Position numbers and translations under genes: made by a program. From Roseococcus sp. (GTDB lineage: Bacteria > Pseudomonadota > Alphaproteobacteria > Acetobacterales > Acetobacteraceae), in assembly GCF_019747315.1 (NCBI RefSeq), contig NZ_JAIEQY010000001.1, forward strand, positions 1 to 63,406: 63,406 nt of DNA, read 5' to 3'. This document shows positions 1 through 63,406 of this stretch, piece after piece. The notes below the pieces were generated by a model. The model was not told where the DNA came from. It did no database searches and was given only the letters and a program-made list of their open reading frames with translations. Every line of letters begins with the position of its first letter. The stretch's first letter is position 1.

Positions 1-402
1 GTTAGGGGCACCCCAGAGCATCGCCAGCAGCACCAAGCCCAGCGCCAAAATGGCGATTTCATGATGCAGAATGGTCCTCAGGGCTGAGATGAAGCGCACC
101 CAGCCCTCGGCGCCCGGGGGGCACGGCTTGCGGCTGGGGCCGGTGACCAGGCCGGTGAGAAAGCCGATCTCCCCCCAGGCCCAGACCAGCACGCCGCAGG
201 CAAAGCCGAGATAGGCGGCGCCGACACTGACGTCATCGGCCAGCGCCAGCGCACCATAGAGGCCGCCCACCAACGCAGCACTCGCCCCCGCCATGGTCCA
301 GGCGAAGCTCCGGCGCGGCAATTGGTCGAGCACGAAGACCAGCGCCGTGCCGAACCACCACACGAAGACCGCGAAGATGACGGGAAGAATGTGCTGCAAC
401 AC
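1..402 (-). CDS. puhE: PuhE, photosynthetic complex assembly protein (DUF3623), 3' end missing
   Basis: The last visible gene of the minus-strand photosynthesis superoperon runs off the window edge; 134 codons are present. It starts at GTG 402, with GGGAG six bases upstream, 12 bp after the acsF stop. The visible part is very hydrophobic: an N-terminal membrane segment, a second around residues 37-50, a third around 58-75 and the start of another at the edge. PuhE is a membrane protein that affects reaction-centre/light-harvesting assembly and bacteriochlorophyll levels. Identity rests on membrane topology and the canonical position after acsF. The GTG start explains why an ATG-only reading misses it. 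Confidence 0.8.
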   Translation of the reverse strand, partial: MLQHILPVIFAVFVWWFGTALVFVLDQLPRRSFAWTMAGASAALVGGLYGALALADDVSVGAAYLGFACGVLVWAWGEIGFLTGLVTGPSRKPCPPGAEGWVRFISALRTILHHEIAILALGLVLLAMLWGAPN

Positions 403-414
403 GCAGGGCTCCCG

Positions 415-1488
415 CTACCAGGCGGGGCTCAGCCGGATCTGCTGCGGCAGTTCCGACTTGCGGCCCGGGAGGAAGTACAGCCGCGCGAAGACCGCGCCCG
501 CCGCGATGCCAAGCCCGGCGCGCTTGATGCTGGACAGCATACCCGGCTTCGCCCGCGCCTCACCCATGGCGGTCGAGATGGCGAGCATCCGGTCCAGGTT
601 GCGGCGGAAGGCGGGGGTGTCGGCCTCCAGCGTCACGGGGAAGACCTGGCGGCAGATTTCCGCGGTGATGCGGAACACCTCCATGTCGTAATCCGTCGGC
701 GTCATGCCGAGCGCCTTGTGGAATTCCGGCCGGGCGTGGTCGCGCACATACATGGTCGCGAAGACGGCAAGCTGGAAGAACTTGCACCACCAGAGGTTCA
801 CGCCGGTGGTGAGCTTCGGGTTCGCGCGCATCAGCAGGGCGAAGGCCTCGCCATGGCGGAACTCATCGTTGCACCACTCCTTGAACCAGTTGAAGATCGG
901 GTGGAAGCGCAATTCCGGATGCCGCTCGAACTGCCGGTAAATCGTGATGTATCGCGCATAGCCGATCTTCTCGCTGAGATAGGTGGCGTAGAAGATGAAC
1001 TTGGGCTGGAAGTAGTGATACTTCTTTGCCTTGGTCAGGAAGCCCAGATCCACGCCGACGCCCAGATCCTTCAGGCTGTCATTGATGAAGCCGGCGTGCC
1101 GTGCCTCATCGCGGCTCATCACCGCAAATAGTTCCTTGATGTCAGGGTTCTTGATGCGCTTCTTGATCTCGGCATAGAGCACGCAGCCCGAGAATTCGGC
1201 CGTGACGGAACTGACCAGGAAGTCCAGCAGCTCCTTCTGAAGGGGCTCGGGCAGGTCGCCCAGCTTGAACTCGTCGAAGACCGCGGTGCGGACGAAATGC
1301 CCCTTGTTGGGGTCGCGGCGGAACTCGGCCATCAACTCGTCCCACTCGCGGCGGACGGGGCTGATGTCGAGCGCATCCATCGCCGCGAAATCGGTCGTGT
1401 AGAAGCGTGGCGAGAGCACCGTGTCGGTGGTCGCCATCCGGGTGGTTTCGTTCAACTCGCGAAGCGGGTTGGGCTGGATCGGGTTCAT
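415..1488 (-). CDS. acsF: Aerobic Mg-protoporphyrin IX monomethyl ester oxidative cyclase
   Basis: AcsF is the diiron oxygenase that forms the isocyclic E ring of bacteriochlorophyll, converting Mg-protoporphyrin monomethyl ester to divinyl-protochlorophyllide with O2. The 357-residue protein has the expected length. It shows the diiron carboxylate/histidine motifs: an E near YAEIKKR, then DEARHAGF, and later [10 protein letters not shown]. The ATG overlaps the stop of the upstream small gene as ATGA, so the two are translationally coupled. No anaerobic BchE is visible here, so this stretch points to oxygen-dependent pigment synthesis. Confidence 0.97.
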
Positions 1489-1823
1489 GCCGCGTATTCC
1501 CCAACGGCGTAATCTTTCGGCTCAAAACCGCAATGATACAGCTCGGTCAACTCCGTGAAGGCGGAAAGCTCGGTCCAGAGACGCGTCAACGGCCCGGCGC
1601 GATAGATGGTCGCCGTCGTCTCGTAGGATGTGCTCTGGCCATAGGCGATGGAAGCGGGCGCGCCGTTCACGACGACGCGATCCCCCGGACGCAGCATGAT
1701 ACCTTCAGGAACGGCGTGGGCGTGCAGGCTGTCGAAGCTCTGCTCGATCTCCACCGTGCAGGGAACCGTGATGGTGCGTGGGCCAGTGATATCCTCCCAC
1801 AAACCAACAAGGGCCTTCCTCAT
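1485..1823 (-). CDS. bciE: BciE-like auxiliary subunit of the aerobic cyclase
   Basis: This small soluble protein of 112 residues lies between puhC and acsF. In alphaproteobacteria this conserved PGC position is held by BciE, reported as a partner that AcsF needs for activity. I base the assignment on position, size and coupling, not on a known catalytic motif. The start is ATG 1823: it overlaps the puhC stop as TGATG and has AAGGAGA about six bases upstream, which makes it better than the TTG one codon earlier. The gene overlaps acsF by 4 nt, which fits 1:1 synthesis of the two subunits. Confidence 0.8.
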
Positions 1824-2266
1824 CAATCTTCTCCTTGCGCGGTCAATAGCCGCGAAAAAACCCCGGCGTTGGTGGCGCCGAAGGCCGTCAGGTCGATCCG
1901 GCGTCCCGTCGCCGCATCATCGAGCGTGAGCTGGCCATCCGACCAGGCGGCGAGACGAAACGGCGCCTCTCGACCTTGGCCTTCCTGCCGGCGCTCACGC
2001 GCCAATGCCCGGATGCTACCACGCACAAAGCCGCCTTCCGCTACCGGAAACCGCGCCAGAACCTGCAAATTTCCGGCGTCACGGATGACAACGGAGCCAT
2101 CCGGCGCATCCTCGAAATGAACCAGCCGCTCGACGGCCGGACGCTCCGCGCCCCGCAGATCCACGGAGCGTGTCTGACGCCCGCCCACCAGGAAAAGCGT
2201 CGCGCTGATGATGGCGAGGCCCGCCATCAGAGGCAGGAAATTCCCGCGGTCGGTGAGCGTGAACAT
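1823..2266 (-). CDS. puhC: PuhC, photosynthetic complex assembly protein
   Basis: The protein has 147 residues, with a short cytoplasmic N-terminus, one membrane anchor at about residues 10-30 (LPLMAGLAIISATLFLVGG) and a periplasmic domain. PuhC assists assembly of the reaction centre-LH1 core. The start ATG 2266 overlaps the puhB stop (TGATG). The reading frame stays open upstream, but that part is low-complexity shadow inside puhB. Its place between puhB and bciE is the standard order. Confidence 0.88.
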   Translation of the reverse strand: MFTLTDRGNFLPLMAGLAIISATLFLVGGRQTRSVDLRGAERPAVERLVHFEDAPDGSVVIRDAGNLQVLARFPVAEGGFVRGSIRALARERRQEGQGREAPFRLAAWSDGQLTLDDAATGRRIDLTAFGATNAGVFSRLLTAQGED

Positions 2267-2919
2267 CAGGCGGTCACCGCACCGGTCAGGCCTTGCCTGG
2301 ATGCCGGCTGGCTCTCCGCCAGGGCCGGCACCGGCATGGAGGCACTGGCCGCCAATGCACGCGAGAGAACCTGTGCCGCCCCCGCCGTCACCGGCACCGC
2401 GCGCAGCATCGGCTCCGCCCGCGCCACGCGCCAGGGCCGTGCATGCGGCCAAAGTGCGAGCCAGGCGATCTTGTGCGCGGGCGCGAGCGTGAGGACGATG
2501 TCCTCCGTCCCATCCGCATGCCGCTTCACCGCCGCGGATTCAATGGCGGAGAAGGGCAGGTTGATGGTCATCGGCAGGGCCACACCCACGCGCAGCACCA
2601 CGCGGCGGTTGGTGATGGTGTAAACCGCGGCCTTGGCCAGCGCACGCCCGATGACCGCCAGCACGGCCAGACAAAGCAGTGCGAGGCCCAGCGAGGTTCC
2701 CGAGGCCAACGCCATCTCAGCCAGGCTGCCGCCGGAAGCGGCAGCCGTGGAGATGCTCCAGGTCACCATCAGCGCGAAATAGAGCGCGAGCATCCGCAGA
2801 TGCAACGCGCGGGTTGCGAGCGACCACCAGCGGGGGCTGCCCTGCCAGAGGATGCCCTCCCCCTCCGGCAGTTTCTCCGGAAGGCCCGGGATCGGCTCGA
2901 TCTCGTGCTCGGGGATCAC
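2266..2919 (-). CDS. puhB: PuhB, reaction centre assembly protein
   Basis: This 217-residue PH-like-domain membrane protein begins with IPEHEIEPIPGLPEKLPEGE, the typical PuhB N-terminus. Hydrophobic segments lie at about residues 40-65 and 75-95, followed by a segment with YTITNRRVVLRVG typical of bacterial PH domains. PuhB is a reaction-centre assembly factor. The start is GTG 2919, overlapping the puhA stop as GTGA; an upstream ATG at 2970 would overlap puhA by over 50 nt and add residues foreign to the family. Confidence 0.92.
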   Translation of the reverse strand: MIPEHEIEPIPGLPEKLPEGEGILWQGSPRWWSLATRALHLRMLALYFALMVTWSISTAAASGGSLAEMALASGTSLGLALLCLAVLAVIGRALAKAAVYTITNRRVVLRVGVALPMTINLPFSAIESAAVKRHADGTEDIVLTLAPAHKIAWLALWPHARPWRVARAEPMLRAVPVTAGAAQVLSRALAASASMPVPALAESQPASRQGLTGAVTA

Positions 2920-3695
2920 AGGCAGGGTTCCGAACGCTCGGGCTTCGCGTAGAGCTGGCCGCCGGCGCAATAGGCCGAGACCATGTCCTCCTCACGCAGC
3001 GTGATCGAATCGCGGTAGCTGAGCGTCGGCGCCTTGGCGAAGTGCTTGGCCAGCAGCGTGCGCACCGTCACCACGCGGCGTTCGCCATCCACGCGGATCA
3101 GCGGCACCGGGTAGAGCATCGTCCGCTCGCCCATGTCGGTCGCCACCGCGACCTCGATGTAGCGGAAGATCATTTCCGACTTGTCGAGCCAGACATCGAC
3201 GCATGTGCCGGCGACCACGCCATCGGCATCCAGCACCGCATAGCCACGCGGATCGGGGTCGGCCTCGTCCACGCTGAACGCCGGCTCCAGCCGCAGCGGC
3301 ACGATGGCGGGCGTGCCGTCATCATGCAGCACGGCCGGGTGCATGCCGCGCATCACATAGGCGGCAGGGCCCACGCCATCCACCAGCGGATCGCCCGTCG
3401 GGATCATCGGCGAGCCGGCCGAGGTGTCCATCGGCACCATCGCGATCTGGCGCTCCGTCTCCGGCCGGGGCGCCTGGACCGTGGTGCCATTGGCGAGCAG
3501 GAAGGTCTTGGGGTCCGGCATGCCGGGGAAGCCGCCCACATTGTTCTGCTTGGGCCTGCCCGGGGTGACGAGCGGATAGCCCTCGCGCTTACTCTCCCGA
3601 TTCAGATAGAGGACCAGGGCGGCAAAGAAAATCCAGAAGGCGTAGATCGAGACGGTGGCGTAATCGATACTGGTCAGATAGGTGCCTGCCTGCAT
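2916..3695 (-). CDS. puhA: Photosynthetic reaction centre H subunit
   Basis: This 259-residue protein has one N-terminal membrane helix (residues about 12-32, ending LVLYLNRESKREGYPLV) and a PRC-barrel cytoplasmic domain. It caps the L/M core and controls proton transfer to QB. The start ATG 3695 has GAGGAGG seven bases upstream, a strong site that fits a structural subunit needed in quantity. It follows lhaA by 19 bp, the widest internal gap of the superoperon. Confidence 0.97.
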   Translation of the reverse strand: MQAGTYLTSIDYATVSIYAFWIFFAALVLYLNRESKREGYPLVTPGRPKQNNVGGFPGMPDPKTFLLANGTTVQAPRPETERQIAMVPMDTSAGSPMIPTGDPLVDGVGPAAYVMRGMHPAVLHDDGTPAIVPLRLEPAFSVDEADPDPRGYAVLDADGVVAGTCVDVWLDKSEMIFRYIEVAVATDMGERTMLYPVPLIRVDGERRVVTVRTLLAKHFAKAPTLSYRDSITLREEDMVSAYCAGGQLYAKPERSEPCL

Positions 3696-3714
3696 GGCGG
3701 ACCTCCTCTTGGCT

Positions 3715-5136
3715 TCAGGTTGCAGTCTGCGGCCCGGACAATCCGAGCGGTTGGTGGTCCTGGATGCGCGAGCGGACCAAGGGTCCGATCACCACCAGGG
3801 TCGCGAAGAGAAGCGCGATTTCGATCAGGTAGACGGCGCAATAGCCGATGGCCGGACCCGTCAGGACGGGGCCGAGCATTCCGTGCGTGGCGAGCTCCGC
3901 CAGCGTATCCCGTAGCAGCCCGCCCGAGGCGATGGCCAGGCCGGCCGCCGTAGCCTGCACGGCGCCCCAGCTGCCCAACGCCAGGCCCACCTTGTCGGCC
4001 GGCGCGGCCTGCATGCAGCTGGTCAGCGTGCCATGGCCGAAAAGGCCGGCGCCGAAGCCAATCACCGCGATTCCGCCGGCGAACAGGCCGGCGCTGCTCA
4101 GCGGCGCGGCCAGCATCACCCCGGCGAATCCCAGCGTGCCGAACATGGCGCCGAAGCCGGCGATCCGGTTCGCGTCCATGCCGTCACCGATCCGCTTCGC
4201 CGCGCGCCAGAAGCCCAGGATGCCGCCCGAGGCGAAGAGCGCGGTCAGCAGCGTCGTGGCCCCCACGGAAAGGCCCAGGATCTGCCCGCCATAGGGCTCC
4301 AGCAGGATGTCCTGCATGGAAAAGGCGAAGGTGCCCAGGCCGGTGGCCAGCAGGCGGCGCCCCCAGGGGCCGGTCGCGCGCAATTCGCGCCAGGCTTCCA
4401 GGAAGCTTGGCTCCTCCAAGCGTTCCATGTTGCGGTTGGGCACCCGCGGCTCCTGCTTCCAGACCGCGATGAAGTTGATCACCAGCGTCAGCGCCGCGGC
4501 GCCCTGGATCACCTGGATCAGCTTGATCTGGCTGAAGGGCGTCAGCAGCGCGCCGAAGGCGACAGAGCCGAGCAGCATCCCCATCAGGAACATCACCGAG
4601 AGCAGCGCCACCACCTTCGCCTGCACCTTGGCGGGCGCGATATCGGTGGCGAGTGCGAGGCCCGCCGTCTGCACCATGTGCATCCCGGCGCCAACCAGCA
4701 GGAAGGAAATGCCGGCCGCCACCTGCCCCGCCCACATGGGGCCGGTCGTGTCGCCGGAGAGCAGGATCAGCGCGAAGGGCATCATCGCGAAGCCGCTGAA
4801 CTGGAAGATGGTGCCGAACCAGATGTAGGGCACGCGCCGCCAGCCCAGCGCCGAGGCGTAATTGTCCGAGCGGAAGCCGATCAAGGCGCGCAGCGGCGCG
4901 AAGACCAGCGGCAGCGCGACCATGACGGCGACCAGGCCGGCCGGGACCTGCAACTCCACGATCATCACGCGGTTCAGCGTGCCGATGAGAAGAACCGCAG
5001 CCATGCCGACCGAGATCTGAAACAGCGAGAGGCGCAGCAGGCGCGAAAGCGGCAATTCATCCGTCGCAGCATCGGCAAAGGGCAGCATCGCGGGCGTGAG
5101 CCGCATCCACTGCCTGGCGATGCTGAAACCGCTCAT
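3715..5136 (-). CDS. lhaA: LhaA, PucC-family light-harvesting 1 assembly protein
   Basis: This is a 473-residue polytopic protein of the PucC/LhaA branch of the major facilitator superfamily, with about twelve hydrophobic segments. It acts in LH1 assembly, probably in handling (bacterio)chlorophyll at the membrane. Family signatures are GTLNRVMIVELQVPAGLVA and the RSDNYASALGWRRVPYIWFG loop. The start ATG 5136 forms an ATGA overlap with bchM; an ATG four codons upstream is possible but overlaps bchM more. A paralogue lies at 17123 on the other strand. Confidence 0.93.
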   Translation of the reverse strand: MSGFSIARQWMRLTPAMLPFADAATDELPLSRLLRLSLFQISVGMAAVLLIGTLNRVMIVELQVPAGLVAVMVALPLVFAPLRALIGFRSDNYASALGWRRVPYIWFGTIFQFSGFAMMPFALILLSGDTTGPMWAGQVAAGISFLLVGAGMHMVQTAGLALATDIAPAKVQAKVVALLSVMFLMGMLLGSVAFGALLTPFSQIKLIQVIQGAAALTLVINFIAVWKQEPRVPNRNMERLEEPSFLEAWRELRATGPWGRRLLATGLGTFAFSMQDILLEPYGGQILGLSVGATTLLTALFASGGILGFWRAAKRIGDGMDANRIAGFGAMFGTLGFAGVMLAAPLSSAGLFAGGIAVIGFGAGLFGHGTLTSCMQAAPADKVGLALGSWGAVQATAAGLAIASGGLLRDTLAELATHGMLGPVLTGPAIGYCAVYLIEIALLFATLVVIGPLVRSRIQDHQPLGLSGPQTAT

Positions 5137-5830
5137 TTCCGGACCCACTCATAGGCCTGGGAGGTGTAGAAGCCGCGCTGGACCTTCTTGTGGCGGCCGG
5201 CCGTGAAGTCGCGCAGCGCAGGTTCCGCCGCAATCAGGCGGCGCAGCTTGGATTCGGCCAGCGGCGCGATGAAGGGCGCGCGGTCTCCGCGGGGGAACAG
5301 ACGGCCCACCGTGATCATGGCGCTGAGCATCGGCGAATTCGGTGCCACGGTGAAGAGCATGGAGCGCCGGCAGCGCTTCGCCGCGCGCGCCAGGGCGGCG
5401 ATGATATCCGGCGCGTCGTAATGAATCAGGCTGTCCATCGCGACGATATGGTCGAACTCGCCATGCTCCTCGCCCAGCATGTCGCCAGCGTGGAATTCCG
5501 GCTGCGGGCCGCCAATCTCCAGCGCCCGCTCCCGCGCGCACTCGATCAGCGTGGGCGAAAGGTCCACCGCGACCACTTCGGCTCCACGCAGCGCAGCCTC
5601 GCTCGCCAGCGCACCCGTGCCGCAGCCGGCATCCAGGATGCGCAGGCCGGCCATATCCTCGGGCAGCCAGGAGAGCAGCGTGTTGCGCATCTCCTCCCGC
5701 CCCGCGCGCACTGTGGCGCGGATGCCGCTGACCGGCGCGTCCGAGGTGAGGCGCTGCCAGGCCGCGGCCGCCGTGCGGTCGAAATAGGCTTCGAGCTTGC
5801 TGCGACGCTCGGTGTAGGTGGCGCTGTGCA

Positions 5831-5831
<1 letters not shown>
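5133..5831 (-). CDS. bchM: Mg-protoporphyrin IX O-methyltransferase
   Basis: BchM transfers a methyl group from S-adenosylmethionine to the C13 propionate of Mg-protoporphyrin IX, giving the AcsF substrate. The 232-residue sequence has the class-I methyltransferase motif LRILDAGCGTGALASEA near residue 65, then VVAVDLSP and a FDHIVAMDSLIHY motif. The start overlaps the bchL stop as TGATG. Confidence 0.96.
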
Positions 5832-10330
<4,499 letters not shown>

Positions 10331-10359
<29 letters not shown>

Positions 10360-11878
10360 ACAGGGTCTCGACCGTGATGGTGCGGATGCCGTTCATTTCG
10401 GCGAAGCGCTCCGTGTTGCGCTTCGCCTTGCCGCGGACGAAGAAGGGGATCTTCTTGAGCTCCTTCTCGCCATCCGCGGTCCAGGTCGTCTCGGTGGGCG
10501 CGACCTCCGCCGCAACCAGCACCTCCGCCTCTTCGCGCACCGGTTCCGCCTTGGTGGCGGCATGGCCGAGGTGAGAGGCGGCGGCGTCCGGGTGAAATTC
10601 GAAATCCTCGCGGAACATCCCGATCAGATGCTCCTCCAGGCCCATCATCAGCGGATGGACCCAGGTGTCGAAGAGGACATTGGCCCCCTCGAAACCCATC
10701 TGCGGCGAGTTGCGCGCGGGGAAGTCCTGCACATGCACCGGTGCCGAAATCACCGCGCAGGGCACGCCCAGACGCTTGGCGACGTGGCGCTCCATCTGCG
10801 TGCCCAGCACCAGCTCGGGTTGGGCCGCGGCGATGGCGGCCTCGACCTCGAGGTAGTCATCGGTGATCAGCGCCTCCAACCCGTGGCGCTTCGCGGCCTC
10901 ACGCACGTCGCGCGCCTGTTCGCGGGAATAGGTGCCGAGGCCAACGACCTGGAAGCCCAGTTCCTCAGCCGCAACGCGCGCCGCTGCGACAGCATGCGTC
11001 GCGTCGCCGAAGATGAAGACCCGCTTGCCGGTGAGGTAGGTGCTGTCCACGCTGCGCGAATACCAGGGCAGGCGCGAGCTCTCTTCGGCGAGGAACTCAC
11101 TCGCATCCACGCCGGCCAGCGACGCGACTTCGGCGATGAAGTCCCGCGTGCCGCCGACGCCGATGGGGATGCAGCGCGTGAAGTTCTGGCCGAGGTTGCG
11201 CTGCATCCAGGACGCCGCCTGACCCGCGACCTCGGGGTAGAGCACCACGTTGAAATCGGCATCGCCCAGCCGCGCCAGGTCGGCGGGGCGCGCACCGAGC
11301 GGTGCCACGACATTCACCGTGACGCCAAGCCGCGCGAGCAGCCCACGCACTTCCTTGATGTCATCGCGGTGGCGGAAGCCCAGCGCCGTGGGGCCCAGGA
11401 TATTGCAGCGCGGCGCAGCGCCGGCCGGGCGCTCCATCTTCACGGCGAAGCGTCGGATCAGCTGGTAGAGCGTTTCGGCCGCGCCCCAGTTTTCCTTCTT
11501 CTGGTAGGCCGGCAACTCCACCGCGATCACCGGAATCGGCAGGCCCGAGGTGGCGGCCAAGCCGCCCGGATCATCCTGGATCAGCTCGGCCGTGCAGGAG
11601 GCGCCGACCAGCATCGCCTCGGGCTGGAAACGCTCATAGGCATCACGCACCGAGGTCTTGAACAGCTCGGCCGTGTCACCGCCGAGGTCACGGGCCTGGA
11701 AGGTCGTGTAGGTGACCGGCGGGCGCGAATTGCGCCGCTCAATCATGGTGAAGAGCAGGTCCGCGTAGGTATCGCCCTGCGGCGCATGCAGCACGTAGTG
11801 CAGGCCTTCCATGGCGGCGGCGATTCGCATCGCACCCACATGCGGCGGGCCTTCATATGTCCAGAGGGTCAGCTGCAT
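10331..11878 (-). CDS. bchB: Light-independent protochlorophyllide reductase subunit B
   Basis: BchB forms the NifK-like half of the catalytic BchNB heterotetramer. The 515 residues begin [20 protein letters not shown], a typical BchB start. An Asp at about 36 (QGDTYADLL) is expected to be the unusual oxygen ligand of the NB-cluster. The C-terminal domain includes the [20 protein letters not shown] region that is typical of BchB. It starts 4 bp after the bchN stop. Confidence 0.97.
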
Positions 11879-11882
11879 CGCC

Positions 11883-13724
<1,842 letters not shown>

Positions 13725-13831
13725 CTACCCCTCCGCTGTGGCGGCCGCGAAGGCTGACTGGGCAAGCGGGCCGGGTTCACTCCCCGCTCTCCGCCTGTGC
13801 CGGCCGTCTCGTGACCCCTTTGGATGTTGTG

Positions 13832-13861
13832 AGGCTAGGTGAGAGGGGCTCGGGGTGTCAA
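13832..13861 (-). promoter_or_regulatory. Possible sigma70-type promoter of the bchF superoperon
   Basis: On the minus strand a perfect TTGACA (-35, positions 13861-13856) is followed after 18 bp by TAGCCT (13837-13832), a weak -10. The predicted transcript would start near 13825, leaving a leader of about 108 nt before bchF. The -35 lies inside the first PpsR-like palindrome, so repressor binding would block polymerase. Confidence 0.45.
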
Positions 13862-13889
13862 GCAAGATTGACGTAAAGATCAATTGACA
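13856..13889. promoter_or_regulatory. Two overlapping PpsR/CrtJ-type operator sites
   Basis: The known PpsR/CrtJ consensus is TGT-N12-ACA. Positions 13856-13873 read TGT-N12-ACG, with inner symmetry TGTCAA...TTGACG (one mismatch). Positions 13872-13889 read CGT-N12-ACA, again one mismatch. The two overlap by 2 bp, lie in the divergent bchF/ppaA promoter region and are next to ppsR itself. Paired sites are typical of cooperative PpsR repression of bch operons under oxygen or light. Confidence 0.65.
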
Positions 13890-13944
13890 ATCCGCGCCGG
13901 CCCGGGGAATGATCGGGCTCCAGAGGGTTCTTGAGGACGCCGCC

Positions 13945-14778
13945 ATGATGTTGCACAGCTCGGCCAGGCAAGCGGCCCTCCAACCCCGGATCAGCAAGAT
14001 GGAACGCCCCGCCGCCAAAGCCATTTTCGGCCGTCGCCTGGGGGTGATCTCGCAACAGATCGCACTCGCGCTGGGCCAGGATGTGGTGCCCTTGCTGCAT
14101 GAACTGCGCCAGCCGCTCGAGGTCGCGGAGATCGAGCGCCTCACCGCCGCAGCCGCGCGGGGCGATGCCGAGACCCTTGCCGCCACCGTTCGTCAGAAGC
14201 GGGCGACAGGCCAAACATCCGAGCACCTGTGTCTGACTTTATTGACACTGGTGGCCCGTCGCCTGGGCGAATGGTGGGAAGAGGATCGCTGCACCTTCGT
14301 CGAAGTCACCCTCGGCATGATCGTCCTGCACCAGCAACTGCGCGACCTTGCGCCCGGCCTCGTCACCTCGGGCTCCATCGGCGGCGCCCGTTCCGCCCTG
14401 ATGATGACCGCCATCGGCAGCCAGCACAGCATGGGCATCGCCATGGTGGCCGAATTCTTCCGTGCCGCCGGCTGGGACGTCTCCGATGAGACCATCGCCA
14501 GCGAGGAGGCGCTGATCGGCCGCGTCTCCGAGCAATGGTTCGGCCTGGTTGCGATTTCAGTGGGCTCCTCCTCCAACATCCCGGGCCTTGCGGGCCATGT
14601 CGCGGCCATCCGGGCCCATTCGCGCAACCGTGAGGTGGCCGTCATGCTGGGCGGCCCCGCCCTGCTCGCCAACCCCGAAATCGCCGTCGCCGCGGGGGCC
14701 GATGCAACGGCACCCGATGCCGCGGAGGCATTGCGCCGCGCCGAGTCCCTGGTCGCGCTCATGTTTGGGGCCGCGTGA
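13945..14778 (+). CDS. ppaA: PpaA/AerR, cobalamin-binding photosynthesis regulator
   Basis: PpaA/AerR proteins are antirepressors of PpsR/CrtJ that bind B12. The 277-residue protein has a helical N-terminal part and a C-terminal B12-binding domain. The usual DxHxxG is present as SQHSMG near the domain start, so His and Gly are kept and Asp is not. Other B12-fold features are SVGSSS and MLGGPAL. I chose ATG 13945 because GAGG lies eight bases upstream; an ATG at 13909 would sit almost on the operators. It precedes ppsR by 48 bp in the usual order. Confidence 0.88.
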   Translation: MMLHSSARQAALQPRISKMERPAAKAIFGRRLGVISQQIALALGQDVVPLLHELRQPLEVAEIERLTAAAARGDAETLAATVRQKRATGQTSEHLCLTLLTLVARRLGEWWEEDRCTFVEVTLGMIVLHQQLRDLAPGLVTSGSIGGARSALMMTAIGSQHSMGIAMVAEFFRAAGWDVSDETIASEEALIGRVSEQWFGLVAISVGSSSNIPGLAGHVAAIRAHSRNREVAVMLGGPALLANPEIAVAAGADATAPDAAEALRRAESLVALMFGAA

Positions 14779-14826
14779 CCGAATCGCGCCGCGTACCGTA
14801 ACCCTCCAGGAAGGATCAGACATCGC

Positions 14827-16230
14827 GTGTTGGGTTTTGGCACTCCGAGCCAGTCGCTGGGGGACATGGATGCGGAAGCCGCATCGCGCCTGATTGCCGC
14901 CGCGGCTGACGCCACGCTGGTGCTCGATGGTGACGGTGTGATCCGCGACATGGCCTTCGGCAATGCCGACCTTGCTGCCGCGCTCGGTGGGCGCAAGGCC
15001 TGGGTTGGCCGGGCGCTCGCGGATTCGGTGGCCGAGGACAGCCGCGGCAAGGTCACGGACATGCTGGGCAGCGCGGCCGCGCATGAACCTCCCCGCTGGC
15101 GCCACCTCAACCTGCGCGGCATGGACGGGATTAGTCTTCCGCTGCTTTGCGCCGCCAATCACGTCAGCGGCTCCGATCGCAGCATTGTCTTCGCGCGCGA
15201 CCTGCGGCTTCTCGCCTCGCTCCAGCAACGCCTGGTCGAGGCGCAGCAGGCGATGGAGCGCGAATATGGCCGCCTGCGCCAGGCCGAGACGCGCTATCGC
15301 CTGCTCTTCCAGATGTCGGGCGAGCCGGTGCTGGTGCTGGACGCCGCCAGCCTGCGCGTGCTGGAGGCGAATCTCGCCGCCGACCGCCTGTTCGGCGCGC
15401 AACCGGGCTTCCTCGATGCCTTCGCCCTGGAGGACCGCCCCCGAGTCGAGGCGCTTCTCGCCGCCGTCCGCGCCGCCGGCACAGCCGAAGAGCGTCGCGT
15501 GACGCTGGTCGGCACAGGGCGGGAAGTCCTGCTCTCCGCCTCGCTGCTGCGGCATGAGCGCAGCTCGCTCTTCCTGGTGCGCCTGGCGTTCCTGGGCGCC
15601 GAGGGCCCCGCCACCGCAGCGCCGGTCAGCAGCGCGCGACTCGCTGAATTCGTCGAGAGCACGCCCGATGCCTTCGTGCTGATCAGCGCCGATGGCCGCA
15701 TCATCACCGCCAACCCGGCCTTCCTCGAACTCGCGCAGCTGCCCAATGAGGCGCAGGTGCGCGGCGAGGAGCTCTCGCGCTTCCTCGGCCGCCAATCCAT
15801 CGAGCTCGATGTGCTGCTGGCCCAGGTGCGCGGCCGCGGCCCGGTGCGCATGTTCCGCACGCTGCTGCGCGGCGACCAGGGCTCAGAAGCGGATGTCGAG
15901 GTCTCGGCCGTGTCGGTGCTCGATGGCGGGCAGACCTGCTTCGGCTTCACGATTCGCGACATCGGCACCCGCGCGCCCCTGCCGGCCGAGTCCTCCCCCG
16001 CCCTGCCCGCCGCCGGCCAGCTGACCGACCTGGTTGGCCGCGTGCCGCTGAAGGAGCTGGTGCGCGAGGCGACGGACGTGATCGAGAAGCTGGCGATCGA
16101 GGCCGCGCTGGAGCTCACCGGCAACAACCGCGCCTCGGCGGCCGAGATGCTCGGCCTCTCCCGCCAGTCGCTCTACGTGAAGCTGCGCCGCTACGGCATC
16201 GGTGAAGCCGATGCGGATGAGGAGGGGTGA
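14827..16230 (+). CDS. ppsR: PpsR/CrtJ, PAS-domain repressor of photosynthesis genes
   Basis: This 467-residue regulator has an N-terminal PAS-like region (about 20-130), a coiled linker (LASLQQRLVEAQQAMEREYG), two further PAS domains (about 158-260 and 277-385) and a Fis-type helix-turn-helix at the C-terminus (GNNRASAAEMLGLSRQSLYV). The family represses bch, crt and puc genes. Only two cysteines occur, C108 and about C371; none is in the DNA-binding region where Rhodobacter proteins carry the redox cysteine. The start is GTG 14827 with GGAAGGA upstream; ATG 14866 is a possible alternative. Confidence 0.94.
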   Translation: MLGFGTPSQSLGDMDAEAASRLIAAAADATLVLDGDGVIRDMAFGNADLAAALGGRKAWVGRALADSVAEDSRGKVTDMLGSAAAHEPPRWRHLNLRGMDGISLPLLCAANHVSGSDRSIVFARDLRLLASLQQRLVEAQQAMEREYGRLRQAETRYRLLFQMSGEPVLVLDAASLRVLEANLAADRLFGAQPGFLDAFALEDRPRVEALLAAVRAAGTAEERRVTLVGTGREVLLSASLLRHERSSLFLVRLAFLGAEGPATAAPVSSARLAEFVESTPDAFVLISADGRIITANPAFLELAQLPNEAQVRGEELSRFLGRQSIELDVLLAQVRGRGPVRMFRTLLRGDQGSEADVEVSAVSVLDGGQTCFGFTIRDIGTRAPLPAESSPALPAAGQLTDLVGRVPLKELVREATDVIEKLAIEAALELTGNNRASAAEMLGLSRQSLYVKLRRYGIGEADADEEG

Positions 16231-16235
16231 GCTGC

Positions 16236-17126
16236 ATGTCCGACGCCACCCTGACCCGCAGGCCCGACCCCGCCGCCATCCTGGAATTGTTCAAGCCCGT
16301 CACCTGGTTCCCGCCGGTCTGGGCCTTCCTGTGCGGGGTCGTTGCCTCCGGCGCGCCAATGCAGGGGCGTTGGGGCTACGCCGCGCTGGGCCTGCTGCTG
16401 GCCGGCCCCATGGTCTGCGCCACCAGCCAGGCGGTGAATGACTGGTTCGACCGCCATGTGGACGCGATCAACGAGCCCAACCGCCCGATTCCCTCGGGCC
16501 GCATTCCCGGCCGCCTTGGGCTCTACATCGCCATCTTCTGGAGCGGTGTCTCCCTGCTGGTCGGCGCGACACTGGGCCTCTGGGGCTTCGCCGCGACGGT
16601 GGTGGCGCTGATCCTGGCCTGGGCGTATTCGGCTCCGCCGCTGCGGCTCAAGCTGAACGGCTGGTGGGGCAACCTCGCCTGCGGCCTGAGCTACGAGTCG
16701 CTGCCCTGGATCACCGCCGCGGCCGTCATCTCGGGCGGCGCACCGGCCATGCCGGTCATCATCCTGGCGCTGCTCTACGGGCTTGGCGCGCATGGCATCA
16801 TGACGCTGAACGATTTCAAATCCATCGAGGGCGATACCCGAACCGGCGTGCGCAGCCTGCCCGTGCAGCTCGGCGCCGAGCGTGCGGCGCTGGTGGCCTG
16901 CTGGGTCATGGCGATCCCGCAGGCAGTGGTGATCGCGCTGCTCTTCGCCTGGGGGGAACCGATCTACGCGCTCATCATCGTGGCGCTGCTGGGTGGCCAG
17001 GTCGCCGCCATGGTGAAGATGCTGCGCGACCCGAAGAAGCTGGCGCCCTGGTACAATGCGACGGGCATCGGGATGTATGTGCTCGGCATGCTCGCATCGG
17101 CCATTGCGGTCAGGGGGATGGCATGA
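16236..17126 (+). CDS. bchG: Bacteriochlorophyll synthase (geranylgeranyl/phytyl transferase)
   Basis: BchG esterifies bacteriochlorophyllide with geranylgeranyl diphosphate in the membrane. The UbiA-family protein shows the diphosphate-binding NDWFDRHVDAINEPNRPIPS motif near residue 68, a second Asp-rich motif LNDFKSIEGDTRTGVRS, and about eight hydrophobic helices. I use ATG 16236 (296 residues) because GGAGGGG lies seven bases upstream. A GTG at 16227 overlapping the ppsR stop is the alternative. Confidence 0.95.
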   Translation: MSDATLTRRPDPAAILELFKPVTWFPPVWAFLCGVVASGAPMQGRWGYAALGLLLAGPMVCATSQAVNDWFDRHVDAINEPNRPIPSGRIPGRLGLYIAIFWSGVSLLVGATLGLWGFAATVVALILAWAYSAPPLRLKLNGWWGNLACGLSYESLPWITAAAVISGGAPAMPVIILALLYGLGAHGIMTLNDFKSIEGDTRTGVRSLPVQLGAERAALVACWVMAIPQAVVIALLFAWGEPIYALIIVALLGGQVAAMVKMLRDPKKLAPWYNATGIGMYVLGMLASAIAVRGMA

Positions 17127-18427
17127 ACGGCCTCTCCTGGATCAGCATCGTCCGGCTCGGCCTGGTGCAGACGGCGCTGGGCGCCATCATCGTGCTGACC
17201 ACCTCCACGCTCAACCGCGTGATGGTGGTGGAATACGCGCTCCCGGCCATGCTGCCGGGCGTGCTGGTCGCGATTCATCACGCGGTGCAGATGCTGCGCC
17301 CGCGCCTGGGCTATGGCAGCGACATGGGCGCGCGCCGGACGCCCTGGATCATCGGCGGCATGGCCGTCCTGGCCCTGGGAGGCGTCACCGCCGCGGCCGC
17401 CGTGGCCCTGATGAGCGTCTCGCTCGGCTGGGGCGTGGCACTCGCCGCGCTGGGCTTCTTCCTGGTGGGGCTGGGCGTGGGGGCGGCCGGCACCTCGCTG
17501 CTCGCCATGCTGGCTTCGATGGTGGAGCCGGAGCGCCGTGCGCCGGCGGCCACCATCCTCTGGGTCATGATGATCATGGGCTTCGCCGTCACGGCAGGCA
17601 TCGCGGGCAAGCTGCTCGATCCCTTCTCACCCTTGCGGCTGGTCGCAGTGACGGGCGGCGTTTCCCTGGTGGCCTTCCTGCTGGCCTGCGTGGCGCTGAT
17701 CGGCATTGAACGCGGCGCGCGCGCCCCGGTGGCGCATGAGGGTGAGCGCCCGGCCTTCTCTGCCGTGCTGCGTGAGGTCTGGGCCGACCCGGCGGCGCGG
17801 CGCTTCACCATCTTCGTCTTCATCTCCATGCTGGCCTACAGCGCGGCCGACCTGGTGCTGGAGCCCTTCGCGGGCGAGGTCTTCGGTCGCACCATCGGCC
17901 AATCCACCGCACTGGCCGGCATGCAGAATGGCGGCACGCTGGGCGGCATGATCGTGATGGCGATCTTCGGCTCCGGCCTGTTTGGCCAGCGCCTCGCTTC
18001 GCTGCGCGGCTGGACGGTCTGGGGGTGCCTGGCCTCGGCCGCGGCCCTGGTGGCGCTCGCCCTGGCGCCGCGCCTGACCGCCAGCATCCCGCTGGAGGCG
18101 CTTTATGTGGCGCTGGGCCTCGCCAATGGCGCCTTCGCCGCGGCTGCCATCGCCTCGATGATGCAACTCGCCGGTTCCGCCCGCACGGGCACGCGGATGG
18201 GCCTTTGGGGTGCCGCGCAGGCCATTGCCTTCGCGCTGGGCGGCTTCGGCGGCACGGTCGTCTGTGACCTGGCGCGCTGGACGCTGGGCAGTGCCGAGCA
18301 GGCCTATGCCGTGGTCTTCCTGGGCGAGGCCGCACTCTTTGTTCTCTCTGCGCTGATCGCGCTCCGGCTGGCCGTCCCACGGCTCGCCCAACTCCGCATG
18401 ACCCCGATGAAGGAGGCCATTTCGTGA
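17123..18427 (+). CDS. PucC-family transporter-like protein between bchG and bchP
   Basis: This 434-residue polytopic membrane protein is a paralogue of LhaA (same TSTLNRVMVVEYALPAMLPG signature and the DMGARRTPWIIGG loop). The gene in this position is known as bch2 or orf427/428 in other clusters. It probably helps deliver or handle newly made pigment between BchG and BchP, which is inference from position. The start ATG 17123 overlaps the bchG stop (ATGA), and its own end overlaps bchP. Confidence 0.88.
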   Translation: MNGLSWISIVRLGLVQTALGAIIVLTTSTLNRVMVVEYALPAMLPGVLVAIHHAVQMLRPRLGYGSDMGARRTPWIIGGMAVLALGGVTAAAAVALMSVSLGWGVALAALGFFLVGLGVGAAGTSLLAMLASMVEPERRAPAATILWVMMIMGFAVTAGIAGKLLDPFSPLRLVAVTGGVSLVAFLLACVALIGIERGARAPVAHEGERPAFSAVLREVWADPAARRFTIFVFISMLAYSAADLVLEPFAGEVFGRTIGQSTALAGMQNGGTLGGMIVMAIFGSGLFGQRLASLRGWTVWGCLASAAALVALALAPRLTASIPLEALYVALGLANGAFAAAAIASMMQLAGSARTGTRMGLWGAAQAIAFALGGFGGTVVCDLARWTLGSAEQAYAVVFLGEAALFVLSALIALRLAVPRLAQLRMTPMKEAIS

Positions 18428-19608
18428 TGCAAGACACCTATGACGTGCTTGTGGTGGGTGGTGGCCCCTCGGGCGCCACGGCGGCGCATGACCTGGCCCG
18501 GGCTGGCAAGCGCGTGGCCATGCTGGACCGCGCGGGGCGCATCAAGCCTTGCGGCGGCGCCATCCCGCCGCGCGCCATCCGGGACTTCGCCATTCCTGAC
18601 CATCTGATCGTGGCCAAGATCAACAATGCCCAGATCGTCTCGCCCAAGCGGCGCCGCGTGGACATGCCGGTCGAGAATGGCGGCTATGTCGGCATGGTGG
18701 ATCGCTGCGAATTCGACGAGTGGCTGCGGGAACGCGCGGCCAATGCTGGCGCCGATTGGATCCGCGGCACGTCGCATGACCTGGAGCGCGACCCGGACGG
18801 CACCGCCGTCATCACCTATGAGCCGAAGGGCGGCAGCGGCCTTGCGCGCATCCGGGCGAAGATGGTGATCATCGCCAATGGCGCCCGCAGCGACCTGGCG
18901 ATGCAGGCCATCCCCGGCCAGGGCCATCCCAAATGCGTCTTCGCCTATCACGAGATCGTGAAGGTGCCGGAAGGGGCGGCCTTTGACGGCCAGCGCTGCG
19001 ACGTCATCTATGACGGCCGCACCTCACCCGATTTCTACGCCTGGATCTTCCCGCATGGCGACACCGCCAGCATCGGCACGGGCAGCGCGAAGAAGGGTTT
19101 TTCCCTCCGCGGCGCGACCGCCGCCGTGCGCGAGGAGAACGGCCTGGCCGATGCCCAGACGCTGCGGCGCGAGGGCGCGCCCATCCCGATGAAACCCTTG
19201 AAGAAGTGGGACAACGGCCGAGATGTGGTCCTGGCCGGGGATAGCGCGGGCGTGGTGGCACCCGCCTCTGGCGAGGGAATCTACTACGCCATGCTGGGCG
19301 GGAGGCTCGCGGCCGAGGCCGTGCAGATCGCGCTCGCCACCAACGATGCCACGGCCTTGAAGAGCGCCCGCAAGCGCTTCATGAAGGATCACGGCAAGGT
19401 CTTCATGGTCCTCGGGATCATGCAGTTTTTCTGGTACCGCAATGACTGGGTGCGGGAGCGTTTCGTGAAGATGTGCATGGACAAGGATGTCCAGCGCTTG
19501 ACGTGGGAATCCTACATGAACAAGGAATTGGTCCGGAAGGACCCGGTGGCCCACGTGAAGATCTTCTTCAAGGACATGGCACACCTTCTCGGATTGGCGC
19601 GCGCATAA
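18427..19608 (+). CDS. bchP: Geranylgeranyl (bacterio)chlorophyll reductase
   Basis: BchP reduces the geranylgeranyl tail of bacteriochlorophyll to phytyl with NADPH. The 393-residue flavoprotein has the Rossmann motif VLVVGGGPSGATAAHDLARA at residues about 8-27, a second FAD motif with VVLAGDSAGVVAPASGEGI, and the CGGAIPPRAI segment of geranylgeranyl reductases. The start is ATG 18427 or the GTG just before it; GAAGGAGG lies upstream. The stop TAA overlaps the hemC start. Confidence 0.96.
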   Translation: MQDTYDVLVVGGGPSGATAAHDLARAGKRVAMLDRAGRIKPCGGAIPPRAIRDFAIPDHLIVAKINNAQIVSPKRRRVDMPVENGGYVGMVDRCEFDEWLRERAANAGADWIRGTSHDLERDPDGTAVITYEPKGGSGLARIRAKMVIIANGARSDLAMQAIPGQGHPKCVFAYHEIVKVPEGAAFDGQRCDVIYDGRTSPDFYAWIFPHGDTASIGTGSAKKGFSLRGATAAVREENGLADAQTLRREGAPIPMKPLKKWDNGRDVVLAGDSAGVVAPASGEGIYYAMLGGRLAAEAVQIALATNDATALKSARKRFMKDHGKVFMVLGIMQFFWYRNDWVRERFVKMCMDKDVQRLTWESYMNKELVRKDPVAHVKIFFKDMAHLLGLARA

Positions 19609-20651
19609 TGGATCTCGCAACCCCCCACCACGCCCGGGCCCGCGCCAAGCGCCACCACGGCCCGACGCTGCCCATGAAGGTCGGCACCCGCGGCTCGCCG
19701 CTGGCACTCTACCAGACGCGGCACTTCCTGGACCTGATCCGCGCCGTCTGCCCGCTTCTGCGCGAGGTCGAGGCCTTCGAGGAGCATGAGATCAGCACGG
19801 CGGGGGACCGCGTGCAGGATCGCCGCCTCGCCGAGATCGGTGGCAAGGGCCTGTTCGCCAAGGAAATCCATGAGGCTCTGCTGGATGGCCGCGTGGATTT
19901 CGCGGTGCATTCCCTGAAGGATCTGGAAACAGAGCTTCCGCCCGGCATCGTGCTGGCCTGCACGCTCCGCCGCGAGGACCCGCGCGATGCCATTGTCCTG
20001 GGCGATATCTGCCACCGCAGCGCCTTCCGCGACCGCCGCGGCTTCACCAGCGCAGCGCACCACGCAACGACCGACCCCTACGCCGCCCTGCCCAAGGGCG
20101 CCCTGATCGGCACCGCCTCGGTCCGCCGCCAGGCGCAACTGCTCTACGCCCGGCCGGACCTGCGCTGCGAGGTGATCCGCGGCAATGTGCAGACCCGGCT
20201 CTCCCGCGTCGCGACCGGGGAGTTCGATGCCTCGCTGCTGGCGCTGGCCGGGTTGAAGCGCCTGGGCCTGGAACACCATGCCGGCGTGATCCTGGATGAG
20301 GACGACATGGTGCCGGCCGCCTGCCAGGGCATCATCGGCGTCACCGTCCGGGCCGATGATGTGGAGCTGCATGAGCTGCTCTCCGCCATCTGCGACCCCT
20401 GCTCGCGCCCCGTCAGCCTCTGCGAGCGCGCCTTCCTGGGCGCGCTGGACGGCTCCTGCCGGACGCCGATCGGTGGCCACGCCACGCTGCTGGATGGTGG
20501 GCAGATTCGCCTCACGGGCCTGATCGCCCGCGCCGATGGCAGCTTCGTGCTGCGCCGGACCGTGACCGGCGATGCCTGCGATGCCGAACGGATCGGCCGC
20601 GCCCTGGGCGAGGAGATCCTGATGGAATCGCCGGCGGACGTGTTTGCCTGA
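19608..20651 (+). CDS. hemC: Divergent porphobilinogen deaminase (hydroxymethylbilane synthase)
   Basis: HemC polymerises four porphobilinogens into hydroxymethylbilane. The family core starts MKVGTRGSPLALYQTR. The catalytic Asp (VHSLKDLE) and the cysteine that holds the dipyrromethane cofactor (GSCRTPIGG) are kept. With ATG 19608, overlapping the bchP stop (TAATG), the protein has 347 residues, about 35-40 above the norm. It has 22 extra N-terminal residues and an insertion of about 20 residues after the REDPRDA motif; the usual GQGA motif reads CQGI. It is probably active, and may be a copy dedicated to bacteriochlorophyll; ATG 19674 is an alternative start. Confidence 0.9.
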   Translation: MDLATPHHARARAKRHHGPTLPMKVGTRGSPLALYQTRHFLDLIRAVCPLLREVEAFEEHEISTAGDRVQDRRLAEIGGKGLFAKEIHEALLDGRVDFAVHSLKDLETELPPGIVLACTLRREDPRDAIVLGDICHRSAFRDRRGFTSAAHHATTDPYAALPKGALIGTASVRRQAQLLYARPDLRCEVIRGNVQTRLSRVATGEFDASLLALAGLKRLGLEHHAGVILDEDDMVPAACQGIIGVTVRADDVELHELLSAICDPCSRPVSLCERAFLGALDGSCRTPIGGHATLLDGGQIRLTGLIARADGSFVLRRTVTGDACDAERIGRALGEEILMESPADVFA

Positions 20652-22140
20652 TCCCTTGTCCGGCAAGGTTCTCGTCATCGGGGCCGGCATTGCCGGCCTG
20701 ACCGCCGCGGCGATGCTGGCCGCGCGTGGCCATGACGTGACCGTGCTGGAACGCCAGGCCGCCCCCGGCGGCAAGATGCGCCACCTCGCCATCGGCGAGG
20801 CGCGGATTGATGGCGGCCCCACCGTCTTCACCATGCGCTGGGTCTTCGACGAGATCTTCGCCGCCTGCGGCACCACCCTCGCCGACCACCTGACCTTGCA
20901 GCCGGTCGAGGTGCTGGCCCGCCACGCCTGGGATGGCGCGCCCGGCCGGCTGGACCTGTTTGCCGATATCCAGCGCTCGGCCGAGGCCATCGGCGCCTTC
21001 GCCGGCCCGGCCGAGGCGCGCGGCTACCTCACCTTCGTGGCGCGGGCGAAGAAGACCTTCGCCGCACTGGAGGCGCCGTTCATCCGGGATTCCCGGCCTT
21101 CGCCCATGGCCCTGGTTGGCCGCGCGGGCATCGGCGGGATGGGCAGGCTGCTCGCCACCTCGCCCTTCACCACCCTCTGGAACGCGCTGGGCGAGCATTT
21201 CAACGACCCGCGCCTGCGCCAACTCTTTGGCCGCTACGCCACCTATGTCGGCTCCTCGCCCTTCCTGGCGCCGGCGACCCTCATGCTCATCGCCCATGTG
21301 GAGCAGGAAGGCGTCTGGCTGGTCGAAGGCGGGATGCACCGGGTGGCCCGCGCTTTCGAAGCGCTGGCGACCGCCAAGGGTGCCCGCTTCCGCTACCAGG
21401 CCGATGTCACCGAAATCCTGGTCAGGAATGGCCGCGCCGCCGGGGTGCGCCTCGCCGATGGCGAGGTCTTCGAGGCGGGCAGCATCATCTCCAATGGCGA
21501 TGTGGCAGCGCTGGCGGCCGGGCGCTTCGGCGCGGCGGCGGCCGGCGCGGTGGCCGCCGTGCCACGCGCCCGCCGCTCGCTCTCGGCCGTCACCTGGGCC
21601 ATGCATGCGCGGACCGCAGGCTTTCCGCTGGTGCGGCACAATGTCTTCTTCTCCGACAATTACACCCGCGAATTCAACGAGTTGACTGAGCAGGGCCGCC
21701 TGCCCTCCACGCCCACCGTCTATGTCTGCGCCCAGGATCGCGGCGATGACGACACGGCAATGGATGGGCCGGAACGCCTGCTTTGCCTGATCAACGCGCC
21801 GGCGCGGGGCGATTATCGTCCCCTCTCCGCCTCTGCCCTGGCCGAGGCCGAAGCCGCCACCTTCGCCCTGCTGGCGCGGGCGGGCCTCACGATCGAGCGC
21901 AGCGCCGAGACGGAGATCCTCACCACGCCCACCGGCTTTGACGCGCTGTTCCCCGCGACCGGCGGCGCGCTTTATGGCCAGGCGGTGCATGGCTGGTCCG
22001 CCACCTTCGCCCGACCAGGTACGCAGACGCAGCTGCCCGGCCTCTATGTGGCCAGCGGCAGCGCCCATCCCGGGGCGGGCGTGCCGATGGCGGCACTCTC
22101 CGGCCGCCTCGCCGCCTTGCGGGTTCTGGGGGGCGGCTGA
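20644..22140 (+). CDS. crtD: 1-hydroxycarotenoid 3,4-desaturase CrtD
   Basis: CrtD introduces the C3,4 double bond into hydroxylated acyclic carotenoids, as in the spirilloxanthin pathway. The 498-residue flavoprotein has the N-terminal FAD motif VLVIGAGIAGLTAAAMLAARG and the CrtI-type C-terminal motif LYVASGSAHPGAGVPMA. The stretch YATYVGSSPFLAPATLMLIA is characteristic of CrtD rather than CrtI. The start is uncertain: TTG 20644, overlapping hemC by 8 nt, or TTG 20656. It is the only carotenoid gene in the window. Confidence 0.9.
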   Translation: MPDPLSGKVLVIGAGIAGLTAAAMLAARGHDVTVLERQAAPGGKMRHLAIGEARIDGGPTVFTMRWVFDEIFAACGTTLADHLTLQPVEVLARHAWDGAPGRLDLFADIQRSAEAIGAFAGPAEARGYLTFVARAKKTFAALEAPFIRDSRPSPMALVGRAGIGGMGRLLATSPFTTLWNALGEHFNDPRLRQLFGRYATYVGSSPFLAPATLMLIAHVEQEGVWLVEGGMHRVARAFEALATAKGARFRYQADVTEILVRNGRAAGVRLADGEVFEAGSIISNGDVAALAAGRFGAAAAGAVAAVPRARRSLSAVTWAMHARTAGFPLVRHNVFFSDNYTREFNELTEQGRLPSTPTVYVCAQDRGDDDTAMDGPERLLCLINAPARGDYRPLSASALAEAEAATFALLARAGLTIERSAETEILTTPTGFDALFPATGGALYGQAVHGWSATFARPGTQTQLPGLYVASGSAHPGAGVPMAALSGRLAALRVLGGG

Positions 22141-22213
22141 CGCCCCCTTGCGCCGGGGCGTAACCTCGCGACCTATCCCACCGAAGAACTGGCATCGGTT
22201 GTGAAGGCGCTGC

Positions 22214-23665
22214 ATGAATCCCACTCCCCCCCCGCCCGGCCGCCGCCCCAGGCTGCGCCAGGGCGTGCTGCATACGGATCTCTGCGTCATCGGCGCGGGC
22301 TCGGCCGGGCTTTCGCTCGCGGCGGGCGCGGTGCAGATGGGCGCCTCCGTCGTGCTGGTCGAGAAGCACCGCATGGGGGGCGATTGCCTGAACACCGGCT
22401 GCGTCCCCTCCAAGGCGCTGCTGGCCGCCGCCCACGCCGCGCAATCCGCGCGGCAGGCGGCGCGCTTCGGCGTGGACCTGCCGGAGCCCGTGGTGGATTT
22501 CGCCCGGGTGCATGCGCATGTGCATGGCGTGATCGGCGCCATCGCCCCGCATGACAGCGTGGAGCGCTTCGAGGGGCTGGGCTGCACCGTCATCCGTGCC
22601 GCCGCCCGCTTCACCGGCCCGGCCGAGATCATGGCGGGCGAGCAGCGCATCCGCGCCCGGCGCTTCGTGGTCGCCACCGGCTCGTCGGCCGCCATCCCGC
22701 CCGTGCCGGGCCTGGCCGAGACGCCGCACCTCACCAACGAGACCATCTTCAACCTGACCGAGCGTCCGGATCACCTGCTGGTTCTGGGCGGCGGTCCCAT
22801 CGGGATCGAGATGGCGCAGGCCTTTCGCGGCCTGGGCGCCGAGGTGACGGTGATCGAGCGCGGCAGCATCCTCCCGCGCGACGAGCCGGAGGCGGTGGCC
22901 CTGCTGCGGCAGATTCTGGTCCACCAGGGCATCCATCTGGTCGAGGGCGCGCAGGTGGCCCGGATCCGCCCCGGAATCGAGGTGGAACTGGCGGATGGAA
23001 CTATCCTCGCCGGCACGCATCTGCTGGTCGCCGCCGGGCGTAAACCCGGCATGGAAGGCCTGGACCTCAGCCTCGCCGGCGTGGAGACGACGCCGCGGGG
23101 CATCACCGTGGATGCGCGGCTGCGCAGCAGCAACAAGCGCGTCTTCGCGGCGGGCGATGTGGCGGGCGGGCCGCAATTCACCCATGTGGCGGGCTATCAT
23201 GCGGGCGTGCTGATCCGGAACATCCTCTTCGGCCTGCCGGCGAAGGTGGACTACACCGCCCTGCCCTGGGTCACCTACAGCGACCCGGAACTGGCCCATG
23301 TCGGCCTGACCGAGAGCGAGGCGCGCTTGGCGAACCATCCCGTCCAGGTGCTGACGCAGAAGCTGGACGGCAATGACCGCGCCCAGGCCGAGCGCAGCAC
23401 GGAGGGGCTGGCCAAGATCATCCTCGGCGCAAAGGGCCGCATCCTGGGCGCCACCATCCTGGCGCCGCGCGCGGGCGAGATGATCGGGCTCTGGGGCCTG
23501 GCCATCCAGTCGAAGATGAAGATCGGCGCGGTGGCGCAGATGATGGCGCCCTACCCGACCATGTCCGAGATCTCCAAGCGCGCGGCGGGCGGCTTCTACA
23601 CGCCCAGCCTGTTCTCGGCGCGGACGCGTTTCATCGTGGGCTGGATCCAGAGGTTGCTGCCGTGA
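22214..23665 (+). CDS. Mercuric reductase-like class-I flavoprotein disulfide oxidoreductase
   Basis: This 483-residue protein has an FAD-binding motif (DLCVIGAGSAGLSLAAGA), the redox-active pair in GGDCLNTGCVPSKALL, an NAD(P) motif (LLVLGGGPIGIEMAQAF) and a dimerisation domain. Two features set it apart from the model enzymes. The catalytic His of the C-terminal HPT motif is replaced (MMAPYPTMSEISKRAAGG), and the C-terminal cysteine pair of MerA is absent. The substrate is therefore unknown. It is the first gene of an eight-gene plus-strand operon and overlaps the next gene as GTGA. Confidence 0.85.
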   Translation: MNPTPPPPGRRPRLRQGVLHTDLCVIGAGSAGLSLAAGAVQMGASVVLVEKHRMGGDCLNTGCVPSKALLAAAHAAQSARQAARFGVDLPEPVVDFARVHAHVHGVIGAIAPHDSVERFEGLGCTVIRAAARFTGPAEIMAGEQRIRARRFVVATGSSAAIPPVPGLAETPHLTNETIFNLTERPDHLLVLGGGPIGIEMAQAFRGLGAEVTVIERGSILPRDEPEAVALLRQILVHQGIHLVEGAQVARIRPGIEVELADGTILAGTHLLVAAGRKPGMEGLDLSLAGVETTPRGITVDARLRSSNKRVFAAGDVAGGPQFTHVAGYHAGVLIRNILFGLPAKVDYTALPWVTYSDPELAHVGLTESEARLANHPVQVLTQKLDGNDRAQAERSTEGLAKIILGAKGRILGATILAPRAGEMIGLWGLAIQSKMKIGAVAQMMAPYPTMSEISKRAAGGFYTPSLFSARTRFIVGWIQRLLP

Positions 23666-24363
23666 AGCTCCTTCGGGACAAGCGGCTTTGGCTCGCCTTG
23701 GCGGTGATCGGCCTCATCCTCGCGCTGCGGGCCTCGGGGCTTGGAGCGCTGCTCTCGCTCGACACGCTGGCGCAGCACCGCGAGGCGCTGGGCGGGTTCG
23801 TCGCGCGGAACGCCTGGCTCGCGGCCGCCGCCTTCGTGCTGGTCTATGCGGCGGCCGTCGCACTTTCCGTGCCGGGGGCGATCATCCTGACGCTCGCGGG
23901 CGGCTTCCTCTTCGGCGCGGTGCTCGGCACGCTGCTGACCGTGCTGGGGGCGACGATCGGCGCCACGCTGGTCTTCCTCTTCGCGCGGACCATCTTCGGC
24001 GAGAACGCGCTGGACCGTTTCGGCGCCCCCGCCCAGCGCCTGGCCGAGGGCATTCGCCGCAATGCCGGGTCCTACCTGCTGGTGCTGCGCCTCGTGCCGC
24101 TGTTCCCTTTCTTCCTGGTCAACCTCGTGCCCGCCTTCGTGGGCGTGAAGCTGCCGGTCTATGTGCTGACCACCTTCTTCGGGATCATGCCCGGCACCTT
24201 TGTCTTCAGCCTCACCGGGGCAGGGCTTGGCTCCATCCTGGATGCGGGCGGCACGCTCGACCTCGGCTCGGTGCTGACACCGCAAATCCTGGGGGCGCTG
24301 CTGGGGCTGGCCGCGCTCTCGCTCGCCGCCATCCCCCTCAAGAAGAGGTTCGCCGCCCAATGA
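23662..24363 (+). CDS. TVP38/TMEM64 family membrane protein
   Basis: This 233-residue DedA/SNARE-associated-type integral membrane protein has an N-terminal anchor (about 7-25) and the family core with LSVPGAIILTLAGGFLFGA and re-entrant-loop segments around 60-110. It ends with a helix and the basic tail KKRFAAQ. Such proteins often stand next to MerA-like flavoproteins, as here. Proposed roles are lipid or small-solute transport; none can be assigned. Start GTG 23662 overlaps the upstream stop, and its own stop overlaps the next ATG. Confidence 0.85.
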   Translation: MKLLRDKRLWLALAVIGLILALRASGLGALLSLDTLAQHREALGGFVARNAWLAAAAFVLVYAAAVALSVPGAIILTLAGGFLFGAVLGTLLTVLGATIGATLVFLFARTIFGENALDRFGAPAQRLAEGIRRNAGSYLLVLRLVPLFPFFLVNLVPAFVGVKLPVYVLTTFFGIMPGTFVFSLTGAGLGSILDAGGTLDLGSVLTPQILGALLGLAALSLAAIPLKKRFAAQ

Positions 24364-25154
24364 TTCAGCGCCGCTCCTTGCCCTTGCTTTCCGCCGCCAT
24401 GCTGGCCCGGCCCGCCCGAGCGGCCGAGCCCGGGCTCGATGTCCTGCTCGGCCGCTACGCCAGCACCCCGGCCGATGGCGTGACGCGGGTGGATTATGCC
24501 CGCTGGAAGGCCAGCGCCGCCGACCTGGCGGCCCTCGATGCCTGGATCGCCGAAGCGGCCACGCGCCGCCCCTCCGCCATGCCGCGCAACGAGGCCTATG
24601 CCTTCTGGGCCAATCTCTACAATGCGCTGACCCTGAAGGTGGTGCTGGACCGCTATCCGGTGCGCTCCATCAAGGATATCCGCTCGACCGGCGTGGGGCT
24701 GGACCCGCGCCAATTTCTCGGCCCCTGGCGCACGCGCCTGGTCACCATCGAGGGCAACCGCATGTCCCTGGATGATATCGAGCATGGCACGATGCGCCCG
24801 ACCTTCCGCGACCCGCGGGTGCATTACGCGGTGAATTGCGCCTCCATCGGCTGCCCCAACCTGCCCCTTCGCGCCTGGCGCGCGGCGAGCCTGGAGGCGG
24901 AGCTGGACGCCGCCGCGCGCGCCTTCGTGAACCATTCGCGCGGCGCGACGGTGCTGCTGGGCGATGCCCTGCGCGTCTCCTCCATCTACAAATGGTTCCG
25001 CGAGGATTTCGGCGGCGATGATGCGGGCGTCATTGCCCATCTGCGCCGTTATGCCGCCCCGGCCCTCGCCTCGGCGCTGCGAAATGTCACCCGCGTGGCC
25101 GAAGATGCTTATGATTGGGCGCTGAACGACACCAGCCCGCCCGCCCGCGCCTGA
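24360..25154 (+). CDS. DUF547 domain protein, probably exported
   Basis: The 264-residue protein starts with a short signal-peptide-like segment (RRSLPLLSAAMLARPARAAE) and continues with the DUF547 domain. Recognisable family stretches are AYAFWANLYNALTLKVVLD, HYAVNCASIGCPNLP and SSIYKWFREDFGG. The domain is papain-like in fold predictions, with conserved Cys and His, but its activity is unknown. It is coupled by ATGA to the TVP38 gene and followed by 16 bp before the radical SAM gene. Confidence 0.83.
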   Translation: MIQRRSLPLLSAAMLARPARAAEPGLDVLLGRYASTPADGVTRVDYARWKASAADLAALDAWIAEAATRRPSAMPRNEAYAFWANLYNALTLKVVLDRYPVRSIKDIRSTGVGLDPRQFLGPWRTRLVTIEGNRMSLDDIEHGTMRPTFRDPRVHYAVNCASIGCPNLPLRAWRAASLEAELDAAARAFVNHSRGATVLLGDALRVSSIYKWFREDFGGDDAGVIAHLRRYAAPALASALRNVTRVAEDAYDWALNDTSPPARA

Positions 25155-25170
25155 ATCCGGAGTTTCGCCC

Positions 25171-26124
25171 TTGTCCATCCGCAGCCAGACCACCACGCCG
25201 CTCAACCCGGCCAAATTCCAGGACCCGGCGCTGACCCTGAAGGGCGAGCGGCGGGCGCAGGTGGGACTCGCGGCGCTCGAGACGCTCTGGTTCAACACCG
25301 GCACGCTCTGCAACATCACCTGCGCCAATTGCTACATCGAGAGCAGCCCGCGCAATGACGCGCTGGTCTATCTCTCGGCCGCCGAGGTGCGTGAATACCT
25401 CGACGAAGCGCGGGCCTTCCCGGTGCGGGAGGTGGGCTTCACCGGCGGCGAGCCCTTCATGAACCCCGACCTCGTGCCGATGCTGGAGGATGTGCTCGCG
25501 CGCGGGCTGCACGCCCTGGTGCTGACCAATGCGATGCAGCCCATGCGGCGCTATGCCGCGCCCTTGCTGGCCCTGCGCGACCGCCATGGGGTGGACCGCC
25601 TGACCATCCGCGTCAGCCTCGACCATCATGACGCCGCCATCCATGACCTGGAGCGCGGCGCCGGCAGCTTCGCCCGCACGCTGGAGGGGCTGGCCTGGCT
25701 GGCGCGCGAGGGCTTTGCCATCCACGTCGCCGGCCGCGCCGGGTTCGGCAGCGAGGAGGAGGCGGCGATGCGCGCCGGCTATGCGGCGCTTTTCGCCGCG
25801 CATGGCCTTGCGGTGGATGCGGGTGATCCGGTTGCGCTCATGCTCTTCCCCGAGATGGATGCGGGGCGCGACGTGCCGGAGATCACGGAATCCTGCTGGG
25901 GCATCCTGAAGAAATCGCCCGATGCCATGATGTGCGCTTCCTCGCGGATGGTGGTGAAGCGCAAGGGCGCGGCGCGCCCGGCGGTGCTGGCCTGCACGCT
26001 GCTCGCCTATGATGAGCGCTTCGAATTGGGCGCTACGCTCGCCGAGGCGAACCGGCCCGTCTCCTTGAACCATCCGCATTGCGCCACCTTCTGCGTGCTG
26101 GGCGGCGCCGCCTGCAGCCGATGA
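25171..26124 (+). CDS. Radical SAM protein of unknown substrate
   Basis: The 317-residue protein has the radical SAM cluster motif as CNITCANC (CxxxCxxC, about residues 47-54) and the SAM-binding GGEP motif in GFTGGEPFMNPD. Four cysteines lie in the second half: ESCWGI, ACTLL and a closing pair in HCATFCVLGGAACSR, which could bind an auxiliary cluster. No known subfamily is clear. The start is TTG 25171 with GGAG nine bases upstream. Its stop overlaps the next start (ATGA). Confidence 0.85.
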   Translation: MSIRSQTTTPLNPAKFQDPALTLKGERRAQVGLAALETLWFNTGTLCNITCANCYIESSPRNDALVYLSAAEVREYLDEARAFPVREVGFTGGEPFMNPDLVPMLEDVLARGLHALVLTNAMQPMRRYAAPLLALRDRHGVDRLTIRVSLDHHDAAIHDLERGAGSFARTLEGLAWLAREGFAIHVAGRAGFGSEEEAAMRAGYAALFAAHGLAVDAGDPVALMLFPEMDAGRDVPEITESCWGILKKSPDAMMCASSRMVVKRKGAARPAVLACTLLAYDERFELGATLAEANRPVSLNHPHCATFCVLGGAACSR

Positions 26125-26894
26125 GCCTGCAACTCGTCCCGCTGCGCGCACGGCCGGATTGCCGGCCGCTGGTCTTCGGCCCGGCGCTGCAAAGCCTCTG
26201 GCCCGAATTCATGATGCATGACGCCGTGGCCGACCTCTATTTCGACACGGCGAATCTCGACCGCTTTTTGGATTTCGCCTTCGCCATCATCGACACGGAA
26301 CGGCCGGAGACCCCGGTGGGCCGGGCCTTTTCCGTGCCCTTCCATTTCGGCGGCGACCGCACGGAATTGCCGGATTCCGGCTGGGATGGCGTCCTGCGCT
26401 GGGCGCATCAGGACTGGCTGTACGGCCGTGCGCCCAATGTGCTGAGCGCGCTCGAAATCCTGCTGATGCCGAGCCATCGCGGCGGCGGGCAATCCACGGT
26501 GATCCTGAACGCCATGCGCCGCCATGCCGCCGCGCATGGCCTGACCCGCCTCTTCGCGCCTGTCCGCCCCACTGGCAAGGCGCGCGAGCCCTTCCTGCCC
26601 ATGGCCGAATACCTGGCCCGCCGCACCGCCGATGGCTTCTCGGTGGACCCCTGGGTCCGCACGCATGAGCGCGCGGGCGGGCGCATCGTGAAGATCGCGC
26701 CGACCAGCATGGTCATCCCCGCCACGCTCGCCGAATGGCGCGGCTGGACCGGGCTGGAACTGGCGCAATCCGGCGCCGTGGCCATCGAGGGCGGGCTTTC
26801 GCCCCTGTGGGTTTCGGTCGAGCAGGACAGCGCCGTCTATGTCGAACCCAATGTCTGGATCGAGCATTCGGTCCTCCCTGGAGATGCCGCATGA
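26121..26894 (+). CDS. GNAT-like acyltransferase family protein
   Basis: The 257-residue protein has features of a GNAT-like group: a GQSTVILNAMRRHAAAHG acetyl-CoA-loop-like region, then LFAPVRPTGKAREPFLPMAEY and VYVEPNVWIEH near the C-terminus. I recognise these stretches as typical of acetyltransferase-like proteins but cannot name a substrate. The start ATG 26121 overlaps the radical SAM stop and the end overlaps phnD, both as ATGA, so it is probably made together with them. Confidence 0.65.
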   Translation: MSLQLVPLRARPDCRPLVFGPALQSLWPEFMMHDAVADLYFDTANLDRFLDFAFAIIDTERPETPVGRAFSVPFHFGGDRTELPDSGWDGVLRWAHQDWLYGRAPNVLSALEILLMPSHRGGGQSTVILNAMRRHAAAHGLTRLFAPVRPTGKAREPFLPMAEYLARRTADGFSVDPWVRTHERAGGRIVKIAPTSMVIPATLAEWRGWTGLELAQSGAVAIEGGLSPLWVSVEQDSAVYVEPNVWIEHSVLPGDAA

Positions 26895-27745
26895 TCGCCC
26901 GACGCTCGCTCCTCGCCACGCCGCTGGCGCTGCCCGGCCTCGCCACCGCGCAAACCCGGACGCCGATCCGCTTCGCCGTCGGCCCCTTCCAGCCCACCGC
27001 GGGGGATACGCGCCGCGCCTTCGAGCCCTTCTTCGCCCATCTCGCGGAGGCGCTGGGCCGGCCCTATGAGCTGACGGTCACCACGGATTGGGCCGGCATC
27101 GCGGTCGCGCTGGGCAGCGGCCAGGTGGATGCGGCCTGGATGGGCCCCTGGGGCTATGTGCTGGCGCGGGACCGCGCCCGGGCCGAGGCGCTGGCGACCG
27201 TGCTGTACAACGGGTTGCCGACCTACCATGCCATCATCCTGGGCCGCGCCGGCCTCAGCATCACCCGCTTCCCCGAGGATGCGCGCGGCCTTTCCATCTC
27301 CTTCGCCGATGCCGGCTCCACCAGCGGCTGGCTGATCCCGCATCACTGGTTCGCAACGCAGGGCATCGATCCGCGCAGCTTCTTCCGCTACCGCGACGGG
27401 GCGAGCCATGCGGCCAATGTGATTTCCGTCGCCTCGGGCCAAGTGGACCTCGCGACGGATTTCGACCGCAACTTCAATGCGATGCTGGCTTCGGGCCGCG
27501 TGCGCGCGGAGCAGGCGTAGATCGTCTGGCGCAGTGCGCCCTTGCCGAATGACGCGCTGGCCGTGCGGCATGACCTGGACGCCGCGACCAAGGCCGCCAT
27601 CAGCGCCGCCGCCATCGCCATCACGCCCGAGCAGGCGCAGCGCGTCATGCCCGCCAACTACACCGGCTGGGTCCCGGCCACGCCCGAGACCTATGCGATG
27701 ATCCAGGCGGCGGGCCGGGCGCTCGGGCGGCTGCGCCAATCGTGA
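26891..27745 (+). pseudogene. phnD: PhnD-like ABC substrate-binding protein interrupted by an in-frame amber codon
   Basis: The first 209 codons encode an exported binding protein: a signal segment (RRSLLATPLALPGLATAQ), then family motifs such as SGQVDAAWMGPWGYVLARD. TAG at 27518-27520 then stops the frame. The same frame continues directly as IVWRSAPLPNDALAVRHDL and runs 74 codons to TGA 27745, exactly the expected PhnD C-terminal lobe (total about 284 codons). No shift is needed to join the parts. It may be a recent nonsense mutation, a sequencing error or readthrough. The phosphonate/phosphate-like ligand is inferred from the family. Neighbouring genes overlap both ends. Confidence 0.85.
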
Positions 27746-28494
27746 GGCTTGGCCGGGCTTTCGTATGGGCGGGCTTCCTGGCGTTGATGGCCGCCTCGCT
27801 CTGGGTGGTGGCGCCGGATCCCGCGCGGCTTGCCTCCGGCCTGCCGCGCCTCATGGGCTGGCTCGCTGGCGCCTGGCCACCGGATTTCTCGGGGGGCGAT
27901 GACATCGCCCGCCGCGCGGCGGAGACGGTGGGCATCGCCACCCTTGGCACCGTCGCCGCCGGGCTGATCGGCCTGCCGCTGGCCTTGATGGCGACGCGCC
28001 AGGTGACGCCCAGCGCCGCGCTCTACCACCCGCTGCGCAGCGTGCTGGATGCGCTGCGCGGGGTGGATGGCTTCGTCTTCGCTCTGCTGTTTGTCGCCGC
28101 CGTGGGGCTTGGCCCCTTCGCGGGCATGCTGGGCGTGGCGCTGCATTCGGCGGGCTCGCTCGCCAAGCTCTGGTCCGAGGCGATGGAGAATGCCGACCCC
28201 CGCCCCTCCGAAGCCGTGCTGGCGGTCGGCGGCACGCGGCTGCATGTGGCGCTCTGCGCCCTGCTGCCGCAGACCCTGCCGCAGAATCTCGGCAGTCTGC
28301 TCTATGTGTGGGAGGCGAATATCCGCGCCTCCACCGTGCTCGGCCTAGTGGGGGCGGGCGGGCTTGGGCAGGAGTTGAAGAACGCGGTGGACCTGCTGGA
28401 TTTCAACCGGGTGCTGGCCATCCTCATCGTCATCATCGCCCTCACCCTCACGGCCGACCGGATCAGCGGCGGGTTGCGGAGAAGCCTCACATGA
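27742..28494 (+). CDS. phnE: PhnE-like ABC transporter permease
   Basis: This 250-residue permease has about six hydrophobic segments and the PhnE cytoplasmic loop STVLGLVGAGGLGQELKNAV that contacts the ATPase. It would move the ligand of the PhnD-like protein. Start GTG 27742 overlaps the stop of the interrupted phnD (GTGA), so coupling depends on ribosomes reaching that stop. No PhnC ATPase is encoded in the operon or elsewhere in the window. Confidence 0.88.
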   Translation: MRLGRAFVWAGFLALMAASLWVVAPDPARLASGLPRLMGWLAGAWPPDFSGGDDIARRAAETVGIATLGTVAAGLIGLPLALMATRQVTPSAALYHPLRSVLDALRGVDGFVFALLFVAAVGLGPFAGMLGVALHSAGSLAKLWSEAMENADPRPSEAVLAVGGTRLHVALCALLPQTLPQNLGSLLYVWEANIRASTVLGLVGAGGLGQELKNAVDLLDFNRVLAILIVIIALTLTADRISGGLRRSLT

Positions 28495-29327
28495 TTCCGC
28501 TCATCCGCCTCGATGCGCCGATGCTGGTCTTTGGCGGCCCCTATTCCAATCGGCAGGCGACCGAGGCCGTTCTGGCCGAGGCCGTGCTGCGCGGCATCAC
28601 GGGGGACCGCATCCTCTGCACCGGCGATGTGGTCGCCTATGCCGCCGATGCCGCCGCCTGCTGCGAGCTGATGATGGCGAGCGGCGCGCTCGTGCTGATG
28701 GGCAATTGCGAGGAGAACCTGGCCGCCGAGAGCAAGGATTGCGGCTGCGGCTTCGAGGAGAACACGGCCTGTGACCTGCTCTCCCGCGCCTGGTATGCGC
28801 ACGCCAACCGCCAGGTCAGCCCGCGCCACCGCGCCTGGATGGGCGGGCTGCCGCGCCAGCTGCACCTGGAATTGCCGGACCGCCGGCGGTTGGCGGTGGT
28901 GCATGGCGGCGCGAGTGAGATCAGCCGCTTCCTCTTCGCCTCCACGCCCGAGCCGGTGCTGCGGGAGGAACTGGCCGAGACCGCCTGCCAGGGCGTGATC
29001 GCCGGGCATTGCGGCATTCCCTTCGCCCGGCGTCTGGAGGGGGGCGGGCTCTGGCTCAATGCCGGGGCGGTGGGCATGCCGGCGAATGACGGCACGCCAC
29101 GCGCCTGGTTTACGCTGCTGACGCCGGCCGCGCGCAGCCTGACGGTGGAGATCCTGCCGCTGGAATACGACCACCGCGCGGCCGCGGCCGCCATGCGCGC
29201 GGCTGGACTGCCGGAGGGCTATGCTTCAGGCCTGGAAACCGGCCTCTGGCCCTCCTGCGATGTGTTGCCGAGCGTGGAACTGGCCGCCCGCGCCCGTGCG
29301 CTGCCCCCTGTCCGGATGGTCTGGTAG
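28491..29327 (+). CDS. Metallophosphoesterase-like protein
   Basis: The 278-residue protein resembles YfcE-type calcineurin-like phosphoesterases: GDVVAYAADAAACCELM, MGNCEENLA, VVHGGASE and VIAGHCGIPF are motifs II-V. Motif I, normally DxHGN, reads FGGPYSN, without the Asp and His metal ligands, so catalysis may differ. A short cysteine-rich stretch (SKDCGCGFEENTACD) follows motif III. It is the last gene of the operon, coupled to phnE by ATGA. The substrate is unknown. Confidence 0.8.
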   Translation: MIPLIRLDAPMLVFGGPYSNRQATEAVLAEAVLRGITGDRILCTGDVVAYAADAAACCELMMASGALVLMGNCEENLAAESKDCGCGFEENTACDLLSRAWYAHANRQVSPRHRAWMGGLPRQLHLELPDRRRLAVVHGGASEISRFLFASTPEPVLREELAETACQGVIAGHCGIPFARRLEGGGLWLNAGAVGMPANDGTPRAWFTLLTPAARSLTVEILPLEYDHRAAAAAMRAAGLPEGYASGLETGLWPSCDVLPSVELAARARALPPVRMVW

Positions 29328-29348
29328 TTCCGGGGTCTGGGGCCTTTT

Positions 29349-30204
29349 TCAACTTCTCCCAGCCGCCGCCATCGAAGCCCGCGCCGCCTCCTCCACTTCC
29401 AGCGGATCTTCCGGTGCGCTGCGCGGCACGCGGCGGAAGCTGGCGCGGCGGGCATCCCAGCCATAGGGGTCCGGGTGGGTCACCACCTGGCCCGTCGCGT
29501 CCGGCCAGGCGGTGAGATAGGCCAGCACCACCTGCACCTCCTGCAAGGGGTGGAGCTCCACGGTGCGGCCAGGGGCGATCTCGGCGCGCAGGGCCTCCTC
29601 GGGCATGTCCAGCACCCAGGCGCAGAGAGCATGGATCGCCTCCACCCGCACGCAGCCATGGGAGAGGCTGCGCTGCTCGCGCGCGAAGAGCGCCGGGCGG
29701 TTGGTGCCGTGCAGGAAGATGCCGTCGGAATCCAGCAGGCCGAGGCGCAGCGGTCCCAGCGGGTTGTTGGGTCCGGGCGGCTGGATCAGCCGGTTGCCCA
29801 CGGCCTGGAAGCCGGCCGCCCCGCCGGCGCGGATTTCGCGCAGCAGGCTGGGTGGCACATGCCAGGGCGGGTTGCAGCGCACCGAGGTGCCGAAGGTCAT
29901 CAGCTGCGGCGTGCGGTTGCGCGGCGTGCCGACGACCACGCGCGAGCGCAGGATTTCGCGCCCCGCCTCATAGGCCACCAGCTCGGCCGAGGCGATGTTC
30001 ACGATGATCAGGCGCGGCGCGGTCCAGTCGATGTCGAGCTCACCCAGGCGCTCCATGGTCCGCTCCAGCGCCAGGGCGGCGCGGGGGTGGGGGACGGGCG
30101 CCGCGCAGCACCGCGGGCACGGGTTGCGCCCGCGCGGGCAGGGCCAGGGGCGCAAGCGCCGCACCGAGGAGCAGGCGACGTGTGGCGGAGAAGGTCATGG
30201 ACAT
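29349..30204 (-). pseudogene. L,D-transpeptidase (YkuD) gene split by an apparent +1 frameshift
   Basis: The downstream frame encodes a YkuD domain with the catalytic motif HGT...SHGCVRV, which would crosslink peptidoglycan in the periplasm. That frame has no credible start. In another frame, ATG 30204 begins SMTFSATRRLLLGAALAPLA ending ALPARAQP, a typical signal peptide. The frames meet at G5-T-G5 (30083-30093, forward strand); removing one base joins them as ...AVLRGARPHPRAALALERT. So the gene carries an extra base, real or a homopolymer sequencing error. It converges with the phosphoesterase gene. Confidence 0.8.
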
Positions 30205-30369
30205 GGCGGCCCGATGGAGATTGCGCCATGATAGGGGCCAAGACCGCTGATCCCACAAGGGAAATCACGGATGCGCGGCCCTGTCGCGGGATGTGGCGCA
30301 CAGCATGGCCGCGTGCCCTGCGGCCCCGGGCGTGCTAGGATTGGGCATAACCCGGAAGGACACGCCAAA

Positions 30370-30855
30370 ATGGCCGATCTCGTTATCATTGCCTATGATT
30401 CCGTCGCGACGGCGCAGGCCGCGCGCGCGAAGCTCATCGAGCTGCAGGGCCGCTACCTCATCGAGCTGGGTGACGCCGTGGTGGCCGAGCGTGAGGCCGA
30501 TGGCGGCGTGAAGCTGCACCAGCCGGTGAACCTGACCGCGGTCGGTGCGGCCTCCGGCGGCATGTGGGGCGCCTTGATCGGCATGCTCTTCCTCAACCCG
30601 ATCCTGGGCGCGGCCGTGGGCGCGGGCGCCGGCGCGCTGAGCGGCAAGTTCACCGACCTCGGCATCAACGACCAGTTCATGAAGGACACGGCGGCCGCGC
30701 TGACGCCGGGCCAGGCCGCGCTCTGCGTGCTGGTCCGCAAGGTGACGGCCGACAAGGTCCTGCCGGAGATGGCGCAGTTCGGCGGCCATGTGATGCAGAC
30801 CAGCCTGACAGCCGAGCAGGAAGCGAAGATGGAAGCCGCCCTCAAGGCCGGCTGA
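30370..30855 (+). CDS. DUF1269 membrane protein
   Basis: This 161-residue protein starts MADLVIIAYDSVATAQAARA and has a glycine-rich hydrophobic hairpin (GGMWGALIGMLFLNPILGAAVGAGAGALSG in two short helices, about residues 60-92), then a soluble helical end. DUF1269 proteins are small membrane-associated proteins, often stress-linked, with no proven biochemical role. The start ATG 30370 has GGAAGGA nine bases upstream; open frame before it is non-coding. A strong inverted repeat follows the stop. Confidence 0.85.
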   Translation: MADLVIIAYDSVATAQAARAKLIELQGRYLIELGDAVVAEREADGGVKLHQPVNLTAVGAASGGMWGALIGMLFLNPILGAAVGAGAGALSGKFTDLGINDQFMKDTAAALTPGQAALCVLVRKVTADKVLPEMAQFGGHVMQTSLTAEQEAKMEAALKAG

Positions 30856-30867
30856 GCCTGCTTTGGC

Positions 30868-30897
30868 CCATGGCGGGTGGATCATGACCCGCCATGG
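30868..30897. terminator. Perfect 11-bp inverted repeat after the DUF1269 gene
   Basis: CCATGGCGGGT pairs perfectly with ACCCGCCATGG across an 8-nt loop, 12 bp after the DUF1269 stop. There is no T-run, so it is a hairpin that could end transcription weakly from either side or protect the 3' end. The other convergent gene ends at 30952. Confidence 0.5.
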
Positions 30898-30909
30898 AGG
30901 TCGCCGTCA

Positions 30910-30954
30910 GCGCCCCATTCTTTGGCGCCCCATTCTTTAGCGCCCCATTCTTTA
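30910..30954. repeat. Three tandem copies of a 15-bp repeat
   Basis: The unit GCGCCCCATTCTTTR occurs three times head to tail (30910-30924, 30925-30939, 30940-30954) with a single G/A variation at the last base. On the minus strand the unit begins TAA, and the TAA of the third copy is the stop codon of the AsmA-like gene. Function unknown; a slippage-type minisatellite is the simplest view. Confidence 0.9.
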
Positions 30955-32862
30955 GCGTGTGGGCGCGATGAAGCAGGGGCTGCGCCGCGCGAAGTCGCGC
31001 AGCGCCGGCGGCAGCGGCTGGTTCTGATCCCCCACGGAAAGCCGTGCCCGCCCCGCCGTGGTCCATTGCGCGGGCTGCACCTCGGGTTCGGCAAAGCTGC
31101 CGCTGATCCGCACCGGAGCCTCCAGCGTGATGTTCCCCGTGCCCGGGCGATGGCTGGCAAAGAGCAGGTCCAGCCGCTGGAGGTTCAGGTCGAAGGTCGC
31201 CGACCCACTGACCAGCGCATTGGGCGCGCGCAGCCTGAGCGGCGCGATTTCCCCCACGCCCGCCTCCATCTCCAGCACGGCCAGCGCACAGGAGAGGCGT
31301 GCCCGCCCGCGCGAGGCGCGCTGCAAGGGCCGCGCATCATTGGGCGGGCGGTCCATCACCTCGCGCGCGATGGTCCCGCCGGGAATGGCGAGCACGCCGA
31401 GCAGACCCGCCTCCCGCGCCATCTCATTCAGGCTCCGGCCACGGCCGACGACCAGGAAACGCCCCTCCATCCGCCCGGTGAGCGGAATCTCGGTGAGGCC
31501 GATGGCGCGGCGCAGCGTGTCGAGATCGGCCTCCGTCATGGCGACCTCGGCGGTGAGGCGGGCTTCCTCGCCAACCGGCTCAAGCTGGGCATTGGCAGAG
31601 AGGCGGGCGCCGAAGGCCTGCAGGACCAGGCTTTCCACAATCACCATCTCCGGCCGCAGCGCGACCGAAAGCCGCGCCTCCCGCGCCTCGATGCCGCCAT
31701 AGAGCACCTCCCCCGCGCTCAGCCGGAGATCGATCAGCGGGACCCGCGCGCCGAGATGGGTCAGCGGCAAATCCACCTCCCCCTCCTCCTGTCCGGCCGC
31801 GCGCAGGACGCGGTTGAGATCAAGCCGGGTGATGGCGAGGTCCAGCGCGATGGTGTCGGGCTCGGCCAGCGGGGCCTCGGTCAATTGCAGCAGGCGCCCG
31901 GTGAAGGCGGCGCCGTCCATCTCGCCATAGGCGGCGGTGACGCGCCAGACGCGGCCCTGCCGGTCGAAGGTGCCGGCCAGCTCGATGGGCAGGCGCGGCA
32001 CGCCCTGGCGGCTGCTGCCGCCCAGCGCCAGCAGCGCGTCCGGATTGGGCGCGCGCAGTTCGACCTGGCCTTGCACGCCGTCCAGGTTCAGCGGGTCCCG
32101 CGCCGAGCCGATGAAGGCGAGGCTCGTCTCCCCGGCCGTGGCGGTGATGTCGAGGCTGAAGGGGGTCGCCGCGTCGCGGAAGGTTCCGATGCTGTCGAGC
32201 GGGCCTTCCAGCGTGAGCGGCACGCCGTTGTACTGGCCCTGGGCGCGCAGCATGATCGGGGCGTAGAGGCCCTCCGCCATCAGGCTGGCGCTCTCAATGC
32301 GCGCGGGCAGGCTCAGACCGCCGGTCGTGCGGAAGAGGATGCCGGCGCGGGCGATGCGGATGGCATCGAATTGCGGAAAGCGGCTGCGGTCCGGCAGCAG
32401 GGCCGGCCCCTCGCGGCCCGTGCCGAAATGCCAGTTGGCGACGCGCTGCGCATTGCGCTCCAGGATCAGCGAGACGCCCTCGACGTGCAGATCCCGCAGG
32501 ATGGGCTCGCCCCGCAGCAATTCCATCAGGTCGAGCTCGGCGGTGATGGTCTCGACGCGCAGCATGTCGGCCCGCGTGCCGCCCTCGACATTGGCGAGCT
32601 TCACGCCGCTCATGGCCAGGCGCAGGCGCTGCCCGGGGGTGACGCGCAAGCTCTCGATGGTTACCTGCCGGCCGAGCAGGGCGCTGGCCCGGTCCGCCGC
32701 CAATCCGGCCAGGTCCAGCTTTGGCAGCAGGAACCAGGCGCCGATAGGCAGGCTCAGCAGGAGGAACAGCAGCCCGGCCAGGGCGAACAGGGCTTTTCTC
32801 CCGCGGGAGATCGGGGGTTTGGCCGGCGGCTTGGCGTCGGGGGGGGGCTCGGCTTCGCTCAT
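30952..32862 (-). CDS. AsmA-family protein
   Basis: This 636-residue inner-membrane-anchored protein has a cytoplasmic proline-rich N-terminus (EAEPPPDAKPPAKPP), one membrane segment at about 22-47 (LFALAGLLFLLLSLPIGAWF) and a long periplasmic region rich in beta strands typical of AsmA/TamB-like proteins. The AsmA C-terminal domain is marked by GRSLNEMAREAGLLGVLAI. Members are linked to outer-membrane biogenesis and lipid transfer. The start ATG 32862 is chosen just before the anchor; upstream open frame overlaps the divergent ridA leader. Confidence 0.82.
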   Translation of the reverse strand: MSEAEPPPDAKPPAKPPISRGRKALFALAGLLFLLLSLPIGAWFLLPKLDLAGLAADRASALLGRQVTIESLRVTPGQRLRLAMSGVKLANVEGGTRADMLRVETITAELDLMELLRGEPILRDLHVEGVSLILERNAQRVANWHFGTGREGPALLPDRSRFPQFDAIRIARAGILFRTTGGLSLPARIESASLMAEGLYAPIMLRAQGQYNGVPLTLEGPLDSIGTFRDAATPFSLDITATAGETSLAFIGSARDPLNLDGVQGQVELRAPNPDALLALGGSSRQGVPRLPIELAGTFDRQGRVWRVTAAYGEMDGAAFTGRLLQLTEAPLAEPDTIALDLAITRLDLNRVLRAAGQEEGEVDLPLTHLGARVPLIDLRLSAGEVLYGGIEAREARLSVALRPEMVIVESLVLQAFGARLSANAQLEPVGEEARLTAEVAMTEADLDTLRRAIGLTEIPLTGRMEGRFLVVGRGRSLNEMAREAGLLGVLAIPGGTIAREVMDRPPNDARPLQRASRGRARLSCALAVLEMEAGVGEIAPLRLRAPNALVSGSATFDLNLQRLDLLFASHRPGTGNITLEAPVRISGSFAEPEVQPAQWTTAGRARLSVGDQNQPLPPALRDFARRSPCFIAPTR

Positions 32863-32950
32863 GGGGGCGCTATAGCCCGAAACGCGCCGGGGCGGGATGG
32901 CACGCCGGCGTCGATGCGCCACATTGGCATTGAACAGCCCGGAGGCCCCC

Positions 32951-33331
32951 ATGGATATTGATTTCTTCCACCCCCCGGCCCCCGGCGAGGCCCGCCCCTT
33001 CACCCGCGCGGTGCGGGCGGGGGGGCTGGTCTATGTCTCCGGCCATTCGGCGCCGCATGACCCCGCGCGCGGCATCCATCGCGGCGCGACCCCGGCCGAG
33101 GAGGTGCGCAATGCGCTCGCTTTCATCGCGGGACTGCTGGAGGAGGCGGGCAGCAGTCTCGATCGTGTGGTGCAGGTGACCATGCTGATCACCGACCGCG
33201 CCGACTACGCCGCCTGCAACGCGGAATATGTGAAGCATTTTCCGAGCGGCCTGCCGGCACGCCACACCGCGCTGTTCGGCGTGCCGACCGAGGCGCGGGT
33301 GGGCTTTGCCTGCGTGGCGCTGTCGGGATGA
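32951..33331 (+). CDS. RidA/YjgF-family protein
   Basis: This 126-residue protein has the YjgF/Rid fold signatures GGLVYVSGHSAPHD, EEVRNALAFIAGLLEEAG and the C-terminal PARHTALFGVPTEARVGFAC. RidA proteins deaminate reactive enamine/imine intermediates. The canonical Arg of the RidA active site is expected in the conserved PxR near PARHTA. The start ATG 32951 has GGAGG five bases upstream. It is coupled to the next gene by ATGA. Confidence 0.85.
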   Translation: MDIDFFHPPAPGEARPFTRAVRAGGLVYVSGHSAPHDPARGIHRGATPAEEVRNALAFIAGLLEEAGSSLDRVVQVTMLITDRADYAACNAEYVKHFPSGLPARHTALFGVPTEARVGFACVALSG

Positions 33332-33777
33332 ATCTGCGCTACGGCATGGAGATCCGTGCCGCCACGCCCACCGAGGCGCCCGGGCTCGCCATCCTCCTCG
33401 CCGAGGCCGGGCTACGCCTGGACGCCAGGGAGCTGGCCGAGCGCCTGGCGAAGTTGCGCCAGGGGCCGGCCACGGCCCTGGTGGCGCTGCAATGGGGGCC
33501 GCCCAGCGGCCTGCTTCTGATGCATTGGTACCCAAGCCTGGAATCCGCCGCCCCCATGGCGCGGATCACCCTGCTGCTGGTGGCGGCGGAGCAGCGCCGC
33601 CTCGGCATCGGCCGGCTGCTGCTCAAGGCGGCGGCGCAGGCCGCGCGCGTGGCCGGCTGCGACCGCATGGAGATGGCCTCGCCGCCGGATGCGGCCGCGC
33701 TGGAAGCCTTCTGCCGCGCGACGGGCTTCGCCGAGGCGGGCAGCAGCTTCGTGCGGTCCTTGCGCAAGCAGGCTTAG
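33328..33777 (+). CDS. GNAT-family N-acetyltransferase
   Basis: This 149-residue GNAT has an acetyl-CoA-binding segment RITLLLVAAEQRRLGIGRLL (Q/RxxGxG motif as QRRLGIG) and the typical C-terminal AFCRATGFAEAGSSF. The substrate is unknown. It follows ridA with a 4-nt overlap and converges on the histidine phosphatase gene, whose stop lies 2 bp away. Confidence 0.8.
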   Translation: MNLRYGMEIRAATPTEAPGLAILLAEAGLRLDARELAERLAKLRQGPATALVALQWGPPSGLLLMHWYPSLESAAPMARITLLLVAAEQRRLGIGRLLLKAAAQAARVAGCDRMEMASPPDAAALEAFCRATGFAEAGSSFVRSLRKQA

Positions 33778-33778
33778 C

Positions 33779-34345
33779 TCAGGGCTTGATACGGCCGACC
33801 ACCGTCAGGCTCCCGGCTTGCAGCACGATGCCCTCGCCCGATGCGGGCACGATCCGCGTCAGCGCGGTGATGTTGACCTGGTGAGTGCTGACGAAGAGCG
33901 CGCCCGGCCCGCCCCAGCCCAGCAGCAGGCGGCGCGCGGCCTCGGTCTGGGCGGGGCCGGTGGAACGATCCGCGAAGAAGGAGTTGAAGGCCGGCTCCGA
34001 CCGGCCGCGGCCGGGGAAGGCGAGTTCGGCGGTCTCCGTCGTGCGGCACCATTGTGAGGTGAGCACGGCGCCCACCGCCACGCCCCTGGCGCGCAGGGCC
34101 TCGCCGATGCGGATGGCCTGGGCGCGGCCCTCGGTGTCCAGGTTGCGCTGGGTGGCGCATTCGCCGAGGCGCATCCCGGCGGGATCGCCGCCGCCGGGCG
34201 CATGGGCGTGGCGGAACAGGACGATGCCGCCCTGGCGCAGCGCCTCCCAGGCGGCGTCCTCGGACGCGCGGGCCTGAAACGGGCAGAGAAGCGCGCCGAG
34301 CCCAAGGGCCAGGATACGGCGGGGAAAGGGGGTTCGTGGCGGCAT
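33779..34345 (-). CDS. Exported histidine phosphatase-family protein
   Basis: The 188-residue protein begins with a signal peptide (RRILALGLGALLCPFQARAS) and has the phosphohistidine motif as GIVLFRHAHAPGG, a central TSQWCRTTETAELAF and the second catalytic His in LFVSTHQVNITAL. The pattern matches the branch of the histidine phosphatase superfamily secreted by many proteobacteria. The substrate is unknown. The start is ATG 34345; the frame is open much further upstream, but only as a shadow of the divergent amidohydrolase gene. Confidence 0.85.
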   Translation of the reverse strand: MPPRTPFPRRILALGLGALLCPFQARASEDAAWEALRQGGIVLFRHAHAPGGGDPAGMRLGECATQRNLDTEGRAQAIRIGEALRARGVAVGAVLTSQWCRTTETAELAFPGRGRSEPAFNSFFADRSTGPAQTEAARRLLLGWGGPGALFVSTHQVNITALTRIVPASGEGIVLQAGSLTVVGRIKP

Positions 34346-34441
34346 GGGGGTTGAGCTGTGGTGCCTGGCCGGCGCCGCAAGAGCCCTCCCTGGCGCCGGA
34401 ACGCCAAGGATGCAAAGCTTCGCGCCAGGGAGAACGCATCC

Positions 34442-36139
34442 ATGGCCGAAGCCAGCCTCATCATCCGCGGCGGGACCCTCGTGGACGGCACGGGGGGCCA
34501 GCCGTTTGAAGCGGACCTCGTGGTGGCCCATGGCCGCATCGCCGCCATCGGCCGCAACCTGTCCGTCCCGCGCGGCACGCCCGAGCTCGATGCGCGCGGG
34601 CATCTGGTCACGCCGGGCTTCGTGGACATCCACACGCATTACGACGCCCAGGCGACCTGGACCTCGGAGATCCTGTCCTCCTCGCTGCATGGGGTGACGA
34701 CGGCCCTGCTCGGCAATTGCGGCGTGGGCTTCGCGCCCTGCCGGCCGGAAAGCCGGGACATGCTGGTGAAGCTGATGGAGGGCGTGGAGGATCTGCCCGA
34801 AGTCGTGCTCACCGAGGGCCTGCCCTGGAACTGGGAAAGCTTCCCGGAATACCTGAACGCCCTGGAAGCCCGCCCCTACGACATGGACATCGCGACCCAG
34901 GTGCCGCACGCCGCGCTGCGCGTCCATGTGATGGGCCGCCGTGGCTTCGAGCGCGAGCCCGCCAACGCCGAGGATCGCGCCGAGATGGCGCGCCTCGCGC
35001 GGGAGGGGATCGCGGCGGGCGCGCTCGGCTTCTCCACCTCGCGGGCGATCGCCCACAAGACGCTGGCGGGCGAGCCCACGCCGACACTGGGTGCGGCCGA
35101 GATCGAGCTGGCCGAGATCGCCGCCGGGCTCGGGGGCGGCTGGATGCAGCTCATCTCCGATTTCGACGACCCTGCCGAGGAAGAATGGGAGCGGCTGATG
35201 CGCATCGCGCGCATCGCGAAGCGGCCCATGACCTTCTCGCTGCTGCAGCGCGAATCGCGCCCGGATTTCTGGCGCTGGATCCTGCAACAGGTGAGCGCCG
35301 CCAATGCCGGGGGCATCCAGGTGACCGGCCAGGTGATGGGCCGCCCCGTGGGCCTCATGTTCGGCTGGGAGCTTTCGCAGCACCCCTTCCTGACCCGCGC
35401 CGGCTTCCGCGAGGTGGCGCATCTCCCCATCACCGAGCGAGCGGCAGCCCTGCGTGATCCCGAGCGCCGCGCCCGTATCCTGGCCGAGCCCACCGAGCCG
35501 GCGCTGCAGGCGCGGCTGAACAACTACGCCCGCATCTACAAGCTGACGCCCGATTACGAACCGCCGCCCGAGGCCAGCGTGTTGGAACAGGCCAAGCGCC
35601 TGGGCCGTGACCCGGAGGACCTCTGCTACGACTGGATGCTGGAGGAAGACGGCCGCGCCATCCTGAACCGCCCGCTGCTGAACTACGCCGATGGCAACCT
35701 GGATGCGATCCGCGAGATGGTGACGCATCCGCACACGCTCATGGGCCTGGGCGATGGCGGCGCGCATGTGGGCTATATCTGCGATGCCTCGGCCCCCACG
35801 CATATGCTGACCCACTGGGCGCGGGACCGCGCGCGGGGCGGGCGGCTGCCGGTGGAATTCGTGGTGAAGCGCCTCGCCGCCGACAATGCGGGGGCACTCG
35901 GGCTGCATGATCGCGGCCGGCTCGCCGTGGGGCTGCGCGCCGACATCAATGTGGTGGATTTCGACAAGCTCGCCATCGAGCGCCCGAACATGCGCTACGA
36001 CCTGCCGGCCGGCGGCAAGCGCCTGGTGCAGGGTGCGCGCGGCTACCGCGCGACCATCTGCGCGGGCGAGATCGTGCATGAACATGGCCAGGCCACGGGC
36101 GCCCTGCCCGGCCGGCTCATTCGCGGAGGGAAAGCATGA
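34442..36139 (+). CDS. D-aminoacylase-type amidohydrolase, copy 1
   Basis: This 565-residue zinc amidohydrolase of the N-acyl-D-amino-acid deacylase group has the metal-binding [15 protein letters not shown] motif near residue 60, then [22 protein letters not shown], and a late [15 protein letters not shown] with the catalytic Asp region. The start ATG 34442 has GGGAG nine bases upstream. The next gene is a clear paralogue, overlapping by ATGA, followed by a binding protein. The substrate could be an N-acyl-D-amino acid or a cyclic amide; the sequence does not decide. Confidence 0.85.
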
Positions 36140-37833
36140 CCCACGACATCGTCATTCGCGGCGGCACCATCCTCGATGGCACCGGCGCGCCAGGCTTCAC
36201 CGGCGACGTTGCGATCCAGGGCGGCAAGATCGTCCAGGTCGGTGAAGTCACTGGCCAGGGCGCCGAGGAGATGGACGCGACCGGCCTGCTGGTGACACCC
36301 GGCTTCGTGGACATCCACACGCATTATGACGGCCAGGCCGTCTGGGACAGCCACCTCGCCCCCTCCGCCTGGCATGGTGTCACCACCGCGCTGATGGGCA
36401 ATTGCGGCGTGGGCTTCGCGCCCTGCCGCGCGGAGGATCGCGAGACGCTGATTGCGCTCATGGAAGGTGTGGAGGACATCCCGGGCCCCGTGCTGCATGA
36501 GGGGCTGAACTGGTCCTGGGAGAGCTTCCCCGAATACCTCGACGCGCTGGAACGCAAGCCGCGCGACATCGATATCGGCGCCCTCCTGCCCCATGGCGCG
36601 CTGCGCGTGCATGTGATGGGAAGCCGCGCGCTCGAACTGGAGAACGCGACGGCCGATGAGATCGACCGCATGCGGGCGCTGACGGCCGAGGCCGCGGCCG
36701 CCGGCGCCTTTGGCGCGAGCACCAGCCGAACCATCAGCCACAAGACGCTCGCCGGCGACCCGACGCCGACGCTCAAGGCGCAGGAAGATGAATTGATCGG
36801 CCTCGCCGCTGGCCTCACCGAGGGTGGCGGCGGCTTGCTGGAAATGGTGTCCGACTGGAACACGCCGGACCCCGCCACGGAGTTCGCGATGGTGCGCCGC
36901 GTGGCCGTTGCCTCCGGCCGGCCCATCGTCTTCTCGCTGACCGCGCGGCATGACCGCACCGAGGCCTGGAAGGAACTCCTCGCCCTTTCGGATGACGCGG
37001 CGGAGAACGGGCTGGATATCCGCCCCGTCTTCCCGCCGCGGCCCATCGGCATCCTGCTGGGGCTGGTCGGCTCACAGAACCCCTTCTCCGGCTGCCCCTC
37101 CTACAAGGATGTGGCCCACCTGCCCCCGGCCCAGCGCGCCGCAGCGATGCGCGAGCCCGGGCTGCGCGCGCGCATCCTGAGCGAGGACCGGGTGGCGGGC
37201 TCCAACTTCCCGCTCATCACGCGGCTGCATTGGGCGCGCATGTTTCCCTTCGGCGCCCCGCCCGACTACGCGCCGCCGCGCGAGAAGAGCCTGGAGGCCC
37301 AGGCCGGGCGCGAAGGCCGCAAGCCCGAGGAGGTCGCCTACGACCTGCTGACCGAGGGCGAGGGCACCAACTTCATCTTCGCGCCACTGACGAACTTCGC
37401 CGACTACACGCTGGACGCCTCGGCCGAATGCCTGCGGCATCGCAACGCCATCATCGGGCTTTCGGATGGCGGGGCGCATGTCGGCTTCATCTCCGATGGC
37501 AGTTTCCCGACCTTCGTGCTGATGCATTGGGGCAAGCAGGGCTTCCCCATGGAGGAGTTGATCCGCCGCCAGACGAGCGACACCGCCCGCGCCATGGGCC
37601 TGACCGACCGCGGCGTGCTGGCGCCGGGCTACCTGGCCGACCTCAACCTGATCGCGGAGGGGGAGCTCGGCCTGCTGCCGCCGCAGATGGTGCATGACCT
37701 GCCGGCCGGCGGGCGGCGGCTGTTGCAGGCGCCCTCCGGCTATCGCGCCACCATCAAGCGCGGCGTCGTCACCTATCGCAATGGCGTCGAGACGGGCGCC
37801 CTGCCCGGCAAGCTGCTGCGGCGGGGTGCGTGA
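36136..37833 (+). CDS. D-aminoacylase-type amidohydrolase, copy 2
   Basis: The 565-residue paralogue of the preceding gene has the same length and motifs: [58 protein letters not shown]. Divergence between the copies is spread along the whole length, so this is an old tandem duplication or a pair of specialised isozymes. Both are probably co-transcribed with the Bug-type binding protein that follows. Confidence 0.85.
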   Translation: MTHDIVIRGGTILDGTGAPGFTGDVAIQGGKIVQVGEVTGQGAEEMDATGLLVTPGFVDIHTHYDGQAVWDSHLAPSAWHGVTTALMGNCGVGFAPCRAEDRETLIALMEGVEDIPGPVLHEGLNWSWESFPEYLDALERKPRDIDIGALLPHGALRVHVMGSRALELENATADEIDRMRALTAEAAAAGAFGASTSRTISHKTLAGDPTPTLKAQEDELIGLAAGLTEGGGGLLEMVSDWNTPDPATEFAMVRRVAVASGRPIVFSLTARHDRTEAWKELLALSDDAAENGLDIRPVFPPRPIGILLGLVGSQNPFSGCPSYKDVAHLPPAQRAAAMREPGLRARILSEDRVAGSNFPLITRLHWARMFPFGAPPDYAPPREKSLEAQAGREGRKPEEVAYDLLTEGEGTNFIFAPLTNFADYTLDASAECLRHRNAIIGLSDGGAHVGFISDGSFPTFVLMHWGKQGFPMEELIRRQTSDTARAMGLTDRGVLAPGYLADLNLIAEGELGLLPPQMVHDLPAGGRRLLQAPSGYRATIKRGVVTYRNGVETGALPGKLLRRGA

Positions 37834-38765
37834 TGCGCTGGCTGGCGCTGTTCCTGGGGCTGCTGGCGGGGCCGGCGCTGGCGCAGACGCGCCCCGTCAC
37901 GCTCATCGTCCCCTTCGCCGCGGGCGGTGCGACCGACGCCATCGCCCGCCTGGTGGGCGAGCATATGGGCCGCACCCTGGGCCAGGTGGTGGTGGTCGAG
38001 AATGTGGCCGGCGCGGGCGGGACCATCGGCTCGGAGCGCGTGGCCAATTCGCTGCCGGATGGCCAGACCATCCTGATCAACCAGCTCGCCCTGCTGGCGG
38101 CCCCGGGCCTGATCCCGAACCTGCGCTTCGACACGCGCACCGCCTTCGCGCCCGTGGGCCTGGTGAACACCGGCCCCACCGTGCTCTCGGCGCGGCGCGG
38201 GCTGGATCAGCCGCTCGCCTGGCTGCGCGCTCAGGGCGAACGCGCCAACATCGGCCATGGCGGCCTCGGCACCAGCGGGCATCTCTGCGCCTTGCAGGTG
38301 GCGCAGGCGCTGGGCATCCAGCCGACGCTCGTGACCTATCGCGGCGGCGGTCCCGCCATGAACGACCTCGTCGCCGGCAGCATCGACCTGCTGTGTGATC
38401 AATCCACCAACGCCATTCCGCAGCTCACGGCCGGCACCATCCAGGGCGTGCTCGTCACCTCAGCGGCGCGGCTGGCCCCGATCCCGAACGTTCCGACCTC
38501 GGCCGAGGCGGGGGTGCCGGCGGTCAACCTGCATGTCTGGCACGGGCTCTATGTGGCGCGCGGTACACCGCCCGAGGTGATCAACCGGCTGAACGCGGCA
38601 CTCCGCGCCGCGGTGGCGGACCCCGCCATCGTTGCCCGCTTCGCGCAGCTGGGCACCACACCCTTCCCGCCCGGGGACCAGACGCCGGAACGCCATGCCG
38701 ATTTCTTCGCCGCCGAGCTGGAGCGGATCACCCGGCTGCTGGCCGATGCCGGCGTGAAGCCCTAG
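37833..38765 (+). CDS. Bug/TctC-family periplasmic binding protein (copy A)
   Basis: This is a binding protein of about 310 residues with a signal peptide (MRWLALFLGLLAGPALAQ) and the Bug signature RPVTLIVPFAAGGATDAIAR, then GHGGLGTSGHLCALQ and PTSAEAGVPAVNLHVWHG. Bug proteins capture carboxylates or amides for TctAB-type tripartite transporters, or act as sensors. No tctA/tctB is in the window. Its start overlaps the amidohydrolase stop (TGATG), so its ligand may be the amidohydrolase substrate. Its end overlaps the end of ubiK by 4 nt. Confidence 0.88.
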   Translation: MRWLALFLGLLAGPALAQTRPVTLIVPFAAGGATDAIARLVGEHMGRTLGQVVVVENVAGAGGTIGSERVANSLPDGQTILINQLALLAAPGLIPNLRFDTRTAFAPVGLVNTGPTVLSARRGLDQPLAWLRAQGERANIGHGGLGTSGHLCALQVAQALGIQPTLVTYRGGGPAMNDLVAGSIDLLCDQSTNAIPQLTAGTIQGVLVTSAARLAPIPNVPTSAEAGVPAVNLHVWHGLYVARGTPPEVINRLNAALRAAVADPAIVARFAQLGTTPFPPGDQTPERHADFFAAELERITRLLADAGVKP

Positions 38766-39031
38766 CCCTGCGGCGCCTTCAGCGCGGCGATCTCGGCTTC
38801 CAGCGCCGCCACGCGGAGTTCCAGCGCCTCGGCATGGGCGCGGGCGCGGCGGGCCACTTCCATGGCGGCGTCCAAATCCTCGGCGCGGGCCAGTTCCAGC
38901 TTGCGCACGATCGCCTCGGCCTGGGCGCGGGCCATGGCTTCCATCTCGGCGCGCAGCCCCGCAAAGACGGAGAAGGCGCCCCCGGCCATCCCGGCCAGGT
39001 CATCCAGCCGTTGCCGGCCATCCTTGCGCAT
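38762..39031 (-). CDS. ubiK: UbiK/BMFP-type ubiquinone biosynthesis accessory factor
   Basis: This 89-residue acidic helical protein starts RKDGRQRLDDLAGMAGGAFS and ends with a coiled coil (LELRVAALEAEIAALK), the plan of the BMFP family; UbiK is reported to help the aerobic ubiquinone-making Ubi proteins. The start ATG 39031 has AAGGAGGGG five bases upstream. It is divergent from hldD. Confidence 0.8.
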   Translation of the reverse strand: MRKDGRQRLDDLAGMAGGAFSVFAGLRAEMEAMARAQAEAIVRKLELARAEDLDAAMEVARRARAHAEALELRVAALEAEIAALKAPQG

Positions 39032-39078
39032 CGAAACCCCTCCTTGCTGCGGCGTGGCGGGCGTTCTAACCCGCATCC

Positions 39079-40047
39079 ATGATCCTCGTCACCGGCGGCG
39101 CCGGCTTCATCGGTTCGAACCTTGTCGCAGCTCTCACCGCCCGTGGCGAGGAGGTGGTGGTGCTGGACTGGCTCGGCAAGGACGAGAAGTGGCGCAACCT
39201 GGAAGGCGCGATCCTCGCCGGCCTCCTGCCGCCGTCCGAGCTGGATGCGGCGCTGGCGAGGCGCCCGCGCGCCGTGGTCCATATGGGCGCGATCAGCGCC
39301 ACCACTGAGACGGATGGTGACCTCGTCGCCGCGTCCAACCTCACCCTCTCGCTCAGGCTGTGGGACTGGTGCGCGGCCCACGGCGTGCCGTTCATCTATG
39401 CCTCCTCTGCCGCCACCTATGGCGATGGCGACCAGGGCTTCGAGGATGGTGAGACGCCGGAGGAGCTGGCACGCCTCAAGCCGCTGAACCTCTATGGCTG
39501 GTCCAAGCACGCCTTCGACCGGCGCGTGGCGCAGATGCTGGCTTTGGGCCGCGCCAAGCCACCACAATGGGCCGGCCTGAAATTCTTCAACGTCTATGGC
39601 CCGCGCGAGGGCCATAAGGGCCGCATGGCCAGCGTGGCGCTGCACAAGTATCGCGAGATCCTGACCGGCGCCCCCGCGCGCCTCTTCGCCTCGGACCGCC
39701 CGGGCATCGCGGACGGCATGCAGAGCCGCGACTTCGTCAATGTGGGCGACTGCGTGCGGGTGATGCTGTGGCTGCTCGACAATCCCGGCGTCTCGGGGCT
39801 GTTCAATTGCGGCAGCGGGCAGGCGCGCAGCTTCCTCGACCTCACGCGCGCCGTCTTCGCCGCACTCGGCCTGCCCGAGCGGATCGAATTCATGCCCATG
39901 CCGGCCGACCTAGCCGGCAAGTACCAGTATTTCACCGAGGCGCCGATGGCGAAGCTGCGCCAGGCCGGCTACCCGCATCCGCCCACCTCGCTGGAAGAAG
40001 GTGTGGCGGAATACGTGAACTGGCTGCGCGCGTCGTCGGACGGCTGA
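39079..40047 (+). CDS. hldD: ADP-L-glycero-D-manno-heptose 6-epimerase
   Basis: HldD makes the heptose donor for the lipopolysaccharide inner core. The 322-residue SDR protein has the NAD(P) motif VTGGAGFIGSNLV at the N-terminus, the catalytic YGWSKHAFD (YxxxK), FFNVYGPREGHKGRMAS and QSRDFVNVGDCVRV. These are specific to HldD within extended SDRs. No good ribosome-binding site precedes ATG 39079, so a short-leader or leaderless transcript is possible. Confidence 0.93.
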   Translation: MILVTGGAGFIGSNLVAALTARGEEVVVLDWLGKDEKWRNLEGAILAGLLPPSELDAALARRPRAVVHMGAISATTETDGDLVAASNLTLSLRLWDWCAAHGVPFIYASSAATYGDGDQGFEDGETPEELARLKPLNLYGWSKHAFDRRVAQMLALGRAKPPQWAGLKFFNVYGPREGHKGRMASVALHKYREILTGAPARLFASDRPGIADGMQSRDFVNVGDCVRVMLWLLDNPGVSGLFNCGSGQARSFLDLTRAVFAALGLPERIEFMPMPADLAGKYQYFTEAPMAKLRQAGYPHPPTSLEEGVAEYVNWLRASSDG

Positions 40048-40070
40048 TTCACGCCTGCGGCGACCAGACG

Positions 40071-40859
40071 TCAGCGCCCCTTGAACACCGGCTTGCGCTT
40101 CTCGTTGAAGCTCGCGATGCCCTCATGCCGGTCCTCGGTGCCGACCAGGCGGTTATAGGCCTCGATCTCGAAGCGGAAGCCGGTCCGCAGATCCATCTGC
40201 AGGCCGTAATGGATGCTCTTCTTGGCCTGGCGTACCGAGAGCGGCGCGTTGTCGGCGATGCGCTGCGCCGTCTCCAGCGCGGCGGGCAGCAGGGCCTCGG
40301 CCGGGTACACGGCGTTGAGGATGCCCCAGTCCAGCGCCTGCTGCGCCGTGAAGGGCCGCCCAGTGAGGATGATTTCCTTCGCGCGCCGCTCGCCCACCGC
40401 GCGGGGCAGGTTTTGTGTGCCGCCCGCGCCGGGCATGATGCCGATGGTGACTTCCGTCAGCGCGAAGCGAGCGCCCTCCGCGCCGTAGGCAAAGTCTGAC
40501 GCCAGCACCATCTCGAGCCCACCCGCATAGGCATGGCCGTTCACCGCCGCGATGACAGGAATGGGGCAATCCATCAGCGCCCAATAGGCGCGTTCGAAGA
40601 TCTCATGCTGCGCCTGCCACTGGGCGTCGGTCATGCCCAGCCGCTCCTTCAGGTCGCCGCCGGCGCAGAATGCGCGCCCGCCCGTCGCGGTGAAGACGAC
40701 GCAGCGGATGCCGCGCGCATCCTCGGTCAGCGCGGTCCAGAGTGCCAGCAGGTCCCGCCCCATCTGCGTGTTCAGCGCATTGGCGACCTCGGGGCGGTTC
40801 AGCCGGATGGTGAGCAGATGCGGCGCGGGCTCCTCCAGCGCCAGGGTCTCGAATTGCAT
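40071..40859 (-). CDS. Enoyl-CoA hydratase/isomerase-family protein
   Basis: This 262-residue crotonase-fold protein has the oxyanion-hole motif GRAFCAGGDLKERLGM and the second loop NGHAYAGGLEMVLASDF; a Glu follows in the ALTEVTIGIMPGAGGTQNLP segment that supplies catalytic residues in hydratases. It may serve fatty-acid or branched-chain degradation. The start ATG 40859 has AGAGGGA eight bases upstream. It is divergent from the Bug gene pair. Confidence 0.87.
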   Translation of the reverse strand: MQFETLALEEPAPHLLTIRLNRPEVANALNTQMGRDLLALWTALTEDARGIRCVVFTATGGRAFCAGGDLKERLGMTDAQWQAQHEIFERAYWALMDCPIPVIAAVNGHAYAGGLEMVLASDFAYGAEGARFALTEVTIGIMPGAGGTQNLPRAVGERRAKEIILTGRPFTAQQALDWGILNAVYPAEALLPAALETAQRIADNAPLSVRQAKKSIHYGLQMDLRTGFRFEIEAYNRLVGTEDRHEGIASFNEKRKPVFKGR

Positions 40860-40963
40860 GCGGCTTGTCCCTCTCTCGCTCCGCGCATTTGGCGACGCGC
40901 GAAGGCCCTTGCGCAAGCCAGTGCCCCGCCGCTATGCGCGGATGACATTCGGGAGAGAAACAC

Positions 40964-41935
40964 ATGATCCAGCGTCGCGCGGCCCTCGCCGCCCCATTCA
41001 TCCTCGCCGCCGCTTCAGCCTCGGCGCAGGCGCCCTGGCCCAACCGTTCCGTGCGCGTGGTGGTGCCCTGGCCGCCCGGCCAGGCGACCGACCTCGCCGC
41101 CCGCATCACCGCCCAGCGCCTGACCGAGACGCTCGGCCAGCCCTTCGTGGCCGAGAACCGCGCGGGTGCGGGCGGCATGATCGGCACCGACCAGGTGGCG
41201 AAGGCCGCCCCCGATGGCTACACGCTGCTGGCCGGCTCCACTGGGCCCATCGTGACCTCGCCGCTCGTGCAGCGCACCGCCTACAATGCCGAGCGCGACT
41301 TCGCGCCCATCTCCATCACCGGCATGTCGCCCTATCTGCTGGTGGTGCCGCCGAACTTCCCGGCCCGCACGGCCGAGGAATTCGTGGCCCTGCTGCGCGC
41401 CCGCCCGGGGCATTACAGCTTCTCCTCCTCCGGGACCGGCGCCACGGCGCATGTGGTGGCCGCGTGGTTCCACGCGCTTGCCAATGTCGATGTGGTGCAT
41501 GTGCCCTTCGCCGGCAGCGGCCCCGCGCTGACCGCGGTGGTGGGCGGCCATGTGAACTACTCGGTCGAGACGCTGGCCGCGACCGGCCCGCTCATCCGCA
41601 ATGGCAGCCTGCGGGCGCTTGGCATCTCCTTCAAGGCGGGCTCCACCCTGGTGCCGGACGTGCCGCCGCTGGCGCGCCTGCCGGGCATGCAGGATTACGA
41701 CGCCGGCGCCTGGATCGGCCTAATGGCGCCGGCCGGCACGCCGCGCCCGATCATTGATCGCATCGACGCCGAGATCGGCCGCGCCATGCAGGCCGGCGAC
41801 ATGCGCGAGCGCCTGATCACCGCGGGTCTCGAGCCGGTCTATCACGGCCCGGATGGGATGCTTGAATACATCGCCAACCAGCGCCGCGGCTTCGCCACCG
41901 CCATCCGCGCCGCCAATATCCGCATCGAGGGTTGA
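40964..41935 (+). CDS. Bug/TctC-family periplasmic binding protein (copy B)
   Basis: This 323-residue protein has a signal peptide (RRAALAAPFILAAASASAQ) and the core NRSVRVVVPWPPGQATDLAA, SFSSSGTGATAHVVAAWFHA and GAWIGLMAPAGTP. The ligand is unknown. It stands one base from a near-identical-length paralogue, and no TctAB membrane components accompany it. Confidence 0.88.
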   Translation: MIQRRAALAAPFILAAASASAQAPWPNRSVRVVVPWPPGQATDLAARITAQRLTETLGQPFVAENRAGAGGMIGTDQVAKAAPDGYTLLAGSTGPIVTSPLVQRTAYNAERDFAPISITGMSPYLLVVPPNFPARTAEEFVALLRARPGHYSFSSSGTGATAHVVAAWFHALANVDVVHVPFAGSGPALTAVVGGHVNYSVETLAATGPLIRNGSLRALGISFKAGSTLVPDVPPLARLPGMQDYDAGAWIGLMAPAGTPRPIIDRIDAEIGRAMQAGDMRERLITAGLEPVYHGPDGMLEYIANQRRGFATAIRAANIRIEG

Positions 41936-41936
41936 G

Positions 41937-42908
41937 ATGATCCTGCGCCGCGGCCTGCTGGCCACGCCTTTCATCCTGGGTGCGACGGGCGCTTCCGCGC
42001 AGGCCACCTATCCCAACCGTCCGGTCCGCGTGATCATCCCCTGGCCGCCCGGCCAGGCGACCGACCTCGCCGCCCGCGTCATGGCGCAGCGCCTGACGGA
42101 AACGCTGGGCCAGCCCTTCGTGGCCGAGAACCGCGCGGGCGCGGGTGGGATGATCGGCACGGACCAGGTGGCGAAGGCCACGCCCGATGGCTACACGCTG
42201 CTCGCGGCCTCGACCGGGCCCATCGTCACCTCGCCGCTCGTGCAGCGCACGCCTTTCAATGCCGAGCGGGACTTCGCGCCCATCGCCATCACGGGCATCG
42301 CGCCGCTCGTGCTCGTCGTGCCGCCGAACTTTCCCGCGCAGACGGCGGCCGAGTTCATCGCCCTGCTGAAGGCCAATCCGGGGCGCTACACCTTCTCCTC
42401 CTCCGGCACTGGAGCAACCGCGCATATCATCGCCTCCTGGTTCCATGCGCTGGCGGGTGTGGATGTCGTGCATGTGCCCTTCGCCGGCAGCGCGCCGGCG
42501 CTGACGGCCGTGATGGGCGGGCATGTGAACTATTCGATCGAGACGGTGGCCGCGGCCGGGGCCGCCATGCGCAACGGGCAGCTCCGCGCGCTCGGCATCT
42601 CCTTCCGCAATGGTTCCTCGCTGGCGCCGGGCGTGCCGCCGCTGGCCGCCCTGCCCGGCCTCTCCGCCTTCGATGGCGGCGCCTGGATCGGCCTGATGGC
42701 GCCCGCCGGCACGCCCGCCAGCGTGATCGAGCGCATTGACGGCGAGGTGGGCCGCGCCATGCAACTGCCCGAGATCCGTGAGCGCGTGGCCGCCTCGGGC
42801 CTCGAGCCCGACTACCGCAACGCCAGCGCCATGGCGACCTACATCACCACCCAGCGCGCCGCCTTCGCCGAGGCGATCCGCGTCGCGAATATCCGCATCG
42901 AGGGCTGA
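41937..42908 (+). CDS. Bug/TctC-family periplasmic binding protein (copy C)
   Basis: This 323-residue paralogue of the preceding gene shares long stretches with it (for example PWPPGQATDLAAR, FVAENRAGAGGMIGTDQVAK, LRALGISF), pointing to a fairly recent tandem duplication. It has its own signal peptide (RRGLLATPFILGATGASAQ). The start ATG 41937 lies one base past the upstream stop, so both come from one message. Confidence 0.88.
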   Translation: MILRRGLLATPFILGATGASAQATYPNRPVRVIIPWPPGQATDLAARVMAQRLTETLGQPFVAENRAGAGGMIGTDQVAKATPDGYTLLAASTGPIVTSPLVQRTPFNAERDFAPIAITGIAPLVLVVPPNFPAQTAAEFIALLKANPGRYTFSSSGTGATAHIIASWFHALAGVDVVHVPFAGSAPALTAVMGGHVNYSIETVAAAGAAMRNGQLRALGISFRNGSSLAPGVPPLAALPGLSAFDGGAWIGLMAPAGTPASVIERIDGEVGRAMQLPEIRERVAASGLEPDYRNASAMATYITTQRAAFAEAIRVANIRIEG

Positions 42909-42974
42909 TTCCGCCCCCCGCTTGCGCGCAGCGCCGCCCCGGCGAAAACTGCGCGCAACGCGAGGGAGGAAGCC

Positions 42975-43739
42975 ATGCTGCAACGTCGCCTGTTCCTGGG
43001 GCTCGGCCTCGCCGGGCTGCTGCCGGCCGCGCCGCGCGCGGCCAACGCGCTCCAGGTGATGACATCCGGTGCCTTCACCGCGCCGCTCGAAATCCTCGCC
43101 CCCCGCTTCACGGCCGAGACCGGGCACCAGATCGCCCTTGTGCGCGGCGCCTCGATGGGGGCGGCACCCGATGCGCTGCCGAACCGCCTGGCACGCGGCG
43201 AGGCGGCAGATGTCGTCATCCTCGCCCGCGGCTCGCTCGATGGGCTTGTGCGCGCGGGCCTCGTGCGCGCGGGCAGTGAGCGGGACCTGGTGCATTCGGC
43301 CATCGCCATGGCGGTGCGCGCGGGCACGCCGCATCCGCGCATCGGCACGTTGGAGGAGTTCCGCCAGGCGCTGCTGAACGCCGCCAGCATCGGCTATTCC
43401 TCGAGTGCCAGCGGTGTCTATCTCTCGACCGAACTCTTCGCACGCCTGGGCATCGCCGAGCAGATGCAGGGCAAGGCCCGCCAATTCCCGCGCTGGGTGG
43501 GCCGCGAGGTCGCGAACGGCGTGGTGGAGGTCGGCTTCCAGCAGGTCAGCGAGTTGCTGCCCATCCCGGGGATCGAGATCGTGGGGCCGCTGCCCGCACC
43601 CATCCAGCGCGTCACCACCTTCTCGGCCGGGATCGGCACGCGGGCGGAACAGCCGGAGGCAGGGCTGGCGCTGATCCGCTTCCTGGCCTCGCCGGCCGCG
43701 CAGGAGGTGATCCGCGCAGCCGGGCTCGACCCGGCCTGA
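42975..43739 (+). CDS. ModA-like molybdate/oxyanion ABC substrate-binding protein
   Basis: This 254-residue type-2 periplasmic binding protein has a signal peptide (RRLFLGLGLAGLLPAAPRAANA) and ModA-like stretches: LQVMTSGAFTAPLEILAPRF, GEAADVVILARGSLDGLV, YSSSASGVYLSTEL and the ending IRFLASPAAQEVIRAAGLDP. No ModB or ModC partner is nearby. The start ATG 42975 has GAGGGAGG close upstream. Confidence 0.82.
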   Translation: MLQRRLFLGLGLAGLLPAAPRAANALQVMTSGAFTAPLEILAPRFTAETGHQIALVRGASMGAAPDALPNRLARGEAADVVILARGSLDGLVRAGLVRAGSERDLVHSAIAMAVRAGTPHPRIGTLEEFRQALLNAASIGYSSSASGVYLSTELFARLGIAEQMQGKARQFPRWVGREVANGVVEVGFQQVSELLPIPGIEIVGPLPAPIQRVTTFSAGIGTRAEQPEAGLALIRFLASPAAQEVIRAAGLDPA

Positions 43740-43769
43740 GGGGCGCATCCGGCGGGCCGCCGGCCGGCC

Positions 43770-46652
43770 TCACACCAGCGGATTGCCCGCGGCGATCAGC
43801 CGCTGCACCAGCATGCGCTGGGCCGCCCCCTCGCCTCGCGTCAGGCCGGGTTCCAGACCATCCAGCACCCGGATGCCAGCGGCCAACGCCGCGTCCAGCG
43901 CGGCGCCGGCGGGTGCGACCAGCACATCGCCCGGCACCATGATGGCCGGTCCCTCGGCCGGGGGCGTGGCCGGCAGGCCGAGGCGTGGCCAGGCCCAGCC
44001 ATGCGCCGTGACCCAGCCCCGTGGCGTCAGGCGGCAGGGTTCGGGGCGCAGTACGCCCAGCCCCTCGCGCAGCAGGGTGAGGATGCCGGGCTCCATCGCC
44101 GCAAGATCCACATCAAGCCAGAGGCGCGGCTGGCGGGGTGCGGGAAAGCTGGCCGCCAGCGCCTCGCCGGCGGCGCCGGCCTCGCGCGCCGTCAGCGGCA
44201 GGTCCCGGGTGATGGCCAGCATGGCGGCCAGCCCCGCCTGCCGCCCGGCGCCATAGGCCTCCTCCAGCACGCGCGCATAGGTGGCGGCGATGCGCGGCGG
44301 GTTGAGCTCCCGCCGCGCCCATTCGCTCGCCTGCCGGCCCATGGTGGCGCGCATGGCCGCATCCCGGCCCATTTCGAGCAGGGCAGCCGAGAGATCGGCA
44401 AGCTCCGCCGCCTCGGGGATGAGGCGGCAGCCGGAGGCCTCCATCTCGGGCATGGAGCCATGGCGATTGGCGATCAGCGGCAGACCCGCCATCAGCACAT
44501 CCTTGGCGGCGGCCGAGGTCTCGCCCCGGCTGCCGCTGCGCAATTGCACCGCGATGTCGCTCGCTGCAAGCCACAGGCGGTAGAGGTCGGGCGGCACACG
44601 GCCCGTCAGGGTGACGCGGCCGCCGAGCCCCATCCGCTCGGCCTCGGCCTCCAGCAGGGCGGCGCCGCCATGCGCCTCGCCCACGAAGACCAGCCGCGCC
44701 GCGCCGGATTGCCGGGCGAGCAGGGCGAAGGCGGCCAGCACGCGCTCGGGCAGCTTCTGCGGCGTGATGATGCCGAAGGAGGTCACCACCAGCGCCGCCT
44801 CCGACAGGCCCAGCGCCGCCCGGGCCGCCTCGCGCGGTGGCAGGGGCACGGGCTGGCGCATGAGGGGCAGGATCACGGTATGGGTGAGCGCCGCCACGCC
44901 ATACTCGATCTCCAGCAGCCAGCGGGCATGGCCGGAATGCACCACCACGCCCAGCGCCTCGGCCAGGGGGCCGGCCGCCCCGGCCAATTCGCGCTGGCTG
45001 AAAATCGTGTGGTAGCCCTCCTCCCGCACCAGGCGGGTCGCGCGCGGCTCGGGCGGGTCGGCGCGCAGGTCCAGCCAGTTGCGCAGGTCGGTGATGGCGG
45101 ATTCATGCAGCGTGACCACGCCGGGGATGCGCGGCAGCAGCTCCGTCAGGGCGCGCGCATGCATGGGGTTGTTGCCGATCTGGTAGAGCACGCGGTCGAA
45201 GCGGCCGCCCTCCACCGCGAAATCCTCCTCGCTCATCCAGGGCAGGCGGCCGGCCAGGGCGCCCTCGGGCGGGGCGGCGCTGACCAGCGTCACGGCGTAA
45301 TGCGCGGCCAGTTCGGGCGCGAGTTCGGCCGCGTAGTCGGCGATGCCGCTCGGCGTCGGCGGCAGGGGCGAGACGAGGGCCAGGCTCAGCCGCCGGCGCG
45401 GGCGGGGCCAGGGCTTGCCGGGGGCGGGGGGGATGCGCGGGGGAAGGCGCTCGAAGGTGGCCCAGGCCTCCGCCGCCACGCGGTCCCAGCTGAATTCGCG
45501 CGCCCGGCGCCGGCCATAGGCGGCGAGGTCGGCGCGCAGGTCGGGCGCCTCCAGCAGGCGCTGCATCAGGCCGGTCAGCGCCTGTGCATCACGCGGGTCG
45601 AACAGCGCATCGGCGCGGCTCATCACCTCCGGCAGGGCGGAGCTGTTGCTGGCGATGCAGGGGGCGCCGCAGGCCATGGCCTCCAGCAGCGGCAGGCCGA
45701 ACCCCTCGGCCAGCGAGGGCATGACGAAGAGGCCGCAGCTGGCGTAGAGCCCGGGCAGGTCCTCCTCCGGGATGAAGGGCAGGCAGACCAGCTCCTCATC
45801 GGTGAGGCCCGCGGCGCGGCCCTGCTCGCGCAGATAGGCCGGGTTCACATGGCCGATGGCCAGGCGGTGGCGGGCGCGCAGCGCGGGCGGCAGGGCGGCA
45901 TGGGCGCGCAGCAGCAGCCCCTCATTCTTGCGGAAATCCCCGGCCCCCAGGTAGAGCAGGAAGCCCTCGCTCAGCCCGTAGCGGCCGAGCAGCGCGGCCT
46001 GCGCCGCCTCATCCAGCTGGGGCGGGGCGAAGCCGGGCGAGACGCCGCCGCCCACCACCACCACCCGGTTCGGCGGCACGGGCAGGTGGCGCAGCACCTC
46101 GGCCCGCGTGGCCTCCGAATTGGCCAGCAGCGGCGTGCAGGCGGCCAGCTCATCGAGGCAGCGGCCATACCAGGGCAGCAGCCCCGCCTCGCGCCAATGC
46201 CCGTCCAGGTAAAGCTCCCGCAGGGTCATCGGGATCAGGTCATGCACCGTGGCCGCGATGGGCGGGCGCTCCAGCTCGGCCGGCCAGGTGGTGACGGCGT
46301 CATGCCGCAGCCCCTCGAAGACCGATCCGATATGCAGCAGGTCCGGCGCCACCTGGGTGATGGCCTGGGCGCGGAGATGCTCGGCAAAGCGGCGCAAGGG
46401 CGTCTGGGGGGCGCCGTGGGCGGCGCAGCCCTCGGGCGCGGTCCAGCGGTGGATGGCGCCGAGCCCGATCAGCGGGGCGAATTCGTGGGACAGCCAGGTG
46501 GCGGAATCGCCCAGGTGCGCATTGAGCAGCACATGCACCTCATGCCCGCCCCTTCCCCGCGCCAGGGCGCGCGCCAGCTCCAGGCTATAGCGGCCGAGAC
46601 CCGCCGCGCGGGAGGCCCCCTGCACCCCCTGCAAATCCAGCAACAGCCGCAT
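43770..46652 (-). CDS. Large protein with two GT4-type glycosyltransferase domains
   Basis: This 960-residue protein has two GT-B domains. Domain 1 (about 1-400) has the retaining-glycosyltransferase EX7E motif in SLAEGFGLPLLEAMACGAP. Domain 2 (about 415-780) starts SLALVSPLPPTPSGIADYAAEL and has a weaker equivalent around SRGETSAAAKDVLMAGLPL. The remaining 180 residues show no recognisable domain. It could add two sugars in sequence to a surface polysaccharide or glycoprotein. It lies 3 bp after the next large glycosyltransferase gene and is probably co-transcribed. Confidence 0.82.
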   Translation of the reverse strand: MRLLLDLQGVQGASRAAGLGRYSLELARALARGRGGHEVHVLLNAHLGDSATWLSHEFAPLIGLGAIHRWTAPEGCAAHGAPQTPLRRFAEHLRAQAITQVAPDLLHIGSVFEGLRHDAVTTWPAELERPPIAATVHDLIPMTLRELYLDGHWREAGLLPWYGRCLDELAACTPLLANSEATRAEVLRHLPVPPNRVVVVGGGVSPGFAPPQLDEAAQAALLGRYGLSEGFLLYLGAGDFRKNEGLLLRAHAALPPALRARHRLAIGHVNPAYLREQGRAAGLTDEELVCLPFIPEEDLPGLYASCGLFVMPSLAEGFGLPLLEAMACGAPCIASNSSALPEVMSRADALFDPRDAQALTGLMQRLLEAPDLRADLAAYGRRRAREFSWDRVAAEAWATFERLPPRIPPAPGKPWPRPRRRLSLALVSPLPPTPSGIADYAAELAPELAAHYAVTLVSAAPPEGALAGRLPWMSEEDFAVEGGRFDRVLYQIGNNPMHARALTELLPRIPGVVTLHESAITDLRNWLDLRADPPEPRATRLVREEGYHTIFSQRELAGAAGPLAEALGVVVHSGHARWLLEIEYGVAALTHTVILPLMRQPVPLPPREAARAALGLSEAALVVTSFGIITPQKLPERVLAAFALLARQSGAARLVFVGEAHGGAALLEAEAERMGLGGRVTLTGRVPPDLYRLWLAASDIAVQLRSGSRGETSAAAKDVLMAGLPLIANRHGSMPEMEASGCRLIPEAAELADLSAALLEMGRDAAMRATMGRQASEWARRELNPPRIAATYARVLEEAYGAGRQAGLAAMLAITRDLPLTAREAGAAGEALAASFPAPRQPRLWLDVDLAAMEPGILTLLREGLGVLRPEPCRLTPRGWVTAHGWAWPRLGLPATPPAEGPAIMVPGDVLVAPAGAALDAALAAGIRVLDGLEPGLTRGEGAAQRMLVQRLIAAGNPLV

Positions 46653-46655
46653 GGA

Positions 46656-49586
46656 TCAGCCCTTGCGCGTCACGGCCAGGCGCAGGGCGGCGCGGCCGGC
46701 CTCTCCCCCGGGCAGCGGCGGCAGGGGTTCGGTCGTCTCGGCGCGCAGCCGGGCCTCGATGGCGAAGAGCCGCGCAGGGGTCAGGGCGCGGGCATCGCCA
46801 CCATGCGGCAGCATCAGCGCCTCGATCATCGCAAGGCGCGAGGCGACATCGGCTTCGGCCGCCCATTGCAGCGCCGCGAGGCGCAGCGGCGGCACGCTGC
46901 GATCGGCCATGTCGAGCGCGATCTCGGCCCAGCCCGCCTCATCAGTGGTGAGGCTGAGCGGCAGCACCAGCGCGCCGCCCGCCTCGGGCAGCGGGGTGCG
47001 GCCGCCCGGGTGGCGCAATTCGCCGGCCGCACCGGGGCGCAGATGCAGGTGCAGCAGGATGCGCAGCGCGCCCACCGCCGCCTCCGGCACGCGGAAGCGC
47101 AGCACGGCATCCGGCGCCTGGGCCGCCACGCCATGCGCATCGGCCGATTGGCTCCAGCCCTCGGCCAGCAGGCTCAGCCAATCCTGGTCGGTGGCGCCGG
47201 CGCCAAACAGGATGGCATGGCCCGGTGTCAGCGGGCGGTCCTGCCGGGCCGCGGCAGTGACCTCGGCCAGGGCGACGCGGATGGGCCGGCGCTCGCCCTG
47301 GGGAGGCGGGTCGTGCGGGCCATCCAGCACCACGCGCAGCCGCGCCCGCCCGGCCGGCAGGTCGAGCGCCAGCAGGGCAGGCTGGCCGGGCTCCAGCGGC
47401 GCCCATTGCAGCGGCGCATCGCCGAGCGCCAGGCCCACGCGATTCTCCGAAGCCCAGGGCACCGTCTGGAAGCGGAACCAGGCGCGCAGCGGCGCGGCGC
47501 ATTCGAGCTCCAGCGTGCCGGAGGGGCCGATCAGCCAGGCGCCCGGCGGCTCCGGCGGCTCGAAGCCGGCGCCCAGCACCATGCCCAGGCCCAAGGGGTC
47601 GGTGCCCTTGCCCTCGGTCGAGAAGCTGATGGACTGGCCCGGGGCCAGGCGCGGTGCCTCGGGCATGGGGCGCTGCGGCGGGGGGGCTGCCAGGCAATCC
47701 GCCACCTCGGCCAGGAAATGCCGCGTCACATCGGGCCAGCCACGCGGCGTGAATTCCGCGCGCAACCGCGCCTCGGCGGCGGCCAGCGCGACGCGGTCAG
47801 TTACGAAATGGCGCACGCGCGCGGCGATGTCGCGCGGGCTATAGGCGTCGATCGGCTCGGCGAAGCCGCCCGCGGCCTCGGGTGTGGCGCCTTCCATGGC
47901 GGCGAGGCAGAGCTTGCCCAGCGCCAGCGATTCACCCACCGGCAGCCCCCAGCCCTCGGTGAAGGAGGGGAAGATGGTAAAGAGGCAGCCGCGATAAAGC
48001 CCCTCCAGCTCGGGGTCGGAGACGCCGTGGACGAGGCGGATGCGCCCCTCCAGGAAGCGGGTGGATTCCAGCTGGGCCATCAGGTCATCCACCCGCCAGC
48101 CCGGCCGGCCGACGAGGATGAGGGGCGGCAGCTCCAGCCCTTCCTGCAGCAGGATCTGCCAGGCCTGGAACAGGGCCAGGTGGTTCTTCCGGGATTCGAT
48201 CGTGCCGACGCAGAGCACATAGTCCTGGCCGCGCAGTTCCTCGATCGCCGCCGGGAAGGCGTCGGCATCGGGCTTGTCGGGCGGGCTGATCCGGTGCGCC
48301 AGCGGCATGGGGCGGATCGGGATGGGCGGCGCTTCCAGCGCGGCCCATTGGCGGCCCAGCTCGGCCGCCGTGAATTCGGAAATGGTGAGGGCAAAATCCC
48401 AGAGCCCCGCCCCCTCGGCCAGGCCCTGGCGGAAGGCCTTCACCGTGCCCTCGCTGGTGTGCTGGGGATGGGTCAGGGGGATCAGGTCATAGATCAGCAC
48501 GCCGATGCGCAGGCCCGCGGCCCGCAGCCGGGCCAGCGCCGCCGGCACCCCCGCCCAGAACCAGAAGGCGCCGAGCACGAGAAACAGCCGCGCCGAGGGG
48601 AGATGCGTCACCAAAGCGCGGTCCATGGCGCCGGCCACCAGCGCCCGGGCGCGCGGCAAATGATGCGGCTCATGCAGGCAATAGGCGATGATGGTCGCCA
48701 TGTCCTGCGGCGCCAGCGTCCAGAGCGGGCCGAAGCGCTCCGCCAGGAAGACGAAGCGCGCCTGCTCCGCGGCCTGGGGATCGGCCAGGATGCCTTCGGC
48801 CAGGCCCAGCTGGACACGCTGGATGCCGGTGGCGCGGCCGGTCTCGTGCAGCATCGTCAGCAGGTCGGTCACGTCGTAGAGGTTGGGCCCGCCGGGCGTG
48901 CCCTCCTCCGGCGGAATCCCGCCGGCACGGCGCACGGCCTGCCAGCTCCGCCGCTCCGGCTGCAACCGATAGGCCTCCAGCGCGGCGGCAATCGCGGCCT
49001 GGCGCTTGCCCAATTGCAACAAGGCCGTCGAATGGGCGCAATGCGCGGCCGGGTCGTCCGGCGCGCGGGCGAGTTCCTGCTCGACCTGCTGCAACCGTTG
49101 CAGCCCCTCGCGCTCCCGCTCGGACATCTGCCGGGGGGAGACGCCCTGCGGCCGGGGCCGGACCTCGATGCCGGCCAGCGCGGCCAATTCCTCGGCCGCG
49201 CGGTTGACCGGGGCCAACTGGTCGGAGAGCGCATAGGCCGCCGCCGCCTCATCCAGGCGTCCCTGCAATTTCAGCGCATGGCCCAGCAGGAGGGGGATGT
49301 CATGGTCGCGGGGCGAGAGACCCTGGGCGTGGCGATAGGCCTTCTCGGCCGCGGGCAGATCGCCCGATTCCTTCAGCGCATTGCCCCATTGCACCCAGAT
49401 GGCGGCGTCATCCGGACGCAGCCCCAGGTAGCGCTCGTAGTGGCCCGCGGCCTCGGGCCAGTTGCGCTGGTCCCGCGCGGTGTTGCCGGCGTGATAGGCC
49501 GAGATGGCGGCGGCTTGCGCAACCTTTCGCTCGCGTTCCGCCCGGCGCGCGGCTCTCCAGCGGATCAGCAGGGCGAGTGGGTTCAA
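46656..49586 (-). CDS. Large TPR-glycosyltransferase fusion protein
   Basis: This 976-residue protein starts with a basic segment and TPR-like helices (about 25-130, NWPEAAGHYERYLGLRPDDA). A GT4-type domain follows (about 220-620) with CVGTIESRKNHLALFQAW and the EX7E motif in FPSFTEGWGLPVGESLALG. The C-terminal 330 residues are rich in predicted beta strands and resemble no domain I can name; a carbohydrate-binding role is possible. The TPR part may dock the enzyme on a partner. A GC-rich hairpin precedes its start. Confidence 0.8.
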   Translation of the reverse strand: MNPLALLIRWRAARRAERERKVAQAAAISAYHAGNTARDQRNWPEAAGHYERYLGLRPDDAAIWVQWGNALKESGDLPAAEKAYRHAQGLSPRDHDIPLLLGHALKLQGRLDEAAAAYALSDQLAPVNRAAEELAALAGIEVRPRPQGVSPRQMSEREREGLQRLQQVEQELARAPDDPAAHCAHSTALLQLGKRQAAIAAALEAYRLQPERRSWQAVRRAGGIPPEEGTPGGPNLYDVTDLLTMLHETGRATGIQRVQLGLAEGILADPQAAEQARFVFLAERFGPLWTLAPQDMATIIAYCLHEPHHLPRARALVAGAMDRALVTHLPSARLFLVLGAFWFWAGVPAALARLRAAGLRIGVLIYDLIPLTHPQHTSEGTVKAFRQGLAEGAGLWDFALTISEFTAAELGRQWAALEAPPIPIRPMPLAHRISPPDKPDADAFPAAIEELRGQDYVLCVGTIESRKNHLALFQAWQILLQEGLELPPLILVGRPGWRVDDLMAQLESTRFLEGRIRLVHGVSDPELEGLYRGCLFTIFPSFTEGWGLPVGESLALGKLCLAAMEGATPEAAGGFAEPIDAYSPRDIAARVRHFVTDRVALAAAEARLRAEFTPRGWPDVTRHFLAEVADCLAAPPPQRPMPEAPRLAPGQSISFSTEGKGTDPLGLGMVLGAGFEPPEPPGAWLIGPSGTLELECAAPLRAWFRFQTVPWASENRVGLALGDAPLQWAPLEPGQPALLALDLPAGRARLRVVLDGPHDPPPQGERRPIRVALAEVTAAARQDRPLTPGHAILFGAGATDQDWLSLLAEGWSQSADAHGVAAQAPDAVLRFRVPEAAVGALRILLHLHLRPGAAGELRHPGGRTPLPEAGGALVLPLSLTTDEAGWAEIALDMADRSVPPLRLAALQWAAEADVASRLAMIEALMLPHGGDARALTPARLFAIEARLRAETTEPLPPLPGGEAGRAALRLAVTRKG

Positions 49587-49593
49587 GGTTGCG

Positions 49594-49622
49594 CTCCGGG
49601 GATCATTTCCCTTCCCCCGGAG
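49594..49622. promoter_or_regulatory. 8-bp inverted repeat before the TPR-glycosyltransferase gene
   Basis: CTCCGGGG pairs with CCCCGGAG over a 13-nt loop in the 62-bp gap between ilvE and the glycosyltransferase start at 49586. On the minus strand one arm contains GGAG, the only purine-rich segment before that ATG, so folding could hide the ribosome-binding site or act as a weak ilvE terminator without a T-run. Confidence 0.35.
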
Positions 49623-49648
49623 TGCCCTGTCCCGTCAAGCGTCACCGC

Positions 49649-50527
49649 TTATCCGCGGCGGTTCACCAGCGCGTCGTAATCCTTCATCAGCGTCTCGGTG
49701 ATGGTGCCCGGCGTGAAGTCGCGGCTGCCGATGCGCCGCACCGGCGTCACCTCGGCCGCCGTGCCCGCGAGGAAGACCTCGGTGGCATTGGCGAGTTCGT
49801 CCGGGTGGATCACGCGCTCCACCACCTTCATCTGGCGCTTCTCGGCCAGGCTCATCACGGTGCGGCGGGTGATGCCGTCCAGGAAGCAGGTGGGCTTGGG
49901 CGTATGGACCTCGCCATCCATCACGAAGAAGGCATTGGCGCCGGTGGCCTCGGCCAGGTCCCCCTTCCAGTCCAGCATCATGGCGTCGTCGGCGCCTTCA
50001 TCCATGGCGGCCTCCTTGCTCATGGTGCCGATCATGTAGAGGCCGGCGGCCTTGCTCGCGGTGGGCGCGGTCTCGGGATGCGGGCGGCGCCACTTGGCCA
50101 TGGCGAGGTTCACGCCCGTCATGCGCTGCTCCACGCCGAAATAGGCGCCCCATTCCCAGACGGCGATGGCCAGCTGCACCTTGGTGGCGCGGGCGGCGAC
50201 CCCCATCTCCTCGGAGCCGCGCCAGGCGATGGGGCGGACATAGGCGTTGGTCAGGCCATTGCGGCGGATGGTCTCGTTGCAGGCATCGTCGATCTGCTGC
50301 GCGGTGTAGGGGATCTCGAAGCCCAGGATGCGGCCGGACTGGATCAGCCGCTCGGTGTGCTCGCGCAGCTTGAAGATTTCGCCGGCGTAGCAGCGTTCGC
50401 CCTCGAAGACGGCCGAGGCATAATGCAGACCATGAGAGAGGACGTGCAGCTTGGAGTCGCGCCAGGGGCGGAACTCGCCATTCCACCAGATCACGCCGTC
50501 ACGATCGTCGAAGGGAACCAGGGCCAT
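49649..50527 (-). CDS. ilvE: Branched-chain amino acid aminotransferase
   Basis: This 292-residue class-IV PLP aminotransferase performs the last step of Leu, Ile and Val synthesis. It has HVLSHGLHYASAVFEGERCY with the substrate-contacting residues, the PLP lysine in TASKAAGLYMIGTMSKEAA and GITRRTVMSLAEKRQM near the end. The start ATG 50527 has GGAGG five bases upstream. It is divergent from the MarR-type regulator. Confidence 0.93.
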   Translation of the reverse strand: MALVPFDDRDGVIWWNGEFRPWRDSKLHVLSHGLHYASAVFEGERCYAGEIFKLREHTERLIQSGRILGFEIPYTAQQIDDACNETIRRNGLTNAYVRPIAWRGSEEMGVAARATKVQLAIAVWEWGAYFGVEQRMTGVNLAMAKWRRPHPETAPTASKAAGLYMIGTMSKEAAMDEGADDAMMLDWKGDLAEATGANAFFVMDGEVHTPKPTCFLDGITRRTVMSLAEKRQMKVVERVIHPDELANATEVFLAGTAAEVTPVRRIGSRDFTPGTITETLMKDYDALVNRRG

Positions 50528-50608
50528 GTGTCCTCCATTGCGCCGATTGAGACCCGAACGGAATGCCGGGAGACGGATTGGCGCATCATCCTGTCGCGTT
50601 GCCCGTTC

Positions 50609-50638
50609 TTTGTAGAATGACTGGAAAAAATGTGTCAA
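50609..50638 (-). promoter_or_regulatory. Possible sigma70 promoter for ilvE
   Basis: On the minus strand a perfect TTGACA (50638-50633) is followed after 18 bp by TACAAA (50614-50609). It points toward ilvE with a leader of about 75 nt. The -35 element coincides with one candidate start codon of the divergent MarR gene, so that regulator could control both directions. Confidence 0.4.
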
Positions 50639-50661
50639 TGAAGCTGACCGAAAACGGAAAC

Positions 50662-51288
50662 ATGGCTGCCATGCCGGAATCACCGAAGCCCGCGTCCTTC
50701 AAACCGGACCTGGCCCGTGCCCCCAACGCCGCGGCACCGGGTGGCACGCGCAGCCTGCTCTTCCTGCGCGAGGAGGAGCTGCGCCTCGCGCAGGACCTGC
50801 TGTATTTCGGTTACCGCGACTTCACCGCCGGGGCGGACCGCATCCTCGCCACGCTGGAAATGGGGCGCGCGCATCACCGCGTGCTGCATTTCGTCGGCCG
50901 CGCGCCGGGCATCAAGGTGGGCGAATTGCTCGCCATCCTGGACATCACCAAGCAGTCGCTCGGCCGCGTGCTGCAGCCGATGATCGAGCAGGGCTATGTG
51001 CGGCAATCGCCCGGCCTGACCGACAAGCGCCAGCGCCTGCTGAGCCTGACCGAACAGGGCATGGCGCTGGAGCGGCGCCTCTTCGACGCCCAGCGCGAAT
51101 GGGTGCTGCGCGCCTATCGCGAGGCCGGCCCCCAGGCGGTGGAGGGCTTCCGCCAGGTGATGCGCGGGCTGATGGGCGCCGACGCCCGGCAGCAGTTCGA
51201 GGCGCTGGAGCGCGCCGCCGCCCCCGGCCGCACCACCCCCGCCTTCTCCCCCAATCCTGGCGCCCGCCCCGAGACCCGAGGAGGCTGA
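50662..51288 (+). CDS. petP: PetP-like MarR-family transcriptional regulator
   Basis: The winged-helix MarR domain (about residues 30-180) contains GIKVGELLAILDITKQSLGRVLQPMIEQGYV and the wing QSPGLTDKRQRLLSLTEQG. A MarR gene directly before an OmpR-type regulator matches petP-petR of Rhodobacter capsulatus, where both are needed for growth and cytochrome bc1 gene expression. The start is uncertain: ATG 50662 (208 residues), ATG 50638, or ATG 50617. Confidence 0.75.
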   Translation: MAAMPESPKPASFKPDLARAPNAAAPGGTRSLLFLREEELRLAQDLLYFGYRDFTAGADRILATLEMGRAHHRVLHFVGRAPGIKVGELLAILDITKQSLGRVLQPMIEQGYVRQSPGLTDKRQRLLSLTEQGMALERRLFDAQREWVLRAYREAGPQAVEGFRQVMRGLMGADARQQFEALERAAAPGRTTPAFSPNPGARPETRGG

Positions 51289-51290
51289 AC

Positions 51291-51995
51291 ATGGCCGAGA
51301 TGAGTGCCGAAATCCTGGTGGTGGATGATGACGCACGGCTGCGCGCGCTGCTCCAGCGCTTCCTGACCGAGCAGGGCCACCGCGTCGCCGTCGCGGCCGA
51401 CGCCGCCGAGGCGCGCGCCGCAATCGACGCCATGGCCTTCGACCTGCTGGTGCTGGACGTGATGATGCCTGGCGAGACCGGCCTGCAGCTGGCCGAGCAT
51501 CTGCGCGCCGACGGGCATGAGACGCCCATCCTCATGCTCACCGCCCGCGGCGACCCCGATGACCGCGTGGCCGGCTTCGAGCATGGCGCGGATGACTACC
51601 TGGCCAAGCCCTTCGATCCGCGCGAATTGGCGCTGCGCATCCGCACCATCCTGCGCCGCGTGACCCGCCCTGCCCCGCCAGCCGCCCTGCCGGAGGGCCC
51701 GATGCAGCTGGGAAGCCGCTGGTTCGACGCCGAGCGCTGCGAGCTGCGCGGCCCCGACGGCACCCAGCGCCTGACGGGCGGCGAGGCCGCGCTGCTCACC
51801 GCGCTGGCCCGCCGCGCGGGCGAGGTGCTCTCGCGCGAGGAGATCGCCGTGGCGCTCGGCACGCCCGAGGCGGGCGAGCGCAGCGTGGATGTGCAGGTGA
51901 CGCGGCTGCGCCGGAAGATCGAGACCGACCCGCGCGAGCCGCGCTTCCTGCACACCATCCGCCACAAGGGCTATGTGCTGAGGCCCGGCCCATGA
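51291..51995 (+). CDS. petR: PetR-like OmpR-family response regulator
   Basis: This 234-residue response regulator has a receiver domain with VVDDDARLR, the phosphoacceptor in LLVLDVMMPGETGLQL (Asp about 54), and the conserved Lys in DDYLAKPFDPREL. The C-terminal winged helix ends SVDVQVTRLRRKIETDP and TIRHKGYVL. The start ATG 51291 has GAGGAGG six bases upstream and lies 2 bp past petP. The kinase that follows is its likely partner. Confidence 0.88.
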   Translation: MAEMSAEILVVDDDARLRALLQRFLTEQGHRVAVAADAAEARAAIDAMAFDLLVLDVMMPGETGLQLAEHLRADGHETPILMLTARGDPDDRVAGFEHGADDYLAKPFDPRELALRIRTILRRVTRPAPPAALPEGPMQLGSRWFDAERCELRGPDGTQRLTGGEAALLTALARRAGEVLSREEIAVALGTPEAGERSVDVQVTRLRRKIETDPREPRFLHTIRHKGYVLRPGP

Positions 51996-52005
51996 GGCAG
52001 AGACC

Positions 52006-53355
52006 TTGAAGCGGCCCGAAAAGCCGGTGCTGCGCCGCGCCGGCTGGCTGGCGCCGCGCGGGCTGCTGGCCCGCACGCTGCTGATCATGCTGCTGCCGCT
52101 GATCGTGGTGCAGGGCGTGGCCTTGCAGCTTTTCTATGGTGGGCATCTCGACGTCATCTCGCGCCGGCTTTCGGCCGGGCTTGCGGGGGATGTCGCCTTC
52201 GTCGCGCATCTGGTGGACCACGCGCCCGATGCTGCCCGCGCGCAAATCCTGCGCGAGGGGAATTGGCGCCTTGGCCTCTCACTGGGCTTCCAGCCGGGCG
52301 AGCAACTCGGCACGCCGCCCGCGCGCGCGGCCTGGATGCCCTTCCTGCCGCTGGAAGAAGACCTCGACCACGCCCTGCGCGAGCGGATGAACTTCGCCTT
52401 CGACGCCGATTGGCACAGCGACCCCCAGGCCATCGTCATCCGCGTGCAGACGACGACGGGGCTGCTCTCGGTGGAGGCGCCGCGCAAGCGGCTGTTCAGC
52501 ACCACGCTCTATGTCTTCGTGGTCTGGCTGGTGGGCTCGGCCTTCCTGCTCGCCATCATCGCCATCCTCTTCATGAAGAACCAGGTGCGCGCCATCCGGC
52601 GCCTGGCGGAGGCCGCCGAATCCTTCGGCCTGGGGCGCGACACGGCGCCCATCAAGCCCGAGGGCGCGCGCGAGGTGCGCCAGGCGGCGTTGGCCTTCAA
52701 CGCCATGCAGGGCCGCATCCTGCGCTTCGTGAACCAGCGCACCGAGATGCTGGCCGGCATCAGCCATGATCTGCGCACGCCACTCACGCGCATGCGGCTG
52801 GCCATCGCCATGTTGCCGCGCTCGGCCGAGACGGCGGAGGATCTGGAGGCGCTCAACCAGGACCTCGAGGAGATGGAGCGCATGGTCGAGACCTATCTCG
52901 CCTTCGCGCGCGGCGAAGGGATCGAGGCGCCCCGCCCCTCGGACCTCGTGGCACTGGTGGAGGAAATGGCCACCAAGGCGCGGCGCAGCGGCGCCGATGT
53001 CGCGGTGACGCTGCCCGGCGCGCTGACGCTGCCGCTGCGCGCCGATGCGCTGAAGCGCGCGCTGGGCAATCTGCTGGACAATGCGCGGCGGCATGCGCGG
53101 CGCATCGCCATCGGCCTGGCCCCGGTGCAGGAGGCCGGGCGGAACTGGGCGGAGCTGACGGTGGATGATGATGGCCCGGGCATTCCCGCCGCCGACCGGG
53201 CCGAGGCCTTCCGCCCCTTCAGCTCGGGCTCGGCCACCGGCACGGGGCTGGGGCTCGCCATCGCGCGGGACATCGTGCGCGCCCATGGCGGGGAAATCCT
53301 ACTGGAGGAGAGCCCAATGGGCGGCCTGCGGGCCCGGATGCGCCTGCCGGTGTGA
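52006..53355 (+). CDS. EnvZ-like sensor histidine kinase
   Basis: The 449-residue kinase has two membrane segments (about 22-45 and 167-192) around a periplasmic sensor of about 120 residues. A HAMP region follows, then the HisKA box EMLAGISHDLRTPLTRMR with the phosphorylated His. ATPase motifs are N-box ALGNLLDNARRHA, G1 VDDDGPGIP and G2 GTGLGLAIARDIV. The start is TTG 52006, 10 bp after petR. It probably phosphorylates PetR; the stimulus is unknown. Confidence 0.88.
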   Translation: MKRPEKPVLRRAGWLAPRGLLARTLLIMLLPLIVVQGVALQLFYGGHLDVISRRLSAGLAGDVAFVAHLVDHAPDAARAQILREGNWRLGLSLGFQPGEQLGTPPARAAWMPFLPLEEDLDHALRERMNFAFDADWHSDPQAIVIRVQTTTGLLSVEAPRKRLFSTTLYVFVVWLVGSAFLLAIIAILFMKNQVRAIRRLAEAAESFGLGRDTAPIKPEGAREVRQAALAFNAMQGRILRFVNQRTEMLAGISHDLRTPLTRMRLAIAMLPRSAETAEDLEALNQDLEEMERMVETYLAFARGEGIEAPRPSDLVALVEEMATKARRSGADVAVTLPGALTLPLRADALKRALGNLLDNARRHARRIAIGLAPVQEAGRNWAELTVDDDGPGIPAADRAEAFRPFSSGSATGTGLGLAIARDIVRAHGGEILLEESPMGGLRARMRLPV

Positions 53356-53364
53356 GCGTGGGAT

Positions 53365-53397
53365 CGAGAGGGCAAAGCCCTCTCGCCGTCTGACCTT
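53365..53397. terminator. Hairpin terminator between the kinase and LysR genes
   Basis: CGAGAGGGC and GCCCTCTCG form a perfect 9-bp stem with an AAA loop (53365-53385), nine bases after the kinase stop. A short TTTT (53394-53397) follows. The convergent LysR gene ends at 53412, so the element probably separates the two transcripts. Confidence 0.65.
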
Positions 53398-53411
53398 TTG
53401 TCAGCCGTCCC

Positions 53412-54254
53412 CTACCCCACCGCGCGCAGCTCGTTCAGCAGCGGCTCCACCAGCGGCGACTGCCCGGCGGCATCGCCGAAGAGGCACATCTCCGCTGTCC
53501 CTAGCGGCGGCAGCCCGTCCAGCTCCACCAGCCCCTCGGGCAGCCCCGCGCGGCCCAGCACGCTCAGCGCAAAGCCAGCCTGGGCCGCCGCCGCGATCCC
53601 CATCAGGCTGGGCGAGGTATAGACCACCTCGAAGGCGATGCCGGCGCGGGCCAGGGCGGTCAGCGCGCGGTCCCGGAACATGCAGCCCTGCGGCAGCATG
53701 GCCAGCGGCAGGGGCCGCTCCCGCGCCAGTTCGAAATCCGGGGCCGCGACCCAGACCACCGCCTCGGTGAAGATGACGCGGCCCTCGGTCTCGCCATCGC
53801 GGCGCTTGCCGAGGACGAGGTCCAGCTCCTCGCGCGCCAGGCTGGCGCGGAGTTCATGGCTGCGGCCCACCTCCACCTCGATGCGCAATTCGGGCCAGAT
53901 GCGGGTGAAGCGCGCGAGCGCCGGGGCCAGGTGGCGCGGCACGAAATGATCGGCGACGCCCAGGCGCAGGCGGCCCGCCACCGGGGGGGCCACGAAGCGG
54001 CGCACCGCCTCGTCATTCAGCGCCAGCATGCGGCGGGCATAGGCGAGCAGCGTCTCGCCCTCGCGCGTCAGGACCACCTGCTTGGAGCCGCGGGTGAAGA
54101 CCGGCTTACCCAGGAGGTCCTCCAGCCGCTTCACCTTCAGGCTGATGGCCGATTGGGTGAGGCCGAGCGCCACCCCCGCCGCGGTGAAGCCACCGCGCTC
54201 GGCGACGGTGACGAAGCCGCGCAGCAGGTCGAGGTCGAGGTCCGGGATGCGCAT
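53412..54254 (-). CDS. LysR-family transcriptional regulator
   Basis: This 280-residue regulator has the N-terminal winged helix DLDLLRGFVTVAERGGFTAA and ALGLTQSAISLKVKRLEDLL, followed by the periplasmic-binding-like effector domain (about 90-275). The ligand and targets are unknown; the divergent neighbour is separated by a strong terminator, so the usual rule that LysR controls its neighbour does not help. Confidence 0.9.
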   Translation of the reverse strand: MRIPDLDLDLLRGFVTVAERGGFTAAGVALGLTQSAISLKVKRLEDLLGKPVFTRGSKQVVLTREGETLLAYARRMLALNDEAVRRFVAPPVAGRLRLGVADHFVPRHLAPALARFTRIWPELRIEVEVGRSHELRASLAREELDLVLGKRRDGETEGRVIFTEAVVWVAAPDFELARERPLPLAMLPQGCMFRDRALTALARAGIAFEVVYTSPSLMGIAAAAQAGFALSVLGRAGLPEGLVELDGLPPLGTAEMCLFGDAAGQSPLVEPLLNELRAVG

Positions 54255-54284
54255 GAACCCTTATCGGCCGGCACGGGGACAAAA

Positions 54285-54323
54285 AAAAGGGCGGCCCCAG
54301 ACCTGCTGGGGGGCCGCCCTTTT
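54285..54323 (-). terminator. Strong intrinsic terminator of the DUF2076 gene
   Basis: On the minus strand AAAAGGGCGGCCCC pairs with GGGGCCGCCCTTTT (54323-54285) around an 11-nt loop, and the transcript continues into a run of eight T (54288-54281). The stem lies about 20 bp past the DUF2076 stop. T4 on the other side makes it weakly bidirectional. Confidence 0.85.
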
Positions 54324-54342
54324 CCGTCACCTGGCAGAACCC

Positions 54343-55068
54343 TCAGACGTCTTCGTCGTATCCGCCGCCGGCGTCGTCGTAGCTGCCGGCGGCATCGTCA
54401 TAGCCACCGCCATTGTCGTAGCCCGCGCCGGAGGCGTCATTCCCGCCATAGCCGGAATTGGCCGCCGCCGCCCCAGGATCGGTCCAGGCGGAGGAGGCGG
54501 GCACCGCTTCCTGCCCGAAGGCGCCACCGCCCGTTGCGGCCTGGGCCGCGCCGCCGCCGGAGAAGGCGTTCATCAGCATGTTGCCAAGCACCAGGCCGCC
54601 GGCGACGCCGGCCGCCGTCATCATGGCGGTGCCGAGGAAGCCCGGGCCCTGGCGCTGCGGCATCATGCCACCCGGGGGCTGCATCGGCTCCGGGCGCGGC
54701 GGCATGGGCGCGGGGCGCGAGCCGCCGAGGCCCAGGAAACCCCGGCTATTGGCGGCCTGCGCCTGGCGCGTCTGCGCCTCCAGCTCCCACTCCAGCTCCT
54801 GGATGCGGTTCTGCGCCTGGACCAGCGCATGCTCCTGCACGAAGGCGGTCTGGGTCAGGCGGAAGCGGGCTTCCGGATATTTCTGGAAGAGCTCGGCGAT
54901 GAAGGCATCGGCGGCGGGCTCGACCGGCGGCAGGTTGGGAGCCGGCTGCGCGCCCGTCTGGGGCACGCGCGAGCCCCAGGGGCTGCTGGTGACGGGGGCG
55001 GCCTGCTGCTGCACACCCGCGACACGCATCACATATTCGCCGATGATCCGGCGTTCTTCGTCAGTCAT
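54343..55068 (-). CDS. DUF2076-family protein with acidic Gly/Asp/Tyr-rich tail
   Basis: This 241-residue protein starts MTDEERRIIGEYVMRVAG. It has a coiled-coil segment (about 95-125, EHALVQAQNRIQELEWELEA), a proline/glutamine-rich linker, a short hydrophobic Gly-rich segment (MMTAAGVAGGLVLGNMLMNA, about 150-170) and a C-terminus of repeats such as GYDDAAGSYDDAGGGYDEDV. DUF2076 proteins are described as periplasmic or membrane-associated; function is unknown. The start ATG 55068 has GGAGGGAAGGA just upstream. A possible heat-shock promoter precedes it. Confidence 0.83.
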   Translation of the reverse strand: MTDEERRIIGEYVMRVAGVQQQAAPVTSSPWGSRVPQTGAQPAPNLPPVEPAADAFIAELFQKYPEARFRLTQTAFVQEHALVQAQNRIQELEWELEAQTRQAQAANSRGFLGLGGSRPAPMPPRPEPMQPPGGMMPQRQGPGFLGTAMMTAAGVAGGLVLGNMLMNAFSGGGAAQAATGGGAFGQEAVPASSAWTDPGAAAANSGYGGNDASGAGYDNGGGYDDAAGSYDDAGGGYDEDV

Positions 55069-55120
55069 GGGGTCCTTCCCTCCAGAAAGGGGCGATTCGG
55101 GCCGCCCTGGATAACCGGAC

Positions 55121-55149
55121 AAATGGGCCAGCCCGGTTTGCATTTCAAG
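55121..55149 (-). promoter_or_regulatory. Possible RpoH (sigma32) promoter of the DUF2076 gene
   Basis: On the minus strand CTTGAAA (55149-55143) and CCCATTT (55127-55121) are separated by 15 bp, close to the enterobacterial heat-shock consensus CTTGAA...CCCCATNT. The expected start near 55113 would leave a leader of about 45 nt before ATG 55068. A 7-bp inverted repeat (GGTTTGC/GCAAACC, 55135-55163) overlaps the -35 part. Confidence 0.45.
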
Positions 55150-55170
55150 AAGTTTAGCAAACCGTCATGT

Positions 55171-55611
55171 TCAAGCCACGCGATCGGGCAACCCGGCCGG
55201 GGCCCATTCGATGGCGGGGCAGCGGTCCATCACCACCGCCACACCCTCGGCGCGGGCGCGGGCGGCCGCCGCCTCATCCACCACGCCCAGCTGCAACCAG
55301 ACGGCGCGGGCGCCGAGTGCCACCGCCTCGTCCATCACGGCGCCCGCTTCCTCGCTGCGGCGGAATACATCCACGAGGTCCAGCGGCGCCGCATCCGCCA
55401 GGCGCGCCACCACCGGCTGGCCCAGGATCGACTGCCCCGCCAGGCCCGGATTGACAGGCGTGACCTGGTAGCCGCGGTCCAGCAGGAAGCGCATGACGCG
55501 GAAGGAGGCGCGCTCGGGCTTGTTCGAGGCACCGACCATGGCGATGCGGCGGGTGGTGAGCAGCAATTCGCGAATCTCCATGCGCCAGATATAGGAAGCG
55601 GTGGGTGGCAT
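55171..55611 (-). CDS. YccU-type CoA-binding domain protein
   Basis: This protein of about 146 residues has a CoA-binding Rossmann fold: RRIAMVGASNKPERASFRVM, then GYQVTPVNPGLAGQSILGQP, DLVDVFRRSEEAGAVMDEAV, ARAVWLQLGVVDE and VVMDRCPAIEW. Function beyond CoA binding is unknown. The start could be ATG 55611 or ATG 55581; neither has a strong ribosome-binding site. It diverges from the flippase gene. Confidence 0.83.
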   Translation of the reverse strand: MPPTASYIWRMEIRELLLTTRRIAMVGASNKPERASFRVMRFLLDRGYQVTPVNPGLAGQSILGQPVVARLADAAPLDLVDVFRRSEEAGAVMDEAVALGARAVWLQLGVVDEAAAARARAEGVAVVMDRCPAIEWAPAGLPDRVA

Positions 55612-55678
55612 GTCTCGCCCCTGCCGGAAATTCCGCGATCTGCTAACAAGGCCGCGTGCAGGCCCTGATCCCCCACCG

Positions 55679-57205
55679 ATGAGCGAGACCGCCACCGCGC
55701 GGGCCGGGGCCGGGCGCCTGGTCTCCGGCATGCTCTGGAATGCGCTGGGGCGCGGGCTGCCACTGCTGCTGGCGCTGGCCCTGACGCCGCTGCTGATCAG
55801 CCAGATGGGGCTGGAGCGGTGGGGGTTGTTCACCCTCGCCCTGGCCCTGGTCGGCGTCTTCGGGATCTTCGACCTCGGCATCGGCCCGGCGCTGACCCGC
55901 GGCCTCTCCGAACGCATGACCGACGGCGCCGAGGACACGCAAGCGGGCAAGCTGGTCGGCACCGCCATGCTGGCGCTGGGCGGCTTCGCGGCGCTGGGGG
56001 CGGCGGCGCTTTGGGCGCTGATGCCATGGCTGATGCAGAGCGCCTTGAACGTGCCGCCTGCCTTGCAGCAGGAAGCGCTGGTCGCCTTTCGTATCCTGGC
56101 CTGCGCCGCGCCGCTGATCGTCCTGAATGCCGCGCTGTGGGGCGTGCTGGCAGCGCATCAGCGCTTCGCCGCCGCCAACCTCGCGACCATTCCCGTGGCC
56201 GTCATGTATTATGTGGGGCCGGTGATCCTGCTGGTCTTCTGGCAGAGCCTCATCGGCGTGATGCTGGTGCTGGTGGCCTGCCGGCTGGCCAATACGCTTT
56301 CCTATCTTTGGCTCGCGCGGCCCGTGCTCCCGCGCTTGTCCGTGGGCAGCCCGCTGATCGTGCTGCCGCTGCTGCGGATCGGCGGCTGGATGACCTTCGC
56401 CTCGGTGCTGAACCAGGCGCTGCTCTACGCCGACCGCTTCCTGATCGGCGCGGTGCTGACGCTGGCCGCCGTCGCCTATTACGCGACGCCGCTCGATCTT
56501 GTGCTGCGCATGTGGATCCTGCCCGTCGCCATTTCCCAGGCCTTGCTGCCAGCGATGGCTTCCGCGTTTCGGCTGCTGCCGGAGGTGACGGCGGGGCTGC
56601 TGCGGCGCGGCGCGCTGCTGATGCTGCTGATGACGCTGCCGCCCTGCCTGATCCTGGCCGGTGTCGGCGACTGGGTGCTGGCGCTCTGGCTCGGGAGGGA
56701 TTTCGCGGCGGGGGGCGGCATGGTGCTGCGCATCCTTTCGGCCGGGATCTTTTTCTCCTGCCTGGCCTATGCGCCCAATGCCCTGCTGGACGCGATCGGC
56801 CGGCCGGATGCAACGGCGAAGTTCATCCTGCTCCAGGTGGTGACCTTCCTGCCGCTCTCCGCGCTGTTCCTCTGGCTCTGGGGCATCGAGGGCGCGGCGC
56901 TGGCCTGGGCGATCCGCGCCGCCGCCGATTGCGCGGGCAAGTTCTGGCTGGCCGGGCGCCTTTATCCCGCGGCCTCGGCCAGCGCGCGGGAATTCGCCTT
57001 GCCACTCGGCCTCGCCGCGCTCAGCCTGGGCGCGATGGTCATGGCGCCCGATTGGCGCTGGGCGGCGGGGCTGGCGCTGGTGGGCTTCGCCGCCGTGGTC
57101 GCCGCCATGCTGCGTGTGCTGACTTCCGAGGAGCGCACGGCGCTGAAGCCCCTGCTCCGCCGGCCTTGGCAGGTGAAGCGGCTGCTGCGATCAGACGCCG
57201 CATGA
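55679..57205 (+). CDS. Polysaccharide flippase (Wzx/MATE-like)
   Basis: This 508-residue integral membrane protein has about 12-14 hydrophobic segments and the oligosaccharide-flippase look: SGMLWNALGRGLPLLLALAL at the N-terminus and LGIGPALTRGLSERM early on. It should flip a lipid-linked oligosaccharide across the inner membrane. It is the first gene of a six-gene operon with glycosyltransferases, all coupled by 4-nt overlaps. Confidence 0.85.
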   Translation: MSETATARAGAGRLVSGMLWNALGRGLPLLLALALTPLLISQMGLERWGLFTLALALVGVFGIFDLGIGPALTRGLSERMTDGAEDTQAGKLVGTAMLALGGFAALGAAALWALMPWLMQSALNVPPALQQEALVAFRILACAAPLIVLNAALWGVLAAHQRFAAANLATIPVAVMYYVGPVILLVFWQSLIGVMLVLVACRLANTLSYLWLARPVLPRLSVGSPLIVLPLLRIGGWMTFASVLNQALLYADRFLIGAVLTLAAVAYYATPLDLVLRMWILPVAISQALLPAMASAFRLLPEVTAGLLRRGALLMLLMTLPPCLILAGVGDWVLALWLGRDFAAGGGMVLRILSAGIFFSCLAYAPNALLDAIGRPDATAKFILLQVVTFLPLSALFLWLWGIEGAALAWAIRAAADCAGKFWLAGRLYPAASASAREFALPLGLAALSLGAMVMAPDWRWAAGLALVGFAAVVAAMLRVLTSEERTALKPLLRRPWQVKRLLRSDAA

Positions 57206-58266
57206 TCGCAATCAACGGAAGATTCCTCACGCAAGGCCTGACCGGCGTGCAGCGCTATGCCCGCGAGGTGACGCGCGCGCTGGACGGGTTGGTGGCACGC
57301 GGCACGGCCCCACCGATGCGCCTCATCGCGCCGCCGGGCGCCGAGGGGCTGGAGGATTTCCCGCATCTCGCCTCCAGCATCATCGGCACGCGCGGCGGCC
57401 AGCTCTGGGAGCAGTTGGACCTGCCGCGCGCAGCCGGCGGCGATTTCCTGCTGAACCTCGGCAACACCGCGCCCGTGGCGCAGGGCCGCAACCAGGCCGT
57501 GGTGATCCATGATGCCGGCGTCTTCGACACGCCCGAAAGCTATTCCTGGAAGTTCCGCAGCTGGTATCGCGGGTTGCAGCGCATGCTGGTGCTGCGCGGC
57601 ACGCGCTTCCTCTCCGTCTCCGAGTTTTCCGCCGGACGCATCGCGGCGAATCTTGGCCTGGACGCCGCGCGCATCGGCGTGACGCTGGAAGGCGGCGAGC
57701 ACATCCTGCGCGAGGCCGCCGATGCCGAAATCCTCGCCCGCCATGGCCTGGCACCCCGGGGCTACGCGCTCGTCATCGGCACGGGTGCGGCGCACAAGAA
57801 CCTGGCCGCGCTGCACCATGCGATCGGTGCGCTCGGCGAGCGCGGCCTGGTCCTGGCCGTGGCCGGCGCCAAGGATGCGGCGGTGTTCCGCCAGGATGGC
57901 GCGCCGCCCAGCGAACACGTGAAGCCGCTCGGCCGCGTTTCAGACGCGGAGTTGCGGGCGCTGTATGAATCCGCCCTCTGCCTCGTCTTCCCCTCGCGCT
58001 ATGAGGGCTTCGGCCTGCCGCCGGTCGAGGCCATGTGGTGCGGCTGCCCCGTCATCGCCTCGCGCGCCGGCGCCGTGCCCGAGGTCTGCGGCGAGGCCGC
58101 GCTGTGGTTCGACGCGGCGCACCCGGAAAGCCTTGGTGCTGCCATCTCGCGCCTCGCGGATGACACAAGCCTGCGCGAGACCATCATCGCCGCCGGACGT
58201 GACCGGACGGCCTTGTTCTCCTGGGAGCAGGCGGCGCGCCGCCTGGTTGGGTTTCTGCCGCGATGA
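57202..58266 (+). CDS. GT4-family glycosyltransferase
   Basis: The 354-residue protein starts MIAINGRFLTQGLTGVQRYA, has the donor-site segment VIGTGAAHKNLAAL and the retaining EX7E motif in FPSRYEGFGLPPVEAMWCG. It likely adds a hexose to the growing repeat unit. The start ATG 57202 overlaps the flippase stop. Confidence 0.87.
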   Translation: MIAINGRFLTQGLTGVQRYAREVTRALDGLVARGTAPPMRLIAPPGAEGLEDFPHLASSIIGTRGGQLWEQLDLPRAAGGDFLLNLGNTAPVAQGRNQAVVIHDAGVFDTPESYSWKFRSWYRGLQRMLVLRGTRFLSVSEFSAGRIAANLGLDAARIGVTLEGGEHILREAADAEILARHGLAPRGYALVIGTGAAHKNLAALHHAIGALGERGLVLAVAGAKDAAVFRQDGAPPSEHVKPLGRVSDAELRALYESALCLVFPSRYEGFGLPPVEAMWCGCPVIASRAGAVPEVCGEAALWFDAAHPESLGAAISRLADDTSLRETIIAAGRDRTALFSWEQAARRLVGFLPR

Positions 58267-59378
58267 AGATCGCCATCATCCATGAATGGCTGGACAGCTA
58301 TGCCGGCTCCGAGCGCGTGCTGGAGCAGATGCTGGCCTGCTACCCCGAGGCCGATCTCTACGCCCTCTGCGATTTCCTGCCCGAGAGCCAGCGCGGCTTC
58401 CTGGGCGGCAAGGTGCCGACCACCAGCTTCATCCAGCGCCTGCCCCTGGCCCGCAGGATGTTCCGCAACTACCTCCAGCTCATGCCGCTGGCCGTCGAGC
58501 AATTCGACCTCCAGGGCTATGACCTCGTGCTCTCCTCCTCGCATGCCGTTGCCAAGGGCGTGATCACGGGGCCGGGCACGCGGCACATCAGCTATGTCCA
58601 CAGCCCGATGCGCTACGCCTGGGATTTGCAGCACCAGTATCTGCGCCAGGCTGGACTGACGCGCGGGTTGAAGGGGCTCTACACGCGCTGGCTGCTCGGC
58701 CGGATGCGCGCCTGGGACCAGATGAGCGCCGCCCGCCCCGACGTCATCCTCGGCAATTCCGGCTACATCGTGGAGCGCATCCGCAAGGTCTGGCGGCGAG
58801 AGGCCGCCGTGCTGCACCCGCCCGTGGATTTGGACGGCTTTCCGCTCTCGACCGCGCCGCGCACCCACTTCCTCGTCGCCTCACGCCAGGTGCCCTACAA
58901 GCGCATCGAGCTCGTGGCCGAGGCCTTCGCCCGCATGCCGAAGCTGCAACTGACCGTGGTGGGCGATGGCCCGGCCGCGCCACTGGTCGCCAAGGCGGCG
59001 GCCGGCGCCCCCAACATCACCATCCGCGGCCGCGTGCCCCAGGCCGAGCTGGTCTCGCTCCTGCAAACCGCCCGCGCCTTCGTCTTCGCCGCCGAGGAGG
59101 ATTTCGGCATCGCGATGGTCGAGGCGCAATCCTGCGGCACGCCGCTCATCGTCTATGGCCGCGGCGGCGCGCGCGACATCCTGCGCGAGGGCGAGACCGG
59201 CCTCTTCTTCGAGGCCCAGACGCCCGAGGCGATCATCGAGGCCGTGCAGGATTTCGTGGCGCGCGAGGCCGATTTCACACCCGAGGCCTGCGCCGCCCAG
59301 GCCCGGCAATTCAGCATCGCGGAGTTCCGGCGGAAATTGCAGGCGGTGGTGCGCGTGGCACTTCCGGGTGCCGCATGA
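58263..59378 (+). CDS. GT4-family glycosyltransferase, possible mannosyltransferase
   Basis: The 371-residue protein has a GT-B fold with N-terminal KIAIIHEWLDSYAGSERVLE (a G-rich acceptor loop), YVHSPMRYAWDL, and the C-terminal donor motif FAAEEDFGIAMVEAQSCGTP (EX7E). YxHSPMRY and the WLDSYAGSERVL start are typical of a mannosyltransferase-like group. It is coupled by ATGA on both sides. Confidence 0.87.
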   Translation: MKIAIIHEWLDSYAGSERVLEQMLACYPEADLYALCDFLPESQRGFLGGKVPTTSFIQRLPLARRMFRNYLQLMPLAVEQFDLQGYDLVLSSSHAVAKGVITGPGTRHISYVHSPMRYAWDLQHQYLRQAGLTRGLKGLYTRWLLGRMRAWDQMSAARPDVILGNSGYIVERIRKVWRREAAVLHPPVDLDGFPLSTAPRTHFLVASRQVPYKRIELVAEAFARMPKLQLTVVGDGPAAPLVAKAAAGAPNITIRGRVPQAELVSLLQTARAFVFAAEEDFGIAMVEAQSCGTPLIVYGRGGARDILREGETGLFFEAQTPEAIIEAVQDFVAREADFTPEACAAQARQFSIAEFRRKLQAVVRVALPGAA

Positions 59379-60247
59379 TCTCGCTGGTCGTCTCCACCAA
59401 GGGGCGCGTGGCCGAGATCGGCGCGCTCTTCGAGAGCCTGCTGGCCGATGCCAGCGCCGGCTACGAGGTCATCCTGGTGGACCAGAACGAAGATGGCCGG
59501 CTGGACGCGCTGGCGGCGGAATGGGCGCAGCACTTGCCCCTGCGCCATCTGCGCAGCCGCGAGGGCGGCGCCAATGCCGGGCGGAATCTCGGCCTGCGCC
59601 ACGCGCGCGGAGATCTCGTCGGCTTTCCGGATGATGACTGCCTCTTCCCGCCCGGCGCCCTGGCCCAGGTCCGCGCCGCCTTCGACGCGGCGCCCGCGCT
59701 GTCCATCCTGACCGGCCCGGCGGCCGCACCCGAGGGCGGGCTCGGCTCCGGCCGCTGGAATCCGGAGGGCGGGCCCATCACCCTCGCCAATGTCTGGACC
59801 AGCGTGATCGAGTTCAACCTGTGGCTCCGCCGTGACCTGGCGCTGGCGTTGGGCGGCTTTGACGAGGCGATGGGGCCGGGCGCCCGCTTCGGCTCGGCCG
59901 AGGGCAATGACCTGGTCTGCCGGGCGATGGCGCAAGGCAAAGCCGCGCGCTACGAGCCCGCACTGCGCATCATCCACCCCGACAAGCGGCTGACGCCGGA
60001 AGCCGTGGCGCGCGCCGGGCGCTATGGCCTCGGCCTCGGCTTCGCGCTGCGCCGGCATGGCGCGCCCGCCGGCACCTGGGCGCCGCTCATGTATCGCCCG
60101 CTGGGTGGCATCGGTGTCTCCCTGCTGCGCGGGCGGATGCTGCATGCGCGCTACTACTGGGCCACCTTCCTGGGCCGCCTGGAGGGCTTCCTCGCCCCCG
60201 AGGCCACCGCCCTGCCCCACCCCACCCCGCTGGAGCCCCTCGCATGA
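59375..60247 (+). CDS. GT2-family glycosyltransferase (copy 1)
   Basis: This 290-residue GT-A protein begins MISLVVSTKGRVAEIGALFE, has LVDQNEDGRLD, a GRNLGLRHARGDLVGFPDDD segment carrying the DxD metal motif, and a later GGFDEAMGPGARFGSAEGND. The following gene is of the same family and the same length, but low in similarity. Confidence 0.87.
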   Translation: MISLVVSTKGRVAEIGALFESLLADASAGYEVILVDQNEDGRLDALAAEWAQHLPLRHLRSREGGANAGRNLGLRHARGDLVGFPDDDCLFPPGALAQVRAAFDAAPALSILTGPAAAPEGGLGSGRWNPEGGPITLANVWTSVIEFNLWLRRDLALALGGFDEAMGPGARFGSAEGNDLVCRAMAQGKAARYEPALRIIHPDKRLTPEAVARAGRYGLGLGFALRRHGAPAGTWAPLMYRPLGGIGVSLLRGRMLHARYYWATFLGRLEGFLAPEATALPHPTPLEPLA

Positions 60248-61116
60248 GGATCGCCATCGGCATCGCCACGCGCGGCCGCCCCGCCATCCTGGCCGAGGTG
60301 CTGCGTGAGCTCGACCTCCAGACCCGCGCGCCGGACCGCATCCTGGTCTGCCATGTCACGCCCGATGACGTGGCTGACTTGCCGCTGCGTTTCCCCGGCG
60401 TGGAATTCCTCACCGCCGCCGCCGGCCTGCCGCGCCAGCGCAACCGCATCCTCGACGCCATCGGCGATTGTGACGCGGTGCTCTTCCTTGATGACGACTT
60501 CATCGCCGCCCCGCGCTGGCTCGAAGCGCTGGAGGCCGTGCTGACCGCCAACACCGATTGCGCCGTTGCCACCGGCACCGTGGTCGCGGATGGCGCCAAG
60601 GGCCCCGGCATCACGCCCGCGGAAGCCCGCGCGATCCTCACCGCCGACACGCCGCCCGCAGCACTCACCGCCGCCCATGCCCATTTCAACGGCTATGGCT
60701 GCAACATGGCGCTGCGCCTGGCCCCTGTTCGCGAACACGCGCTGCGCTTCGACGAGAAGCTGCCGCTCTATGCCTGGTATGAGGATATAGACCTGACCCG
60801 CCGCCTGCTGCCCTATGGCACCATCCTGCGCCTCGAAGGCGCGCGCGGCGTGCATCTGGGGGTGAAGCAGGGACGTGTGCCGGGGCTGCGCCTGGGCTAT
60901 TCCCAGGTGGTGAACCCCATCTATTTGGCCCGCAAGGGCAGCTTCCCGTGGTCCCACGCCATTCCCTCGGCGGCGCGGCATTGCCTGATCAACCTGCTGC
61001 GCTCCTTCAAGCCCGAGCCCGAGGTGGATCGCTGGGGCCGTTTCCGCGGCAATATGCGCGGCGTGCTCGACCTGCTGACCGGCCGCGCCGACCCGGAACG
61101 GATCCTCACCCTGTGA
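60244..61116 (+). CDS. GT2-family glycosyltransferase (copy 2)
   Basis: This 290-residue GT-A protein has the N-terminal RIAIGIATRGRPAILAEVLR, the DxD region in CDAVLFLDDDFIAAPRWLEA, and LPLYAWYEDIDLTRRLLPYG with the ED catalytic motif. The start ATG 60244 overlaps the previous stop, and its end overlaps the following GTG. Confidence 0.87.
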   Translation: MRIAIGIATRGRPAILAEVLRELDLQTRAPDRILVCHVTPDDVADLPLRFPGVEFLTAAAGLPRQRNRILDAIGDCDAVLFLDDDFIAAPRWLEALEAVLTANTDCAVATGTVVADGAKGPGITPAEARAILTADTPPAALTAAHAHFNGYGCNMALRLAPVREHALRFDEKLPLYAWYEDIDLTRRLLPYGTILRLEGARGVHLGVKQGRVPGLRLGYSQVVNPIYLARKGSFPWSHAIPSAARHCLINLLRSFKPEPEVDRWGRFRGNMRGVLDLLTGRADPERILTL

Positions 61117-61583
61117 ATCGCGCCGCCTGGCGGATCGTCACCCTGCGCGAGCATCCGGAACTCATCCCCGTGGTCGCCAATTGGCTTTGGGATGCCTTCT
61201 GGCACCCGAACGGCCACCCGCTGGAAGAGGTGCGCGAAATCCTTCGCGAATGCACCGCCGAAATCGGCACGCCGCAATCCTTCGTGCTGCTGGCCGGCGA
61301 CATCCCCTGCGGCACGGCGAGCTTCGTCTCGGCCGATCTCGAAATTCGCAACGACATCGGGCCCTGGCTGGCCGGCGTTTATGTGGTGCCGGAGGCGCGC
61401 GGCCAGGGCTGCGCGCAGCGCCTGGTGGCGGCCGTGGAAGACGCGGCGCGGCAGGCGGGGAACGCCTCGCTTTTTCTCTACACCCATGATGCGCAGGGGC
61501 TCTACCTGAAGCTGGGGTGGGAGGTGATGGAGGAGACCATGGATGCGCGCCGGCCCGTGACCATCATGCGGCGGGACTTTTAG
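61113..61583 (+). CDS. GNAT-family acetyltransferase at the end of the polysaccharide operon
   Basis: The 156-residue protein has the GNAT core: AGVYVVPEARGQGCAQRLVA (R/QxxGxG as RGQGCA) and LYTHDAQGLYLKLGWEVMEE. Start GTG 61113 overlaps the glycosyltransferase stop (GTGA). It may acetylate a sugar of the polysaccharide or act separately. A hairpin ends the operon. Confidence 0.8.
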   Translation: MNRAAWRIVTLREHPELIPVVANWLWDAFWHPNGHPLEEVREILRECTAEIGTPQSFVLLAGDIPCGTASFVSADLEIRNDIGPWLAGVYVVPEARGQGCAQRLVAAVEDAARQAGNASLFLYTHDAQGLYLKLGWEVMEETMDARRPVTIMRRDF

Positions 61584-61605
61584 AAGAAAACAGGGCCTCC
61601 GGCGG

Positions 61606-61624
61606 CTGGGGCCATTGGCCCCAG
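61606..61624. terminator. Hairpin between the polysaccharide operon and the CaiB-type gene
   Basis: CTGGGGCC and GGCCCCAG form an 8-bp stem over an ATT loop, followed by ACCCCTTTCCTT on the plus strand. It lies between two converging genes (ends at 61583 and 61635) and probably ends both transcripts. Confidence 0.6.
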
Positions 61625-61634
61625 ACCCCTTTCC

Positions 61635-62771
61635 TTAGTCTCGGCCCAAAACCTCGCGGTTGTGCTCGCCGAGCTTGGGGGAATCGCTGCGGGGGCTCGG
61701 CCGCTTTCGGTTGAAGGAGAGCGGCAGGCCGATCACCTTTGGGCCACCGCCCGGCAAATCCTGGATCAGATCCACCGCCGCCATTTGCGGGCTGGCCGTG
61801 ACCTCGGCAATGTCATTCACCGGGCCGCTCGGCACGCCGACCGCATCCAGCTCCGCCAGCCATTCATCGCGGGGCCGCGTCAGCAGCACGGCCTTGATGA
61901 GCGGCAGCAGTTCCGCCTTGTTCCGCACGCGATTGCCGCCCGTCGCAAAGCGCGGATCGGCCGACCATTCGGGATGGCCCATCACCTTGGCCGCCCGGGC
62001 AAACAGCCGGTCATTCCCCGCCGCCAGGCAAAGCGGCCGGTCTGCCGTGTCAAAGACCTGGTAGGGCACGATCACCGCCGCCCCCGTGCCATGGCGCTGC
62101 GGGATATCCCCGGTGGCGAGGTGGTTGTTGATCTGCCCCTCCACCCAGAAGGCCGCGGTCTCAAACAGGCTGCCATCCACCAGGCAGCCCTTCCCCGTGC
62201 GGTCCCGCCAACGAAGCGCCGCCAGCGCACCGATGGTGATGAAGAGCCCCGTCGCCTTGTCATTCACCGAGGCACCACAGAAGGTGGGCGGGCCATCGGG
62301 CTGGCCGGTCACGCTCATCATGCCGCCATAGGCTTGGAGCAGCGGGTCGAAGCCCGGCTTCATCTTCATCGGGCCCTCGAAGCCGAAGGCCCAGATGGAG
62401 CAATAGATCAGCCGCGGATGGCGCTCCAGCATCGCCTCCGGCCCGATGCCGATCTCCTCCACCACGCCGGGGCGCAGGTTCTGGATCAGGATATCGGCGC
62501 TCTCGCAGAGGCGGTGCAGTTCGGCGATGTCCTCGGGCCGCTTCAGGTCCAGCGTGATCGAGCGCTTGGAGCGGTTCTGGCCGTGGAAATAGAGCGAGGT
62601 GACGCCATCCGGCCCATAGGGAGGCCCCCAGAGGCGCGCGTCATCGCCGCCATCGGGCTTTTCCACCTTGATGACATCGGCACCCATATCGGCGAGCACC
62701 ACGCCGGCGAGCGGCCCGGCGAGGGCCTGGCCCACTTCGATCACGGTGAGCCCGGTCAGCGGCAAATCCAT
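61635..62771 (-). CDS. CaiB/BaiF (class III) CoA transferase
   Basis: This 378-residue protein has the family start LTGLTVIEVGQALAGPLAGV, ADMGADVIKVEKPDGGDDAR, and the catalytic Asp in GASVNDKATGLFITIGALAA. It transfers CoA between carboxylic acids; the pair of substrates is unknown. It is monocistronic in view, with the hairpin at its 3' side and lolD upstream on the same strand. Confidence 0.9.
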   Translation of the reverse strand: MDLPLTGLTVIEVGQALAGPLAGVVLADMGADVIKVEKPDGGDDARLWGPPYGPDGVTSLYFHGQNRSKRSITLDLKRPEDIAELHRLCESADILIQNLRPGVVEEIGIGPEAMLERHPRLIYCSIWAFGFEGPMKMKPGFDPLLQAYGGMMSVTGQPDGPPTFCGASVNDKATGLFITIGALAALRWRDRTGKGCLVDGSLFETAAFWVEGQINNHLATGDIPQRHGTGAAVIVPYQVFDTADRPLCLAAGNDRLFARAAKVMGHPEWSADPRFATGGNRVRNKAELLPLIKAVLLTRPRDEWLAELDAVGVPSGPVNDIAEVTASPQMAAVDLIQDLPGGGPKVIGLPLSFNRKRPSPRSDSPKLGEHNREVLGRD

Positions 62772-62819
62772 CGTGTTTCCTCCTGTTGGCGCCCAGCATA
62801 GGCACCGCCGCGGAGTACG

Positions 62820-63406
62820 CTACCCGGGGACGACCTTCCCATCCCGCAGCGTGACCGTGCGGTCCATCCGCGCGGCCAGCGCCGGGTTGTGGGTGGCGAT
62901 CAGGCAGGCAAGCCCCCTGCCCCGCGCCTCGCGCAGCAACTCCTCGAAGACAAGATTGGCTGTCGCGGTGTCCAGGTTGCCGGTGGGCTCATCAGCCAGA
63001 AGAACGCGCGGGCCATTGGCCAGAGCTCGGGCAATGGCAACGCGCTGCTGCTCGCCGCCTGAGAGCTTGCCCGGGCGGTGTTGCAGGCGAGCCGCCAGGC
63101 CGAACTGGCCGAGGATTTCGCCCGCACGCGCCTTGGCCGCCGGCTTCGCAACGCCCGCTGCCAATTGGGGCAGCATGACGTTCTCCTCCGCCGTGAATTC
63201 GGGCAGGAGGTGATGGAACTGGTAGACGAAGCCGATGGTGTTGCGGCGGATGGCGGTGCGCGCATCATCATTCAGGGTGCCGGCGGCGGCGCCTTCGATG
63301 AAGACCTCGCCGCCATCCGGGCGCTCCAGCAGGCCTGTCACATGCAACAGCGTGGACTTCCCCGTACCGGAGGGCGCCACCAGCGCGACAATCTCGCCCG
63401 CGTGCA
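62820..63406 (-). CDS. lolD: LolD, lipoprotein-releasing ABC transporter ATPase, 5' end missing
   Basis: The gene enters from the window edge; at least 194 codons are visible. Read from the edge it gives [18 protein letters not shown] (Walker A), then [35 protein letters not shown] (signature), [12 protein letters not shown] (Walker B) and [13 protein letters not shown] (H-loop). The [14 protein letters not shown] stretch is typical of LolD rather than other MacB-type ATPases. With LolCE it would release lipoproteins to LolA. The true start lies outside the window. Confidence 0.88.

Follow-up and report, generated by a model that had tools for sequence, protein, structure and literature searches.

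We suggest that the eight-gene operon at positions 22214-29327 of the Roseococcus sp. window (the whole stretch of DNA analysed, 63,406 nucleotides) represents a variant ArsS-type organometalloid ("arsenosugar biosynthesis") gene set, with the radical SAM protein D standing in for ArsS, a reading to which we give about an even chance. The initial annotation proposed an undescribed system here; undescribed it is, but it is better placed as such a variant. We observed the gene order and the families, the HtxB-like pocket residues of F, the loss of motif I in H, fusions of H with D, the co-occurrence of D with the TIGR04283 family and one cluster, in genome G014, with a true ArsS in the place of D; from these we infer all the chemical steps, the element that is handled and an adenosylation by D.

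All eight open reading frames lie tightly packed on the plus strand (Table 1), and the run of genes described earlier, with its six 4-nt overlaps and single 16-bp gap, agrees with our coordinates throughout, the F/G overlap being conditional on the phnD-type gene F being read through a TAG as far as 27745. Assignments to Pyr_redox_2, VTT/TVP38, DUF547, Radical_SAM, Phosphonate-bd and PhnE stood, whereas the GNAT assignment of E is weak (16.3 bits, under the Acetyltransf_1 gathering cutoff of 20.7) and H falls just under the Metallophos cutoff (20.6 against 21.5 bits) with the fold present. Family scans of the eight genes recovered neither an ABC ATPase nor a C-P lyase, as had been said. The arrangement is more than chance, its order and overlaps being repeated in relatives and complete in two of them (L004 and L007).

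Table 1. Genes, junctions and the in-frame stop codon of the operon, in window positions.
Feature	Position	Strand	Description	Evidence or remark
A	22214..23665	+	MerA/lipoamide-dehydrogenase-like FAD disulfide oxidoreductase, 483 aa	Pyr_redox_2 and Pyr_redox_dim
A/B junction	23662-23665	+	4-nt overlap	
B	23662..24363	+	TVP38/VTT membrane protein, 233 aa	PF09335, 70.9 bits
B/C junction	24360-24363	+	4-nt overlap	
C	24360..25154	+	DUF547 protein, 264 aa	PF04784, 86 bits
C/D junction	25155-25170	+	16-bp gap	TTG at 25171 is the D start
D	25171..26124	+	Radical SAM protein, 317 aa, TTG start	PF04055, 60 bits
D/E junction	26121-26124	+	4-nt overlap	
E	26121..26894	+	GNAT-like protein (weak support), lineage-restricted, 257 aa	PF00583, 16.3 bits
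E/F junction	26891-26894	+	4-nt overlap	
F	26891..27745	+	Gene for an HtxB-like substrate-binding protein of the PhnD family; 284 codons, TAG-interrupted	Phosphonate-bd, 187 bits if read through
In-frame TAG in F	27518..27520	+	Codon 210 of 284	Also reported independently as "1 TAG" in the gene
F/G junction	27742-27745	+	4-nt overlap	
G	27742..28494	+	PhnE-type permease, 250 aa	TIGR01097, 242 bits, over cutoff 216.7
G/H junction	28491-28494	+	4-nt overlap	
H	28491..29327	+	Calcineurin-fold protein without motif I, 278 aa	Alignment, AF2, fold match

Both the radical SAM domain and the CxxxCxxC motif (C47, C51, C54) are present in D, together with six more conserved C-terminal cysteines in an alignment of 37 sequences, and the closest PDB folds to its AF2 model (pLDDT 83.7) are BlsE, SkfB and SuiB. 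It had been conceded that a match of D to a family of known substrate would undo the single-system idea; D exceeds the cutoff of no named NCBIfam family. Its best is the Rv1681 radical SAM family, 98 bits and far under the required 380, which exceeds its score of 60.4 bits against ArsS (TIGR04167, curated cutoff 300). The Rv1680 SBP-like family is PhnD-like and weakly matched by the F of G014, its adjacency to Rv1681 being deduced from locus numbers; the abstract openings covered state no function. ArsS itself is said, in part of PMC12159101, to adenosylate arsenic. D has in common with it a radical SAM core and a Cys-rich C-terminal part, in which the order MC...C...H..C..C...C is similar on comparison by eye only. 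The profile alignment of the two has a probability of 98.9% but ends at the MC motif, before the last Cys motifs, and DUF3641 (PF12345), which scores 185 bits in the ArsS of G014, has no Pfam match in D.

The strongest association of D, present in 41 of the 142 sampled alphaproteobacterial genomes, is with the "arsenosugar" glycosyltransferase family TIGR04283, found in 40 of these 41 genomes against 16 of the 101 that lack D (Fisher p 4e-21, with no correction for phylogeny). PhaC, taken as a control family, occurs in 32 of the 41 and in 52 of the 101 (p 0.004), and the link of D with TIGR04283 persists both in PhaC-positive (p 4e-12) and in PhaC-negative genomes (p 7e-8). Our genome (G000) encodes its TIGR04283 member elsewhere (C345:10751-11377, 197 bits, cutoff 182), with no TIGR04282 within 17 kb around it. 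ArsS occurs in only one, G014, of the 16 genomes with TIGR04283 and without D, and therefore TIGR04283 requires neither D nor ArsS. The word "arsenosugar" in the names of TIGR04282 and TIGR04283 is annotation.

The G014 cluster (L160) holds TIGR04282, a fusion of TVP38 with a MerA-like homolog of A, ArsS (446 bits, cutoff 300), an MTAP-like gene, TIGR04283, H, an HtxB-like PhnD, PhnE and a PhnC-like ATPase, so that H and the importer accompany a true ArsS; this was seen in one of the 21 ArsS loci and in none of the 20 others. In some loci TVP38/MerA-like proteins, TIGR04282, TIGR04283, DUF547, MTAP or ArsM are partners common to the D and ArsS sets, and homologs of C occur in the ArsS loci L212 and L214 as well as near a distant homolog of D (L229). 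Five loci hold such distant homologs (33-40% identity; L229-L232 and L157), and within 6 kb of them we found ArsM-like genes in three, TIGR04282 in three, TIGR04283 in two, A in three, H in two, and MTAP and DUF547 in one each. D and true ArsS were never in one genome, either among the 142 (41 with D, one with ArsS) or among a further count of 249 (17 with D, 102 with ArsS), an exclusivity that could be a plain lineage effect. Arsenic as the element is unproven; no ArsM was found in this genome, in searches at E<=1e-40 and E<=1e-15; G014 likewise had no match in either search, and ArsM-like genes are present in 11 of the 41 D genomes. A itself scored under cutoff against NF004991 (447 bits, cutoff 620) and MerA (364 bits, cutoff 454).

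The phosphatase step proposed for H is doubtful, because the D-x-H metal ligands of motif I are absent from 27 of 27 readable homologs, which carry GGxY[SG]N there (GGPYSN in H). A conserved DCGCGF Cys motif is seen in the 28-sequence alignment. The predicted model (AF2, pLDDT 91.6) has a calcineurin-like fold resembling the SapH/Spr1479 Ap4A hydrolase and the metallophosphoesterase 3rqz (rmsd 2.4-2.8 over 214-245 aligned residues, with Z about 25), from which H differs in the lost motif I, in lacking the second His of GHxH and in the additional DCGCGF...C motif. It is fused to D in three of the 80 best D loci (L074, L077, L081); 13 of the 142 genomes have H, 11 of these with D and all 13 with TIGR04283, the association of D with H among PhaC-negative genomes, where two have H, not being significant (p 0.29). 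H is probably a metalloid- or substrate-binding partner and not an ordinary phosphatase.

The first proposal, that a system encoded beside the radical SAM protein takes up an oxyanion of the phosphorus or arsenic type, is supported both by the partners that D shares with the ArsS set and by F, whose best PDB match is HtxB (5me4, E 1e-78, 259 residues without gaps). In HtxB numbering its pocket reads W52 W68 S128 T129 S130 H158 F176 R178 D206; the W52 cap and the R178-D206 pair are those of the HtxBCDE hypophosphite transporter, and with close HtxB homology and the changes N128S, F158H and M176F/Y they place F in the "HtxB-like" subfamily, defined in part of PMC6629693, where its members are modelled as likely phosphite binders. 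The three substitutions (Ser, His, Phe/Tyr) occur in the window's F and in all 14 homologs. What separates this operon from HtxBCDE is that none of its eight genes was recognised as HtxA, PtxD or a C-P lyase, that the companions are of the ArsS type, that no ATPase is encoded with the binding protein and permease, and that the binding-protein gene is interrupted. The initial annotation was silent on the in-frame TAG. At its position 14 of 14 homologs (E<=1e-30) have a sense codon; judged from these sequences, the TAG is therefore either peculiar to this genome or a fault of its assembly. An ABC ATPase adjoins PhnE in eight related loci (L019, L021, L022, L024, L029, L039, L056, L077); in the two scanned, L039 and L077, its best match is PhnC (192 and 250 bits, below the cutoff of 266). 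A PhnC over cutoff is encoded elsewhere in our genome, where the importer looks impaired by the TAG and the missing ATPase.

The idea of one eight-gene system proved overly strict. On the test set for it in the initial annotation, whether the genes stay together in other genomes, the outcome is mixed: several relatives have them together, most do not. The complete set in the same order occurs in two relatives (L004, with F/G spacing of +121 because the gene caller began G late, and L007, with a C/D gap of 18), the set without E in two further ones, and four Roseomonas MAGs retain A-B-C, D, F-G, the ABC ATPase missing here, and H. Among the 80 best D loci, several of whose stretches end at contig ends, homologs of E, which matches the CurA GNAT 2ree at E 0.0012, appear in three (L004, L007 and partially L006), F/G lies within 6 kb of D in 13, and 54 lack A-C and F-H altogether on the stretch covered. 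In Methylopila (L077) a PhnD-PhnE-ATPase-TIGR04283-TIGR04282 run, its last two members over cutoff, is divergent from the H-D fusion.

It would be logical to ask from these counts whether D is a free-standing radical SAM protein of general alphaproteobacterial metabolism, acting with TIGR04283/TIGR04282 and not with the importer, while F-G-H and A-B-C form a separate cassette joined in few lineages and decaying here. That 41 of the 142 genomes have D and two an F-like gene would suit this, as would the 54 loci that lack A-C and F-H, the interrupted F without its ATPase, and the genes that D commonly precedes: ApaG (21 of 41 class-wide loci), O-succinylhomoserine sulfhydrylase (18) and FolE (16), names resting on one member named per cluster. 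In Acetobacteraceae, D often stands before recQ. However, the D-H fusions and the presence of D in most H genomes tie H to D, and F-G-H adjoins D in several genera and ArsS in G014, and we consider such independence unlikely.

Unlikely, too, is a phosphorus version, in which F and G would import phosphite, hypophosphite or a small phosphonate or phosphinate and D would form a C-P bond feeding the same glycosyltransferases. It gains from the closeness of F to HtxB, with exactly the three changes modelled for phosphite in the cited part of PMC6629693, and from ArsM being found neither here nor in G014 with its true ArsS and same kind of importer. Yet G014 carries a second PhnC/D/E locus elsewhere, and the protein after it matches phosphite dehydrogenase at 2e-112 (no NCBIfam over cutoff), so phosphite is probably already served; furthermore, none of the eight genes was recognised as PtxD, HtxA or a C-P lyase, the partners are ArsS-like and three of the five distant D loci have ArsM-like genes. 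A seleno- or thio-metabolite made by D with TIGR04282/04283 is very improbable: parts of PMC9312934 and PMC13188914 list TIGR04167 with selenoprotein families, and F does match a "putative selenate" binding protein, but at 83 bits against a cutoff of 250, with HtxB much closer.

Under the ArsS-variant reading, F and G, with an ATPase from elsewhere in the genome, would import a small acid of the R2XO2- or RXO3-type, the likeliest cargo being a methylated arsenic acid or its phosphorus counterpart. A, which is MerA-like, together with the membrane protein B, to which it is joined as a fusion in related loci, may provide thiol/redox chemistry yielding the reduced element, to which D, partnered by H, would add a SAM-derived carbon radical, as in ArsS, and TIGR04283 would glycosylate the product afterwards. 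We may even suggest, tentatively and well short of an even chance, that D is a second, unrecognised carbon-metalloid bond-forming radical SAM family in many Alphaproteobacteria, replacing ArsS and bound to the pseudo-phosphoesterase H, whose Cys motif holds the substrate, and in some lineages fed by HtxB-like importers whose true cargo, a methylated arsenic (or phosphinic) acid, is taken over from neighbours and not made by an ArsM of the host's own.

An unnamed radical SAM family thereby gains a pathway context and testable substrates, and "HtxB-like" binding proteins, whose cargo is only modelled in the part of PMC6629693 concerned, are now tied to an organometalloid gene set. H, a pseudo-phosphoesterase joined to the radical SAM protein in three loci, emerges as its probable catalytic partner. 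If the element is arsenic, organoarsenicals would have an overlooked source in these Alphaproteobacteria, perhaps by way of scavenged methylated arsenic; if it is phosphorus, C-P compounds would be formed here by a radical route that is new.

The operon reads as eight + strand open reading frames: a FAD disulfide oxidoreductase (A), a TVP38 protein (B), a DUF547 protein (C), a radical SAM protein (D), a GNAT-like protein (E), an HtxB-like, PhnD-type binding protein (F), a PhnE-type permease (G) and a metallophosphoesterase-like protein (H). The junctions in the initial annotation, six 4-nt overlaps and one 16-bp gap, are exact, the gap lying between C and D, and the layout stands; what was overlooked is an in-frame TAG in phnD. 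At this position 14 of 14 homologous genes have a sense codon, so the TAG stems either from a recent nonsense mutation or from an error in the assembly, and the importer is probably impaired in this genome (G000) alone, whose assembly has 407 contigs, 97% completeness and 6.5% contamination. Between the end of crtD and the operon lie 73 bases, and the genes left of crtD presumably resemble a photosynthesis gene cluster.

Features and their coordinates in the window and in compared loci
Feature	Sequence	Position	Remarks
crtD (1-hydroxycarotenoid 3,4-desaturase)	window	20644-22140	directly upstream of operon; NF045637 679 bits, cutoff 580
Operon A-H	window	22214-29327	eight genes, + strand
phnD (F)	window	26891-27745	+ strand, 284 codons
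In-frame TAG of phnD	window	27518-27520	codon 210
Two similar tandem genes	window	40964-42908	downstream; 323 aa each, grouped in one cluster
DUF547 gene to D	L019	7193-9892	rhodanese-like, unnamed 421-aa protein, glycosyltransferase-like gene
H gene of Pseudoroseomonas vastitatis	L056	13276-14097	stop inside matched stretch
D (47% identity)	L156 (G098)	~7766-8665	retained in complete 1.2 Mb genome; H homolog elsewhere there
PhnC/PhnD/PhnE locus, then PtxD-like phosphite dehydrogenase	L158 (G000:C403:18000-34000)	7745-11119	protein 2e-112 to phosphite dehydrogenase

Pfam and NCBIfam profile scans back the families of A, B, C, D, F and G, while E reaches 16.3 bits against Acetyltransf_1, below the cutoff of 20.7, and has CurA GNAT as its best PDB match (E 0.0012). 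Among the eight genes these scans found no families of C-P lyase or phosphonate catabolism, in line with the absence of a C-P lyase gene claimed initially, and none of a plain arsenic-resistance operon, and we reject both functions on this ground. A literature search of open PMC articles found no description of this gene combination.

The single-system idea put forward initially requires the eight genes to keep company in other genomes. They do so in two loci with the full order A-B-C-D-E-F-G-H (L004, L007) and fail to in most of the best 80 of at least 567 D relatives, a set skewed to Acetobacteraceae in which several loci end at contig edges; gene mapping across it leads us to reject an obligate unit. 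Genes were called with a home-made caller, which left D unpredicted in 4 of the 80 loci and missed some starts. The nearest D relatives among the matches listed belong to Acetobacteraceae MAGs and Roseococcus. The order A-B-C-D-F-G-H, with E absent, occurs in L005 and L008; Roseomonas MAGs (L019, L021, L022, L029) have A-B-C, three other genes and then D-F-G-ATPase-H; D-F-G-ATPase-H is seen in L024, L039 and L056, and D-F-G-H in L042. Within 6 kb of D, in these best 80 of at least 567 loci, we counted A in 16, B in 17, C in 13, F in 13, G in 13 and H in 16, and the 'arsenosugar' transferase families TIGR04282 and TIGR04283 in 8 each; A, B, C, F, G and H were all unseen in the available stretch of 54 of the 80, and a recQ-type gene (cluster named from one member) stood near D in 27. 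In three of these 80 loci (L074, L077, L081) H and D are fused into a single ORF of 570-607 aa, and a 616-aa ORF of the class sample (L134) is probably such a fusion too. The records of the three are all labelled Hyphomicrobiales or Methylopila.

For H, the metallophosphoesterase assignment holds as to the fold and fails as to the usual metal site. The predicted AF2 model (pLDDT 91.6, one run) shares its fold with SapH/Spr1479, 3rqz and related structures (Z ~25), and motif I reads GGxY[SG]N instead of D-x-H in 27 of 27 readable rows of a 28-sequence alignment. Gly or Cys replaces the second His of GHxH in the H rows shown, and Cys84 and Cys86 (DCGCGF) are invariant in 28 of 28; a further alignment comprised the window and 13 of the 16 loci with H nearby, excluding L022, L056 (internal stop) and L074. 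Since motif I is lost while the fold is kept, the phosphatase step proposed earlier should not be assumed, and we reject H as an ordinary phosphatase. The initial observation is sound, with the correction of the TAG, and its interpretation only in part.

In the 37 aligned orthologs of D (36 of the 80 loci plus the window) C47, C51 and C54 and, towards the C-terminus, C242, C255, C275, C304 and C308 are invariant and C315 nearly so. The top fold matches of the D model (pLDDT 83.7, one run; low at residues 46-61, the CxxxCxxC loop, and at both ends) are BlsE, SkfB and SuiB, radical SAM enzymes whose C-terminal domains are rich in Cys. As to whether D fits a known family, a check proposed at the outset, no NCBIfam scores above cutoff, the Rv1681 family giving 98 bits (cutoff 380), ArsS (TIGR04167) 60 (cutoff 300) and the remainder less, and we reject the assignment of D to any named NCBIfam family. 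Aligned as profiles, D and ArsS match from before CxxxCxxC to a C-terminal MC motif (probability 98.9%, E 2e-17), which we take as radical SAM kinship and not as kinship to ArsS specifically, because Rv1681 outscores ArsS.

A sample of 142 alphaproteobacterial genomes, about one per family, contained D (E<=1e-20) in 41, H in 13, a close F homolog in 2, the glycosyltransferase family TIGR04283 in 56 and ArsS above cutoff in one (G014), with thresholds varying between searches. By Fisher tests that ignore phylogeny, TIGR04283 is linked to D (40 of 41 D genomes versus 16 of 101 without D, p 4e-21) and so is H, whose 13 genomes all have TIGR04283 and in 11 cases D (p 2e-5), and the control family PhaC, present in 84 of 142, is modestly linked to D (32/41 versus 52/101, p 0.004). 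When PhaC-positive and PhaC-negative genomes are taken separately, again with phylogeny ignored, the D-TIGR04283 link persists in both, and the D-H link is kept in the former (p 2e-4) and not in the latter (p 0.29, two H genomes). Of 41 class D loci, which come from 40 genomes, 5 have H and 4 have TIGR04282/04283 within 6 kb; genes of the ApaG (21/41), O-succinylhomoserine sulfhydrylase (18) and FolE (16) types, each cluster named from one member, follow D more often. A TrkH-type gene also often follows D across Alphaproteobacteria (L118-L157).

The ArsS-bearing genome G014 has, in locus L160, the window's partners with ArsS replacing D: TIGR04282, a TVP38-MerA-like fusion, a true ArsS (446 bits), an MTAP-like phosphorylase and TIGR04283, along with H on the opposite strand, an HtxB-like PhnD, PhnE and a PhnC-like ATPase. 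Within 6 kb of five distant D genes (L229-L232 from other Pseudomonadota, four of five distant genomes with G270 left out, and L157 from G116) are found ArsM-like genes in 3, TIGR04282 in 3, TIGR04283 in 2, A in 3, H in 2, MTAP in 1 and DUF547 in 1. Of 21 ArsS loci, 20 picked for spread among 102 genomes plus G014, A is present in 8, TIGR04282 and TIGR04283 in 4 each, and ArsM, MTAP, DUF547 and B in 2 each, the TVP38-MerA fusion being counted separately from B. Common to the ArsS and D gene sets are mainly A(-B) and the two transferases. We give an even chance to the operon being an ArsS-type organometalloid gene set in a new form, in which another radical SAM enzyme takes the place of ArsS. 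This was lowered from slightly better than even, and two rival explanations were slightly raised, because H, F, G and the ATPase accompany ArsS in only 1 of 21 ArsS loci, that of G014, and because most TIGR04283-positive, D-negative genomes lack ArsS as well (present in 1/16, again G014). D and ArsS occur together in 0 of 142 genomes and in 0 of 249 of a second sample (17 with D, 102 with ArsS), a mutual absence which may be a lineage effect.

The closest solved structure to F is HtxB (5me4, E 1e-78, ungapped). HtxB itself is hypophosphite-specific according to PMC5700983, and in PMC6629693 an 'HtxB-like' subfamily, to which Methylopila belongs, carries N128S, F158H and M176Y/F and has a larger pocket, with phosphite modelled as a likely ligand. 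F and 14 of 14 homologs, the one beside the true ArsS among them, have Ser, His and Phe/Tyr at these three positions and retain W52, R178 and D206. The separate PhnC/PhnD/PhnE and PtxD-like locus of G000 makes a phosphite role for F/G probably redundant, and we reject F/G as the phosphite system of this genome. An ABC ATPase was correctly said to be missing from the operon; in the window, L004, L005, L007, L008 and L042, G is followed by H with no ATPase in between. The ATPases of L039 and L077 (two scanned of eight) have PhnC as top match, under cutoff, and PhnC scores above cutoff elsewhere in G000 (C403).

In overall shape, a methylated arsenic acid matches phosphinates and phosphonates, and by this analogy could be the cargo of F/G. 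ArsM (NF008823, E<=1e-40) is present in 6 of 41 D genomes versus 3 of 101 others, and ArsM-like genes (distant-D-locus query, E<=1e-15) in 11 of 41 versus 4 of 101; neither search at these thresholds found ArsM in G000 or G014. If the product is not an organoarsenical, phosphorus is the more likely element. If it is one, organisms without ArsM would depend on importing methylated arsenic, and the HtxB-like importer would then have a purpose.
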